Below, piece after piece: positions 1 through 64,000 of a DNA stretch of 64,000 nucleotides. The notes beneath the pieces are model-generated. The model did not search any database. It had not been told where the DNA came from and saw only the letters and a program-made list of their open reading frames with translations. Origin of the DNA: Gammaproteobacteria bacterium (lineage in GTDB: Bacteria > Pseudomonadota > Gammaproteobacteria > Steroidobacterales > Steroidobacteraceae); the NCBI GenBank assembly GCA_005878095.1, contig VBNH01000059.1:1-64000 (forward strand), written 5' to 3'. Made by a program: the position numbers and the translations under genes. Each line of letters begins with the position of its first letter. The first letter of the stretch is position 1.

Positions 1-74
1 TTTCCCGGGGTGGGTTGACAGGGGGTCCCTGCTAAGATGCCAGCGACCCCGACTTATCAGGTAAGCGCGCCGCG

Positions 75-1784
75 ATGAGGCTGTCCCAATACCCGATCAA
101 CACGATGAAGGAGACCCCCGCGGAAGCGGAGGTGCTCAGTCACCAGCTGATGCTGCGGGCCGGGCTCATCCGGCGCCTGGCGGCGGGCCTGTACAGCTGG
201 CTGCCGCTCGGACTGCGGGTGCTGCAGAAGGTGGAACGCATCATCCGCGAGGAAATGAACCGGGCCGGAGCTCTGGAGCTGGTGATGCCGGTGATACAGC
301 CGGCGGAGCTGTGGCAGGAGTCGGGGCGCTGGACCGAGTACGGGCCGGAGCTGCTGCGCCTCAAGGACCGGCACGAGCGCGACTTCGTGGCCGGTCCTAC
401 GCACGAGGAGGTGATCACCGACATCGCGCGGCGCGAGCTGCAGAGCTACCGGCAGCTGCCCGTGAACTTCTATCAGATCCAGACGAAGTTCCGCGACGAA
501 GTGCGGCCGCGCTTCGGCGTCATGCGGGCACGCGAATTCATCATGAAGGATGCGTATTCCTTTCATCTCGACGAGGCGTCTCTGCAGGCGGGCTATCGCG
601 CGATGTACGACGCCTACACGAGAATCTTCACGCGCACCGGACTGACCTTCCGCGCCGTGCGCGCCCACTCCGGCGCCATCGGCGGGGATGTCTCGCAGGA
701 GTTCCACGTGCTCGCCGCCTCGGGCGAGGATGCGATCGCGTTCTCCGATGAGGACGGGTACGCGGCCAACCTGGAGGCCGCCGTCGCGGCGCCACCCGCC
801 CAGGCGCGCCCCGCGCCGCAGCAGGCGCTGCGCAAGGTGCCCACTCCTGGTGCACGCACCATCGCCGAGCTCGCGCGCTTCCTGAAGGTGGACCCCGCGC
901 GCTGCCTGAAGACCCTCATTGTCGAGGGCCGCGGCGAGCAGGTCGTGGCCCTGGTGCTGCGCGGTGATCACGAGCTGAACGCCGTCAAGGCTCAAAGTCT
1001 CGAGGGCGTGGCGAGCCCGCTGCGCATGGCGAGCGCGCAACGCGTCCTCGCGGCCACCGGCGCCGAGCCCGGATACGTCGGCCTGGTGGGACTGAAGTGC
1101 CGGGTATACGCCGATCACAGCGCACTCGCGCTCGCGGACTTCGTGTGCGGCGCCAACGAGAAGGACATGCATCTGACGGGCGTCAACTGGGAGCGCGACG
1201 TGGGCGGCGCCATCGCCGCGGATCTGCGCAACGTCGTCGAGGGCGATCCCAGCCCGACCGGCGCCGGCAGGCTGAAGATCGCGCGCGGCATCGAGGTCGG
1301 TCACATCTTCCAGCTGGGCCGCAAGTACAGCGAGCCCATGAAGGCGCTGGTGCTCGATGAGGCGGGCCGCGAGACCGCGCTCTACATGGGCTGCTACGGA
1401 ATCGGTGTGACGCGCATCGTGGCCGCGGCCATCGAACAGAACCACGATGAGCGCGGCATCATCTGGCCGGCGCCGATCGCGCCCTTTCAGGTGGTGCTGG
1501 TACCCCTGAACCTGCAAAAATCCGCTCGTGTCCGCGAGCTCAGTGACCGCCTGTATGCCGAGCTCACCGCCGCCGGAATCGAGGTGTTGTACGACGATCG
1601 TGACGCGCGCCCGGGCGTCAAGTTCGCCGACGCCGAGCTGCTGGGCATCCCGCACCGGCTGGTGGTGGCGGATCGCGGCCTGGAGGCCGGCAGACTCGAA
1701 TACCGCCAGCGGCGCGAGAGCGCGAGCACCGAGTTCCCCGCGGACGGCGTGCTCGAGTTCATGCGCGCGCGCCTCGGGGCTTGA
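75..1784 (+). CDS. proS: Prolyl-tRNA synthetase
   Basis: 569-aa ORF; class II aaRS with ProRS N-terminus ([46 protein letters not shown]) and the YbaK-like insertion. Confidence 0.97.
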
Positions 1785-1803
1785 GGCCGCAACGCCGGCG
1801 CGC

Positions 1804-2418
1804 ATGCGCCCGTTCCTGGTTGTCGCGCTCGCCGCGCTCGGCGTCGGCGTGCCTCAGGCTGCGCGCGCCGACCAGCAGCGTGACCCGCAGCTGCAGTCGG
1901 TGGTCGCGAAGGCGATCGCGGAGGCGCAGTGCTTCACCGACCAGTACGACTCCGCCGTCTGGTACACGCTGATGGAGCCGCGGCTGCGGCGCATCATCAG
2001 GGAGAAGGACGAGCGGCTCGATATTCTCAAGCAGGTGTACTGCGAAACGCACCGGCCGGGGGAGGCGCGTTTGCCACCGGGCCTGGTCATGGCGCTCATC
2101 GACGTCGAGAGTCGCTTCGATCGCTGGGCGGTATCCCCCGCGGGCGCTGTCGGTCTCATGCAGGTGATGCCGTTCTGGCCCGAGCGCCTCGGCATGCGAC
2201 GCTACGAGCTGATACACGTCGCGCCCAACATCCGCATGGGTTGCGCGATCCTGCGCTTCTACCTCGGCTACGAGCGCAACGACGTGCGCAAGGCGCTGGC
2301 GCGCTACAACGGCAGCCCCGGGCGGCGTGACTACCCGGACCTGATCATCAGCGAGTGGACGCGCTGGCGCGGCGCGGATGATCTCGGGTTTCCCAAGACG
2401 CCGCCCGCGCCGCGCTAG
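1804..2418 (+). CDS. Lytic transglycosylase, SLT domain
   Basis: Internal ATG of ORF 1528..2418 gives a signal peptide (MRPFLVVALAALGVGVPQAARA) then SLT motifs (ALIDVESRFDRWAVSPAGAVGLMQVMP, ARYNGSPG). Confidence 0.9.
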   Translation: MRPFLVVALAALGVGVPQAARADQQRDPQLQSVVAKAIAEAQCFTDQYDSAVWYTLMEPRLRRIIREKDERLDILKQVYCETHRPGEARLPPGLVMALIDVESRFDRWAVSPAGAVGLMQVMPFWPERLGMRRYELIHVAPNIRMGCAILRFYLGYERNDVRKALARYNGSPGRRDYPDLIISEWTRWRGADDLGFPKTPPAPR

Positions 2419-2465
2419 TGCACCCTCGGGCGCGCCGGCGCGCGTCGCAGCTGCGCCTCGCGCGC

Positions 2466-4463
2466 CTACTTCGCGCCGGCGTGCTTCGCGCCGGCGTGTA
2501 CCGGCAACATGCGCGCCACGCCCTCACGGCGCGAGTCGGCCGCCCCCTCATAGCTGCCGTCGGCGAGGCGCACCACGCCGTGCAAGCCGGAGTTCTCCGC
2601 ATGGCCGCTTTTCAGCTCGATGCCACGCTCGTGCAGCCCGGCGAGCAGCGCGGGAGGGAACTTCGCGATCTCACCGCTGAAGGTGTCGCCGCGTGCGATG
2701 AGGTTCGGCAGCTCGATCGCCTGTTTGAGGGACAGCTTCCAGGTGAGTAATCCCACCAGGACCTTGGCATTGTATTCGAGAATCGCGGAGCCGCCCGGAG
2801 AGCCGAGGGCGGCGACGAAGTTGCCGGCGCGATCCAGAACGATGACCGGTGACATCGAGGAACGCGGACGCTTGCCGCCCTGCACCGCATTGGCGACCGC
2901 GCGCCCGGCGTCCGTGGGTACGAAGGAGAAGTCGGTGAGCTGATTGTTGAGCACGAACCCGCGCACCGTGCGTCCGGAGCCGAAGATCGATTCCACGGTG
3001 GTCGTCATCGAGACCGCGTTGCCGTCCGCATCCACGATCACAAAGTGGCTCGTTCCCGCGGACTCCGCGGTTGCATCCCGGCCGCGCGGCATGGAGAGGT
3101 CGCCCGGCGGCGGCGCCGCGCCGGCATGTTGGCCGATCAGCTGCACACGCAGCCGTACGTAGGCGGGATCGAGTAAGCGCTCCACCGGCACCGGCACGAA
3201 GCGCGGATCGGCAACGTAGCGGTCACGGTCGGCGTAGATGAGACGACTCGCCTGTGCGAACAGGAACCAGGCCTGAGGGTCCGTGGGGCGCCGCCCGGCG
3301 ATATCGGTGCGCTCGAGCATGGCGAGCATCTCCAGCAGACACACGCCGCTCGAGGGCGGCGGCGGCACGCACACCGAGTACCCGCGGTAGGGGCGGCACA
3401 GTGGCTCAGCCCAGGTGGCGCGATACGAGCTCAGGTCCTTGAGCGTCATGCTCCCCGGGAACGGTGCCTGGTGGGTGGCGGCCACGATCTCGTAGGCAAT
3501 CGCACCCTGGTACAGGGCACGCGGCCCGTCGAGCGCGATGCGCTCCAGTGTCCGGGCGTATTCGGGATTGCGAAACAGGTCGCCCTCCTGGATGGTATCG
3601 CCGTCGGGGCGCGAGAACAGCGTGCGCACCTCGTTGGTGGGTGGAAAGGGCGATCCCTCGCCGAGAAACATCGCCAGCCGCGCTGGCACCTTGAAGCCCG
3701 CCGTCGCGGCACGAATCGCCGGCTGGAAGAGCTCCTTCCAGCGCAGCGCGCCGAACTTGGCATGTGCGGCGTGCAGCATGGCGATGGCGCCCGGCACGCC
3801 CGTGGAGCGTCCGCTGCGCACCGCTACCACAAACGGCAGCGGCTTGCCGTGCTCGTCCAGAAACATGTCGGGCTGCGCGCCCGCGGGCGCGCGCTCGCGG
3901 CCATCGATGGCGCTCACCTTGCGCGTGTGCGCGTCGTAGTACAGGAGGAATGCGCCGCCGCCGATCCCGGAGCTCTGCGGCTCGACGAGTCCGAGCATCG
4001 CCTGCACGGCAACGGCGGCATCGACCGCGTTGCCCCCCTTGCCCAGAATCTCAAGTCCGGCATCGACGGCCAGCGGATTGGCGGCCGCGACCCAGGCCGG
4101 TTGCGCGCCGCGCGGGTGGCGATGGAACAGGGAGACCCGAGCGGGCGGCGCCGGTCCCGTTGGCGGTGCCACAGGAGCGGCCGGCAGCGCCTCGGCCGGG
4201 GCCGGAAGGGGTGGCTGCGCCGCAGGGGGCTCCTGCGCCGCAGGGGGCGCCTGCGCCGCAGAGGGCTCCTGCGCCTCAGCCTGATTGTCGCTTGCAGGCG
4301 GTGGCGGCTCATCGGCAGGCGCGGCCGGCCGCGGTGTCGCGCTCGCCGGTGCGCTGCCGGCCGCGGGCGGCGGGTCCGCACCCACCGGCAACGCGGGCGC
4401 GGCCAACAGCGCCAGCGCAGCCAGGAGCGGCAGGGGGAAGAGTCTGTGCAACATCCGGATCAC
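2466..4463 (-). CDS. ggt: Gamma-glutamyltransferase with Ala/Pro-rich N-terminal extension
   Basis: GGT motifs: GGNAVDAAVAVQAMLGLVEPQSSGIGGGAF, catalytic TSHFVIVDADGNAVSMTTT, GSPGGS; signal peptide. Confidence 0.95.
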   Translation of the reverse strand: MIRMLHRLFPLPLLAALALLAAPALPVGADPPPAAGSAPASATPRPAAPADEPPPPASDNQAEAQEPSAAQAPPAAQEPPAAQPPLPAPAEALPAAPVAPPTGPAPPARVSLFHRHPRGAQPAWVAAANPLAVDAGLEILGKGGNAVDAAVAVQAMLGLVEPQSSGIGGGAFLLYYDAHTRKVSAIDGRERAPAGAQPDMFLDEHGKPLPFVVAVRSGRSTGVPGAIAMLHAAHAKFGALRWKELFQPAIRAATAGFKVPARLAMFLGEGSPFPPTNEVRTLFSRPDGDTIQEGDLFRNPEYARTLERIALDGPRALYQGAIAYEIVAATHQAPFPGSMTLKDLSSYRATWAEPLCRPYRGYSVCVPPPPSSGVCLLEMLAMLERTDIAGRRPTDPQAWFLFAQASRLIYADRDRYVADPRFVPVPVERLLDPAYVRLRVQLIGQHAGAAPPPGDLSMPRGRDATAESAGTSHFVIVDADGNAVSMTTTVESIFGSGRTVRGFVLNNQLTDFSFVPTDAGRAVANAVQGGKRPRSSMSPVIVLDRAGNFVAALGSPGGSAILEYNAKVLVGLLTWKLSLKQAIELPNLIARGDTFSGEIAKFPPALLAGLHERGIELKSGHAENSGLHGVVRLADGSYEGAADSRREGVARMLPVHAGAKHAGAK
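2469..2498. repeat. 15-bp perfect tandem duplication (2 copies) at the extreme 3' end of ggt
   Basis: cttcgcgccggcgtg x2, encoding HAGAKHAGAK before the stop. Confidence 0.9.
4215..4283. repeat. 18-bp imperfect tandem repeat (about 3.8 copies) encoding the Ala/Pro/Gln linker of GGT
   Basis: ctgcgccgcagggggctc / ctgcgccgcagggggcgc / ctgcgccgcagagggctc / ctgcgcctcagcctg. Confidence 0.85.
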
Positions 4464-4464
4464 G

Positions 4465-6154
<1,690 letters not shown>

Positions 6155-6166
6155 GTGCGTCCAGCG

Positions 6167-6718
6167 CTACGACGAGTGCACGGGTTGCACCCAGGCGCGC
6201 CGCGTGAAGGTCAGGACGTAGTGCAGTCCCGACACCACGGTGGTGACGAGCGTGAGCACGGCGCAGGCGTCGAGCATCTCGCGTGGCGGCACACCCGCTG
6301 CCGCATCGAGCAGCACCAACATCACGTACGCCAGTTGCGCCGCCGTATTGATCTTGCTGATCGCCGTCGGCCGCCCGCGCAACGGTCCGAACCACAGGCG
6401 GAAGGTCAACGCACCGAGTCCGATCAGCACGTCGCGCGCCACCACCGCGGCGGTCAGCCACCAGGGGACCAGCCCCAGCCACGTGCATTCGACAAACACC
6501 GTGACCAGCAGCAGCTTGTCGGCCGTCGGATCGAGGATCTTGCCCAGCTCGGAGGTCCAGTTGAAGCGCTTCGCCAGGTAGCCGTCGAGGCCGTCCGAGA
6601 CCGCCGCCGCCACGAACAAGCCGAGCGCCACGGCGTGCTCGCCGGCGTGCAGCGTCACGACGACCGGCCAGATCAGCGCCAGGCGGATTACACAAATCAG
6701 GTTGGGCAAGTGGCGCAC
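6167..6718 (-). CDS. CDP-alcohol phosphatidyltransferase family protein (PgsA-like)
   Basis: Motif D-G-x2-A-R-like region (SDGLDGYLAKRFNWTSELGKILDPTADK) with hydrophobic segments. Confidence 0.88.
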   Translation of the reverse strand: MRHLPNLICVIRLALIWPVVVTLHAGEHAVALGLFVAAAVSDGLDGYLAKRFNWTSELGKILDPTADKLLLVTVFVECTWLGLVPWWLTAAVVARDVLIGLGALTFRLWFGPLRGRPTAISKINTAAQLAYVMLVLLDAAAGVPPREMLDACAVLTLVTTVVSGLHYVLTFTRRAWVQPVHSS

Positions 6719-6748
6719 GGTTCGGATGAGGCTGCAGGGGCGCGCGCC

Positions 6749-7741
6749 TCACCCCTGGGGCTGGTAACGGTACACGGGTGTGGCGCCCGCGCCGCCGGTG
6801 CGTACCAGCCGCGTGGAGCCGGCCAGCGCCTGATCCAGGCCGGCAGCGCCGCCGCGTACCGTCACATCGAAGGCGACGCCGTTGGCGTCGGCGGCGGCGA
6901 TGTTGGCGCGGCGCACGCCCGCAGCGCTCTGCAGCAGCCGCTCGAGCGCGGCGTAGTCGGCCAGCCCCCTGACGCCCTCGATCCGCACCCGCGTCTCCAC
7001 TTCCGCCTGCGCGAGCGAGGCGCCCTGTTGCGGCGCCAGCAGATCCACCGTGTGGTCGATGCCCGCGGCGAGCGGACCATTCCAACTCTCGTTGGCGGAG
7101 CGCGTGTACAGCGTCCACTGCCAGTCGCTGTCGGGGGCGGCGCCGTCGCTGCGCCCCACCAGGATCTCATCGCCACCGTAGCGCTGCGCGGACTGCAGCA
7201 TCGCCGGAGCCGCCAGCAGGTTACCGTCACTATCGACAACCGCAAGCGGCAGCAGGCTGATCGGCAGCCCGCGCTCGGCCGCCACGCGCTCGAGCTCGAC
7301 ACGAGCCGCGTCCTCGGCGGCGCGATTGCGCGGCGGGATGAGCACCACGAGTGTGAACGGGCGCTCGCGGTCCCAGATGCTGCGGCCCGCCGCGGTGATG
7401 GCCTGCTCGACCGCGGCGGCGTCGAACACCACCTGCGATTGCCCGCGCGGCCCGGTCGCATAGTTCTTCACGTACCTGGTCGCATCGGCCACCACGCTGG
7501 CGAGCGCCGGGTCGTCGGCGGACTCGCGGCGGCCGGTCGCGCGCACCAGCGCCTGGCGCATGGCGTCCTGCACCGCGGGGCCGGACCGGCCCTCGACATC
7601 GACTTCGTAAACCCGCACCGGCCGCCCCGCCCACGACGGTTGCGGCAGCACGCAGTACAGGGCGCACAGGCTCGCGAGAAGTGCGCGCACGCGCCGGGTC
7701 GCGGTGGTTGACTTTGGGCCCGCTCGGGACATGGTCTGCAT
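6749..7741 (-). CDS. DUF2066-type secreted protein
   Basis: Signal peptide-like N-terminus from ATG at 7741; [28 protein letters not shown] is typical of the family. Confidence 0.75.
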
Positions 7742-7826
7742 CGCACGCGCCACGGCGCGAAGCGACAGGTACAATACCATACGCGCCCGCGCGATACGGG
7801 GGCCCGCCCGCTTCGCTTCAAGACTC

Positions 7827-8858
7827 ATGACAGAAGGCCCGCGTCTCACCTACCGCGATGCCGGCGTCGACATAGACGCCGGAGATGAGCTCGTTGAGCG
7901 CATCAAACCGCTGGTGCGCCGCGCGCAGCGGCGCGAAGTGCTTGCCGGCATCGGCGGCTTTGGAGCGCTGGTCGAGCTGCCACCCGGCTTCCAGCGTCCG
8001 GTGCTGGTGTCGGGCACCGACGGCGTGGGCACGAAGCTGCGACTCGCGATCGACAGCGGCCGCCACGACACGATCGGCATCGATCTGGTGGCGATGTGCG
8101 CCAACGACGTCGTGGTGCAGGGCGCCGAGCCGTTGTTCTTCCTCGACTACTACGCCACCGGCAAGCTGCGCGTGGCGGTCGCCGAGGCGGTGGTGCGCGG
8201 GATCGTGGAGGGCTGCGTGCAGGCGGGCGCTGCGCTGGTGGGAGGCGAGACCGCGGAGATGCCCGGCATGTACCACGGCGAGGACTACGATCTCGCCGGA
8301 TTCTGCGTCGGCGTGGTGGAGAAGGACGCGATCGTCGACGGTGCGCGGGTGAAGGCCGGGGATGCGATCATCGGCCTCGCCTCCTCCGGGCCGCATTCCA
8401 ACGGCTACGCCCTCATCCGCAAGCTGCTGGCGGCCGCCGGCGCGACCGCCACCACCAGCCTCGAGGGGCGCAGCCTCGTCGATCGGCTGCTCGCGCCGAC
8501 GCGGATCTACGTGAAACCGCTGCTGGCGCTGCTGCAGGCGATGCCCGTGCACGCGATGGCGCACATCACCGGCGGAGGCTTGAGCGACAACCTGCCGCGG
8601 GTACTGCCCGAGGGACTCGAGGCGGTGCTGGAGCGCCGCAGCTGGCACCGCGATCCGGTGTTCGATTGGCTGCAACGTGCCGGGCGCATCGAGCCTGCGC
8701 AGATGTACCGCACTTTCAACTGCGGGGTCGGCATGGCGGTGATCGTGCCGCCCGAGCGCGCCGCGGCGGCGGTGGAATTCCTCGCGGCGCGCGGGGAAAC
8801 GGCCCGGGTCATCGGTGAAGTCCGCGCCGGTGCTCGTGGCGTGTTCATCCACGAATGA
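7827..8858 (+). CDS. purM: Phosphoribosylformylglycinamidine cyclo-ligase
   Basis: [60 protein letters not shown]. Confidence 0.97.
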
Positions 8859-9520
8859 GCGCCGGCACGCCGTTCAGACTCGCCATCCTCATTTCCGGCC
8901 GCGGCTCGAACATGAGCGCCATCGCGCGCGCGTGCCTCGCGGGCACTATTGCCGCGCGGGTCGCCGTGGTGATCTCAGACCGGGCCGACGCGGCCGGTCT
9001 CGCCGGCGCCGCCGCGCTGGGTATCGAGACCGCCACGGTGCTGCAGCCAGGTGGCGCTGCCGCCTTCGAGCACTCGCTGGCGGGGGCGCTGGAAGCGCAT
9101 CGGCCGGACATGATCGCGCTCGCGGGTTTCATGCGCATTCTGTCGGGGCGGTTCGTCGATCACTACCTCGGCAGGATGCTCAACATTCACCCCTCGCTCC
9201 TGCCGGCGTACCGCGGCCTGCACACCCACGCCCGCGTGCTCGCGGCGGGTGACACCGAGCATGGCGCCAGCGTGCATTTCGTGACCGGGGAACTCGACGC
9301 CGGGCCGGTCGTGCTGCAGTCCAAGGTCGCGGTGCAGCCCGGCGACACCGAAGCCACACTGTCAGCGCGCGTTCAGGCCACCGAGCACATCATTTATCCG
9401 CGCGTGCTCGGGTGGTGCGCGCAGGGGCGTCTCGCATGGCATGAGGGCGCCGCCTGGCTCGACGGGCGGCGCCTGGACGCGCCCATCGTGGAGGATTTCC
9501 GTGCCGCAGGACATTACTGA
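8855..9520 (+). CDS. purN: Phosphoribosylglycinamide formyltransferase
   Basis: [57 protein letters not shown] overlap with purM. Confidence 0.97.
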
Positions 9521-10250
9521 TCCGCCTCGCCTCAGGCGCCACGCGCCGTTCTCGACGCTCATACTGGCCGCGGTGCCGTCAGTCCTGGGGCTGAACGTCG
9601 CTGCCGCCGACGAGCTGAAGCCCTTCGAGGCAAGCTACGCGTGGATCTGGCACGGCATGACCGTCGCGATCTCGACCCTGAAGCTCGAAAAGACCGGCGA
9701 CACCTGGACGTACAGCTCGCACAGCGAGCCGCGCGGCATCGGCAAGGTGTTTCCGGAGCGGCCCATCCAGCGCAGCCTGCTGCGGGTCACCGACGCCGGT
9801 ACGCAGCCGTTGAGCTATGAAGCGAGCGACGGCACCAGCTCCACGCGGCGCGCAGTGGACGTGAAGTACGACTGGGAACATGGCCGTCTCACCGGCGTCT
9901 ACGAGGACGTCAAAGTGGACCTGCCGCTCACTCCCGGGGTGCAGGATGACGCCTCGGTACAGGTGGCGCTGATGGTCGAGTTGCTGCGCGGCCACACTCC
10001 CGAGCACTTCTCGCTGCTGAACAAGGATGCGGTGCGCGACTATCGCTACGTGCGCGAAGGCGAGGCGACCGTGCAGACGCCGTTCGGCAAGGTCGCGACC
10101 ATCATCTATCGCAGCGAGCGCGAGAACTCACCGCGCGTGACGCGCTTCTGGTGCGCACCGTGGCGCGGCTTCGTCCCGCTGCGCGTCCAGCAGAAGCGCG
10201 GCGACGACGTCGAGTGGACCATGGAGATCCAGAGCCTCACGCGCGAGTGA
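9501..10250 (+). CDS. DUF3108-type periplasmic protein
   Basis: Signal peptide then PFEASYAWIWHGMTVAISTLKLEKTGDTWTYSSHSEPRGIGKVF; GTG start overlaps purN. Confidence 0.75.
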   Translation: MPQDITDPPRLRRHAPFSTLILAAVPSVLGLNVAAADELKPFEASYAWIWHGMTVAISTLKLEKTGDTWTYSSHSEPRGIGKVFPERPIQRSLLRVTDAGTQPLSYEASDGTSSTRRAVDVKYDWEHGRLTGVYEDVKVDLPLTPGVQDDASVQVALMVELLRGHTPEHFSLLNKDAVRDYRYVREGEATVQTPFGKVATIIYRSERENSPRVTRFWCAPWRGFVPLRVQQKRGDDVEWTMEIQSLTRE

Positions 10251-10259
10251 GCCGCCACG

Positions 10260-11498
10260 TCAGGTCTTGGGCAGCGTGACTCCCCGCTGGCCCTGGTACT
10301 TGCCGCCGCGGTCCCGGTAGGACGTCGAGCAGACCTCATCGGACTCGAAGAACAACATCTGTGCCACGCCCTCGTTGGCGTAGATCTTGGCGGGGAGCGG
10401 CGTGGTGTTGGAGAATTCCAGCGTGACGTTGCCCTCCCACTCGGGCTCCAAAGGCGTTACGTTCACGATGATGCCGCAATTGCGGACGAAGACGCCGGCC
10501 TCCAGGGCGAAATTGCCGGCTTCCGGCACGGTAAGACAGTAGACGTCGTGATTGCCTGGAAGCTGACGCACGGTTACGACCTTGTGATTGCGGATCTCGG
10601 CGTACCGTTCCTTGCTCCAGAAATCGCTCCTCCGCTCCGCCTGCGCCCGCGCATAGTCTTCGCGCCACCGCGGGTCCTGCGCACGACGCCTGAGTGAGGC
10701 CTGGATTGCCGCACCGTGGGCGTCAGGATCGAACTCCTCGCCGTAGTTGACCTCGTGCCGCAGGTTCCACTCGTCGGCGAGCCGGTGCGTCGGGTACATA
10801 TGCCCGTCGATGGGCTGGTAGACCACCTCGTAGCCGCGCACAAGGTCACGATACAACGGCATCAGCGCATCACCCGGCCGCAAGGCGTGCGCTTGCGCCA
10901 TCCTCCCATTCCGCCTCATGAACAAATGATCCGGCGTGGCATGGATGAGTTCACCACTGTCCAGGGCGATTTCCAACAGCGTGTCGCGTCCAATGAACCG
11001 CGGAGCATCGAGCAGGGTCACGATCAGCACGCCGCCTGGGCCGATGCTGTAGCCCCAGTAGAGCTCGCCCGCATCATGACCGCGCGCCATTTGCTCGAGC
11101 GTTGCAGACGTGCCGTCCACAAGCGCCACACGCGTGTCACCGCTGAAGCAGCGCGCGTAGGTCGACTTGCCAAGTGTCGCCACCAAAACGTTGCGCGGAA
11201 TTCGGAAGTACTCCACCGTCCGAGCCAACGCAAAGGAGTTGGGTGGAACGATGCACACATCACCGCGAAAGTCGACGAAGCTCTTCTCGTCGAAGTTCTT
11301 CGGGTCGACGATGGTGGAGTTGATGTTGGTGAAGATCTTGAACTCGTCCGCGCAGCGCACATCGTAGCCGTAGCTGGAAGTGCCGTAGGAGACGATCCGC
11401 TGGCCGTTCGCCTCGCGCACCTGGCCCGGCTCGAACGGCTCGATCATCGCGTGCTCGCGCGCCATGCGCCGGATCCAGTTGTCGGACTTGATACTCAT
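10260..11498 (-). CDS. dcd: dCTP deaminase interrupted by an in-frame intein (412-aa precursor; 188-aa predicted spliced product)
   Basis: Extein halves [22 protein letters not shown]...LGKSTYAR and [48 protein letters not shown] join into a contiguous Dcd; intervening 224 aa have Hint motifs. Confidence 0.95.
10479..11150 (-). mobile_element. Intein (224 aa) at STYAR^C of dCTP deaminase
   Basis: Starts [22 protein letters not shown] (block A), [33 protein letters not shown] (block B), [22 protein letters not shown] (blocks F/G), then Cys+1. Boundaries checked at codon level (TGC at 11150; AAT at 10481..10479). Confidence 0.93.
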
Positions 11499-11543
11499 CG
11501 CTTCTCCTGCCGCGGCGTCGTATGAAATCCAGGGTTTTCGTGT

Positions 11544-11957
11544 TCAGCCGAACCAGTTTTGCACGCGCACCCCGCTGAACGCGCGGAAATCACCGACATC
11601 GCGCGTGACGACGATGAGCTTGCGCGTCGCGGCGACCGCTGCGATCTGTGCGTCCCGGTACGCGGGCGTGACGCCCTTCCTGCGCAACCGCGCCCGCTCG
11701 GTCCCCATCCACTCGGCGGCGGCACGATCGAACGGCAGCACCTCGATTCCGCCTTCGATAAGACCCTCGCGATAGGCCTCGAGCTTGCTCCGGCGCTCGG
11801 ATCGAGGAAGAACTCCGATCCCCGCGGTGAACTCCTCCCACGCGGTCGCGCTGGTGGCCCAGTCGAATTGCCGCGCCACGAGGCGCGAGAGCACCCGCCG
11901 GTTTGGCTCGACCTTCGCGGCCTCGCAAAACGTGTTCGTATCAACGAGGAAGATCAC
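11544..11957 (-). CDS. PIN-domain toxin, VapC-like
   Basis: MIFLVDTNTFCEAAK...; TPAYRDAQIAAVAATRKLIVVTRDVGDFRAFSGVRVQNWF is the PIN C-terminal signature. Confidence 0.9.
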   Translation of the reverse strand: MIFLVDTNTFCEAAKVEPNRRVLSRLVARQFDWATSATAWEEFTAGIGVLPRSERRSKLEAYREGLIEGGIEVLPFDRAAAEWMGTERARLRRKGVTPAYRDAQIAAVAATRKLIVVTRDVGDFRAFSGVRVQNWFG

Positions 11958-12265
11958 GAACGAGGACGATCACGCGGGGCGCGCTCGCAGAGGTCCGGAA
12001 TGCGCGCATTCCCGCGCGCCCGCCAGCCGCCGACCTCCTGGTCGCTCAACTCCACGCCACCGTAGCGCGAGCGCCAGGCGAGGATGGCATCGCCGAGCCC
12101 CCGCCCGCTCGCGCGATGCGAGCGGCGAAATTCAGCCTCCGAGATGAGCACCGCCGCGCGCTTGCCGCGCCGGGTGATGCGGACCGGGCGGCCCCGCTCG
12201 GCCTCGTGCACTAGCGAAGGCAGCTTGTCGCGCGCCTCGGCCACCGAATACTCGCGCTCCTTCAT
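11954..12265 (-). CDS. Phd/YefM-family antitoxin
   Basis: MKEREYSVAEARDKLPSLVHEAERGRPVRITRRGKRAAVLIS; 4-bp overlap with toxin; SD-like GGAGA upstream of ATG at 12265. Confidence 0.9.
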   Translation of the reverse strand: MKEREYSVAEARDKLPSLVHEAERGRPVRITRRGKRAAVLISEAEFRRSHRASGRGLGDAILAWRSRYGGVELSDQEVGGWRARGNARIPDLCERAPRDRPRS

Positions 12266-12287
12266 CACGGCGTCTCCACGATGTGAC

Positions 12288-12307
12288 ATGGCTATCCACA
12301 TAGCCAT
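12288..12307. promoter_or_regulatory. Perfect inverted repeat ATGGCTAT-ccac-ATAGCCAT, putative TA operator
   Basis: 8-bp perfect arms with 4-nt spacer, overlapping the predicted -10 and start site. Confidence 0.7.
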
Positions 12308-12334
12308 CATACGCTCGCCTCACCGCGCGTTCAA
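12306..12334 (-). promoter_or_regulatory. Predicted sigma70-like promoter of the TA operon: TTGAAC-17 bp-TATGAT
   Basis: Minus-strand TTGAAC (12334..12329), 17-bp spacer, TATGAT (12311..12306), about 40 bp upstream of the antitoxin ATG. Confidence 0.75.
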
Positions 12335-12466
12335 ATTGCTGCTGATGAATTTTAAGAGACTCTGGCAGTCAATCGGCGCCAGACGAATCGCTATTCCAGC
12401 GCGCTTGGGGTATGAGTGACCGGCTGAGTGAGACGGCCGAGTGGGAGCTGGATTCGATCGGCCTCC

Positions 12467-13564
12467 TCAGGTCTCTTCGACCACGATCTTCGGGAACACA
12501 GCGCTGCGGTCGCGGGCGCGCACCGCCAGCGCCGCGCCCGTGTGCCGCGCCATCTCGAAGTACGCCCGGGCGCGCGCCGATTCGGGGGCCGCGACCACCG
12601 TGGGCCGGCCGCCGTCGGCTTCCTCGCGGATGTGCGCATCGAGCGGCAGCTCCCCGAGCAGCCTCACGCCGTACTCCTGTGCCATGCGGGCCCCGCCGCC
12701 GGCGCCGAAAGTGTGTTCGGTGTGACCGCAATTCGAGCAGACGTGCACGCTCATATTCTCGACGATACCGAGCACTGGCACCGCGACCTTCTCGAACATC
12801 TTCAGCCCCTTGCGGGCATCCGCCAGCGCAATGTCCTGGGGAGTGGTCACGATCACCGCGCCCGCGACCGGCACGCGCTGCGCAAGGGTGAGCTGGATGT
12901 CGCCGGTGCCGGGCGGCATGTCGACCACCAGGTAATCGAGCGCTCCCCATTGCGTCTGCTCGAGCAGTTGCGTGAGGCCCTGGGTCACCATCGGACCGCG
13001 CCACACCATCGGCTGCTCGGCATCGACCAGGAAGCCGATCGACATGGCACTCACGCCATGACTCGCCAGGGGACTCAAGTGCCGGCCGTCGCTGGAAAGC
13101 GGGCGCTGGCCGGCAAGACCCAGCATGAGCGGCTGGCTGGGTCCGTAGATGTCGGCGTCGAGGACTCCGACCCGCGCCCCCTGGGCGGCCCAGGCGAGCG
13201 CGAGATTCACGGCGACCGTGGATTTGCCGACTCCGCCCTTACCGGAGGCCACCGCCACTATGTTGCGGATTTCCCCGAGCGGCTTCAGATTGCGCTGCAC
13301 CGCGTGAGCGCGAATGTCGGACTCGAGGTCGACGGCGAGCGGCGCCGTAATTCCCGCGGCGGCGAGCTGCCCGCTCAGCGCGGCGGTGAGCTGCGCCTGG
13401 TAGCCGCCGATCGGAAAGCCCAGCACGATGCGCGCCGCGAACCCCCCGCCGGCCGCGCGCACCTCGCGAACCGCCTGCGCCGAGCCCAGGGTCTCCTGCA
13501 GGTACGGGTCGAGGTACGCGTCCAGCGCCGCGCGCACAGCATCCACAGAGGCTTCAGCAGTCAT
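12467..13564 (-). CDS. apbC: Mrp/ApbC-family iron-sulfur cluster carrier ATPase
   Basis: ASGKGGVGKSTVAVNLALAWAAQGARVGVLDADIYGPS; MSVHVCSNCGHTEHTFGAGG (CxxC). Confidence 0.95.
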   Translation of the reverse strand: MTAEASVDAVRAALDAYLDPYLQETLGSAQAVREVRAAGGGFAARIVLGFPIGGYQAQLTAALSGQLAAAGITAPLAVDLESDIRAHAVQRNLKPLGEIRNIVAVASGKGGVGKSTVAVNLALAWAAQGARVGVLDADIYGPSQPLMLGLAGQRPLSSDGRHLSPLASHGVSAMSIGFLVDAEQPMVWRGPMVTQGLTQLLEQTQWGALDYLVVDMPPGTGDIQLTLAQRVPVAGAVIVTTPQDIALADARKGLKMFEKVAVPVLGIVENMSVHVCSNCGHTEHTFGAGGGARMAQEYGVRLLGELPLDAHIREEADGGRPTVVAAPESARARAYFEMARHTGAALAVRARDRSAVFPKIVVEET

Positions 13565-13671
13565 ACGAAAACCGGGCGAATCCACATAGACACATCAGGC
13601 GCGGGTACCGTGGCCCCTGTCAAGGCTGTGGCATAATCCCCACCGTCCGGGGGAACGGGCGCTCGATCTTA

Positions 13672-13713
13672 TTGACTCGCGACCACCGCAGCTTGACTCG
13701 CGACCACCGCAGC
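13672..13713. repeat. Perfect 21-bp tandem duplication (2 copies)
   Basis: ttgactcgcgaccaccgcagc x2 in the apbC / kinase intergenic region. Confidence 0.95.
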
Positions 13714-13817
13714 ATGGCGCCGGCCCCGGATAGAATCCGCGTCCGCCCTCGCATCCTCGGCTCCGGTCGCGAGGGAGCGGCGGATGCGTGCAGGGAGCTT
13801 CTGCGACGGAAAGGTGA

Positions 13818-16244
13818 ATGAGCTTTTTCACGAACTTGCGTGCCGACCGGCTGGTCACCGAGATCCGGTCCTCGAATGATCCCACGGGCGCGGCCACGCA
13901 GAAGGCGGTCGCGCGGCTGAAGGATGTCGGCCCGAGCGCCATCGAGTCCGTGTTAGCCGCCCTGCCCGATGCCGACAAGGGCTCCACCATGGCGTTCGTC
14001 GAGGTGCTCGCCGGCCTCGTAAGCCAGAAGACGTTCCCACAATTCATGCGCGGCCTGGTGGAAGGCAGTCCACGCGTGATCTCGGGAATTTCCTGGGCAC
14101 TGACCAGCAGCCGCAACTATCCGGCGCACCTGCTGCTCGAAGCGCTCGCGGTACCGGGAATCTCCAAGCCCACGGTGCTGGAAGTGATCGCGGCGCAGAA
14201 GACGCGCTTCAGTGTGCGCGAGCTCCTGGCCGCGGCGTATACCCAGGAGCCCAACGAGAAGGCGGCGCTGTTCCGCATCATCGGCGAGATCGCCGACCAG
14301 CAAGCGATCCCCGAGCTGATCGGCCGCGTGCAAGGCAAGGACCCCATTGCGCGCGTGCACATCATCAACACCCTGGCGCGCTTCAACACCCCCGAGGTGC
14401 AGACGGCGCTGCAGGGACTGCTGAAGGATCCCAACAAGCTGATCCGCGGAGCCACGCTGTCGGCGCTGCAGCGCATGAACGGGCCCATTGATATCGAGCG
14501 CGTGTGCGCGCTGCTGCGGGATCCGGAGATCGACGTTCTCAACCGGGCGATCGACGTGGTCATCAAGGCCAACCACCCGGAAACCATCCGCTACCTGATC
14601 GAGGTGCTGAAGGACGAGAACGAGAACGCGCGCCGTGCCGCGGTCGAGGTGCTGAACGAAATCGGCGACGCCAAATCCGTCAAGTACCTGCTCGAGGCGC
14701 TCAAGGACAGCGACTGGTGGGTGCGCAGCCGCGCCGCCGATGCCCTCGGCAAGATCGGTGGCCCCAAGGTCATCGACGCGGTGTTGCAGCTGGTGCGCGA
14801 CAAGGACGAGGACATCCGGCGCGCCGCCATCGAGATCCTCAACCAGACCAAGGACGAGCGCGCGGTCGAGTCGCTGATCCAGGCAACGCGCGACAGCGAC
14901 TGGTGGGTCAGCGAGCGCGCCGTGGACGCGCTCGCCGAGATCGGCAGCAAGCGTGCAGTGCCTCGCCTGATAGAAATGCTGCACAACCCGGCCAGCGGCA
15001 AGGCCTTGCCGATCGTGGTGCGCGCGCTCGGCAAGCTGGGCGACAGCAGGCTCGTGGACACGCTGCTGCCGCTGGTCGCGCGACCCGAGCGCGAGATCCG
15101 CATCGAGGCGATCCAGGCACTGTCGCGCGTCGCCGACGAGGCCCACGCCGAGCAGGTGCGCCACGAGCTGCAGGTGCAGGTCGCCTCACCCGATCAGACC
15201 ATCTCGCGCATGGCGGCGGCGGCGGTGAGCGAGCTCGACAACCGCATCGCGGGTGTCACGCCGCTCACCTCCGGGGCGACGCCGACGCCCGCGCAGGCGG
15301 GCGTGCGTCCGCCGCAGCCCACGCCGGCCGAGGCCCGCACGCAGCTGATCTCCGACCCGGCGCTCGCCGCTCAGGCCACCAAGCAGGCGGAAGCCGCGGC
15401 CAGGCTCGACATCCAGACACTCAAGTCGGGCGACATCATCGAAGGCCGTTACAAGTACATCGACCGCATCGGCCGCGGCGCATTCGGCACCGTGCTGCTG
15501 ATGGAGGACACGGTCGTCGACGAGCGCCTGATCCTGAAGTTCCTGAACCCGAACGTCTCGCAGGACGAGGAAGTGATGAAGCGCTTCGTCCACGAGTTGC
15601 GCTACTCGCGCAAGATCACCCACAAGAACGTCATCCGCATCTACGACTTCCTGTACATCCAGGGGCTGTACGCGATCTCGATGGAGTACTTCCCCTCGCA
15701 CACCCTCGGCAGCGAGGTCGTGAACGACAAGCCGGTCGAGCTGCAGCGCGCCCTGCAGTTCGCCATCGACATCTGCACCGGCATGACGGTCGCGCACCAG
15801 GTGGGCATCGTGCACCGCGATCTGAAGCCCGCCAACGTGCTCATCAACCAGGACGGGCTGCTGAAGATCGTGGACTTCGGCGTGGCGGCCGCGCAGCGCG
15901 AGGGCGACACCCAGCTCACCAAGACCGGCTATGTCATCGGGTCCCCGAAGTACATGGCCCCGGAACAGATCCTCGGCAAGAAGGTCGACGAGCGCGCCGA
16001 CATCTACGCCGTGGGTGTCATGCTGTACGAAATGCTGACCGGCCAGCCGCCCTATTCCCGCGGCGATCACATGTCGGTCATGTATCAGCACGTGCAGGGC
16101 AAGGCGCGTGTACCCCAGGACCTCAACCCCGCGCTCCCCCCCGGCCTCTCCGATATGATCATGAAGACGATGGCGGTCGACAAGACCAAGCGCTTCCAGT
16201 CCATGGAAGAGTTGCGCGCCGCGCTCGAGAGTTTCCGGCGCTAG
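13818..16244 (+). CDS. HEAT-repeat protein with C-terminal eukaryotic-like Ser/Thr protein kinase domain
   Basis: N-terminal repeats (e.g. SDWWVRSRAADALGKIGGPKVIDAVLQLVRDKDEDIRRAAIEIL); kinase motifs GRGAFG, ILKFL, HRDLKPANV, DFG, SPKYMAPEQ. Confidence 0.95.
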   Translation: MSFFTNLRADRLVTEIRSSNDPTGAATQKAVARLKDVGPSAIESVLAALPDADKGSTMAFVEVLAGLVSQKTFPQFMRGLVEGSPRVISGISWALTSSRNYPAHLLLEALAVPGISKPTVLEVIAAQKTRFSVRELLAAAYTQEPNEKAALFRIIGEIADQQAIPELIGRVQGKDPIARVHIINTLARFNTPEVQTALQGLLKDPNKLIRGATLSALQRMNGPIDIERVCALLRDPEIDVLNRAIDVVIKANHPETIRYLIEVLKDENENARRAAVEVLNEIGDAKSVKYLLEALKDSDWWVRSRAADALGKIGGPKVIDAVLQLVRDKDEDIRRAAIEILNQTKDERAVESLIQATRDSDWWVSERAVDALAEIGSKRAVPRLIEMLHNPASGKALPIVVRALGKLGDSRLVDTLLPLVARPEREIRIEAIQALSRVADEAHAEQVRHELQVQVASPDQTISRMAAAAVSELDNRIAGVTPLTSGATPTPAQAGVRPPQPTPAEARTQLISDPALAAQATKQAEAAARLDIQTLKSGDIIEGRYKYIDRIGRGAFGTVLLMEDTVVDERLILKFLNPNVSQDEEVMKRFVHELRYSRKITHKNVIRIYDFLYIQGLYAISMEYFPSHTLGSEVVNDKPVELQRALQFAIDICTGMTVAHQVGIVHRDLKPANVLINQDGLLKIVDFGVAAAQREGDTQLTKTGYVIGSPKYMAPEQILGKKVDERADIYAVGVMLYEMLTGQPPYSRGDHMSVMYQHVQGKARVPQDLNPALPPGLSDMIMKTMAVDKTKRFQSMEELRAALESFRR

Positions 16245-16391
16245 CGCCCTACGCCGGGGCGGCAGGCCTCGCCCGGGCACGGCGCCTTGCCAAAGTTCGT
16301 GCGTTACGTCAAATTTCCCGCCACAAGCCGTTGATCCTGAACGCCCGGATGGGCTAAACAAGGGTGGCTCAGACTCTTAGGAGGCGGTTGC

Positions 16392-17516
16392 TTGGCGCGC
16401 ATTGACGCATTTCTGAAGCTCGGCACACAGCAGGGGTGTTCGGACGTGCACCTGGCCGTGGGCGTGCCCCCCATGCTGCGCATGCACGGTGACCTGATGC
16501 CGATCAAGTTCCGTGAGCTGCGGGGGGCGGAGCTGGAAAGCTACATCACGGAGATTCTCACCCACGCGCAGAGCCAGCAGTTCGCCAAGGGGGGCGACCT
16601 GGACTTCTCCTACGTGTCCACCGAGGGTGGGCGGTTTCGCGTCAACGTCTATCGCAAGGACACCGGCGTCGGCGCCACCTTCCGCGCCATTCCGGCGGAA
16701 GTCCCGACCCTCGAGAAGCTCGCGCTGCCGCCGATCGTCGGCAAGCTGTGCGATTTCCACCAGGGCATGGTGCTGGTCACCGGCTCCACCGGCACCGGCA
16801 AGTCCACGACGCTCGCGGCGATGATCGATCACCTCAACCAGACGCGCCGCCTCAATATCATCAGCCTCGAGGATCCGATCGAGTTCGTGCACCCGAGCAA
16901 GAACAGCCAGGTCATCCAGCGCGAACTCGGCACGCATATCCCGAGCTTCGCCGAAGGGGTGCGTGCGGCGATGCGCGAGGACCCGGACGTGATCCTGGTC
17001 GGCGAGCTGCGCGATGCCGAAACCATCTCCATGGCGATGACCGCGGCGGAGACCGGCCACCTGGTGCTCGGTACGCTGCATACCACCAGCGCCGTGAAAA
17101 CCATCGATCGCGTGATCGATGCCCTGCCGGTGGAAGAGCGCGAACAGACCAAGAGCTTCCTGGCGCAGAGCCTGCTGGCGGTGGTCACGCAGGTGCTGGT
17201 AAAGACCGCCGACGGCCACGGCCGCAAGGCCGTCTGCGAAGTACTGATGATGACCAAGGCCATCGCCAAGCTCATCCAGACCGAACAGACCCACCAGATC
17301 CCGACCCAGCTGCAGATGGGACGCGACCTCGGCATGCAGCTGCTCGACCAGGCGCTGCTCGCCGCCATCACGGCACGCAGTGTCGATCCCGACGACGCCT
17401 ATACCTACGCCATCGAGAAGCGTGCCTTCCAGAAGTACGTCACCGACACCAGCATGCTGCCCAAGGTGGACCTCACCGGTTCGACGACCGTGCCGACCTC
17501 GAATTCCGCGGCCTGA
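16392..17516 (+). CDS. pilT: Type IV pilus retraction ATPase PilT
   Basis: [71 protein letters not shown] start. Confidence 0.9.
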   Translation: MARIDAFLKLGTQQGCSDVHLAVGVPPMLRMHGDLMPIKFRELRGAELESYITEILTHAQSQQFAKGGDLDFSYVSTEGGRFRVNVYRKDTGVGATFRAIPAEVPTLEKLALPPIVGKLCDFHQGMVLVTGSTGTGKSTTLAAMIDHLNQTRRLNIISLEDPIEFVHPSKNSQVIQRELGTHIPSFAEGVRAAMREDPDVILVGELRDAETISMAMTAAETGHLVLGTLHTTSAVKTIDRVIDALPVEEREQTKSFLAQSLLAVVTQVLVKTADGHGRKAVCEVLMMTKAIAKLIQTEQTHQIPTQLQMGRDLGMQLLDQALLAAITARSVDPDDAYTYAIEKRAFQKYVTDTSMLPKVDLTGSTTVPTSNSAA

Positions 17517-17534
17517 CGGAGCGCCTCGCACGGC

Positions 17535-18596
17535 ATGGCGCAAATCGACTCCCTGCTGCTCGAAGTGCTGGAGAAGCGCGGCTCGGATCTGCACTTCATC
17601 GCCGGCGATCCGCCGCGCATCCGCCTGTTCGGCGATCTCTCGGCGCTCCGGCCCGATAAGCTCGCTCCGGAGTTCGTCAAGCAGGCGCTCTACGAGATCC
17701 TGCCGAAGGCGGCGCTGGAGCGTTTCGAGGCCAAGGATGGCGCCGACTTCGCCTACACGCTCCCCGATCGCGGGCGCTTCCGCGTCAACGTCATGCGGCA
17801 TCTGAACGGCATGGGCGCCGTGTTCCGCGCCATCCCCTCCAAGGCGCTCACGCTCGAGGAGCTGAAGATGCCGGACGCGGTGCGGCAGATGTGCCGCGCC
17901 AATAACGGACTGATCCTGGTGACCGGCAAGACCGGTTCGGGCAAGTCCACCACGCTCGCCGCCATGGTCGACGACATCAACCGCCGCGTGAAGGGCCACA
18001 TCCTCACCGTCGAGGACCCGATCGAGTTCGTGCACGAGAGAAAGGGCTGCCTCATCAGCCAGCGCGAGATCGGCGTGCACAGCGCGAGCTTCGCCTCCGC
18101 GCTGCACTCCGCCCTGCGCGAAGACCCCGACGTGATCCTGATCGGCGAGCTGCGCGACCTCGAGACCATGAGCATCGCCGTCACCGCGGCGGAGATGGGC
18201 ATCCTCGTCATGGGTACGCTGCACACCAACGGCGCGGCGCCGACCGTCGACCGCATGGTGAACGCGTTCCCCTCCGACAAGCAGTCGCACGTGCGCACCA
18301 TGCTGTCGACTTCGCTCCGGGGCGTCATCTCGCAGCAGCTGCTGCAGCGCGCCGACAGCCAAGGCCGCGTGGCGGCTCTCGAGATTCTGGTGAACACCCC
18401 GGCTGCCTCCAACCTCATACGCCAGGGCAAGCTCGACCAGCTCGAGAACACCATGCAGGCGGGTGGGCAGTTCGGCATGCGCACCATGGACACCGCGATC
18501 CAACAGTTGCTGGATCAGCGCCAGATCACGGGCAAGGAGGCCTACAAGAAGGCCCTCAACAAGGCGAAGTTCGAGGAGTTGAAGGATTCCGGCTGA
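17535..18596 (+). CDS. pilU: PilT/PilU-family ATPase
   Basis: Paralogue of the upstream gene: [42 protein letters not shown]. Confidence 0.88.
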
Positions 18597-18652
18597 GGCT
18601 GCCGCGCCGCTCAAGTCGGCAGGACCGTCAGCGAGCCTGTAGACTTAAGGAG

Positions 18653-20752
18653 ATGAGCCGGAAGATCTTCGTCACCACGGCGCTGCCGTACTCCAACGGC
18701 CCGTTCCACATCGGGCACATCATGGAGTACATCCAGGCGGACATCTGGGTGCGCTTCCAGCGCATGCAGGGAAATCAAGTGCATTTCATGTGCGCCGACG
18801 ACGCGCACGGCGCGCCGATCATGCTCAAGGCGCAGAGCGAAGGGGTCACGCCACAGCAGCTGATCGCGCGACTCTTCGCCGGCCGGCCGAAGTACCTGCA
18901 GGGTTTTCACCTGAGCTTCGATCACTGGTACACGACCGACTCGCCCGAGAACACGCAACTGTCGCAGGACATTTACGCACGGCTGAAGGCCGCAGGCCTC
19001 GTGTACCAGAAGCCGGTGGAGCAGTTCTACGATCCCGTCAAGGGCATGTTCCTGGCGGACCGCTACATCAAGGGCGAGTGCCCCAACTGTCACTCGAAGG
19101 ATCAGTACGGCGACGCCTGCGAGGTCTGCAGCACGGTGTACGCGCCGACCGATCTCATCAACCCCTACTCGGCCCTCACCGGTGCGCCCCCGGTGCTGAA
19201 GGCTTCCGAGCACTTCTTCTTCCGGCTCTCCGACCCCAGGTGTGTTGCGTTCCTCAAGGAGTGGCTCGATGCCGCGGGGCGCCTGCAGCCGCAAGTCGCC
19301 AACAAGGCGCGCGAGTGGCTTGCGGGCAGCGGCGAGCTGCGCTTGAGCGACTGGGACATCTCGCGCGATGCCCCCTATTTCGGCATCCCGATCCCCGACG
19401 CGCCGGGCAAGTACTTCTACGTGTGGCTCGATGCCCCCATCGGCTACCTCGCCTCGCTCAAGAACTACTTCGCGCTCGGCAAGGCGCGCGCCAACGGCGA
19501 GCCGCGCGGCTTCGAGGAGTTCCTCGCCGCCGCGGATACCGAGCAGATCCACTTCATCGGCAAGGACATCATCTATTTTCACACCTTGTTCTGGCCAGCG
19601 ATGCTCAAGTTCGCAGGCCACCCCTACAAGGTGCCGAATAACGTCTACGTCCATGGACACCTGCACGTTCGCGGCGAGAAGATGTCGAAGTCGCGCGGCA
19701 CGGGAATCAGCCCGCTGCGTTACCTCGACATCGGCCTGAACCCCGAGTGGCTGCGCTACTACATCGCCGCGAAGCTCAATGCGAATGTCGAAGACCTCGA
19801 CTTCAACCCCGATGACTTCATCGCGCGGGTCAACAGCGATCTGATCGGCAAGTACGTGAACATCGCGAGCCGGGCCGCGAATTTCATCACCCGACACTTC
19901 CACGGCGAGCTGCGTTATTCGCAGGACCTGGCCGGGCTCAGCGACGCGGTGCGTACCGTTGCCGCCGAGGCGCGCAACGACTACGAGGCGCGCGAGTTTG
20001 GCAAATCAATGCGCGCGTGCATGGCGTTTGCGGACTGGATCAATCAGTACTTCGATGCCAACCAGCCGTGGGTACTCGCCAAGGACCCGACCAAGGCCGC
20101 GCAGCTGCAGGATGTGTGCTCGCGCGCGCTGTACGGCTTCAAGCTCCTGTCGGTGCTGCTGGCGCCGGTCATGCCGCAGCTGGCCGAGCGGGTCGCTCGC
20201 GAGCTGTTCGGGCTCGACCGGGCCTTCAGGTGGAGCGATGCCACCGTTGCGCCCGAGCGCATCAATGCCTACCGGCACCTGATGACGCGAGTGGATCCGA
20301 AGCAGCTGGACGCGCTGTTCGAGAGCGACGCCGCCGCCGCCACCGCAGCACCGGCGGGCGGGTCGGCAACGGCGGTGACCGCCCCTGGTGCCGCGGCGCT
20401 GAACGCCGGCGGCTCGGGCGGCGCCGCGACTCTCTCGCTCGATGAGTTCAAGCGGGTCGATCTGCGCGTGGCGCGCATCCTTGATGCGCAGGCCGTCGCC
20501 GGGGCCGACAAGCTCCTCAAGCTCACGGTCGATCTGGGCTCGGAGACGCGCACGGTGTTTGCCGGCATCAAGTCCGCATACGATCCGCAGTCGCTCAAGG
20601 GTCGTCTCACGGTCATGGTTGCCAACCTGGCGCCGCGCAAGATGAAGTTCGGGGTCTCGGAAGGCATGGTGCTGGCGGCCAGCGGGGAGGCGCCGGGCCT
20701 CTACCTGCTGTCTCCCGATTCCGGCGCGACTCCTGGAATGAGGATCACCTGA
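18653..20752 (+). CDS. metG: Methionyl-tRNA synthetase with C-terminal tRNA-binding domain
   Basis: [39 protein letters not shown] (KMSKS), C-terminal [23 protein letters not shown]. Confidence 0.97.
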
Positions 20753-20781
20753 GGGCGCTGCATCAGCCTCGCCTCAGCGCC

Positions 20782-21339
20782 ATGGTCACAGCGGACGACA
20801 TCGATGCCCTGCTGCCGCAAACGCAGTGCACGCGCTGCGGTTACGGCGGCTGTCGCCCGTACGCCGAGGCCCTGCTGGCGGGAGAAGCGCCAATCAACCA
20901 GTGCCCGCCGGGCGGCGCGGCCACCATCGGCGCGCTCGCCGCCCTGCTGCAGCGGCCAGCGCTGCCCCTGAATCCGGCCAACGGCATCGAGGGTCCGCTG
21001 CTGGTGGCGCAGATCGACGAAGACGCCTGCATCGGCTGCGCCAGGTGCCTGCCACCGTGCCCGGTCGACGCCATCCTTGGCGCCCACCAACAGATGCATA
21101 CGGTGCTCCTCGCGCTATGTACCGGGTGCGAGCTGTGCGTCGCGCCATGCCCGGTCGACTGCATCGCCATGGTGCCCCGGGCGAGCCTGGCAGACACGCC
21201 ACCCGCTCCCACGGCGCACGACAACCGGGAGCGCTTCCTCGCTCACAACGCGCGCAGCGCCGCGCGCGCGCGCGCGCGTGCCGCGCTGCTCACCGCTCGC
21301 AAGCAGGCCGCCGGCGCACCGCAAGCCAAGGGCGCCTGA
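20782..21339 (+). CDS. rnfB: Electron transport complex protein RnfB-like (ferredoxin-type)
   Basis: [36 protein letters not shown] and two 4Fe-4S motifs ([35 protein letters not shown]). Confidence 0.92.
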
Positions 21340-21425
21340 CGAGGGATGCGAGCGAGCGGCAAGGGTATGATTCGGGGCGGCTGCCAGCGGGCGGGCATAC
21401 GGAGTATCAAGTGAGGGCCAGCCAC

Positions 21426-22469
21426 ATGCCGGCACTGCGGGTTACAGGGATGCTCGTCGTTGCGTGTCTGGTGAACCCGGGGCTTGTCGCCGCAAACGAG
21501 GGGGCGGTCAAGTTACCGCAGACGATGCAGGCGGCCGCGATCGATCGCGCCGGCGGCCCCGAGGTGGTTAGCCTGCACACGCTGCCGGTGCCCAAACCGC
21601 AGGCGGATGAAGTATTGATCGCCGTCAACACCGCCGGAGTCGCGATCTGGGACGTCGGCCTGCGGCGGCATCCGCAAAGCATCAAGCATTCCGCCTTTCC
21701 GCTGGTGCTCGGAACCGACGGTGCCGGCCTCGTGGCCGCGGTGGGAGCGATGGTGCACGGATTCAAGGTCGGCGAGCAGGTGTATGCGTACAGCTGGGAC
21801 AATCCCCACGGGGGCTTCTACGCCGAGTACGTGGCGGTGCCGGCGGAGCGCGTCGCTCATGTGCCGAGCGGTCTCACGCTGCGCCAGGCGGGGGCGATCG
21901 CCACCACCGGACTCACTGCGATTCAGGGCATCGACGACGCCTTGCATCTGAAGGCCGGGGACACCCTCATCATTCACGGTGCTTCCGGTGGCGTCGGGAG
22001 TCTCGCGCTGCAGTTCGCCAGGCTGCGCGGCGTCAAGGTGCTCGCCACCGCCACCGGCGAGGACGGTCTGGCCTTCGTGAAGCAGCTCGGCGCCGACGCG
22101 GTGGTCGACGGGCGGCATGGCGACATCGCGGCCGCCGCCCATGCGTTCGCGCCCGCCGGCGTCGACGCGGTCCTGGCGCTCGCCGGCGGCGAGACGCTCG
22201 AGCGTTGCATCGATGCCCTGCGACCCGGCGGGCAGGTGGCGTTTCCCTACGGAGTCAAGCCCGAACCGAAAGCGCGCCCCGGCGTCCCGATCAGCCGCTA
22301 CAACGCAATCCCGGGGGTGAAGGAGTTCGAGCGCCTCAACCGTGCCATCGAGGCGGTGAAACTCGCGGTGCCGATCGCCGCGGAGTTCCCCCTGGCGCAG
22401 GCCGCAAAGGCGCAGGAACGCGTGGAAGCCGGCCACATCCTCGGCAAGATCGTGCTGCGGATCCGCTGA
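21426..22469 (+). CDS. NADPH:quinone reductase / MDR-family oxidoreductase with N-terminal signal peptide-like sequence
   Basis: MQAAAIDRAGGPEVVSLHTLPVPKPQADEVLIAV, LIIHGASGGVGSLALQFARLRG; preceded by MPALRVTGMLVVACLVNPGLVAANEG. Confidence 0.9.
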   Translation: MPALRVTGMLVVACLVNPGLVAANEGAVKLPQTMQAAAIDRAGGPEVVSLHTLPVPKPQADEVLIAVNTAGVAIWDVGLRRHPQSIKHSAFPLVLGTDGAGLVAAVGAMVHGFKVGEQVYAYSWDNPHGGFYAEYVAVPAERVAHVPSGLTLRQAGAIATTGLTAIQGIDDALHLKAGDTLIIHGASGGVGSLALQFARLRGVKVLATATGEDGLAFVKQLGADAVVDGRHGDIAAAAHAFAPAGVDAVLALAGGETLERCIDALRPGGQVAFPYGVKPEPKARPGVPISRYNAIPGVKEFERLNRAIEAVKLAVPIAAEFPLAQAAKAQERVEAGHILGKIVLRIR

Positions 22470-22474
22470 CGCAC

Positions 22475-23200
22475 GTGCACCCCGCGACGCGCACGGCCAT
22501 CTACCGGCGGCTGCGGGCTGCGAATCCCGCGCCCACCACCGAGCTCGAGCACGGCTCATCCTTCGAGCTGCTGGTCGCCGTCATGCTCTCGGCGCACACC
22601 ACCGACAAGAGCGTCAATGCGGCGACCCGCAACCTCTTCCCCGTTGCCAACACGCCCGCCGCGATCCTCGCGCTCGGCGTCGAGGGGCTGAAGCCCTACA
22701 TCAGGAGCGTGGGCCTGTACAACACCAAGGCGAGGAACCTCATCGGACTTTGCCAGCAGCTCATCGAGCGGCACGGCGGTGAACTGCCGGCCGACCGCGC
22801 CGCGCTCGAGGCGCTGCCCGGGGTCGGGCGCAAGACCGCCAGCATCATTCTGAACATGGTGTTCGGCCAGGTCGAGATAGCCGTCGACACGCACATCTTC
22901 CGCGTCGCCAATCGCACCGGACTTGCACCGGGCAAGACGCCGCGCGAAGTCGAGACTGCGCTCCTCGCCAACACCCCACCGCAGTTCCGAAAGGACGCAC
23001 ACCACTGGTTGCTGCTGCACGGTCGTTACGTGTGTACGGCGCGCTCACCGGCCTGCCCGACGTGCATTCTCCGGGATCTGTGCGAGTATCCTCGCAAGAC
23101 CCCGGTGCGCGCGCCGCGGCCGGCATCGCGGCGCTTGCGGCGCGCGCTGCTGGCGGGCCACGACCTCAACCGCAGGCGACGGCAGCGCACCAGCGCGTAA
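22475..23200 (+). CDS. nth: Endonuclease III
   Basis: FELLVAVMLSAHTTDKSVNAAT, HhH-GPD LPGVGRKTASIILNMVFG, C-terminal Cys cluster CTARSPACPTCILRDLC; GTG start. Confidence 0.96.
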   Translation: MHPATRTAIYRRLRAANPAPTTELEHGSSFELLVAVMLSAHTTDKSVNAATRNLFPVANTPAAILALGVEGLKPYIRSVGLYNTKARNLIGLCQQLIERHGGELPADRAALEALPGVGRKTASIILNMVFGQVEIAVDTHIFRVANRTGLAPGKTPREVETALLANTPPQFRKDAHHWLLLHGRYVCTARSPACPTCILRDLCEYPRKTPVRAPRPASRRLRRALLAGHDLNRRRRQRTSA

Positions 23201-23240
23201 CGATCCGGCGCAGCTGCAGCGCCGGCGACGCCTGCAGGCG

Positions 23241-25046
23241 TCACTTCCTCGGCACATACAGATCGGTCAGCGTGCCCTCGACTGCCTCGGCCGCCGCCGC
23301 AACCGTCTCGGTGAGCGTGGGATGCGGATGAATCGTGAGCCCGATGTCGGCGGCGTCGCAACCGGCCTCCACCGCCAGCGCGATCTCGCTGATCAGCTCG
23401 CCGGCGTTGGTCCCCACGATGGCGCCGCCGAGCACCCGATGAGTGTCAGGATCGAACAGCAGCTTGGTGAAACCCTCCTCGCGCCCGAGCGAGAGTGAGC
23501 GGCCGTTCGCCACCCAGGGGAATGCGCCCTTCCTGAATGCGGTGCCGTTGGCGCGCGCGTCGCTCTCGGTGAGCCCCACCCAGGCGATCTCCGGATCGGT
23601 GTAGGCTACCGAAGGAATCACGCGCCAATCTGCCGCACGCTTGTGGCCGGCGGCGACTTCCGCGGCCACCTTGCCCTCGTGCATGGCCTTGTGAGCCAGC
23701 AGCGGCGGTGCCGCGATGTCGCCGATCGCGAAAATGTGCGGCACGTTGGTGCGCATCTGCCGGTCGACGGGGATGAAGCCGCGTTCCGAGACCTGCACGC
23801 CCGCAAGCTCTGCGTTCAGGGTCTTGCCGTTTGGCACGCGGCCGACGGCCACCAGCACGCGCTCGAAGGTCTGCGGGGGTGGCGCCTTCTCGCCCGCGAA
23901 ACTCACGCGCAGCCCCGCCGACTCGCGCTCGATGCCCGCGACCCTGGTGTCCAGCAGGATCTGCTGGTAGCGCGCGCGAATGCGCCGCTCGAGCGGGCGC
24001 ACCAGATCCGGGTCGCATCCGGGCATGAGCTGCGCAGTCAGCTCCACCACACTCACGCGACTGCCCAGGGCATCGAACACACAGGCCATTTCCAGCCCGA
24101 TGATGCCGCCGCCCACCACCAGCAGACCGCCCGGGAACTCCGGCAGCTCGAGCGCGTCGGTCGAGTCGAGGATTCGCGGATCCTGCGGCCATCCCGGCAG
24201 GCGCGCCGGTTCGGAACCCGCGGCAATGATGCATTGATCGAAGCGGATACGTTGCGAGCCGCTCGCGCTCATCACTTCGAGCACGTTGGCGCTCACGAAG
24301 CGTCCGACACCGTGCACCACCTCCACCTTGCGCTGCTTCACCAGGATCTTGAGTCCCCCGGTCAGCTTTGCGACGACTGCGCTCTTCCAGGCTCGCAGCC
24401 GCGGCAGATCAATCTGCGGCGCGCCGAAGGCGATGCCGCGCCCGGCCATCTCGTGCGCATCCTCGATGACTTTCGCCGCATGCAGCAATGCCTTGGAGGG
24501 GATGCAGCCGACGTTCAGGCACACGCCCCCCAGTTCCTGCCAGCGCTCCACCAGCGTGACCTTCAGCCCCAGGTCCGCCGCCCGGAAGGCTGCGGTGTAG
24601 CCCCCGGGTCCGGCGCCCAGCACCAGTAACTGCGTGCTGCGGTTGAATTCCTGCGCGCCGCGATCGGCGGCACCCGCTCTCGGCGACGGCATGCGCACGG
24701 TGTCGCCGGCACTGTCGGGGCGCGCCGCCGGCGGCGCGGAGGCAGCGGCAGTGGCTGGCGCAACCCCGGCAGCTGGCGCGCCCGCGGGTGCGGGCGATGC
24801 GGCCGGCGCAGCCGCCTCCACGCGCGCGATCAGCGAGCCCTTGGACACCTTGTCGCCGCGCTTGAGCAGCACCTCGGCGATCGTCCCCGCCGCGGTCGCC
24901 GGCACGTCCATCGAAGCCTTGTCGGTCTCGAGCGTGACCAGCGGGGAATCGATGTCGACGTGGTCGCCGGGCTTCACCAGCACGTCCACCACGGCCACGT
25001 CGCTGAAATTGCCGATATCCGGAATCAGCAGATCGACGCGGCTCAC
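23241..25046 (-). CDS. lpdA: Dihydrolipoyl dehydrogenase (E3) with N-terminal lipoyl domain
   Basis: Lipoyl domain (VTLETDKASMDVPAT) then FAD-dependent disulfide reductase (GGVCLNVGCIPSKALLHAAKV). Confidence 0.96.
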   Translation of the reverse strand: MSRVDLLIPDIGNFSDVAVVDVLVKPGDHVDIDSPLVTLETDKASMDVPATAAGTIAEVLLKRGDKVSKGSLIARVEAAAPAASPAPAGAPAAGVAPATAAASAPPAARPDSAGDTVRMPSPRAGAADRGAQEFNRSTQLLVLGAGPGGYTAAFRAADLGLKVTLVERWQELGGVCLNVGCIPSKALLHAAKVIEDAHEMAGRGIAFGAPQIDLPRLRAWKSAVVAKLTGGLKILVKQRKVEVVHGVGRFVSANVLEVMSASGSQRIRFDQCIIAAGSEPARLPGWPQDPRILDSTDALELPEFPGGLLVVGGGIIGLEMACVFDALGSRVSVVELTAQLMPGCDPDLVRPLERRIRARYQQILLDTRVAGIERESAGLRVSFAGEKAPPPQTFERVLVAVGRVPNGKTLNAELAGVQVSERGFIPVDRQMRTNVPHIFAIGDIAAPPLLAHKAMHEGKVAAEVAAGHKRAADWRVIPSVAYTDPEIAWVGLTESDARANGTAFRKGAFPWVANGRSLSLGREEGFTKLLFDPDTHRVLGGAIVGTNAGELISEIALAVEAGCDAADIGLTIHPHPTLTETVAAAAEAVEGTLTDLYVPRK

Positions 25047-26410
25047 GGCACCGCCTCGAGCAGTCCGCGCGCGTCCGCGAGCGTTTGCGCCAGATAGGTC
25101 GTGAAGCGCGCGGCCAGCGCGCCGTCGATCACACGATGGTCGTACGACAGCGACAGCGGCAGCATCAGGCGCGGCACGAAGCCGCCGTCGCGATACACCG
25201 GCTGCATACTCGAGCGCGAGACGCCGAGAATCGCGACCTCGGGCGCGTTGATGATGGGCGTGAAGGCCGTGCCGCCGATGCCGCCGAGGCTCGAGATCGT
25301 GAAACAGCCGCCCTGCATGTCCGCGGGCGCAAGTTTGCCGGCGCGCGCTTTCTCCGAGAGCGCGCCGAGGTGGCGCGCGAGCTCGTAAACGTCCTTGCGG
25401 TCGGCGTCGCGCACCACCGGCACCACGAGCCCGCCGGGCGTATCGGCCGCGAAGCCCAGGTGCAGGTACTTGCGCACGATGAGGTTGGCGCCGTCGGCGT
25501 CGAGTGAGGAGTTGAAGCGCGGGAATTGGTGCAGCGCCTTCACGCAGGCGCGCATGATGAAAGCGAGCGGCGTGAGCTTGACGCCCGCCGCCTGCGCCTG
25601 GTCCTTGAGGGCGGCGCGCAGCTGTTCCAGATCCGTGATATCCGCCGCGTCGAACTGCGTGACGTGCGGAATGTTCACCCAGCTTCCCAGCAGACGCGGC
25701 CCGGAAATGCGCTGGATGCGCGACAGCGGCGCCACCGCCGTGGGGCCGAACTGCGCAAAGTCGACCGTCGGAACCGCGGGCAGCGCCGGCCGCGCCGTGT
25801 CGGTGCCACCACCGCCGGCGAGTGCGCCCTTGACGAATGCCTTGACGTCCTCGTGGGTGATGCGGTCCTTGAAACCGTGCCCGGTGACCCGGCCGAGATC
25901 CACGCCGAGCTCGCGCGCGAACTTGCGCACCGAGGGTCCGGCGTGGGCGCGCGAGAACCCGGGCTCGTCGATGGGAGCGAGATCGCTGCGATACGAGGTA
26001 GGAACACCCAGCAACGACCTGGGAGTCAGCTTGCCGCCAGGCGCTGCCGCCGCCGGCTGCGCCGCGGGCTTAAGGGGCGCCGCGGGTTGGGGCGCCGCGG
26101 GTTGGGGCGCCGCGGGTTGGGCCGACGCCGCCGGGCGCGGCACCGGCTCCCTCTGCACCTCATCGGCCTTCACGGTGGCGAGCAGATCACCGGTATTGAC
26201 CTTGCCGCCCTTGCTCGCGTGAACCTTCTCGACGACTCCGCTCGCCGTCGAGGGCACGTCCATAGCGGCCTTGTCGGACTCGAGAGTGACGAGCGGCGTG
26301 TCGATCGCGATGCTGTCCCCGGGCTTCACCAGCACGTCGATGACGGCGACGTCCTTGAAGTTGCCCAGGTCCGGCACGCGCACTTCCACGAGGCCGCCTG
26401 CCGCGTTCAT
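25043..26410 (-). CDS. aceF: Pyruvate dehydrogenase E2, dihydrolipoamide acetyltransferase (one lipoyl domain)
   Basis: Lipoyl VTLESDKAAMDVPST; catalytic LSYDHRVIDGALAARF. Confidence 0.96.
   Translation of the reverse strand: MNAAGGLVEVRVPDLGNFKDVAVIDVLVKPGDSIAIDTPLVTLESDKAAMDVPSTASGVVEKVHASKGGKVNTGDLLATVKADEVQREPVPRPAASAQPAAPQPAAPQPAAPLKPAAQPAAAAPGGKLTPRSLLGVPTSYRSDLAPIDEPGFSRAHAGPSVRKFARELGVDLGRVTGHGFKDRITHEDVKAFVKGALAGGGGTDTARPALPAVPTVDFAQFGPTAVAPLSRIQRISGPRLLGSWVNIPHVTQFDAADITDLEQLRAALKDQAQAAGVKLTPLAFIMRACVKALHQFPRFNSSLDADGANLIVRKYLHLGFAADTPGGLVVPVVRDADRKDVYELARHLGALSEKARAGKLAPADMQGGCFTISSLGGIGGTAFTPIINAPEVAILGVSRSSMQPVYRDGGFVPRLMLPLSLSYDHRVIDGALAARFTTYLAQTLADARGLLEAVP
26076..26120. repeat. 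Perfect 15-bp tandem repeat x3 in the aceF Ala/Pro linker
   Basis: ggcgccgcgggttgg x3, encoding PAAPQPAAPQPAAP. Confidence 0.95.
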
Positions 26411-26425
26411 GGTCGCGCGCCGACC

Positions 26426-29095
26426 TCAGGCTTTCCAGGGCACGGGCTTGGCCGGATCGACGCCGAGCGCCTCGATGGCACGGATCACGGTCGCCTGATC
26501 CACGCGGATGTCGTCGGCGAGCGCCTTGAGGGCCGCCACGGCGATGTAGTTGCGATCGACCTCGAAGTGCCGGCGCAGCGCGGCGCGCGAATCCGAGCGG
26601 CCGAATCCGTCGGTGCCGAGCGTCACGTAGCGGCCGCCGACCCACTGACGGATCTGGTCCGGCACCGCACGCAGGTAGTCGGTGGCCGCGACCACCGGAC
26701 CCTCGCGACCCTGCAGCATCTGCCGCACGTACGGAACACGCGCGTCCTCCCCGGGGTGCAGCAGGTTCCAGCGTTCGCATTCCAGCGCTTCGCGGCGCAG
26801 CTCACTGAAGCTCGTCACCGACAGCACATCCGCCGGTATGCCGTAGTCGTCTTCGAGGATCTTCGCCGCCGCCAGACATTCCCGCAGGATGGTGCCGGAA
26901 CCCAGCAGCGTCGCGCGCACCTTGCCGCGGCCGCCGATCTGCAGCAGGTAGCCGCCGCTCAGGATTCCCGCTTCCACGCCCGGTGGCATGGCCGGCTGCG
27001 CGTAGTTCTCATTCATCAAGGTGATGTAGTAGAAGATGCCTTGCTGCTCGGCGTACATGCGGCGCAGGCCGTCGTGAATGATGACGGCCAGCTCGTACGC
27101 GAATGCCGGATCGTAGGCGACGCAGTTCGGCACGGTACTCGCAATCAGCTGGCTGTGACCGTCCTGATGCTGCAGACCCTCCCCGGCGAGCGTGGTGCGC
27201 CCGGCGGTGGCACCGAGCAGGAAGCCGCGCGACTGCATGTCGCCGGCCGCCCAGATGAAATCCCCGACGCGCTGAAAGCCGAACATCGAGTAGAAGATGT
27301 AGAACGGCACCATGTTGATGCCGTGGTTGCTGTAGGCGGTGCCGGCGGCCATCCACGAGCACAGCGAGCCCGCCTCGTTGATGCCCTCCTCGATCATCTG
27401 GCCCTTCTTGTCCTCGCGGTAGGACATGAGCGTCTCCGCGTCCTGCGGCGTATACAGCTGGCCGACCGAGGAATAGATGCCGATCTGGCGGAACAGTCCC
27501 TCCATGCCGAAGGTGCGCGCCTCGTCCGGCACGATCGGCACGATGTTGCGACCGATGTTCTTGTCCTTGAGCAGGATGGTGAGCGCCCGCACGAACGCCA
27601 TGGTGGTCGAGATCTCGCGCTCGCCGGTCCCCTCGAGGAGCGAGGCGAACGCCTCGAGCGGGGGTATGAGGAGCGCCGGCGCGCTGCGCCGGCGGCTCGG
27701 CAGGTAGCCCCCGAGCGCGGCGCGGCGCTCGTGCAGGTAGCGCGCCTCCTCCGAGGCCGCGTCGGGCTTGCGGAACGGCAGACTCGCGAGGTCCTCATCG
27801 GAGACCGGGATGTTGAAGCGGTCGCGGAACGCGCGCAGGTCTTCGGTGGACAGTTTCTTCTGCTGGTGGGCGATCATCTGCCCCTCTCCGCCCTTGCCGA
27901 GGCCGAAGCCCTTGACGGTCTTCGCGAGGATCACGGTCGGCTGCCCCTTGTGGCTCATGGCGGCGGCGTAGGCCGCATACACCTTGCGCGGGTCGTGGCC
28001 GCCGCGATTCAGCCGCCAGATCTCCTCGTCGGACATGTTGGCGACCATCGCCTTGAGCTCGGGGTACTTGCCGAAGAAATGCTCGCGCGTGTACGCGCCG
28101 CCCTTGGCCTTGAAGTTCTGGTACTCGCCGTCGACGCACTCCTCCATCACCCGGCGCAGCAGGCCCTGATAGTCGCGCGCCAGCAGCGGATCCCAGCGCG
28201 AGCCCCACAGCACCTTGATTACGTTCCAGCCGGCACCGAGAAAGGCGGCCTCGAGCTCCTGGATGATCTTGCCGTTGCCGCGCACCGGGCCATCGAGGCG
28301 CTGCAGGTTGCAGTTGATGACGAAAATGAGGTTGTCGAGTCCCTCGCGCACCGGCATGGTGAGTGCGCCCATCGACTCCGGCTCGTCCATCTCACCGTCG
28401 CCGAGGAAGGCCCACACCTTCTGATCCGAGGGCTTCACCAGCCCGCGATGCTCCAGGTAACGCGTGAAGCGTGCCTGGAAAATCGCCATCATCGGACCCA
28501 GGCCCATCGACACCGTCGGGAACTGCCAGAAATCGGGCATCAGCCACGGGTGCGGATAGGACGACAGGCCGACACCGGGGCCACCGGCCTCCTGGCGGAA
28601 GTGCCGCAGCCGCTCCTCCTCGAGGCGTCCTTCCAGAAACGCGCGTGCGTAAATGCCGGGCGAGGAATGTCCCTGCACGAACACCATATCCCCGGGGTGC
28701 TGCTCGGAGGGCGCGCGCCACACGTGGTTGAAACCCACCTCGTACAGAGTTGCCGAGGAGGCGTAGCTCGAGAGGTGACCGCCGTACTCGGAGGACTTCT
28801 TATTCGCCTGCAGCACCATCGCCAGCGCGTTCCAGCGGATGTAGGCCTCGATACGCCGCTCGAGCGCGCGGTTGCCCGGGTACTCCGGCTGGCGCCCGGT
28901 GGGGATGCTGTTGACGTAGGCGGTGTTGGGCTTGAACGGCAGGTAGGCGCCGCTGCGGCGCGTGTAGTCGATCAGCCGCTCGAGCAGGAAATGCGCGCGC
29001 TCCGGGCCGTGAATCTTGAGCACCGAATCGATCGATTCGAGCCATTCCCGCGTCTCGACAGGATCGAGGTCTTCCAGCTTCGGCGGTTCGGTCAT
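26426..29095 (-). CDS. aceE: Pyruvate dehydrogenase E1 component, homodimeric type
   Basis: MTEPPKLEDLDPVETREWLESIDSVLKIHGPERAHFLLERLI; WAFLGDGEMDEPESMGAL ThDP motif. Confidence 0.97.
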   Translation of the reverse strand: MTEPPKLEDLDPVETREWLESIDSVLKIHGPERAHFLLERLIDYTRRSGAYLPFKPNTAYVNSIPTGRQPEYPGNRALERRIEAYIRWNALAMVLQANKKSSEYGGHLSSYASSATLYEVGFNHVWRAPSEQHPGDMVFVQGHSSPGIYARAFLEGRLEEERLRHFRQEAGGPGVGLSSYPHPWLMPDFWQFPTVSMGLGPMMAIFQARFTRYLEHRGLVKPSDQKVWAFLGDGEMDEPESMGALTMPVREGLDNLIFVINCNLQRLDGPVRGNGKIIQELEAAFLGAGWNVIKVLWGSRWDPLLARDYQGLLRRVMEECVDGEYQNFKAKGGAYTREHFFGKYPELKAMVANMSDEEIWRLNRGGHDPRKVYAAYAAAMSHKGQPTVILAKTVKGFGLGKGGEGQMIAHQQKKLSTEDLRAFRDRFNIPVSDEDLASLPFRKPDAASEEARYLHERRAALGGYLPSRRRSAPALLIPPLEAFASLLEGTGEREISTTMAFVRALTILLKDKNIGRNIVPIVPDEARTFGMEGLFRQIGIYSSVGQLYTPQDAETLMSYREDKKGQMIEEGINEAGSLCSWMAAGTAYSNHGINMVPFYIFYSMFGFQRVGDFIWAAGDMQSRGFLLGATAGRTTLAGEGLQHQDGHSQLIASTVPNCVAYDPAFAYELAVIIHDGLRRMYAEQQGIFYYITLMNENYAQPAMPPGVEAGILSGGYLLQIGGRGKVRATLLGSGTILRECLAAAKILEDDYGIPADVLSVTSFSELRREALECERWNLLHPGEDARVPYVRQMLQGREGPVVAATDYLRAVPDQIRQWVGGRYVTLGTDGFGRSDSRAALRRHFEVDRNYIAVAALKALADDIRVDQATVIRAIEALGVDPAKPVPWKA

Positions 29096-29331
29096 GCGAT
29101 CAGTCGCGGGTGTCGCCGCGCGCGTGTTGTGCCGGCTCGCGATAGAATGAGTAATGATGGCGAGCAGCGACAGGTAAAGCAAGTGACTGCCAGGGCTCCC
29201 GGCGCTCGCGGCGGCGCTCTGCTGCCGCGGGCGCACGTGGATCTGTCCTGCGCCACGCGCAGCGGCGGACTTGCGCACGTCGGTACCGACGTCACAGGCT
29301 GCGGCGTGCGCTTCGCGCTGGCGGCGCCGGC

Positions 29332-30381
29332 ATGAGCACGCTCGTCATGCGCCGCCCGGACGACTGGCATCTGCACCTGCGCGATGGCGCGGCCCTGCAC
29401 GCCGTGCTGCCGTTCAGCGCGGCGCGCTTCGCGCGTGCCATGGTGATGCCGAACCTGACACCTCCGCTCACCACCACCGAAGCTGCGCTTGCCTACCGCC
29501 GCCGCATCCTGGCCGCGCTGCCGAGCGGGGTGAAGTTCGAGCCGCTGATGACGCTGTATCTGACCGACACCACGCCCGCAGCCGAGGTGGAACGGGCCCA
29601 GGCGAGCGGCTGCGTGCTGGGCTGCAAGCTCTATCCGGCCGGCGCCACCACGCATGCCGACGCGGGAGTCAGCGACGTGCGGCGCATCGACGCGGTGCTC
29701 TCACGCATGGCCGAGCTCGGCATGGTGCTGCAGGTGCACGGCGAGGTCACCGACCCCGCGGTCGATGTGTTCGACCGGGAAGCGTCCTTCATCGATGCGG
29801 TGCTCGCGCCGCTCGCCGAACGCCACCGCCAGTTGCGCATTGTGTTCGAGCACATCACCACCCGCGCGGCGGTGGACTTCGTGCTCTCGGGCAGAAGCGG
29901 GATCGCGGCGACCGTCACGGCGCAGCACCTGTTGATGAACCGCAACGCACTGTTCGCCGGCGGCCTGCGTCCGCACCACTACTGCCTGCCGCCGCTCAAG
30001 GCGGAAGTTCACCGCGCGGCGCTGCTCAGCGCCGTGGCGGGCGGCAACCCGCGCCTGTTTCTCGGCACCGACAGCGCGCCGCACGCGCGCCACGCCAAGG
30101 AAGCGCCGCGCGGCTGCGCCGGTATCTTCTCCGCCCACGCCGGCATCGAGTTGTACGCGGAGGCCTTCGAGTCGGCCGGCGCGCTCGAGCGCCTCGAGGC
30201 CTTCGCCTCCTGCCACGGTGCCGACTTCTATGGCTTGCCGCGCAACAGCGCAACCCTCACCCTGGTGAAGGAGCCGTGGGAAGTGCCTGAACGTTATCCG
30301 TTCGGCGCCGATGAGCTCGTGCCGCTGCGCGCGGGGGAGCGCATCGCCTGGCGCCTCGCGCGCCCGAGCGCCGCCCAGTGA
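29332..30381 (+). CDS. pyrC: Dihydroorotase
   Basis: [38 protein letters not shown]. Confidence 0.97.
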
Positions 30382-31133
30382 GCGAGCCACGCGCGGCTGC
30401 GGCACCCCCGTCTGCGACCGCGGCGCTCATGGCGCGGCGCTTCCGCGGCTACCTGCCGGTGGCCATCGACGTGGAGACCGGCGGCTTTCACCCTGCGACC
30501 GATGCGCTGCTCGAGATCGCGGCGGTGTTCATCGACATGGACAGCGACGGCAGCCTGAAACGCGGCGCCACTCATAACTTCCACGTCCAGCCGTTCGAAG
30601 GCGGGCGGCTCGATCCCACCTCGCTCTCGATCACGGGCATCGATCCCTTTCACCCGCTGCGTCCGGCGCTGCCGGAGCGCGATGCCCTGCAGCGGGTCTT
30701 CCGCGAGATCCGTCACGCGCTGCGTGCCTACGGCTGCCGCCGCGCGATCCTGGTCGGCCACAACGCCGCGTTCGACCTGAGCTTCCTGAACGCAGCAGTC
30801 GCGCGCGCGCAGGTCAAGCGCAATCCGTTTCATCCGTTCTCGTGCTTCGACACCGCAACACTCGCCGGTGCGGCGCTCGGACAGACGGTGCTCGCCAAAG
30901 CCGTCACCGTAGCGGGGCTCGAGTGGGACCCGGGCAGTGCCCACAACGCCCGCTACGACGCGCAGCGCAGCGCCGAGCTCTTTTGCCTCGTGTGCAACCG
31001 CCTGCGCGACAGCCACCAGGCCGCCGAGGAGCGGGCGCGCGAGCTGGGCTGGTTCAGTGTCGCCGGGCCAGCCGCCGAGGAGCCCGGAGCCGACGAGCCG
31101 CCGCTGGAGGCGGAGTTTCCGCCGCACCGCTAG
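30378..31133 (+). CDS. rnt: Ribonuclease T
   Basis: DEDD exonuclease: [58 protein letters not shown]. Confidence 0.95.
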
Positions 31134-31501
31134 GGTTGTCGAGCGCTCGCGGCTGGCTTTGAGAGCGCTGGCGCCTGGCCGAGTGCGCCGGCCTCGGCCA
31201 GGAGCTTCTTCAGTTCGCCGCTCTGGTACATCTGGAGCGCGATGTCACAGCCGCCGATCAGCTCTCCCTTGACGTACAGTTGCGGGTAGGTGGGCCAGTT
31301 GGAGAAGCGCTTGAGCGCCTCGCGAATCTCCGGCTCCTCGAAAATATTGACGTGCTTGAACTCCGCGCCCACCGCGCGCAGCGCGGCCACCGTCTGCGCG
31401 GAAAACCCGCATTGCGGAAAGTCCGGCGTACCCTTCATGAACAGCACCACGGGGCTCGAGCCGAGCTCGGTCTTGATCCGTTCCACGACATCCATCTGCA
31501 C
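31130..31501 (-). CDS. grxD: Monothiol glutaredoxin, Grx4 family
   Basis: [21 protein letters not shown] (CGFS), [20 protein letters not shown]. Confidence 0.97.
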
Positions 31502-31502
31502 A

Positions 31503-31691
31503 TTACCTCTTCAGTTTGCGCCGCTCGGCAAGCTCCGCGAGCAGACGCCATTGCTCAGCCGGACCCATGGACGGCCAGCGTCCGATCTCCTCGCCCGTGC
31601 GCAGACAGCCGACGCACCAGCCCCGCGCATCGAGAGCGCAGACGTTGATGCACGGCGATGGCGGGCGTTCCTCGGGCTCCGCGGCTTCCAA
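31503..31691 (-). CDS. DUF1289-type small Cys-rich protein
   Basis: PPSPCINVCALDARGWCVGCLRTGEEIGRW. Confidence 0.85.
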   Translation of the reverse strand: MEAAEPEERPPSPCINVCALDARGWCVGCLRTGEEIGRWPSMGPAEQWRLLAELAERRKLKR

Positions 31692-31781
31692 TGCGTTGAA
31701 TTATGGGGGTGCCTCGCCTATTCTTCAAACGCCCCAGGATTCCTCGGTCCAAGCATAAACAATAACTTGGAGATTTAAGCC

Positions 31782-32381
31782 ATGAATCCCCTGAACAACC
31801 ACCGCCAGTCGCTGGTTCTCGGCATCGTCCTCGCGCTGGTGCTGACGCTGCTGATCGGCGGCTTTCACTTCAATCCGCTCGGGTTGGCGCGCTGGTTTCA
31901 CATAGTCGCGGGCGTGTTCTGGATTGGGCTGCTGTACTACTTCAATGTCGCGCAGACGCCCGCCATGGCGGACGCCGCGGCCGACAAGGGTGGTCCGGGC
32001 GGCGCCGGCATCAGCAAGTACGTCGCCCCCCGGGCGTTGTTCTGGTTCCGCTGGGGTGCGGTGGCGACCTGGCTCGGGGGTGCGTGGCTGCTGGGACCGA
32101 AGTTCGTCGGCGCCTTTACCCTCGGCGTGGGCCTGGAGGATCCGACGCATTATTTCCTGATCATCGGGATCGGCGCGTGGCTCGGCACCATCATGCTCTT
32201 CAACGTCTGGGTGCTGATCTGGCCGAACCAGAAGAAGATCCTCGGCATCGTCGCCGCCACCGACGAGCAGAAGGCGCGCGCTCGCAAGGTGGCCGGCCTG
32301 GCCTCGCGCGTGAACTTCGTACTCTCGATCCCGATGATCATGTGCATGGCCGGGGCAACTCACGGTCTGCCGTTCTTTTAG
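31782..32381 (+). CDS. PuuD-like (urate hydroxylase membrane region) protein
   Basis: RWFHIVAGVFWIGLLYYFNVAQTP...IIGIGAWLGTIMLFNVWVLIWPNQKKIL; multiple TM segments. Confidence 0.7.
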   Translation: MNPLNNHRQSLVLGIVLALVLTLLIGGFHFNPLGLARWFHIVAGVFWIGLLYYFNVAQTPAMADAAADKGGPGGAGISKYVAPRALFWFRWGAVATWLGGAWLLGPKFVGAFTLGVGLEDPTHYFLIIGIGAWLGTIMLFNVWVLIWPNQKKILGIVAATDEQKARARKVAGLASRVNFVLSIPMIMCMAGATHGLPFF

Positions 32382-33232
32382 TGCCCGAGCTGCCCGCCGA
32401 TCTCGCTACCCAGGTCGACGCGGCGCTGCGCGAGGACATCGGCAGCGGCGACGTGACCGCCGCGCTCGTGCCCGCCGGCCAGCGTGTGCGCGGCAGCGTC
32501 GTCACGCGCGAGGCGGCGATCCTCTGCGGGCGCGCCTGGGCGGAGGAAACCTTCCGGCGCCTGGACCCGCAGGTGCGCCTCAGCTGGCATGCCGCCGACG
32601 GCGAACGCCTCGGCGCCAACCAGGTGATCTGCGAGATCGAGGGTCCGGCGCGCGCGGTGCTCACCGGCGAGCGTACCGCGCTCAACTTCCTGCAGCTGCT
32701 GTCGGGGACCGCGACCGCCACGCGCCGCCTGGTGGACGCGGTCGCGGGCACGCCCTGCCGCATCCTCGACACCCGCAAGACCCTGCCCGGACTGCGCACG
32801 GCGCAGAAGTACGCCGTGCGCTGCGGCGGCGGCGACAATCACCGCATGGGGCTGTACGACCGCGTGCTCATCAAGGAAAACCATATCGCGGCGGCCGGCT
32901 CGCTCACGGCTGCGATCGAGGCGGCGCGCCGCAGCGCTCCGGAACTCACCGTGGAAGTGGAAGTCGAATCCCCGGCCGAGTTCGAGGAGGCCCTCGGCGC
33001 CCACCCGGACATCATCATGCTGGATGACTTCAGCCTGGCCGGTCTGCAGGCCGCGGTGAAGCTCAACCAGGCGCGCGGCCGGCCGGTGAAACTCGAGGCC
33101 TCGGGCAGCGTCTCGCCGGAGACGGTGGGCGCGATCGCCGCGACCGGTGTGGACTATATTTCGGTGGGCGCGCTCACCAAGCACGTGCGCGCGGTCGATC
33201 TGTCGATGCGGCTGGAGTTCACGGGTGGCTGA
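32381..33232 (+). CDS. nadC: Nicotinate-nucleotide pyrophosphorylase (carboxylating)
   Basis: LREDIGSGDVTAALVP, ILDTRKTLPGLRTAQKYAVRCGGGDNHRMGLYDRVLIKENH; GTG start. Confidence 0.96.
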   Translation: MPELPADLATQVDAALREDIGSGDVTAALVPAGQRVRGSVVTREAAILCGRAWAEETFRRLDPQVRLSWHAADGERLGANQVICEIEGPARAVLTGERTALNFLQLLSGTATATRRLVDAVAGTPCRILDTRKTLPGLRTAQKYAVRCGGGDNHRMGLYDRVLIKENHIAAAGSLTAAIEAARRSAPELTVEVEVESPAEFEEALGAHPDIIMLDDFSLAGLQAAVKLNQARGRPVKLEASGSVSPETVGAIAATGVDYISVGALTKHVRAVDLSMRLEFTGG

Positions 33233-33250
33233 ACCGATGAGAATGGATCC

Positions 33251-33802
33251 TTGATCACGCGACTGTGTCCGCTGCGAGCGGCGCCGCCGGCGACGCTCAT
33301 GGGACTTGCCGCGCTGGCACACGCCCAGGCCCTCGCCCCGCCCGAGGTTCCCGAGGCGATCAAAGCCCCGGCCGGCGAGAATGTCGTGTTCCGGGCGCAC
33401 GCGACGGGCGCGCAGATCTACGTCTGCGGGCGAGGCGCCGATGGCAAATCGCAGTGGACCCTCAAGGCCCCCGATGCCGAGCTGCGCGATGACCAAGGAG
33501 CCCTGCTCGGCCATCACTCGGCCGGTCCCTCCTGGCGACACAACGATGGGAGCGAGGTCACCGGCAAGGCCGTGGCGCGCAGCGAATCACCCGACGCGGA
33601 CTCCATCCCGTGGCTGCTGGTGAGCGCCACCGGTCATGCTGGCCGCGGCGTACTCGCCCGTGTCACGAGCATTCAGCGAATCAATACCCTGGGTGGACAG
33701 CCACCGCCCGCCGCGACTTGCGACCCCGCGAGGCACAAGGGGAAGGAGGCCAGGGTCCCTTACCGCGCCGATTATTATTTCTACGTGCCGGCCGGCACCT
33801 GA
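33251..33802 (+). CDS. DUF3455-type secreted protein
   Basis: GAQIYVCGRGADGKSQWTLKAPDAELRDDQGALLGHHSAGPSW. Confidence 0.78.
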   Translation: MITRLCPLRAAPPATLMGLAALAHAQALAPPEVPEAIKAPAGENVVFRAHATGAQIYVCGRGADGKSQWTLKAPDAELRDDQGALLGHHSAGPSWRHNDGSEVTGKAVARSESPDADSIPWLLVSATGHAGRGVLARVTSIQRINTLGGQPPPAATCDPARHKGKEARVPYRADYYFYVPAGT

Positions 33803-33831
33803 TCAGTTGTGGTCGTTGCCGGCGGCGATTG

Positions 33832-34398
33832 ATGCGAAGCCACGACAAACTGGCAGGCTCATCAGGCGCGAAGCAGGGGCTCATCGTCAGAGACGCCACG
33901 ACGCCGGACATGACGGCGGTGCAGACGATCTACGCACACCATGTGCTTCATGGGTTGGCTACCTTCGAAGAGGTGCCGCCGTCCGTCGAGGAATTGCTGG
34001 AGCGCAGAGCCTCGGTGCTCGGCTCAGGGCTGCCCTACCTGGTCGCCGAGATCGACGGCAGGCTGGTGGGTTACAGCTACGCGACGGGCTATCGGCCACG
34101 CGCCGCGTACCGCTATACGGTCGAGGATTCCGTCTATGTTACCGCCGGGCGCTGCGGACAGGGCATCGGCAGCGCCCTGCTCGCGGCGCTCATCGCCCGC
34201 TGTGAGGCCGGCCCGTGGCGGCAAATGCTGGCCGTGATCGGTGACAGCGGCAATGCCGCGTCCATCGCGCTGCACCGTCGCCTGGGTTTCCAACCGGTCG
34301 GTACCCTGGCATCCGTCGGGTTCAAGCTCGGCCGCTGGGTGGACTCGGTACTGATGCAGCGATCACTGGGTCCCGGCGACTTGAGTCCACCGAGTTGA
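33832..34398 (+). CDS. GNAT family N-acetyltransferase (phosphinothricin acetyltransferase-like)
   Basis: IVRDATTPDMTAVQTIYAHHVLHGLATFEEVPPS...GQGIGSALLAALIARCE. Confidence 0.88.
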   Translation: MRSHDKLAGSSGAKQGLIVRDATTPDMTAVQTIYAHHVLHGLATFEEVPPSVEELLERRASVLGSGLPYLVAEIDGRLVGYSYATGYRPRAAYRYTVEDSVYVTAGRCGQGIGSALLAALIARCEAGPWRQMLAVIGDSGNAASIALHRRLGFQPVGTLASVGFKLGRWVDSVLMQRSLGPGDLSPPS

Positions 34399-34426
34399 CC
34401 GCCCGGCGGCGCGCGCCGCGGCGCCC

Positions 34427-37105
34427 TCAGGCGACCGCGGACTTCACCACGCGCTGCGGCTGCGCCACACCGTAGCCCTGCGCGTAGTCGACGCCGAGAC
34501 TGGTGAGCATCTGGATGATCTCGGCGTTCTCGGCGAACTCGGCGATGGTCTGCTTGCCGGTGAGGTGCCCGATCTCGTTGATCGAACGCACCATCTCGCG
34601 GTCGATCGGATCGCGCAGTATCTCGCGCACGAAGCTGCCGTCGATCTTGAGGTAATCGACCGGGAAGTGCTTGAGGTAACCGAACGAGGACAGTCCGGTG
34701 CCGAAGTCATCGAGCGCGAACTTGCAGCCGAGCTCCTTGAGCGCCTGGATGAAGCGGTTCGCCTGCGAGAAGCTCGCCACCGCCGCGGTCTCGGTGATCT
34801 CGAAGCAGATCTTCGAGCCGTCGAGCCCGCTGCGATGGAACTGGTCGATGACGAACGGCAGGAACTTGTCATCCCCCAGGCTCTGCCCGGAGAGATTGAT
34901 GGAGCACTGAAAGAGCTTCTCGCGCTCATCGGCCTCGGACACCAGCCAGCGGAACGCGTTCTCGATCACCCAGCGATCGATCGCCGGGGTGATGCCGTAG
35001 CGCTCGGCCGCGGCGATGAAGTCGTTGGGGGCGACGATGCGCCCGCCCTCGTCCTTCAGGCGCAGCAGCAGCTCGTAGTGCGCGCCGACCTCGACCCGCT
35101 GCAGCGGCTGGATCGCCATGCGGAACAGCTCGAAGCGCCCCTCCTCGAGCGCCGCGTTGATGCGCGCCGCCCACTGCATCTCGCGCCGCCGGCGCATGAG
35201 CTCGATGTCGTTCTCCGCGAAGCTGTGGACGCGATTGCGACCGCCCTCCTTGGCGGCGCCGCAGGCGCTGTCGGCCGCCGACAGGATCGAGGCGACATCC
35301 TCGTTGTCCGCGGTGATCGGCACGACACCGATGCTGGCGCCCAGGCGAAACACCCGGTCCTCCCAGGTGAAGCGGAAGTTGCGCACGCCCTCGCGCAGGG
35401 TCTCCGCGGTGCGCATCGCCTCGTCGAGCGAGCAGCTCTCCAGCAGGATCCCGAACTCATCCCCGCCCAGGCGCGACAGGGTGTCACGCCAGCGGACCTT
35501 GGACTTCAAGAGCGCCCCCACCTGGCCGAGCAGCGCATCGCCGGCGCTGTGACCGCAGGTATCGTTGACGATCTTGAACTGATCGATGTCGAGATAGCAC
35601 AGCGCGTAGGAGGCCTCGCGCGCCTTGGCGCTCTTCAGCGCCCGCTCCAGGCGGCTCTCGAACTCGCGCCGATTCACGAGCCCGGTGAGCAGGTCGTGGC
35701 TCGCGTGGTACGAGAGACGGCGGTTGAGCTCGCGCGACTCGGAGACGTCGTGGAACACCAGCACGCCCCCGGCCACGTGCCCCGAACCGTCGCGGATCGG
35801 CGCGGCGGTGCTCTCGACGTACAGCTCGTTGCCATCGCGCCGGATGAGCAGCATCGGCCGCACTGACTTGATGGGCCGCATGCGGCGCACCGAAACGCTC
35901 AGCGGGTTCTCGAGCGGCTCGCAGGTCTCCTCGTGGAAGGCACGGAAGATCTCTTCCACCGGCCGGCCCATCGCATCCTCGAGACGCCAACCGGTCAGCT
36001 CCTCGGCCACCGGGTTGATGTAGTCGATGGTCGAGTTGGCATCGGTGGTGATGACGCCGTCGCCGATCGACTGCAGCGTGATCTGCGCGCTCTCCTTCTC
36101 GCGGAACAGCGCCTCCTCGTAGAGCTTGCGCTCCGTGATGTCGAATTCCACGCCCACCAGGCGCAGCAGGCGCCCGTGCTTGTCGACGCGCGCGGTGGCG
36201 CGGCTGATGACCCAGCGCCATTCGCCGTTGCGGTGGCGCATGCGATGGGTGCTTTCGAAGATCGACGTCTTGCCGGCGACGTGGTCGCGGATCGCGGTCT
36301 GTACGCGCGACAGATCGTCCGGGTGCACGAGCGCGCGCCAGTCCGGCGCGCCGCGCATGTCGTCGTCGCCGTAACCGAGCATCGCCTTCCAGCGCGGCGA
36401 GAAATACACCTCGTTGCTTTCGACGTCAAAGTCCCACATGCCGTCGTTGGCCGCGGCCTGAAACAGATTGGTGCGCTCCTCGAGCTTGGCGAGGCGCGCC
36501 TCGGTACGGATACGCTCGAGGCCCGTGGCGAGGCTCGTGCCGACGAGCTTCATCAGCAGCTGCACGTTCACGTCCCACGCGCCGCGCGGCATGGCGTGCG
36601 CGAGCCCGAGGAAACCGGCCGGCTTGCCCTGCACTCGCAGCGCCACGAGCAGCGCCGAGCCGATGTGCAGCTCGGCGAATTTGGCCGCCTCGAGCGCCTG
36701 CTCCTTGCGCGGTGCGCTGCTGTCGCGCAGCTCCGAGAGGCGCAGATTCTCGAGCCGCCCTTTCAGCCAGGGAAACGCTTCCAGTCCCGACCCGGTCAGG
36801 CCCTCGGGACGGCACTGGGCAAAGGCGCTGCGCGCCAACTGCACATCGGCGATGGTCGAGTCCTCGGTATTGAGGGCGGCGAGGAAGGCGCAATCGGACC
36901 CGGTGGCGCCGCGCAGCAACTCGAGGTTGCGGCGCACGCACTCGTCCACCGAGTCCCGCTGCATGTTCTGGAAGTCCACCGCGATCTTGGTACAGACGAC
37001 GTCGATGCCCAGAACGGGCTTGGGGACACGGCCGGTCCAGGCATCGGCCGACAGAATGTCCGAAGCGGTGTAGTCCGCCGGCTTATCCGGCGGCGGAGTG
37101 CTCAT
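34427..37105 (-). CDS. Multidomain GAF-PAS-PAS-GGDEF-EAL signalling protein
   Basis: SRLGGDEFGILLE (GGDEF), HYELLLRLKDEGG / ALDDFGTGLSSFGYLKHFPVDYLKIDGSFV (EAL), PAS motifs. Confidence 0.94.
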   Translation of the reverse strand: MSTPPPDKPADYTASDILSADAWTGRVPKPVLGIDVVCTKIAVDFQNMQRDSVDECVRRNLELLRGATGSDCAFLAALNTEDSTIADVQLARSAFAQCRPEGLTGSGLEAFPWLKGRLENLRLSELRDSSAPRKEQALEAAKFAELHIGSALLVALRVQGKPAGFLGLAHAMPRGAWDVNVQLLMKLVGTSLATGLERIRTEARLAKLEERTNLFQAAANDGMWDFDVESNEVYFSPRWKAMLGYGDDDMRGAPDWRALVHPDDLSRVQTAIRDHVAGKTSIFESTHRMRHRNGEWRWVISRATARVDKHGRLLRLVGVEFDITERKLYEEALFREKESAQITLQSIGDGVITTDANSTIDYINPVAEELTGWRLEDAMGRPVEEIFRAFHEETCEPLENPLSVSVRRMRPIKSVRPMLLIRRDGNELYVESTAAPIRDGSGHVAGGVLVFHDVSESRELNRRLSYHASHDLLTGLVNRREFESRLERALKSAKAREASYALCYLDIDQFKIVNDTCGHSAGDALLGQVGALLKSKVRWRDTLSRLGGDEFGILLESCSLDEAMRTAETLREGVRNFRFTWEDRVFRLGASIGVVPITADNEDVASILSAADSACGAAKEGGRNRVHSFAENDIELMRRRREMQWAARINAALEEGRFELFRMAIQPLQRVEVGAHYELLLRLKDEGGRIVAPNDFIAAAERYGITPAIDRWVIENAFRWLVSEADEREKLFQCSINLSGQSLGDDKFLPFVIDQFHRSGLDGSKICFEITETAAVASFSQANRFIQALKELGCKFALDDFGTGLSSFGYLKHFPVDYLKIDGSFVREILRDPIDREMVRSINEIGHLTGKQTIAEFAENAEIIQMLTSLGVDYAQGYGVAQPQRVVKSAVA

Positions 37106-37341
37106 TAACCGTGGCCTCCCGTAACCAACCGGGCGCAGCGTAACCGTTTGCACCGCCCCGGACACGACGCCCCGTCACGGAGTGGAGGATTCGCAACAGC
37201 TATTTTCCAACTGGTTGCGAAGAATTCTCGCACACTGAGTCAGGAACACAAGCTAACGCACTGTTCGGTCAGGCTTTGGGCATTTAACAGAATCCCTCCC
37301 GGTCCGCGTGCCAGCACGTGCCCTCGCGCCGCGGACGCGCA

Positions 37342-38085
37342 TCAGTCGCGGCACAAGGCGGCGCGCGCCACGCCGTAGAGGCGCTTGAGTTCCTGTTCCA
37401 TCTGCGATTGCAGTCGTGCGAGCGAGGGCGGGTCGGTGACCCGCGGCACATAACAGGGCGGCCCGATGGCGATCGCGATGCGCGAAAAAGGCGTCGGGAT
37501 CACGAACTTGTCCCACTTGATCAGCCACGCGCGCGAGGCGGCATACGACATCGGCAGGATCGGCCGGCCCGACATCTGCGCCAGCAGCAGTGCGCCGGGC
37601 TTGAATCTGAAGCGCGGCCCGCGCGGCCCGTCGGGAGTGATGACGGGCGAGACGTTGTCCCTGACGAGCGCCTGGTAATAATCGCGCAGCGCCCGCGCGC
37701 CGGTGTGGGTCGAGGAACCGCGGATCACCGCGCCGCCGAAGCGCCGCACCATCATCGCACCGAGCTCCCCATCCACCGACGGACTGATGAGCCAGCCCGC
37801 CGTGAGTCCGCGCGCGCGCTGCTCGACCAGGAACTTGCCGCAATACAGCTGGTGCTGGTGCCAGTAGCACGGCACCAGGGAGGGCGCCCGCGCCAGCGCC
37901 TCGTCCAGGTGAGCCACCCCTTCCACACGCGTCACGCGGCAGGTGAGCCACCAGGCGCGGATGATGGCCAGTCCCAGCGGCACCGCCAGCCGGTACAGCC
38001 AGCGCCGTGCCGGCGTCATCCGCCGCCCCGAGCGTGTCGTGGTGCGGTAAAGCGTGTTGCGCAGTCCGCCGTCATCGCCGCTCAT
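37342..38085 (-). CDS. Lysophospholipid acyltransferase family protein (DUF374-type)
   Basis: PCYWHQHQLYCGKFLVEQRARGLTAGWLISPSVDGELGAMMVRRFGG...VITPDGPRGPRFRFKPGALLLAQMSG. Confidence 0.88.
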   Translation of the reverse strand: MSGDDGGLRNTLYRTTTRSGRRMTPARRWLYRLAVPLGLAIIRAWWLTCRVTRVEGVAHLDEALARAPSLVPCYWHQHQLYCGKFLVEQRARGLTAGWLISPSVDGELGAMMVRRFGGAVIRGSSTHTGARALRDYYQALVRDNVSPVITPDGPRGPRFRFKPGALLLAQMSGRPILPMSYAASRAWLIKWDKFVIPTPFSRIAIAIGPPCYVPRVTDPPSLARLQSQMEQELKRLYGVARAALCRD

Positions 38086-38714
38086 CGGGCGAACAGCTCC
38101 TCGAGCGACAGCGTGCGCACGGTGAGTTCGGGCATCGCGAAGCTGGTCATCACACAGGCAGCCGCTCCCGGAAACACCCCGAGTGCGTGCGCATACCACA
38201 GCTCCCCGCGGCAGCGGGCATGCCCGGGACTCAGGCACACCTCGCGCCATGCCCCGATCCCGGCGCCGCAGGCCTTGAGCGCCGCCTCGCGCGCCACAAA
38301 GTCGGCGATGCGCTCCCCGCTCCCCATCTCGACATCGAAGCCGACGCGACCGGCCCTCACCGCGGCGCAGCCCGCCCAGGGACCTGCGTGCGCAATGCTG
38401 AAGTCGGGCCCGAGGTCCCGCCGCTCGTTGCTAAGCGCCGCACGCGCGGCGCCGCCGTGCGCGAGTCCGGGTTTCGCACCTTGCGCAAACACCATCTCCC
38501 CGGGAGCGACCGCGCGTCCGGTGAGCGCACTGAGGGCGCGCAGCGCGAGCGCGATGCCGGCGAGACTCGCGCGCGCCCCGGGACTGTCCGCGCCGGTCGC
38601 GAGGCGCTTGGCGTACGGCAGACGCGCGGCGAGCGCGCGGGCCGCATCCCGCGGCCACTCACCGCGCAGGTCGGTGTGATATAAGATTAAGGTTTGGCTT
38701 TCAACAGCTTGCAT
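38082..38714 (-). CDS. 4'-phosphopantetheinyl transferase family protein
   Basis: FSIAHAGPWAGCAAVRAGRVGFDVEMGSGERIADFVAREAALKACGAGI; ATGA overlap with the acyltransferase. Confidence 0.8.
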   Translation of the reverse strand: MQAVESQTLILYHTDLRGEWPRDAARALAARLPYAKRLATGADSPGARASLAGIALALRALSALTGRAVAPGEMVFAQGAKPGLAHGGAARAALSNERRDLGPDFSIAHAGPWAGCAAVRAGRVGFDVEMGSGERIADFVAREAALKACGAGIGAWREVCLSPGHARCRGELWYAHALGVFPGAAACVMTSFAMPELTVRTLSLEELFAR

Positions 38715-40023
38715 GACCGCCGCCGCATCTGCGCAGACCCAACCCCCCGAGGCTGAGCTGCAGTTCGACATCGGCTCCACGGATGACTCCCTGGAGCGCA
38801 TGATCGAGCTGTTCACCCGTCTGGGAGACATATATCGCGTGTTCGTGCCGGCACGCGGATCTTATACCTATGTCATTCACCACCCCGATGACGTCAAGCG
38901 GGTGCTGGTTACCAATCATCGCAACTACACCAAGGGCCTCGGCCTCGATCGCGTCAGGATCCTCCTCGGCAAGGGCATCATGACGAGCGAGGGCGAGCTG
39001 TGGAAGCGCCAGCGCTACATGATGCAGCCGCTCTTCCACCGCCGCGTCCTCGGCGGGTTCGCGGGCATCATCGCGGCGGCGAACGACCGCTTCATCGCCC
39101 GCTGGCAGGCGCTCGCGCAGCGCGGCGAGCCCGTGAACCTGACTGACGAGATGAGCGAGCTCACGCTCGAGATCGTATTGCGTTCGATCTTCGGAGGCGA
39201 CCTGGACCGCCTGACTCAGCAGCTCGGCGGCAACCCCTTCGAGGTGGTCACGAAGGAACAGTCGCGCGATCTGCAGTTCGCGTACCGGTTTCGCTCGCTC
39301 ACCAAGATCGTAGCGCAGCTCATCGCGCAGCGGCGCGCCGGGCAGGAGGAGCGCTTCGACTACCTCGCGATGCTCATGAGCGCGCGCGACAAGGAGAGCG
39401 GCGCCCCCATGGGCGAGCGTGAGCTCATCGACGAGGTCATGACGCTCATCGTCGCCGGCCATGAGACCACCGCCAGCGGGCTCAACTGGACCTGGTACCT
39501 GCTTTCCCAACACCCTGGGGTGGAAGCGCGGCTGCATGCGGAGATCGACGCGGCATCCGCCATGCCGGCGCCCGGCCTGGCGCAGCTGGAAGCGCTCAAC
39601 TACACGCACCAGGTCGTCAACGAGGCACTGCGCCTGTATCCGCCGGGATGGCTGCTGTCGCGCCGTACGATCGAGGCGGACGTGCTCGGCGGTTATCCGG
39701 TGCCGCCGGGCACCAACGTGCTGCTGCCGCTGTACCTGCTGCATCGTCACCCGCGCTTCTGGAAGGACCCGGAAGCTTTCTGGCCCGAGCGTTTCGCCCC
39801 CGCGCGCGAGGCCGAGCGTCCGCGCTTCGCCTACATGCCCTTCGCCGCGGGCCCCCGCCATTGCATCGGCGAAACCTTCGCGCTCTACGAGATGCTCATG
39901 CACCTGTACAAGGTCGCGCGCCACTATCGCCTCAGCTACGTGCCCGACAGGCCCGTCGAGCTCGAGGCGCAGATCAACCTGCGCACCCGCTATCCGCTGC
40001 ACATGAGGCTGGAACGGCGCTGA
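38713..40023 (+). CDS. Cytochrome P450
   Basis: I-helix VAGHETTASG, ExxR in NEALRLYPPGW, heme loop FAAGPRHCIGETFA. Confidence 0.97.
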   Translation: MTAAASAQTQPPEAELQFDIGSTDDSLERMIELFTRLGDIYRVFVPARGSYTYVIHHPDDVKRVLVTNHRNYTKGLGLDRVRILLGKGIMTSEGELWKRQRYMMQPLFHRRVLGGFAGIIAAANDRFIARWQALAQRGEPVNLTDEMSELTLEIVLRSIFGGDLDRLTQQLGGNPFEVVTKEQSRDLQFAYRFRSLTKIVAQLIAQRRAGQEERFDYLAMLMSARDKESGAPMGERELIDEVMTLIVAGHETTASGLNWTWYLLSQHPGVEARLHAEIDAASAMPAPGLAQLEALNYTHQVVNEALRLYPPGWLLSRRTIEADVLGGYPVPPGTNVLLPLYLLHRHPRFWKDPEAFWPERFAPAREAERPRFAYMPFAAGPRHCIGETFALYEMLMHLYKVARHYRLSYVPDRPVELEAQINLRTRYPLHMRLERR

Positions 40024-41984
40024 TGTCCACAGCCACGACGCTCACGGAAGTCATCGAGGGCAACCGCGCCTTCCCGCGCAGCATCACCTATCACGCGGGC
40101 GAGGACGACGCGCGCGAGGTGTCGTTCGGCGAGCTGTACGAGCGCTCGCTCGGAATCCTGTACCACCTGCAGCGTCTCGGCGCGCGCCGCGGCGACACCC
40201 TGATCCTGTTCCTGGCCGACAACGAGCAGTTCATCGACGTGTTCTGGGCCGCAATCCTCGGCGGCATCGTGCCCGTGCCAGTGGCGCTGGGCATCAGCGA
40301 CGAGCACCGCCTGAAGCTGCTGCGCATCGCGCGCCGGCTCGGCAAGCCCTTCCTGTACACCGAGCGCCGCGCGCTCGAGCGCATCGGCACCTTCGCGGCG
40401 CAGGCCGGCGAGAGTGCGGTGTTCGAAGGACTGCGGACGCGAGCTTTCCTGGTGGACGACCTGGACGACATCTCGCGCGCCGGCAGCGTGCAGCGCGCGC
40501 TCCCCGGCGACACCGCCTTCATTCAGTTCTCCTCCGGCTCCACCAGCGAGCCCAAGGGCGTGGTGCTCACGCACGGCAACATCATCGCCAACTGGCGTGG
40601 TGCGACCGAAGCCGCGGGCTTCAACGAGCACGACGTGAGTCTGTCGTGGATGCCGCTTACCCACGACATGGGCCTCATCGGTTTGCATCTGGTTATGTTC
40701 GCCAACCGGGTGCACACGCACCTCATGCCCACGGAGCTGTTCATCCGCCGGCCGCTGCTGTGGCTCACACTCGCATCGAGGGTGCGCGCCACGATCCTGT
40801 GCTCGCCGAACTTCGGTTACAAACACTATCTGAAGGTGCTGGGGGAGCGCGCGGTGGAGGGAATGGACCTGTCCGCCGTGCGGTTCGTCTTCAACGGCGC
40901 CGAACCGATCTCGGTCGAGTTGTGCGATGAGTTTCTCACCAGGCTCGCGCCTGCGAAGCTCAAGCGCAACGCCATGTACCCCGTGTATGGGCTGGCGGAA
41001 GCCTCGCTGGCGGTGAGTTTCCCGCCGGTGGGTGCGCCGCTGCGGACCATCACGCTCAACCGGCACCGCATGAACGCCGGCGACCCGGTCGAGCTGGTGG
41101 ATGCGGCCGACCGCGACGCGGTGCGACTCGTCTCCGAAGGACGGGCTATCCCCTATTGCCGCGTGCGCATCGCGGACGATGAGGACCGCGAGCTGCCCGA
41201 GGAGCACATCGGCCACGTGCACATGACGGGGGACAACGTCACGCGCGGCTACTACGAGGACCCCGAGGCCAACGCCGCCGCGTTCACCGCCGACGGCTGG
41301 CTGCGTACCGGTGACCTCGGCCTGATCCACGACGGGGAGCTGTACGTTTCCGGCCGCGCGAAAGAGATCATCTTCGTGAACGGCCAGAACTACTATCCGC
41401 ACGATCTCGAGGCCATCGCGCAGCGCGCCCCGGGGCTGGAGCTCGGCAAGGTGGTCGCCGCCGGTGCACGGGCGCGCGGCGCAGAGATCGAGGAGCTCGT
41501 GGTGTTCGTGCTTCACCGCGGCGGCCTGCCGGAGTTCCTGCCGGTGGCGACTGAGGTCGCGCGCCTCATCAACGAGCAGACCGGGCTCGAGGTGGCGCAG
41601 GTGGTGCCGGTCAAGCGCATCCCCAAGACCACGAGCGGCAAGATCCAGCGCCACCTCCTCGAGGAGGGCTACGCCGACGGGGAGTTCGACGCGGACCTGA
41701 GGGAGCTTGCGGCGCTGCGGGCCGCGCAGCGGGGGCCGGAGTCGGGCACGCGCACCGAGATCGAGCAGAAGCTCAAGACCATCTGCGATGCGGCGCTGCA
41801 CGGCAAGCGCGTGGACGTCCACGACAATCTGTTCGAGATCGGCGCGAGCTCGCTGAAGCTCATCGAAATCCACGAGCAGATCGACCGCGAGTACCCCGGG
41901 CAGGTGGATCTGACCGAGCTGTTCGACTTCCCGACCATCGCCGAGCTCGCGCAGCACCTGCAGGGCAAGCTCGCGCAGGCCTGA
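40023..41984 (+). CDS. Fatty acyl-AMP ligase (FAAL)-like protein with C-terminal phosphopantetheine carrier domain
   Basis: FIQFSSGSTSEPKGVVLTHGN, SWMPLTHDMGLIG, GRAKEIIFVNGQNYYPHDLE; carrier DNLFEIGASSLKLIEIHEQI (GASS codons at 41841..41852); TGATG overlap with P450. Confidence 0.92.
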   Translation: MSTATTLTEVIEGNRAFPRSITYHAGEDDAREVSFGELYERSLGILYHLQRLGARRGDTLILFLADNEQFIDVFWAAILGGIVPVPVALGISDEHRLKLLRIARRLGKPFLYTERRALERIGTFAAQAGESAVFEGLRTRAFLVDDLDDISRAGSVQRALPGDTAFIQFSSGSTSEPKGVVLTHGNIIANWRGATEAAGFNEHDVSLSWMPLTHDMGLIGLHLVMFANRVHTHLMPTELFIRRPLLWLTLASRVRATILCSPNFGYKHYLKVLGERAVEGMDLSAVRFVFNGAEPISVELCDEFLTRLAPAKLKRNAMYPVYGLAEASLAVSFPPVGAPLRTITLNRHRMNAGDPVELVDAADRDAVRLVSEGRAIPYCRVRIADDEDRELPEEHIGHVHMTGDNVTRGYYEDPEANAAAFTADGWLRTGDLGLIHDGELYVSGRAKEIIFVNGQNYYPHDLEAIAQRAPGLELGKVVAAGARARGAEIEELVVFVLHRGGLPEFLPVATEVARLINEQTGLEVAQVVPVKRIPKTTSGKIQRHLLEEGYADGEFDADLRELAALRAAQRGPESGTRTEIEQKLKTICDAALHGKRVDVHDNLFEIGASSLKLIEIHEQIDREYPGQVDLTELFDFPTIAELAQHLQGKLAQA

Positions 41985-42051
41985 AGCGAGACACGGCCCG
42001 TGGCGGCAAAATTCGCAAGCTGGGGCCGTTTTGTGCCTATAATGCTTCGAT

Positions 42052-42486
42052 ATGGAGCTTAGTGCCCCATTGGACGCCGCCAGCGCCAGCCAGCGCTGTG
42101 AGGGGCGGCTGTCCGATTGCGGAATCCGCCCGACCGCCCAGCGCGTGCGCATCGCCACGCTGCTCCTGTCAGCGCCCCAGCACCTCTCCGCGGAACAGAT
42201 CCTGGCGAGCCTGCGTGCAGCGGGGGCGCGCGTGTCCAAGGCCACGGTGTACAACACGCTGAACCTGTTCGCCGCGCATGGCCTCATTCGCCAGCTGTCG
42301 GTGGACGGCTCGCGCGCCTGGTTCGACTCCAATGTCGAACCGCACTATCACTTTCACGACCTCGAGAGCGGCGCCCTGATCGATGTTCCCGTTCCGGCCG
42401 TGGCGTTCAGCCACCTGCCTGCGCCACCGCCGGGAACCGAGGTGGCCGGGATCGATCTGGTCATTAGACTGCGCAAAAAAATGTAG
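42052..42486 (+). CDS. Fur-family transcriptional regulator (Irr-like C-terminus)
   Basis: GIRPTAQRVRIATLLLSAPQHLSAEQILASLRAAGARVSKATVYNTLNLFAAHGLIRQL; PHYHFHDLESGALIDVP. Confidence 0.88.
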   Translation: MELSAPLDAASASQRCEGRLSDCGIRPTAQRVRIATLLLSAPQHLSAEQILASLRAAGARVSKATVYNTLNLFAAHGLIRQLSVDGSRAWFDSNVEPHYHFHDLESGALIDVPVPAVAFSHLPAPPPGTEVAGIDLVIRLRKKM

Positions 42487-42512
42487 AATGCGCGGCTTTC
42501 CCCGTGACGGGC

Positions 42513-42588
42513 GCCGGGATAGCTCAGCTGGTAGAGCAGCGCATTCGTAATGCGCGGGTCGGAGGTTCGAGTCCTCTTCCCGGCACCA
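42513..42588 (+). tRNA. tRNA-Thr (anticodon CGT)
   Basis: Cloverleaf gccggga...tcccggc acceptor, D-loop agctcagctggtagagc, anticodon loop ttcgtaa, TPsiC ggttcgagtcc, encoded CCA. Confidence 0.96.
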
Positions 42589-42746
42589 TTTCCTGGCCGC
42601 CGCGCGTCTCGGCCCGTCGCCCGCCGACCTCCCCCTGGCGCGTCCGGCGGAGAATTGCACGGGATGGCGTTTAAACTTGACCGTAAATGGCCGGCTCAAG
42701 AGGCGACGGGCGCGATGCGATCGGCCCGTAACATAAGGAACTCCGC

Positions 42747-44030
42747 GTGGGCACGAACCCGGAACACATCCCAGACGCCCTGGCGGCGCACAGCGAGCCG
42801 GTGACGTGGATCGGGCGCGATCGACTCGGGTTTGACCGCCTCACCCCCGACAGCCCGGTGCACCCCACATCCCCGCCCACGGCCCCGATCGAGGCGCCAC
42901 AGCCGGAACTGCGCCGCAAATGGCTGCTCCCGGCAGGCGCGGTGCTGCTGGCCCTGGCGATCAGTGCCGTGCTCTGGAGCACCCTGCACTCGAAGCCGAA
43001 GCTCGTGCCGCTCGCCGACCAGCGCAACGTGCCGCTGATTTCGGTCATGACGCCGGGACTGAAGGCCGTGACCTCGAGCGTGACCTTCACAGGCGCGATC
43101 GCGGCGCGCTATGACATGCCGATCGGCAACGACGGGGAGACCGGCCGGATCGTCGCGGTCTACGTCGAGCCCGGCGATCACGTGCAGCGCGGGCAGCCGC
43201 TCGCGAAGCTCGATCAGTCGGTACTCATTCCGCAGGTCAATCGCCTCGCGGCCGCCCTCGAGCAGGCGCAGGCGCAGGCCGCACTGTCGGCGGCCGAGTA
43301 TCGGCGCGCGCAGGGCGTCGAATCGGCCGGCGCGCTGTCGGCCGAGGACATCGAAAAGCGCCGCGCCACTGCGATGACGGATGCGGCGAACGTCAAGGTG
43401 GCGGCCGCGCTGCTCGCGGAAGGGCAGGCGCGCCTGAATCGTACGCGCATCGTCGCGCCCATCGCCGGCACGGTCCTCACGCGCCGGGCAGAAGTCGGCC
43501 AGATCGCCAATCCGGGCGGCGAGGCGCTGTTTCGGATCGCGAGCGGCGGTGAGATCGAGATGCGCGGCCAGCTCGCGGAGCAGGATCTCGCCCAGGTCAA
43601 GGTCGGTGACGCGGCGAGCGTGCACCTCACCGGCCTGCCGCAGGCCTTCGAGGGGCGTGTACGCCTGCTCGGCGCCATCATCGACCCGCAGACCCGGCTC
43701 GGGGAAATTCGCATCACGCTCAAGCCCGACCCGGCGCTGCGCCCGGGCGCGTTCGCGCGCGGCACGGTGGCGGTGAACAAGGCCCTGCGGCCGGTGGTGC
43801 CGCAGACGGCGGTTCTGACCGATACCGGCGGCAGCTACGTGTACCTCGTGAACGCCCAGAGCCACGCCGAGCGGCGCGCCGTGCGCGTCGCCGACACCTC
43901 CGACCAGGGCGTCGTGATCTCCTCGGGTCTCAGCGGCTCCGAGCGCGTCGTGACCACGGCGGCCGGCTTTCTGCGTGACGGGGAGGAAGTGAAGGCCGTG
44001 GCGGCACCCGCCACTCAGCCCTCGCCCTGA
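42747..44030 (+). CDS. Efflux RND transporter periplasmic adaptor subunit
   Basis: HlyD/MFP fold: GRIVAVYVEPGDHVQRGQPLAKLDQSV, RTRIVAPIAGTVLTRRAEVGQIANPG; GTG start. Confidence 0.93.
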   Translation: MGTNPEHIPDALAAHSEPVTWIGRDRLGFDRLTPDSPVHPTSPPTAPIEAPQPELRRKWLLPAGAVLLALAISAVLWSTLHSKPKLVPLADQRNVPLISVMTPGLKAVTSSVTFTGAIAARYDMPIGNDGETGRIVAVYVEPGDHVQRGQPLAKLDQSVLIPQVNRLAAALEQAQAQAALSAAEYRRAQGVESAGALSAEDIEKRRATAMTDAANVKVAAALLAEGQARLNRTRIVAPIAGTVLTRRAEVGQIANPGGEALFRIASGGEIEMRGQLAEQDLAQVKVGDAASVHLTGLPQAFEGRVRLLGAIIDPQTRLGEIRITLKPDPALRPGAFARGTVAVNKALRPVVPQTAVLTDTGGSYVYLVNAQSHAERRAVRVADTSDQGVVISSGLSGSERVVTTAAGFLRDGEEVKAVAAPATQPSP

Positions 44031-44047
44031 AGGCCGGAGCCGCGCGC

Positions 44048-47000
44048 ATGAAGAATATCTCAGCGTGGGCGATCCGCCACCCCTTGCCCCCCATCGTGCT
44101 GTTCGTGGTGCTGCTGTTCATGGGCATCGTGTGCTTCGTGCGCCTGCCCGTGACCGCCGACCCCGATATCTCCTTTCCCGGCGTGTTCATCGGCATCGGC
44201 CAGCCCGGCGCGGCGCCGCAGGAGCTGGAAACGCAGGTGATGCAGAAGGTCGAAGGCGCGGTCGCCGGCATCGGCAACATCGACAACATCACTTCCTGGG
44301 CGGTCGAAGGCCAGGCGAACATCTTCATCCAGTTCGAGATCGGCACCCCGATCGACCGCGCGGTCGCGGACGTGCGCGATGCGGTCGCCAAGGTGCGGGT
44401 GCTGCTGCCCCAGGGTATCCAGGAACCCACGGTCCAGCGCATCAATGCCGACGGCGGCCCGATGGTCCTCTACGCGGTCAGCTCGAGCTCGCTCACGGAG
44501 GAGGAGCTGTCCTGGTTCGTCGACAACACCATCACCAAGCGGCTGCTGCAGGTGACCGGCGTCGCGCAGGTGCAGCGCGGCGGCGGGGTCAACCGCGAGA
44601 TCCGCGTCGAGCTCGACCCGGCGCGCATGCAGGCGCTCGGCATCACCGCCGCCGAGGTCAACGAGCAGCTGCGCTCGCTGAACCTCGATTCCCCCGGCGG
44701 CCGCGCGCAGCTCGGCGGCGGCGAGCAGGCGATCCGCGTGCTCGGCGGCGCGCGCACCGCCGCCGCCCTCGGCGGGGCGCAGATCGCCCTGCCCGGCGGG
44801 CGCTTCGCGCGCCTCTCGGATCTGGCGGAGGTGCGCGACGGCGTCGGCGAGGTGCGCACGATCGCGCGCCTCAACGGCCGCCCGGCGACCACCTTTGGAG
44901 TGATCAAGGCCAAGGGTTACTCGGACGTCAGCGTCGATAACGGCATGCAGGTGGAGCTCGCCAAAGTCCGCAAAGAGAATCCGCAGGTGAAGCTGACGCA
45001 GATCTTCACCAGCGTCGACTACACCAAGGCGACCTACCACTCGGCGCTGGGCGCGCTGCTGGAAGGCTCGGTGCTCGCGGTGCTGGTGGTGTTCCTGTTC
45101 CTGCGCGACACGCGCGCCACGCTGATCTCGGCGCTCGCCATCCCGCTGTCGGCGATCCCGACGTTTGCGTTCATGCAGTGGATGGGCTTCACGCTGAACT
45201 CGATCAGCCTGCTGGCCCTGTCGCTGGTCGCCGGCGTGCTGGTCGACGACGCCATCGTCGAGATCGAGAACATCGTGCGCCACATGCGCATGGGCAAGAG
45301 CGGCTTCCAGGCCGCGCTCGAGGCCGCCGACCAGATCGGACTTGCGGTGGTGGCGACCTCGGCGACCATCATTGCGGTGTTCGTGCCGGTGAGTTTCATG
45401 GGCGGCCTCACCGGGCAGTACTTCAAGCAGTTCGGCCTCACCGTGGCGGCGGCGGTGTTCTTCTCGCTGCTGGTGGCGCGCCTGATCACACCGGTCGTCG
45501 CCGCCTATACCCTGAAGTCCGACAACGTCCCCCGGCACACCGACGGGCCGATCATGGCCTGGTACCAGCGCCTGCTCGGCTGGTGCGCGGTGCATCGCTG
45601 GAAGACCGTGCTGGCAGGCCTCGGGTTCATGGTGCTGTCGGCGGCCGGCGTGGCTTTCTGCTCCTTCTCCTTCATACCCGAGTCGGACGTGGGCACCAGC
45701 TTCCTGAGCGTCGAGCTGCCCCCGGGCGTGCGCCTCGAGGACACCGCCCGAGTCACCGCCGCCGCCTACCGCATCATCGCCCGCCAGCCGGAAGTGAGGG
45801 ACATAGTCGAATCGGTCGGCACGAGCGATGAGGGCGTGCGTCAGGCGGAGCTCGACATCGCGCTGGTGCCGGCGAGCGAGCGGCGCGTCACCCAGCGTCA
45901 GTTCGAGGACCGCGTCAGCCAGGAACTGAAGGTGATTCCGGACGCGCAGCTGCACTTCAATCGCAACGGCAACGGCCGCGATGTCAACATCTACATCACC
46001 GGCGACGACCCGCAGCTCACCTACAACACGGCCCGCCGGGTGGTCGAGGAGATGAGCAGGCTGTCCTTCGTGCGTGACGCGCGCATCAACAACGACCTGC
46101 CGCGTCCGGAGATCCTGGTGCACCCGCACCTGGATCTCGCCTCGCAGCTCGGCGTGACAGTCGAGCGAATCAGCGAGACCATCCGCATCGCGACCCTCGG
46201 GGACCTGGATCAGAACAGCGCCAAGTTCTCGCTGTCGGATCGGCAGGTGCCGATCCGCGTCAGCCTCCTCGAGGAAAGCCGCAAGAGCCTGACGACGCTG
46301 GAGAACCTGCCGGTGCCCACCTCTGGCGGGGGGACCGTACCCTTGAAGGCGGTCGCCGACATCAGCTTCGGCGAGGGCCCCACGCGGGTGCGCCGCTACA
46401 ACCAGAGCCGCCGCCTGTTCATCGATGCGGACCTCAAGGGTGCCGAGCTCGGGGACGCGATGAAGGCCATCTACAACCTGCCGACGCTCAAGCACCTGCC
46501 GCAGGGCGTGCATCTGGTCGAGATCGGCGATGCCAAGTACATGAACGAGCTGATCACCAATTTCTTCATCGCCATGGCCACCGGCATCCTGATGGTGTTC
46601 GCAGTGCTGGTGCTGCTGTTCGCGCGGGTGCTGCAGCCGATCACCATCCTGTCCTCGCTGCCGCTGTCGATCGGTGGGGCGGTATTCGCGCTGCTGATCA
46701 CCGCACACTCGATCTCCCTCGGGGTGATGATCGGGTTCCTGATGCTCATGGGCATCGTCGCCAAGAACTCGATCCTGCTGGTGGACTTCGCCATCGAGGA
46801 GATGCGCGCCGGCAAGGATCGGCTCACGGCGATCCTCGAGTCCGGCCACAAGCGCGCGCGCCCGATCGTCATGACGACCGTCGCCATGATTGCCGGCATG
46901 CTGCCGGTGGCGGTCGGACTGGGCGGGGACACGGCCTTTCGCCAGCCGATGGCCATCGCGGTCATCGGCGGTCTCATCACCTCCACGGGACTGACGCTGG

Positions 47001-47128
47001 TCATCGTGCCGGCGGTCTTCACCCTCATCGATGACATCGAGCGCTGGCTCGCGCCGCGCTTCGGCCGGGTGCTCACGGCGCAGCCACCGCCCGCCGGCGC
47101 GCCGCCGCAACCGCATCCGGTAAACTAA
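44048..47128 (+). CDS. Efflux RND transporter permease (AcrB/MMPL-type)
   Basis: 1026 aa; ISAWAIRHPLPPIVLFVVLLFMGIVCF; LALSLVAGVLVDDAIVEIENIVRHM. Confidence 0.96.
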   Translation: MKNISAWAIRHPLPPIVLFVVLLFMGIVCFVRLPVTADPDISFPGVFIGIGQPGAAPQELETQVMQKVEGAVAGIGNIDNITSWAVEGQANIFIQFEIGTPIDRAVADVRDAVAKVRVLLPQGIQEPTVQRINADGGPMVLYAVSSSSLTEEELSWFVDNTITKRLLQVTGVAQVQRGGGVNREIRVELDPARMQALGITAAEVNEQLRSLNLDSPGGRAQLGGGEQAIRVLGGARTAAALGGAQIALPGGRFARLSDLAEVRDGVGEVRTIARLNGRPATTFGVIKAKGYSDVSVDNGMQVELAKVRKENPQVKLTQIFTSVDYTKATYHSALGALLEGSVLAVLVVFLFLRDTRATLISALAIPLSAIPTFAFMQWMGFTLNSISLLALSLVAGVLVDDAIVEIENIVRHMRMGKSGFQAALEAADQIGLAVVATSATIIAVFVPVSFMGGLTGQYFKQFGLTVAAAVFFSLLVARLITPVVAAYTLKSDNVPRHTDGPIMAWYQRLLGWCAVHRWKTVLAGLGFMVLSAAGVAFCSFSFIPESDVGTSFLSVELPPGVRLEDTARVTAAAYRIIARQPEVRDIVESVGTSDEGVRQAELDIALVPASERRVTQRQFEDRVSQELKVIPDAQLHFNRNGNGRDVNIYITGDDPQLTYNTARRVVEEMSRLSFVRDARINNDLPRPEILVHPHLDLASQLGVTVERISETIRIATLGDLDQNSAKFSLSDRQVPIRVSLLEESRKSLTTLENLPVPTSGGGTVPLKAVADISFGEGPTRVRRYNQSRRLFIDADLKGAELGDAMKAIYNLPTLKHLPQGVHLVEIGDAKYMNELITNFFIAMATGILMVFAVLVLLFARVLQPITILSSLPLSIGGAVFALLITAHSISLGVMIGFLMLMGIVAKNSILLVDFAIEEMRAGKDRLTAILESGHKRARPIVMTTVAMIAGMLPVAVGLGGDTAFRQPMAIAVIGGLITSTGLTLVIVPAVFTLIDDIERWLAPRFGRVLTAQPPPAGAPPQPHPVN

Positions 47129-47134
47129 GACGGA

Positions 47135-48076
47135 ATGCTGACCGAGGTTTCCCCGGGCAACGGCAACACCTCCATCACCCTGCCGCTCGCGCCCGCGCGC
47201 CCGGCCTGGTGGGCGCGGTTGCTGGCGCGCATTCCGCTGCGCGCGCTGTACGGCTTTGCCGGCCTCCTCGGCTGGCTCGCGTTTCGGGCGTTCCCCTACC
47301 GCCAGCACGTGGTGCGCGAGAACCTGATCCGGGCATTCCCCGACTTCGACGAGGCGCGCCTGCGCGCGGTGATGCGCGGCTACTACCTCGGCTTCGCGCA
47401 GATGCTGGTGGAGGTCATCAAGTCGGTGACGCTGCCGGCGCAGGAGATCCGCCGGCGCGTGCGCATCGTGAATCTCGAGGCGCCCCGCGCGCTCCTCGCG
47501 CAGGGCCAGTCGGTGCTGCTGGTGGCAGCCCACCAGTGCAACTGGGAATGGATGCTGCTCGCGCTGTCCCTGGAGCTCGGCTATCCGCTCGATGCCGCCT
47601 ACAAGCCGCTGGTGGACAACTGGGCGGAGCGCGAGATGAAGAAAGTGCGAACGCGTTTCGGCAGCCGCCTGGTGCCGGCCAAGGACCTGCTGGCGGACAT
47701 CATCAAGCGCCGCGATGTGGTGCGCGCCGTGGCGATGGTCGCCGACCAGGAACCGACCACCAGCGAGCACAAGTACTGGACCCGCTTTCTCAACCGCGAC
47801 ACCGCCTTTTACCTGGGTGCTGAGGAACTCGCGCGTGTCACACGCTTGCCGGTGTTCTTCATCGCCATGCGCCGCACCGCGCGCGGCTACTACGAAATGC
47901 ACTTCGAACCGCTCGCCAGCGCCGCACAGCCTCTGCCCGCGGGGGCGCTGACCGAACGTTACGCGCGCCGGGTGGAGGAGCAGATCCGCTCCGCGCCCAG
48001 CGACTGGCCCTGGTCGCACAAGCGCTGGAAGCTCAAGCGCTCGCTCTACCAGAACCGCGGCCGCTCCGAGGCCTGA
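47135..48076 (+). CDS. Lysophospholipid / lipid A biosynthesis acyltransferase (LpxL-like)
   Basis: LLVAAHQCNWEWMLLALSLELGYPLDAAYKPL; MVADQEP. Confidence 0.88.
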   Translation: MLTEVSPGNGNTSITLPLAPARPAWWARLLARIPLRALYGFAGLLGWLAFRAFPYRQHVVRENLIRAFPDFDEARLRAVMRGYYLGFAQMLVEVIKSVTLPAQEIRRRVRIVNLEAPRALLAQGQSVLLVAAHQCNWEWMLLALSLELGYPLDAAYKPLVDNWAEREMKKVRTRFGSRLVPAKDLLADIIKRRDVVRAVAMVADQEPTTSEHKYWTRFLNRDTAFYLGAEELARVTRLPVFFIAMRRTARGYYEMHFEPLASAAQPLPAGALTERYARRVEEQIRSAPSDWPWSHKRWKLKRSLYQNRGRSEA

Positions 48077-48148
48077 AGCCGCCGCGGCTGCCGGCAGCGC
48101 CGCTGAAGCGCGGCCCACGCACGCGCGCGCGCCCACGGGATGCGCCTG

Positions 48149-49627
48149 TCAGTTGTTCACCGCGCCGGCCGTGATCCACGCCCGCACCTGATCGATCGTC
48201 GCCTGATCGAGGAACGGACCGCCGAGGGGCATGCGGTTGCCCGCGATCGTGGCCGCGCCCTCGAGCTTCTGCACGACGTAGCTGTTGTCCGGATCGCCCG
48301 GCTTGACGCGCTGGAGCGCCGGCTGCTCGACGCTCGCAACGTTGACGATGGATGCGTAGATGTGGCTCGGCGTCAGGTCCATCGACGCGGGGAGCGAGGT
48401 GCCGCCGCCGGTGTGGCAGCCGCCGCAGACGCTGAACGCGCTCGACTTGAGCTGCGTGAGGGTTGGGGCGGCGGGGGGCGGTGTTGACGAGGCGTTGATC
48501 TGCCCGCGGATCGCGCCGTTCGGATCGGCAGGCGTCTTCACATTCACGTACAGCTTGTTGGCGCTGAAGTTGCCGACGTCGCTGGCGGCGATGGTCGCGA
48601 GCTCCCTCGACCAGTGGCCCATATTGACGCTGTCCTTGGCGAGGGCTACGAGCTTCGGTCCACTGGCACCCGCGGCGCCGGTGTCGACCTCCGCCCCCGT
48701 CGCATCGTCCACGCCGGTGGAATTGACGTGAACCGTGAGCGTGTTGGCGGCCGCATCCACCGTCGTGGCGGCAACCCCGGAGGCGGTGATCGTGACCGGC
48801 GGCACCTCCTGGGAGCCGGCCAGTGCGGAGAAGACCACCGTGACGTTGTCGGGTGTGATCTGGCCGCGGATCTCACCGGCGGGATTGGCGGCGGAGGTCG
48901 CGATCACATAGAGCTTGCCCTGCAACAGCGCCGTCACCTGGTCGGCGCTGAGCAGTGCGCCCGCGGGCACGTCCCACTCACCTGCGGTGCCGCCATTGGC
49001 CGCGAGCGTGATCAGGCTGGCCCCGGTTGCGCCCGCGAAGGCCTCGTTGATGGTCACGGCGGTCGCGCTGACGCCGCTGAGGGTCACCTTGCCGCTGGTG
49101 GCGCCGCTCGCGAGCTTGACGGTCAGACTCGCGGTTCCCGCAGCGCCGGAGTTAGGCGCCGGGAAGATCTGCGCCGCCGCCATCGCGACGCTGAAGGCCG
49201 GATTGTTCTTCACCGCGACGCTGACGGCCGCCGAGGTGGCGGTCTGACTCTGGCTGTCGCTGACCTTGCCGGTGAGGGTGTGGTTGCCATCGCCGACGGT
49301 GGTGCTGTCCCAGCTGACGCTGTAGGGAGCGGCGCTCGCCGTTCCCACAACCGTGCCGTCGATCATGAAATCGACCCGGCTCACCGCGGCGCCGCCCATG
49401 GCGGCCGCAGTGGCACTCAGTTTGACGGTGCGACTCACGGTCGCTCCCGGAGATGTCAGGGTGATGGTCGGAGCCGGGCACGGAGAGCCGTAGGCGCCGC
49501 CGCAGGCCATGGAGCCCGAGCCGCTACTACCGCCGTAGCCGCCGCACGCGCTGAGGATCAGCGCCAGGGCGCCTGCCATCAACGGCAACGCTCGACGCGC
49601 ATGTTTGAGACCGAGAGTGTGTCGCAT
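48149..49627 (-). CDS. CHRD-domain lipoprotein with Ig-like domain and C-terminal CxxCH (cytochrome-like) module
   Basis: Lipobox LILSACGG; repeated CHRD segments (LYVIATSAANPAGEIRGQI; LYVNVKTPADPNGAIRGQI); VCGGCHTGGG. Confidence 0.85.
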   Translation of the reverse strand: MRHTLGLKHARRALPLMAGALALILSACGGYGGSSGSGSMACGGAYGSPCPAPTITLTSPGATVSRTVKLSATAAAMGGAAVSRVDFMIDGTVVGTASAAPYSVSWDSTTVGDGNHTLTGKVSDSQSQTATSAAVSVAVKNNPAFSVAMAAAQIFPAPNSGAAGTASLTVKLASGATSGKVTLSGVSATAVTINEAFAGATGASLITLAANGGTAGEWDVPAGALLSADQVTALLQGKLYVIATSAANPAGEIRGQITPDNVTVVFSALAGSQEVPPVTITASGVAATTVDAAANTLTVHVNSTGVDDATGAEVDTGAAGASGPKLVALAKDSVNMGHWSRELATIAASDVGNFSANKLYVNVKTPADPNGAIRGQINASSTPPPAAPTLTQLKSSAFSVCGGCHTGGGTSLPASMDLTPSHIYASIVNVASVEQPALQRVKPGDPDNSYVVQKLEGAATIAGNRMPLGGPFLDQATIDQVRAWITAGAVNN

Positions 49628-49781
49628 GTGAAGCCTTCCAATGTATCTGTCCGCTGGTAGGTGTCGGCGGCGCCCGCCGCGGTTTAGCCGCAGGCGCAAA
49701 AAATGATTCGGCGGGAACGGAAACCAACACCGCGTTGCTCGCGCACTCACGGCACAGTGTCGGTCGGCGGGGAGTCGTGCA

Positions 49782-50600
49782 ATGTTGGATGTGTCAGGCG
49801 CGCGTCTGCTGGTGGCGCTCGGCGCCGCGCTGCTTGCAGCGTGTGCCGGGAACGGTGAGGGACTGGATGCCAACGGGCAGCCGCTCGGCTCCGCCAGCGG
49901 TACGCCGCCGCTCGCCGCCGACTTTCAATCCATCCAGGACAATGTCTTCACGCCCGTGTGCGTGCGCTGCCACAGCGGCGCGGGCGCGCCACAGGGCCTG
50001 CAGCTGGACGCCGCGCACAGCTACGCGCTGCTGGTGGGCGTTCCCAGCAACGAGGAGCCGAGTCTGTTGCGCGTGAAGCCTGGCGTTCCCGACAGCAGCT
50101 ACATCGTGCTCAAGCTCGAGGGCAGCTCCGGAATCGTCGGCGCGCAGATGCCGTTCGGGGGCCCGCCGCTGCCGCAGTCCACCATCGACGTCATTCGTCA
50201 ATGGATCAGCGACGGCGCCGCAAGCGGCCCGATGGCCGGCGCCGCCGCGGCGCGCTTCGCCGTCACGGCGACCTTCCCCGAGGGTGAGGCGCTGGTCGCG
50301 CCCCCGCTGGCGCGGATCGTGGTGGCCTTCAGCCACGAGCTGGATGCCTCACTGATCAATGACACCACCGTACATCTGGAGCGTCTCGGCAGTGGCGCCC
50401 CCGAGCCGGCCGGTGCGCTCTCCCTGCGGCTTGCCGAGGGTAATCCCCGCGCGCTGCTGATCATCCCGCGCGGCACGCTCGCCGCCGGCAGCTATCGCCT
50501 GACGCTGCGCGGCAGCGGCGGCGGTGCGCTGGCGGATGTGAACGCACGCGCGCTCGGCAGCGACTACGTCAGTGAATTCATCGTGGACATCACACCATGA
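49782..50600 (+). CDS. Lipoprotein with CxxCH module and Ig-like C-terminal domain
   Basis: LLAACAGN lipobox; VCVRCHSGAGAPQGLQLDAAHSYALLVGVPSNE; Ig-like strands at C-terminus. Confidence 0.75.
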   Translation: MLDVSGARLLVALGAALLAACAGNGEGLDANGQPLGSASGTPPLAADFQSIQDNVFTPVCVRCHSGAGAPQGLQLDAAHSYALLVGVPSNEEPSLLRVKPGVPDSSYIVLKLEGSSGIVGAQMPFGGPPLPQSTIDVIRQWISDGAASGPMAGAAAARFAVTATFPEGEALVAPPLARIVVAFSHELDASLINDTTVHLERLGSGAPEPAGALSLRLAEGNPRALLIIPRGTLAAGSYRLTLRGSGGGALADVNARALGSDYVSEFIVDITP

Positions 50601-51697
50601 CCAACCGCGTGGCCCGCCTCGCTTCCCGTTGCATCGCGCTCGCGTGTGTGCTCGCGGCCTCATCCGTACACACGGAGCCGTACCTCGCCGTCGGCCAGGG
50701 CGCCAAGTGCAGTCAATGCCATGTCAACCCCACCGGCGGCGGCCTGCGTAACGCCTTCGGCGACGTGTTCGCGCAGACGCAGCTGCCGGCGCACCATCTG
50801 GATAGCGGCACGGACACCTGGGCGGGCCAGCTCGCCCGTTTCATCTCGATCGGCGCGGATCTGCGCTTCGACGCCTCGAGCCGGCAGGTTCCGCACACGC
50901 GCACGCTCGAGCAGTTTCAGATGCAGCAGACGCGTGTCTATCTGGATGCCAGCGTGATCCCCGAGCGCCTGCTGGTCTACGTCGATGAGCAGGTGGCGCC
51001 GGGAGGGGCGCTGAACCGCGAAGCGTGGGGCATGTTCTGGTCCGCCGATCACTCCTGGTATCTCAAGGGCGGGCAGCTGTACCTGCCCTTCGGCCTGCGT
51101 CTGCAGGATCAGACCGCGCTCGTCGGGCAGGTCAGCGGCATCAACATGACCACGCCCGATGAGGGCGTGGAGTTCGGCTGGCTCAAGGGACACTGGGATG
51201 CGCAGCTCGCCCAGAGCAACGGCACCGCCGGGGGCGCCGCCACCAGCAACGGCAAGCAGTCGAGCGCGCAGCTCACCTGGGTCGAGTCGCTGTGGCGGCT
51301 CGGTGCGGCGGCCAACTACAACAATGCCGCCGCCGCGGGCAACAGGAGCGCCTGGGGCGTCTTCGGCGGACTGAAGACCGGCAAGGTCGCCTGGCTCGGC
51401 GAGGCCGACCTCGTCGATGACCGCAGCCTTCCCGGCGGCGCGGTGAAGATGCTCGCGACTCTCCTGGAAGCCAACTGGGCCCTCGCCCGCGGGCACAATC
51501 TCAAGGTCACTGGAGAGTACCTCGATCCGAACCGGCGCGTGCCGCACGACGGCCAGACTCGCTGGAGCCTGCTGTACGAGCTGACGCCGGTGCAGTTCGT
51601 GCAGCTGCGCGCCGGGGTGCGCTACTCGGACGGCATACCGCAGCTCGACAGCGAGCACACGCGGCTGTACTTCCTCGAGCTACACGGGTTTTTCTGA
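50597..51697 (+). CDS. Predicted outer-membrane beta-barrel protein with N-terminal CxxCH motif
   Basis: Signal peptide, GQGAKCSQCHVNPTGGGLRNAFGDVFAQT, then aromatic-alternating barrel-like sequence ending in ...LYFLELHGFF. Confidence 0.7.
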   Translation: MTNRVARLASRCIALACVLAASSVHTEPYLAVGQGAKCSQCHVNPTGGGLRNAFGDVFAQTQLPAHHLDSGTDTWAGQLARFISIGADLRFDASSRQVPHTRTLEQFQMQQTRVYLDASVIPERLLVYVDEQVAPGGALNREAWGMFWSADHSWYLKGGQLYLPFGLRLQDQTALVGQVSGINMTTPDEGVEFGWLKGHWDAQLAQSNGTAGGAATSNGKQSSAQLTWVESLWRLGAAANYNNAAAAGNRSAWGVFGGLKTGKVAWLGEADLVDDRSLPGGAVKMLATLLEANWALARGHNLKVTGEYLDPNRRVPHDGQTRWSLLYELTPVQFVQLRAGVRYSDGIPQLDSEHTRLYFLELHGFF

Positions 51698-51746
51698 AAC
51701 TCGCGGTGCGGTGCGCGCCGCGGCTGGCGGCGGCGCGCCCGGCGCG

Positions 51747-52904
51747 TCAGTTCCCCGGTGCTCGGATCTGTCCGCGAAGCGCGCCGCCCGCCTCCACCGG
51801 CGTCGCGATGCTCAGGTACCACTTGCCCGCCTCGAAGTGGCCGACGTCGGCGGCACTTATGGGGGCAAGCTCCGTCGACCAGTGCCCCATCTCGACGGAG
51901 TCCTTGCTCAGCACGGCGAGCTTGCGCCCGGTGGCGGCGCTGTCCACCTCCGCTGCATCCGCATCGTCCACGCCCGTGGAGTTGACGTGAATGCTGAGCG
52001 TGTAGGCGCTCTTATCCACCGTCGTAGCTACGACGCCCCCGGCCGCAGGGCTGACCGAGCGCGCTTCGGCAGCGGGGGCCATCGTGGAGAACGTCAGGGC
52101 GACGTTGTCGGGGGCGATCTGCCCGCGGATCTCCCCGCGCGGATTGGCCGCGGAGGTTGCGATCACGTAGAGCTTACCCTGCGACAGCGCAGTCAGCTGT
52201 TCGGCGGTGAGCAGTGCATCGGCCGGCACTTCCCACTCAGCGGTGTTGTCGCCGCTGGGCGAGAGCCTGATGAGGGCAGGTCCGGTCGCGCCAGCGAAGC
52301 CTTCATTGATGGTCACCGCAGTCGCGCTGAGGCCCGTCAGCTTCACCGTGCCGCGCGTGGCGCCGGTGTCGAGCTTCACGGTCAAGTCGGCCATTCCGGA
52401 AGCCTGAGACATCGGCGCGGGGAAGATCTGCGCCGCAGTCATGGCAACAGCGGCGATCGCCATACCCGTCGTGTTGATCATGATGGCCGGCGTGGTCGCC
52501 GTGTCGCCCGCACTGTCGGTCACCTTGGCGGTGAGCGAATGGCTGCCCTTGGTCACGGTCGTGCTGTTCCACATGTACGTGTAGGGTGAGCTGGTCACCG
52601 TTCCCACCGCCATGGCGTCGATCAGGAATTCGACGCTCGTGACCGTAAGACCGTAGGTCGAGGAAGCACTTGCAGTCGCCGTCAGCGCAACCGTGCCGCT
52701 CACGGTCGCTCCCGATGCCGGGGCGGTCAGGGTAACGGTCGGCGCCGGGCAGGGAGTGCTGTACGCTCCGCCGCAGCTCAGGGAGCCCCCCGAACCACCG
52801 CCACCGTAGCCCCCGCCGCAGGCGCTGAGGATCAGCGGCAAGGCGGCTGCGGCCAGCAGCGCGAGGACCGGACATCCAGATCCAAGAGGGGTAGTGCGTC
52901 GCAT
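51747..52904 (-). CDS. CHRD-domain lipoprotein, paralogue of 48149..49627 but lacking the CxxCH module
   Basis: LILSACGGGYGGGGSGG; LYVIATSAANPRGEIRGQI; WYLSIATPVEAGGALRGQI. Confidence 0.85.
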   Translation of the reverse strand: MRRTTPLGSGCPVLALLAAAALPLILSACGGGYGGGGSGGSLSCGGAYSTPCPAPTVTLTAPASGATVSGTVALTATASASSTYGLTVTSVEFLIDAMAVGTVTSSPYTYMWNSTTVTKGSHSLTAKVTDSAGDTATTPAIMINTTGMAIAAVAMTAAQIFPAPMSQASGMADLTVKLDTGATRGTVKLTGLSATAVTINEGFAGATGPALIRLSPSGDNTAEWEVPADALLTAEQLTALSQGKLYVIATSAANPRGEIRGQIAPDNVALTFSTMAPAAEARSVSPAAGGVVATTVDKSAYTLSIHVNSTGVDDADAAEVDSAATGRKLAVLSKDSVEMGHWSTELAPISAADVGHFEAGKWYLSIATPVEAGGALRGQIRAPGN

Positions 52905-53053
52905 GTGAAGACCTCCCGCGCGCCTGTCCGCCAAGTGAGTGTCGCTGGTGCACGCCGGGGTTTCCGGGGGAGCGCGGAAATGAATCGGGGGAACGGCAAC
53001 CCGCTTGCCGGCCCCGGTATCCCTCAAGCTTCGACCGTGGCGGAGCTGTTCGG

Positions 53054-54007
53054 CTACGCCGGTTTTTCCGACTCGCGGCGCAGCTCGCGGGGCAAGGCGA
53101 AGAACACGTGCTCCTCACGGCCGGCGATCTCCCGCGGCGCCTGCGCACCCCAGCGGCCGAGCTGCTCGAGCACCTGCTGCACCAGCAGCTCGGGCGCCGA
53201 GGCTCCGGCGGTCACGCCGACGGCGCGCTTGCCCGTGAACCATTCGGCGCGCAGGTCCGCCGGTCCGTCGATCAGATACCCGGGTACCCCGGCACGCTCG
53301 GCGAGCTCGCGCAGGCGGTTGGAGTTGGAGCTGGTGCGCGAACCCACCACCAGCAGCACGTCGCACTGCCCGAGAAGCTTCTTGACGGCGTCCTGGCGGT
53401 TCTGGGTCGCGTAGCAGATGTCTTCGCGGCGTGGACTGGCGAGTCGCGGGAATCGGCGCCGCAGCGCCGCGGCGATCTCCGCGGTGTCGTCCACGGAGAG
53501 CGTGGTCTGGGTGACGGACGCCAGCCGCTCGGGGTCGCGCACCTCGAGCGCGCCGACGTCAGCCAGGTTCTGCACCAGATGGATGCGGCCACCGTAGGAG
53601 CCATCGAAGCGGCCCATGGTGCCCTCGATTTCCGGGTGTCCGGCGTGTCCGATCAGGATCACGTCGCATCCCTCGCGCGCGTAGCGCTGTACTTCCATGT
53701 GCACCTTGGCCACCAGCGGGCAGGTGGCGTCGAACACCGTCAGACACCGGGCGCGGGCCTCCTCCTCCACCGCGCGCGACACCCCGTGCGCGGAAAAAAT
53801 CACCGTACCGCCCGCCGGCACCGCGGCCAGCTCGTCGACGAACACCGCTCCGAGCCCTCGCAGGCGCTCCACCACGTGGTGATTGTGAACCACCTCGTGG
53901 CGCACGTGGACCGGCGCACCGAACAGCTCGAGCGCCCGCTCAACGATGTCGATGGCGCGATCGACGCCGGCGCAGAAGCCGCGCGGGTTGGCGAGCAGCA
54001 CCTGCAT
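53054..54007 (-). CDS. ispH: 4-hydroxy-3-methylbut-2-enyl diphosphate reductase
   Basis: [62 protein letters not shown]. Confidence 0.97.
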
Positions 54008-54569
54008 CAGCCGCGCACCCGCCTGGCCGCCCGGGTCTCGCGCCAGGCATCGATCAGCAGCACCACGGCGCCCACGGTGATGGCCGAATCGGCCAGGTTG
54101 AACGCGGGGAAATACGCCTGCCGCCAATGCACATGAATGAAGTCTACCACCCGGCCCAGGGTCAGGCGGTCGATCATGTTGCCGAGCGCCCCGCCGACGA
54201 TGAGCGAGAGCCCGCAGGCAAGCAGGCCCTGGACCGCGACGCGCAGCCGCCGCAGCCATACGATGAGGGCTGCGCTCACGCCCAGCGCGAGCAGCACGAA
54301 CAGCCACCGCTGCCAGCCCGAGGCATCGGAGAGGAAACTGAAGGCCGCGCCGGTGTTGTAAGTGAGAATGATGTCGAGCACCCGCAGCACGTGCACCCGC
54401 TCGAGCGGCGCAAAATGCTGCACCATCCAGGCCTTGATGAGCTGGTCCGCCAGCATGATCAACGCCGCCAATGGCAGGAAGCGCCAACCGCTCGCCGCCG
54501 CCGGCAGAGCGCCGGCCGCGCCCGCGCCCCTCGCCGGCCGCGCCGGCGTGCTGCCGTTGCCCGCCTCGC

Positions 54570-54573
<4 letters not shown>
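54007..54573 (-). CDS. lspA: Lipoprotein signal peptidase
   Basis: [57 protein letters not shown]. Confidence 0.96.
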
Positions 54574-57392
<2,819 letters not shown>

Positions 57393-57435
57393 GTCCACTC
57401 GTTCAAACGTCGGCGGGCCCGGGTCGCCGGGCCGT

Positions 57436-58359
57436 TCAGCCTTCCAGGATGCGGCGCGCATCCGCAGCGTCGCGCCGCATCTGCGCGGTCAGCGCTTCGA
57501 GCGTCGCGAAGCGCGTCTCGTCGCGCAACTTCGCCGCGAACTCGACTTCAATCTCGCGACCGTACAGCTCGCCGCAAAAATCGAACAGGTGCGCCTCCAG
57601 CAGCGCCTCGACTCCGCCGATCGTGGGGCGGGTGCCGAGGCTGGCGACGCCCGGCAGCGCCGCGCTTGCCACCCCGTGCACGCGCACCGCAAAAACCCCG
57701 GCGACCGGCGCGCGCCGGCGCGCGAGCGGCAGATTGGCGGTCGGAAACCCCAGATCCCGTCCCAGGCGCTTGCCCGGCATCACCCGCCCGCGCATCGACC
57801 AGGGCCGACCGAGCCAACGCCGCGCGCGCTCAAAGTCCCCGCACGCCAGCGCCGCGCGCACCCCACTGCTGCTGACGCGCTCGCCGTCGAGCCTCACAGG
57901 GCCCAGCACGTCCACGTCGAACCCCAGACGCGTCCCGGCCGCAGCCAGCACAGCCGCGGTCGCCTCGCCCTTGCGTCCGAAGCGAAAGTCGTGACCGACT
58001 ACGACGAGCCGGGGGCGCAGCTCGCGCGCCAGGAGCTGCGCAAAGGCCTCAGCGGGGAGGTTACGCAAAGCCTCGCCGAAGCGCAGCAGCCACAGGTAAT
58101 CCAGGCGGGTGCCCGACAGGATCCGCCAGCGCTCGCGCAGCGAGGTGAGCCGCGCGGGCGGATCATCCGGCGCCAGGTACTCGCGCGGCATGGGCTCGAA
58201 CGTCAACAGAACCGTGGCCGCGCCGCACTGCGCCGCCTGCTCGTGCACACGTGCCAGCAGCGCCTGGTGGCCGAGGTGGATGCCATCGTACGCGCCGATG
58301 GTCAGTACACAGCCGCCAGCGCGCCGATGTGCGCCGCTGAGTCCTCGAATGAGCTCCAT
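57436..58359 (-). CDS. ribF: Bifunctional riboflavin kinase / FAD synthetase
   Basis: [52 protein letters not shown]. Confidence 0.96.
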
Positions 58360-58552
58360 GATTCGCTTAAGCCATTGATGTCGAAAGACTAAGTTAACCT
58401 CGTTGCGCCGCCTTCGCATGCCCAAGGGCAGTTTATGTGAAGCGGCCGGTGTCGGCCGTCCCTCTCGCGCGGCCGCGTTGACAAGCGCCGGCGCGATGCG
58501 CAGACTACCGGCCCTCGCTTGCTTGCGACCCGGCCGTGGATACGGAGATTTC

Positions 58553-58816
58553 TTGGCCAATACCAAGTCCGCCGAAAAGGCTGCCCGTCAGGCAGAGAAG
58601 CACCGCGCCCGCAATGTGGCGCTGCGCTCGCGGATGCGCACCGCGGTGCGCGACGTGACGACGGCCCTCGGCGGCGGCAACAAAGAGGCGGCCCAGAGCA
58701 GCTACAACCAGGCCGTCCCGATCATCGACTCGCTCGTGAGCAAGCAGATCATCCATCGTAACAAGGCCGCACGGCACAAGAGTCGCCTGGCGGCCCGTAT
58801 CCGCGCAATGCAGTGA
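58553..58816 (+). CDS. rpsT: 30S ribosomal protein S20 (TTG start)
   Basis: (M)ANTKSAEKAARQAEKHRARNVALRSRMRTAVRDV...IIHRNKAARHKSRLAARI; starts with TTG at 58553. Confidence 0.96.
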   Translation: MANTKSAEKAARQAEKHRARNVALRSRMRTAVRDVTTALGGGNKEAAQSSYNQAVPIIDSLVSKQIIHRNKAARHKSRLAARIRAMQ

Positions 58817-58878
58817 GGCAGTGATGAGCGCAGCGAACTCCAAGGCCAGCATCCCGATCCCGGTCATTCCGACCCCCC

Positions 58879-59955
58879 TCAAGTTGCGCCCGGCGGCGCG
58901 ACGCCAGCATCTCCTCGAGATGATGCGTGCTCGCGTGCCGCTCGATCGTGCGCCTCCAAAGACCTCATAGCCGCTTCGCACAAGGCTTTCGTTCCTTCGC
59001 CGGTCGCCCCTGAGATCAGGAACTGCGGCCCGCGATAGCGCAGTGCGCGCACGATGGCGCGCGCGCGCCGCTCGGCCTGTGCCGCCGGCAGCAGATCGCG
59101 CTTGTTCAGCACCAGCCAGCGCGGCTTCAGGGCCAGGTTCTTGCTGAACTTCTTCAGCTCCCGAACGATGGCGCGTGCATCGCGTACCGGGTCGGCCTGC
59201 GGATCGAGCGGCGCGATGTCCACCAGGTGCAGCAGCAGCCGCGTGCGCTGCAGGTGCTTCAGGAACCGGATCCCGAGTCCCGCCCCTTCCGCGGCCCCCT
59301 CGATGAGACCGGGGATATCGGCCATGACGAAGCTGCGGTGCCGCCCGACGTCCACCACTCCGAGGTTCGGGTGCAGGGTCGTGAACGGATAGTCCGCGAC
59401 CTTGGGCCGCGCCGCCGAGACCGCACGGATGAGCGTGGATTTGCCGGCGTTCGGCAGCCCCAGCAGGCCCACGTCGGCGATGACCTTGAGCTCGAATTCC
59501 AGCAGGCGCCTCTCTCCGGGAAGTCCGGGGCCGAACTGGCGCGGGGAGCGGTTGGTGCTCGACTTGAAGCGCTGGTTCCCCCAGCCGCCCTTGCCACCGC
59601 GCGCGACCAGCAGCTCCTCGCCGTCACGCGTGAGGTCTCCGAGCTCTTCGTGCGTGTCGGCGTCGCGCACCACGGTGCCGATCGGCACCGGCACGTACAG
59701 ATCCGCACCGCCGCGGCCGCTGCAGTCATTGGCGCCGCCGGGCTCCCCGTGGGCCGCCTTGAAGGTCCGCTCGATGCGGAAATCCGCCAGCGTATTGATG
59801 CCCGACGCGGCGCGCAGGTAGACGCTGCCGCCGTGGCCGCCGTCGCCGCCGTCCGGGCCGCCGAAGGGCACGAACTTCTCGCGGCGGAAACTGGCGCTGC
59901 CGCGCCCGCCGTTGCCGGCCTGCACCCGCGCTCGCGCCTCATCGACGAATTTCAT
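58879..59955 (-). CDS. obgE: GTPase Obg/CgtA
   Basis: [83 protein letters not shown]. Confidence 0.98.
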
Positions 59956-60176
59956 CCGGTAACTGTAGCATCCGCCGCGGGGCGAGCCCGCACCGGGCCG
60001 ATGCGCCCATGCGCACCCCCGGCCGCGCGGTGAGCGGGTTGACGCTCGTGCCGACTGGCCCTACAGTGGCCAATGTCGCGATAACAAACTATCGATAATC
60101 GATGCGGCAGCACGGTGACCGCACGGACGCCGCGCCTGAACTGCCGACTCCACACGCATCCAGGGGAGATGCAGCA

Positions 60177-62669
60177 ATGCGCTGGCCGGGTTATCGGTTC
60201 CACGGATCATTCCTGCGAGAGCTTGCCTGGCTCTTGGCAGCCGGCGCGGCGTTGAGCGCGGCCTGGCCGCAGAGCGTGCGCGCCGACGAGGCCGCGCTCG
60301 AGGAGGTCACGGTGACCGCGCAGCGCGTCTCGGAGCGGCTGCAGGACGTGCCGGTGGCGGTCACGGCCATCCCGGCGAGCGAGCTGCTCGAGCGCGGCAT
60401 ACGGCAGGCGGGCGATATCACCGCCTCCGTCCCGAACCTGCTGCTCAATTCCCCGTACGGGCCGGAGGCCCAGCCCACCTTCACGCTGCGCGGAGTGACG
60501 ACTCAGGACTTCAGCGAGAACCAGAGCAGCCCGGTCGCCATGTACGTCGACGAAGTCTACAAGAGCGTCGGCGCCGTCCAGGCACTGCAGACCTACGACC
60601 TCGATCGCGTCGAGGTGCTGCGTGGTCCGCAGGGGACCTTGTACGGCAAGAACGCGACCGGGGGTGCGATCAGCTTCTACACCAAGAATCCGAGCCTGAC
60701 CGCCTACGACGGTTACATCACCGCCGGGGCGGGCAACTACAGTGCCTATTCGGTGCAGGGGGCCGTCGGCGGTCCGGTGATCGACAATGAAATCGGCTGG
60801 CGCGCCGCGGTGATGTACGAGAAACGCGACGGCTGGGTGAGGAGCGTGGTGCCGGGCGTTGAGCCTTTGAACGGCGTAGATGCCGCCGCCGGTCGCTTCA
60901 CGTTGCTTGCAAAACCGAACGACAGTCTCACGGCCCAACTCAAGCTCTCCGTCAGCCGCTCGGGCGGCACGCCCTACGGTGCGCACGCGATCAATAACGA
61001 CCCGAGCGCGACGCTCACGAATGACCCGAGCGCCTCTCTCTACACCGGCAACATCGGCTGGTTCGACAACGGCGCCAAGTTCGCCGTCCACAAGGATATT
61101 CGCAGCGACAACGCCACCCTCAAGATCGACTGGCAGCTGAGCCCGCACGCGACGCTCACTTCCGTGACCGGCTACGACTACGGCTGGTGGTACGAGAAAA
61201 GCGACGACGGCGGGCTGCCGATTTTCTTGCGTCTCGATGACCCGAACACCTACTTCTCGAGCGTAAATACGTTCTCGCAGGAGATCCGCATCGCTTCCCA
61301 CGACACGGGGGCTCTCGGCTGGCTCGGCGGACTCTACTACGGGCGCGAGAGCACGCACGCGACCGTGCAGTTTCATTTCTTCGACGGCTACAACCTCAAC
61401 TTCTGGGCTCCCACGAACGCCGGCGCGCCGACGCAGGTGTACGGCTTCGACGAGTACAACAATTTCGACCAGCTCAAGGACAGCCGGGCCGTGTTCTTCA
61501 ACGCGTCCTACACCGTGGCACCGGCAGTCACGCTGCGTGCGGGGCTGCGCTACACCAAGGATAAGGTGACGATCAGCAACTTCTATGCGCTCGAAGGCGG
61601 GCTTGCGAGCCCCGGGGCGACCACTGCGGCCACCGGCGCCGATCCCAACATCGACGCGACGACCTGGTGGACGCAGACCGTCGGCAATCCCGCGTTATAC
61701 CCGCCACCACCACCCACGCCGCCTACCGCGGGGCGTCACTACTTCCAGCAGGGACTTGCGGTGCAAGGATATGGATTCGTCCCCACATTCGAGAACGACA
61801 CCAGTAACGTGAGCGGCAAGGTTGGCGTCGACTGGAAAGCCAGCGACGGTGTGCTCGCGTACGCGAGCATCAGTCAAGGTTACCGCGGAGTCGCCTTTAA
61901 CGGGCAGGCTTATAACGACAACAGCGAGCTCACGTTCGCGGATCCAGAGAAGCTCACCTCCTACGAGCTCGGCCTCAAGACGGAGCTGTGGGAGCGGCGG
62001 GCGGTGTTCAACGCCGCGGCGTTCCACTACGACTACAAGAATCAGCAGTTTCTCGATGCCTTCACGCTGCCGGGCGGCCTCGGCACCGGGTTCCACACCA
62101 TCAATGCCCCGAAGTCGCGCGTCGACGGAGCGGAGCTCGAGTTCCGGGTCAAAGCGACGCCGGATCTCGAATTCGGCTCGACCCTTGGGCTCATGAGCAG
62201 CAAGTACGTCGACCTGACGCTGCACCAGGGTGAGTGCGTGGTGGCAGGGACGGGGCCGAACTGCACCGGCGGTGTCCCACGCATCTGCTGTGTGGGTAAC
62301 CAGCTGATCCAGGCGCCGGACTACAACGCAAGCGTCGACTTCGCCTGGCGCTTCGCCCACATCGCCGGGGGCGACCTGCGGCTCTTCGTCGACGGCAACC
62401 TCTACGGCAAGCAGTACTTCGATGCCTTCAATACCGAGCGGGACGCGCAAGGCGCTTACGGTGTCGCCAATGCCCGAGTGTCGTTCGAGAGCACGGGCAC
62501 GAGCAGGCCCGGGTTCGGCATCGGCGTGTGGGTTAAGAACCTCGCGAACCGCCAGTACCTCGCCTACGCGCTCAATCAGGGGGATGCGGATACGGGTGCA
62601 CTGGGCTTCGACTATGGGCTGGTCGGGGAGCCGCGCACCTACGGAATCGACGCGACGCTGCGATTCTAA
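60177..62669 (+). CDS. TonB-dependent receptor
   Basis: TonB box-like EEVTVTAQRVSERLQDVPVAVTAI; plug RVEVLRGPQGTLYGKNATGGAISFYTK; terminal barrel strand ending in F (YGIDATLRF). Confidence 0.95.
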   Translation: MRWPGYRFHGSFLRELAWLLAAGAALSAAWPQSVRADEAALEEVTVTAQRVSERLQDVPVAVTAIPASELLERGIRQAGDITASVPNLLLNSPYGPEAQPTFTLRGVTTQDFSENQSSPVAMYVDEVYKSVGAVQALQTYDLDRVEVLRGPQGTLYGKNATGGAISFYTKNPSLTAYDGYITAGAGNYSAYSVQGAVGGPVIDNEIGWRAAVMYEKRDGWVRSVVPGVEPLNGVDAAAGRFTLLAKPNDSLTAQLKLSVSRSGGTPYGAHAINNDPSATLTNDPSASLYTGNIGWFDNGAKFAVHKDIRSDNATLKIDWQLSPHATLTSVTGYDYGWWYEKSDDGGLPIFLRLDDPNTYFSSVNTFSQEIRIASHDTGALGWLGGLYYGRESTHATVQFHFFDGYNLNFWAPTNAGAPTQVYGFDEYNNFDQLKDSRAVFFNASYTVAPAVTLRAGLRYTKDKVTISNFYALEGGLASPGATTAATGADPNIDATTWWTQTVGNPALYPPPPPTPPTAGRHYFQQGLAVQGYGFVPTFENDTSNVSGKVGVDWKASDGVLAYASISQGYRGVAFNGQAYNDNSELTFADPEKLTSYELGLKTELWERRAVFNAAAFHYDYKNQQFLDAFTLPGGLGTGFHTINAPKSRVDGAELEFRVKATPDLEFGSTLGLMSSKYVDLTLHQGECVVAGTGPNCTGGVPRICCVGNQLIQAPDYNASVDFAWRFAHIAGGDLRLFVDGNLYGKQYFDAFNTERDAQGAYGVANARVSFESTGTSRPGFGIGVWVKNLANRQYLAYALNQGDADTGALGFDYGLVGEPRTYGIDATLRF

Positions 62670-62737
62670 AGCCCCGGCGCGCTGCGGGCGGCGCAGTTAG
62701 TTCGATAAGCGCGGCAGGATCGAGCGCAGTGGCCGCT

Positions 62738-63001
62738 TCAGGCCTTCTCGGGCAGCACGCTCACGTACAGGCGCTGCTCGGCGCCCTTCTTCTGGAACTG
62801 CACCTTGCCGGTCACCTTGGCGAACAGCGTATGGTCGCTGCCGACGCCGACGTTCGAGCCGGGGCGGACCGGCGTGCCGCGCTGACGCACGAGGATGTTC
62901 CCGGCGAGCACCTGCTCGCCGCCGAAGCGCTTGACCCCCAAGCGTTTGGAGTGGGAGTCGCGGCCGTTCTTGGTACTGCCGCCTGCCTTTTTGTGTGCCA
63001 T
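62738..63001 (-). CDS. rpmA: 50S ribosomal protein L27
   Basis: [43 protein letters not shown]. Confidence 0.98.
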
Positions 63002-63027
63002 GACTAAGGTGTCCTGCGAAACAGCGC

Positions 63028-63342
63028 TCAGCCGGCGCTGATGTCCGTGACCTTGACCTCGGTGAACAACTGTCGGTGGTTCTTCTGCCGCAGGTAATGC
63101 GCGCGGCGCTTGAACTTGACCACCGACACCTTGGCGCTCTTGCCGTGGCGCACCACCGTGGCGAGTACCTTGCCCCCCTTGAGGGTGGGCTTACCGAGCT
63201 TGACGTCCGCCCCCTCGCCGACCAGCAGCACTTCGCCGAACTCGACCGTGGCGCCCGGCTCGGCGTCGAGCTTCTCGACGCGCAACACGCCGTCCTTGGT
63301 CACCCGATATTGCTTGCCGCCCGTGGCGATGACCGCGTACAT
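63028..63342 (-). CDS. rplU: 50S ribosomal protein L21
   Basis: [25 protein letters not shown]...[16 protein letters not shown]. Confidence 0.98.
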
Positions 63343-63565
63343 GGTATTTGAGGAGGCTGGGCCGTGAGCCGAAAGGCCGCGCATTCTACTGACGGATCTC
63401 CTCGGGGTCAAACGGCTGTTTCCCCAAGTGCGACGGGGACTTAGCTCCCACCCGCAGGCGCTGCGCACCGCCCCAGCTAATTTCTCCAAAGCCGCCCCGG
63501 TCGGCTACGATGCCTGGCCGTTCCAAAGCGCCCACCCGTCCAAGAAACACCCCGCCTTCCTGCCA

Positions 63566-64000
63566 ATGACCCTGGAAGAGATTCGCGCGCTGGTACAAGC
63601 CGACCTCCACTCGGTAGACGGGGTCATTCGCGCGCGCCTGAAGAGTGCCGTGCCGCTGGTGGACCAGGTCGCCGAGCACATCATCTCCGGTGGCGGCAAG
63701 CGCCTGCGGCCGCTGCTGGTGGTGCTCACGGCGCGCGCCTGCGGGCATCAGGGCGCCTCCCATATCGAGGCTGCCGCGTTCATCGAGTTCATCCATACCG
63801 CAACGTTGTTGCACGACGACGTGGTCGATGGCTCCTTGCTACGCCGGGGGCGCCATACCGCGAACGAGGTGTACGGCAACCAGGCAAGCGTGCTGGTGGG
63901 CGACTTCGTCTATTCACGCGCCTTCCAGATGATGGCCGACCTCGCCTGCCAGCCGGTCATGGAGATCATGGCGGAGGCGACCAACGTCATCGCCGAGGGT
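63566..64000 (+). CDS. ispB: Polyprenyl (octaprenyl) diphosphate synthase, truncated by window end
   Basis: ISGGGKRLRPLLVVLTARA; FIEFIHTATLLHDDVVDGSLLRRGRHTANEVYGN (DDxxD). Confidence 0.95.
   Translation, partial: MTLEEIRALVQADLHSVDGVIRARLKSAVPLVDQVAEHIISGGGKRLRPLLVVLTARACGHQGASHIEAAAFIEFIHTATLLHDDVVDGSLLRRGRHTANEVYGNQASVLVGDFVYSRAFQMMADLACQPVMEIMAEATNVIAEG

Follow-up and report, generated by a model that had tools for sequence, protein, structure and literature searches.

A conserved cassette of a fatty acyl-AMP ligase-carrier, a cytochrome P450 and a DUF374 acyltransferase, with a candidate role in acylation of an outer-membrane lipid

Closest described systems and the layout of the locus

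LpxJ is a DUF374 protein that acts as a late acyltransferase of lipid A, and six of its residues (W60, H61, D86, D132, W172 and D173 in the R. typhi enzyme) are essential (PMC6148475). LPLAT enzymes serve many acceptors; for example, PatA acts on PIMs and OlsA-type enzymes act on aminolipids (PMC11631085). Hydroxylated lipid A chains have been traced to the dioxygenase LpxO and to LpxN, which transfers a 3-hydroxyacyl chain, with no P450 in either route (PMC6963906, PMC3178793, PMC4790380). In the AlmE-AlmF-AlmG system of Vibrio cholerae, an AMP-forming ligase loads a carrier and AlmG moves the unit onto an acyl chain of lipid A (PMC12930378, PMC4790380). Fatty acyl-AMP ligases (FAALs) are known from a different setting: a PKS/NRPS neighbourhood has been described as universal for the bacterial enzymes (PMC8460268), and the characterised iturin-type FAAL-carriers (BamA/MycA type) load fatty acids (PMC11751314).

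The locus described here shares features with each of these. Its acyltransferase (AT) belongs to the same Pfam family as LpxJ, has the six essential residues at similar spacing and, like LpxJ, has no HX4D motif (PMC6148475); however, LpxJ has been described without a ligase-carrier or P450 of its own, and the acceptor of the cassette AT is a predicted one. As in the loading modules of the iturin-type synthetases MycA and BamA, of which the characterised ones use a fatty acid, FAAL and carrier form one chain (PMC11751314), but the cassette protein is standalone, has no ketosynthase or condensation domain and is tied to lipid acyltransferases. With AlmE-AlmF-AlmG it shares the combination of an AMP ligase, a carrier and a transferase of lipid-A type. 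It differs in that FAAL and carrier are fused into one protein, the predicted unit is a fatty acid, a P450 is added and lipid A is a putative acceptor; we do not count the cassette as a member of the AlmEFG group because its ligase falls with the FAALs rather than with glycine-adenylating enzymes. The LpxO and LpxN routes yield a hydroxylated secondary acyl chain, which is also the product predicted for the cassette, where a P450 takes part instead.

We analysed a 64-kb stretch of DNA, called the window throughout. The four genes proposed by an earlier sequence-only reading, their coordinates and the two short overlaps were borne out by open reading frames and Pfam matches, and a fifth gene was added as a probable member (Table 1). 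The AT and 4'-phosphopantetheinyl transferase (PPTase) genes overlap by ATGA (38082-38085), and the P450 and FAAL-carrier genes share one base in TGATG (40021-40025). The PPTase and P450 genes begin head to head, their initiation codons overlapping in CATG (38712-38715), and there is therefore no free intergenic space between them. The serine codon of the carrier, placed earlier at 41850-41852, is indeed that of Ser610, within a GASS motif.

Table 1. Genes of the cassette and its probable fifth member in the window
Feature	Coordinates	Strand	Evidence
DUF374 (LpxJ-type) acyltransferase (AT)	37342..38085	-	PF04028, E 1.9e-19
Divergent Sfp-type 4'-phosphopantetheinyl transferase (PPTase), accessory	38082..38714	-	Orthologues, active-site residues, fold
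Cytochrome P450	38713..40023	+	PF00067, E 4e-76
Fatty acyl-AMP ligase (FAAL) fused to carrier domain	40023..41984	+	PF00501 + PF00550
LpxL-family (PF03279) acyltransferase, probable fifth member	47135..48076	+	PF03279, E 4.6e-36

Conservation and membership of the cassette

To define which genes belong together, 196 genomes of the order were each searched for FAAL, DUF374 and P450 proteins, and only cassette-type FAALs were counted. A FAAL was found in 72 of the 196 genomes and a DUF374 protein in 81, one copy each; 70 genomes have both (Fisher 1.4e-38). Eleven genomes carry DUF374 only, and in two of these (G114 and G141) the gene lies near a contig start, so that the remaining cassette has perhaps been cut off. 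All 65 cassette-type P450s of the order co-occur with a FAAL (Fisher 2e-44), a count that leaves out weaker matches at 34-36% identity in G020 and G136, which are unlikely to be orthologues. At the level of loci, counted where sufficient flanking DNA was available, the FAAL is found with both AT and P450 in 52 of the 61 named relatives; the same holds for 18 of 19 loci in further families of the order and for 15 of 20 in further families of the class. When pairwise protein distances were compared among AT, P450 and FAAL at 91 loci, the correlation was r = 0.93-0.94, whereas permutations reached at most 0.21; this speaks for joint inheritance rather than for interaction as such, because shared descent contributes part of the correlation. 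In three loci (L173, L175 and L181) the AT has moved to the other side of the FAAL and the same genes have been retained. Passive linkage is unlikely, since the flanking genes vary between families, and the gene set has stayed together across well over a dozen families of bacteria. We therefore regard it, with high confidence, as a real and conserved functional unit. A phylum-wide sample of 399 genomes contained no further strong FAAL match beyond the window's genome, suggesting that, within this sampling, the cassette is largely confined to this proteobacterial class. A scan of phages with the FAAL gave weak matches only, and a scan of plasmids gave one informative match (pDCB2, discussed below), the others being NRPS/PKS modules.

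The PPTase behaves differently from the other three genes. It is present in 20 of the 61 named relatives and in 9 of the 20 loci in further families of the class, but in none of the 19 in further families of the order. L035, the nearest relative, has a FAAL 95% identical to that of the window; there the PPTase has been cleanly deleted, with the loss of about 565 bp, and the reading frames of the AT and the P450 are spared. Its dN/dS is 0.35-0.51, and AT, P450 and FAAL gave 0.15-0.36 in the same comparisons; the PPTase is thus still constrained, though less so. The window's genome encodes two further PPTases, one AcpS-like and one a second Sfp-type enzyme. Being missing from most relatives and deleted in L035, the PPTase was rejected as a core part. 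The P450 can also be missing while AT and FAAL stay (L101, L103, L111, L113, L127, L168 and L171), which marks it as a tailoring step. From the two patterns of loss, the minimal unit consists of AT and FAAL-carrier, with the P450 as a common tailoring enzyme and the PPTase as an optional one. The four-gene cassette of the sequence-only reading accordingly stands for AT, P450 and FAAL, which a check of neighbourhood conservation found conserved together; it does not stand for the PPTase, which is not conserved with them, is mostly absent, is deleted in the nearest relative, is under weaker constraint and shares the genome with two other PPTases.

An LpxL-family acyltransferase, outside the coordinates considered earlier, probably belongs to the set. 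In the window its gene starts 5154 bp downstream of the FAAL, and an irr-type regulator, a tRNA-Thr and an RND pump lie between them. In many Steroidobacteraceae-like loci the orthologues are convergent with the FAAL and lie right behind it (mostly at 10-180 bp, some at up to about 1 kb), and at L174 and L169, which represent two further families of the class, the distance is 12 and 22 bp. An LpxL-family gene no more than 1.2 kb behind the FAAL was found in 19 of 70 named loci and in 2 of 18 in other families. The LpxL complement of the window's genome comprises one strong LpxL (C89), the LpxL-like gene of the window and a weak third.

Predicted activities of the encoded proteins

A genome search identified the AT as the single DUF374 protein of the window's genome. 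Upon alignment with LpxJ, residues W75, H76, D105, D152, W191 and D192 are the counterparts of the six essential ones. Among 38 relatives of the AT, H76, D152 and W191 are invariant and the other essential residues are kept in 33-37; at the place of an HX4D motif stands H76-Q-H-Q-L-Y. An AlphaFold (AF2) model of the AT (pLDDT 92) had A. baumannii LpxM as its best PDB match (E 2e-6), followed by PatA (4e-4); the TM-scores were moderate, at 0.45-0.50. The LpxJ residues leave the substrate of the AT open to other acceptors, since they are conserved throughout DUF374.

When the ligase was compared with the PDB, the 18 best matches (E 2e-88 to 1e-35) were all FAAL or FAAL-like chains (FadD, acyl-adenylate ligase, McyG and others), and 4-coumarate-CoA ligase first appeared at 2e-28. 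Among NCBIfam models the FAAL model PRK09192 was best, at a score below its cut-off. Over its full length the FAAL-carrier shares 39.5% identity with the BamA loading module, which is close among characterised full-length relatives. Together these comparisons strongly indicate that a fatty acid is the substrate of the ligase, and we hold with good confidence that the carrier is loaded with it. A search of the window's genome, which is 95% complete, found no condensation domain, and within the window no ketosynthase motif was found; the two sole condensation-motif matches in the window fall in antisense frames rich in His, Asp and Gln that are apparently non-coding. A standard natural-product (NRPS/PKS) cluster was rejected on these grounds. 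The earlier proposal of a lipid-modification cassette lacking a PKS/NRPS core gains support from this result and from the continued linkage of the three genes.

The P450 has the features of its class, namely a PF00067 match, the I-helix threonine, an ExxR motif and the heme cysteine (AGHETT at residue 248, EALR at 304 and the Cys-loop HCIG at 383), and its sequence has no evident membrane anchor. It resembles the CYP97/CYP102/CYP3A class, a resemblance that does not fix the substrate. The overlap of its gene with that of the FAAL supports a role on the carrier-bound chain, and we hold with moderate confidence that the P450 works on the acyl chain while it is bound to the carrier.

At 1e-3 the PPTase of the window matched neither Pfam nor NCBIfam models, and it had no match among PHROGs or PDB sequences. 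Its orthologues, found in the same genomic place in relatives, include four above the PF01648 cut-off (L105, L162, L165 and L135), and P82, H109, D127, E129, E143 and K147 are invariant among 20 aligned orthologues. The AF2 model (pLDDT 92) had Sfp (4mrt) as its best PDB match in Foldseek, at E 4e-12. The orthologue matches, the canonical residues and the modelled Sfp fold together identify the protein as a genuine, though divergent, Sfp-type enzyme, as judged from sequence and model. In the window's genus the stretch that separates the DVE and REAALK motifs is shortened.

These assignments provide the basis for a model of how the cassette might work. The FAAL would adenylate a free fatty acid and then load it onto its own C-terminal carrier at Ser610. 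The carrier would owe its holo form to the adjacent PPTase or, in genomes that have lost this gene, to another PPTase. The P450 would hydroxylate or otherwise oxidise the carrier-bound acyl chain. The DUF374 AT, together with the LpxL-type enzyme where present, would then move the chain to a lipid hydroxyl as a secondary acyl group.

Candidate acceptors of the acyl chain

The sequence-only reading had singled out no particular lipid as acceptor; the present evidence points to lipid A or LPS. We propose, at roughly even confidence, that the cassette both supplies and transfers acyl chains destined for a lipid of the outer membrane, which is most probably lipid A. Two genomic contexts bear on the choice of acceptor. 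One cassette (L181) is embedded in an LPS-core locus, among genes for a pair of heptosyltransferases, HldE-type and epimerase proteins and a kinase of the Kdo/WaaP type. Elsewhere (L192), a standalone DUF374 gene, whose product is 45% identical to the AT of the window, overlaps two strong LpxL genes. The LpxJ residues, the LpxM match, these two contexts and the LpxL/DUF374 complement of the genome favour lipid A without proving it, and it is the best-supported candidate, with a probability that we put near the midpoint. The link to LPS is seen in a minority of loci, since most cassettes sit amid unrelated genes. To our knowledge, no lipid structure has been reported for these bacteria.

The same donor logic could instead serve another membrane lipid, such as an aminolipid, a lysophospholipid or a glycolipid, with the AT acting in the manner of OlsA or PatA and the LpxL neighbour either incidental or serving that same lipid. 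The range of acceptors within the LPLAT family (PMC11631085), the place of PatA as second structural match and the position of the majority of cassettes away from LPS genes all agree with such an acceptor; the linkage to the LpxL-family gene, the LPS-core context of L181, the DUF374-LpxL operon of L192 and the rank of LpxM as top structural match point away from it, and we consider it somewhat unlikely. An acceptor outside the membrane is less likely still: the AT would join the P450-modified chain to a small alcohol, giving a secreted or signalling compound, for instance a hydroxy-fatty-acid ester. Tailoring oxygenases are commonly found with FAALs in natural-product clusters, and in one group of genomes (f7) the FAAL is followed by a KAS III gene, which simple transfer leaves unexplained; however, no NRPS condensation domain was found in the genome, and the family-wide conservation looks like that of an envelope trait rather than of a sporadic natural-product cluster.

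A sphingolipid-type pathway, in which a ceramide-like lipid would receive an oxidised chain from the cassette, was raised by the Diaphorobacter IncP plasmid pDCB2, where PPTase, P450 and FAAL genes lie in a serine palmitoyltransferase cluster. The plasmid P450 is 51% and its FAAL 48.6% identical to those of the window; besides the serine palmitoyltransferase, which scores above the NCBIfam cut-off, the cluster encodes a lipid kinase and permeases of the LptF/LptG type, and it contains no DUF374 gene. The donor module of pDCB2 appears inside a cluster for a Caulobacter-type ceramide or ceramide phosphoglycerate pathway (PMC11324152). The window's genome differs in that no serine palmitoyltransferase was found in it at E 1e-70, and in the order the enzyme is present in 14 of the 196 genomes, just one of which also has the cassette. 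A sphingolipid role was consequently rejected for the window's organism, and we give this reading very little weight. As for mere chance, by which four unrelated lipid genes would have come to be adjacent in one genome, the flanking genes are indeed ordinary and vary between families, but co-occurrence, co-evolution and adjacency in many families refute it for AT, P450 and FAAL, and its probability is negligible.

Lipid A thus remains the acceptor that we favour. The more specific proposal is that a secondary chain of lipid A is drawn from free fatty acids through the FAAL-carrier, oxidised by the P450 while bound and installed by an LpxJ/LpxL-type pair across a widespread branch of the class; we advance this only tentatively, as clearly less than an even chance. 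A literature search for P450s with lipid A acyl chains, or for P450, FAAL and acyltransferases together, found no description of the set, and the cassette has apparently not been described so far. It places a large and old FAAL-carrier lineage beside lipid acyltransferases and a P450, as against the PKS/NRPS context otherwise given for these enzymes (PMC8460268). If the acceptor is lipid A, the DUF374 family would gain a dedicated acyl-donor system, and the pathway would represent new chemistry for altering the outer membrane. This membrane governs permeability to antibiotics and peptides. The gene set is small and conserved, and hence directly testable.

Two observations concern the donor module as a unit. 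Its occurrence on pDCB2 makes it seem portable between envelope lipids. Furthermore, two genomes of a sister genus (L186 and L188) have a block of a GGDEF-EAL gene, the DUF374 gene and the irr-type regulator without P450 and FAAL, which suggests that the donor module was either acquired or lost next to a DUF374 gene already in place.

The shared start region of the PPTase and P450 genes

In the 38665-38715 region of the window, the start codons of the PPTase and P450 genes overlap head-to-head, and a TATAAG-like element lies within the 5′ end of the PPTase gene. Comparison of the window with L035, the locus of its nearest relative, revealed that this element is unaltered there despite loss of the PPTase gene by deletion.

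Variation around the FAAL gene in related genomes

At three related loci (L067, L076 and L058), the place of the P450 gene before the FAAL gene is occupied by a radical SAM/SPASM gene, and no DUF374 gene was found near the FAAL gene; at least two of these FAAL loci represent a second FAAL copy in their own genome. In f7, a bacterial family carrying the cassette, the location of a KAS III gene after the FAAL gene on the same strand hints at an additional elongation step; of the two f7 loci measured, one has 3 bp between these genes and the other 27 bp.

Coordinates and locations of the features
Feature	Locus	Position	Source
Radical SAM/SPASM gene immediately ahead of FAAL	L067	6628-7998	related genome
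Same	L076	6552-7736	related genome
Same	L058	6642-7901	related genome
KAS III (FabH-type) gene after FAAL, same strand	L125 and eight other f7 loci	11566-12531 (L125)	f7
Grouped carrier, AMP-ligase-like ORF and weak LpxL-family acyltransferase	L211, L208		window's genome, contig C155
Consecutive adenylation-carrier protein, TauD-like oxygenase and Sfp-type PPTase	L207, L212		window's genome, contig C96
Sphingolipid gene cluster	L135	55-24510	plasmid pDCB2, Diaphorobacter sp. JS3051

Other ligase-carrier groups and a plasmid-borne cluster

The C155 group is perhaps an aryl-polyene-type cluster. No condensation domain was found in the window's genome, which carries the adenylation-carrier row on C96.

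The cluster on pDCB2, a conjugative IncP plasmid, contains serine palmitoyltransferase, LptF/LptG permeases and PPTase-P450-FAAL. A DUF3108 gene is present both in this cluster and in f7, where it adjoins the acyltransferase gene in most loci (L123-L134).
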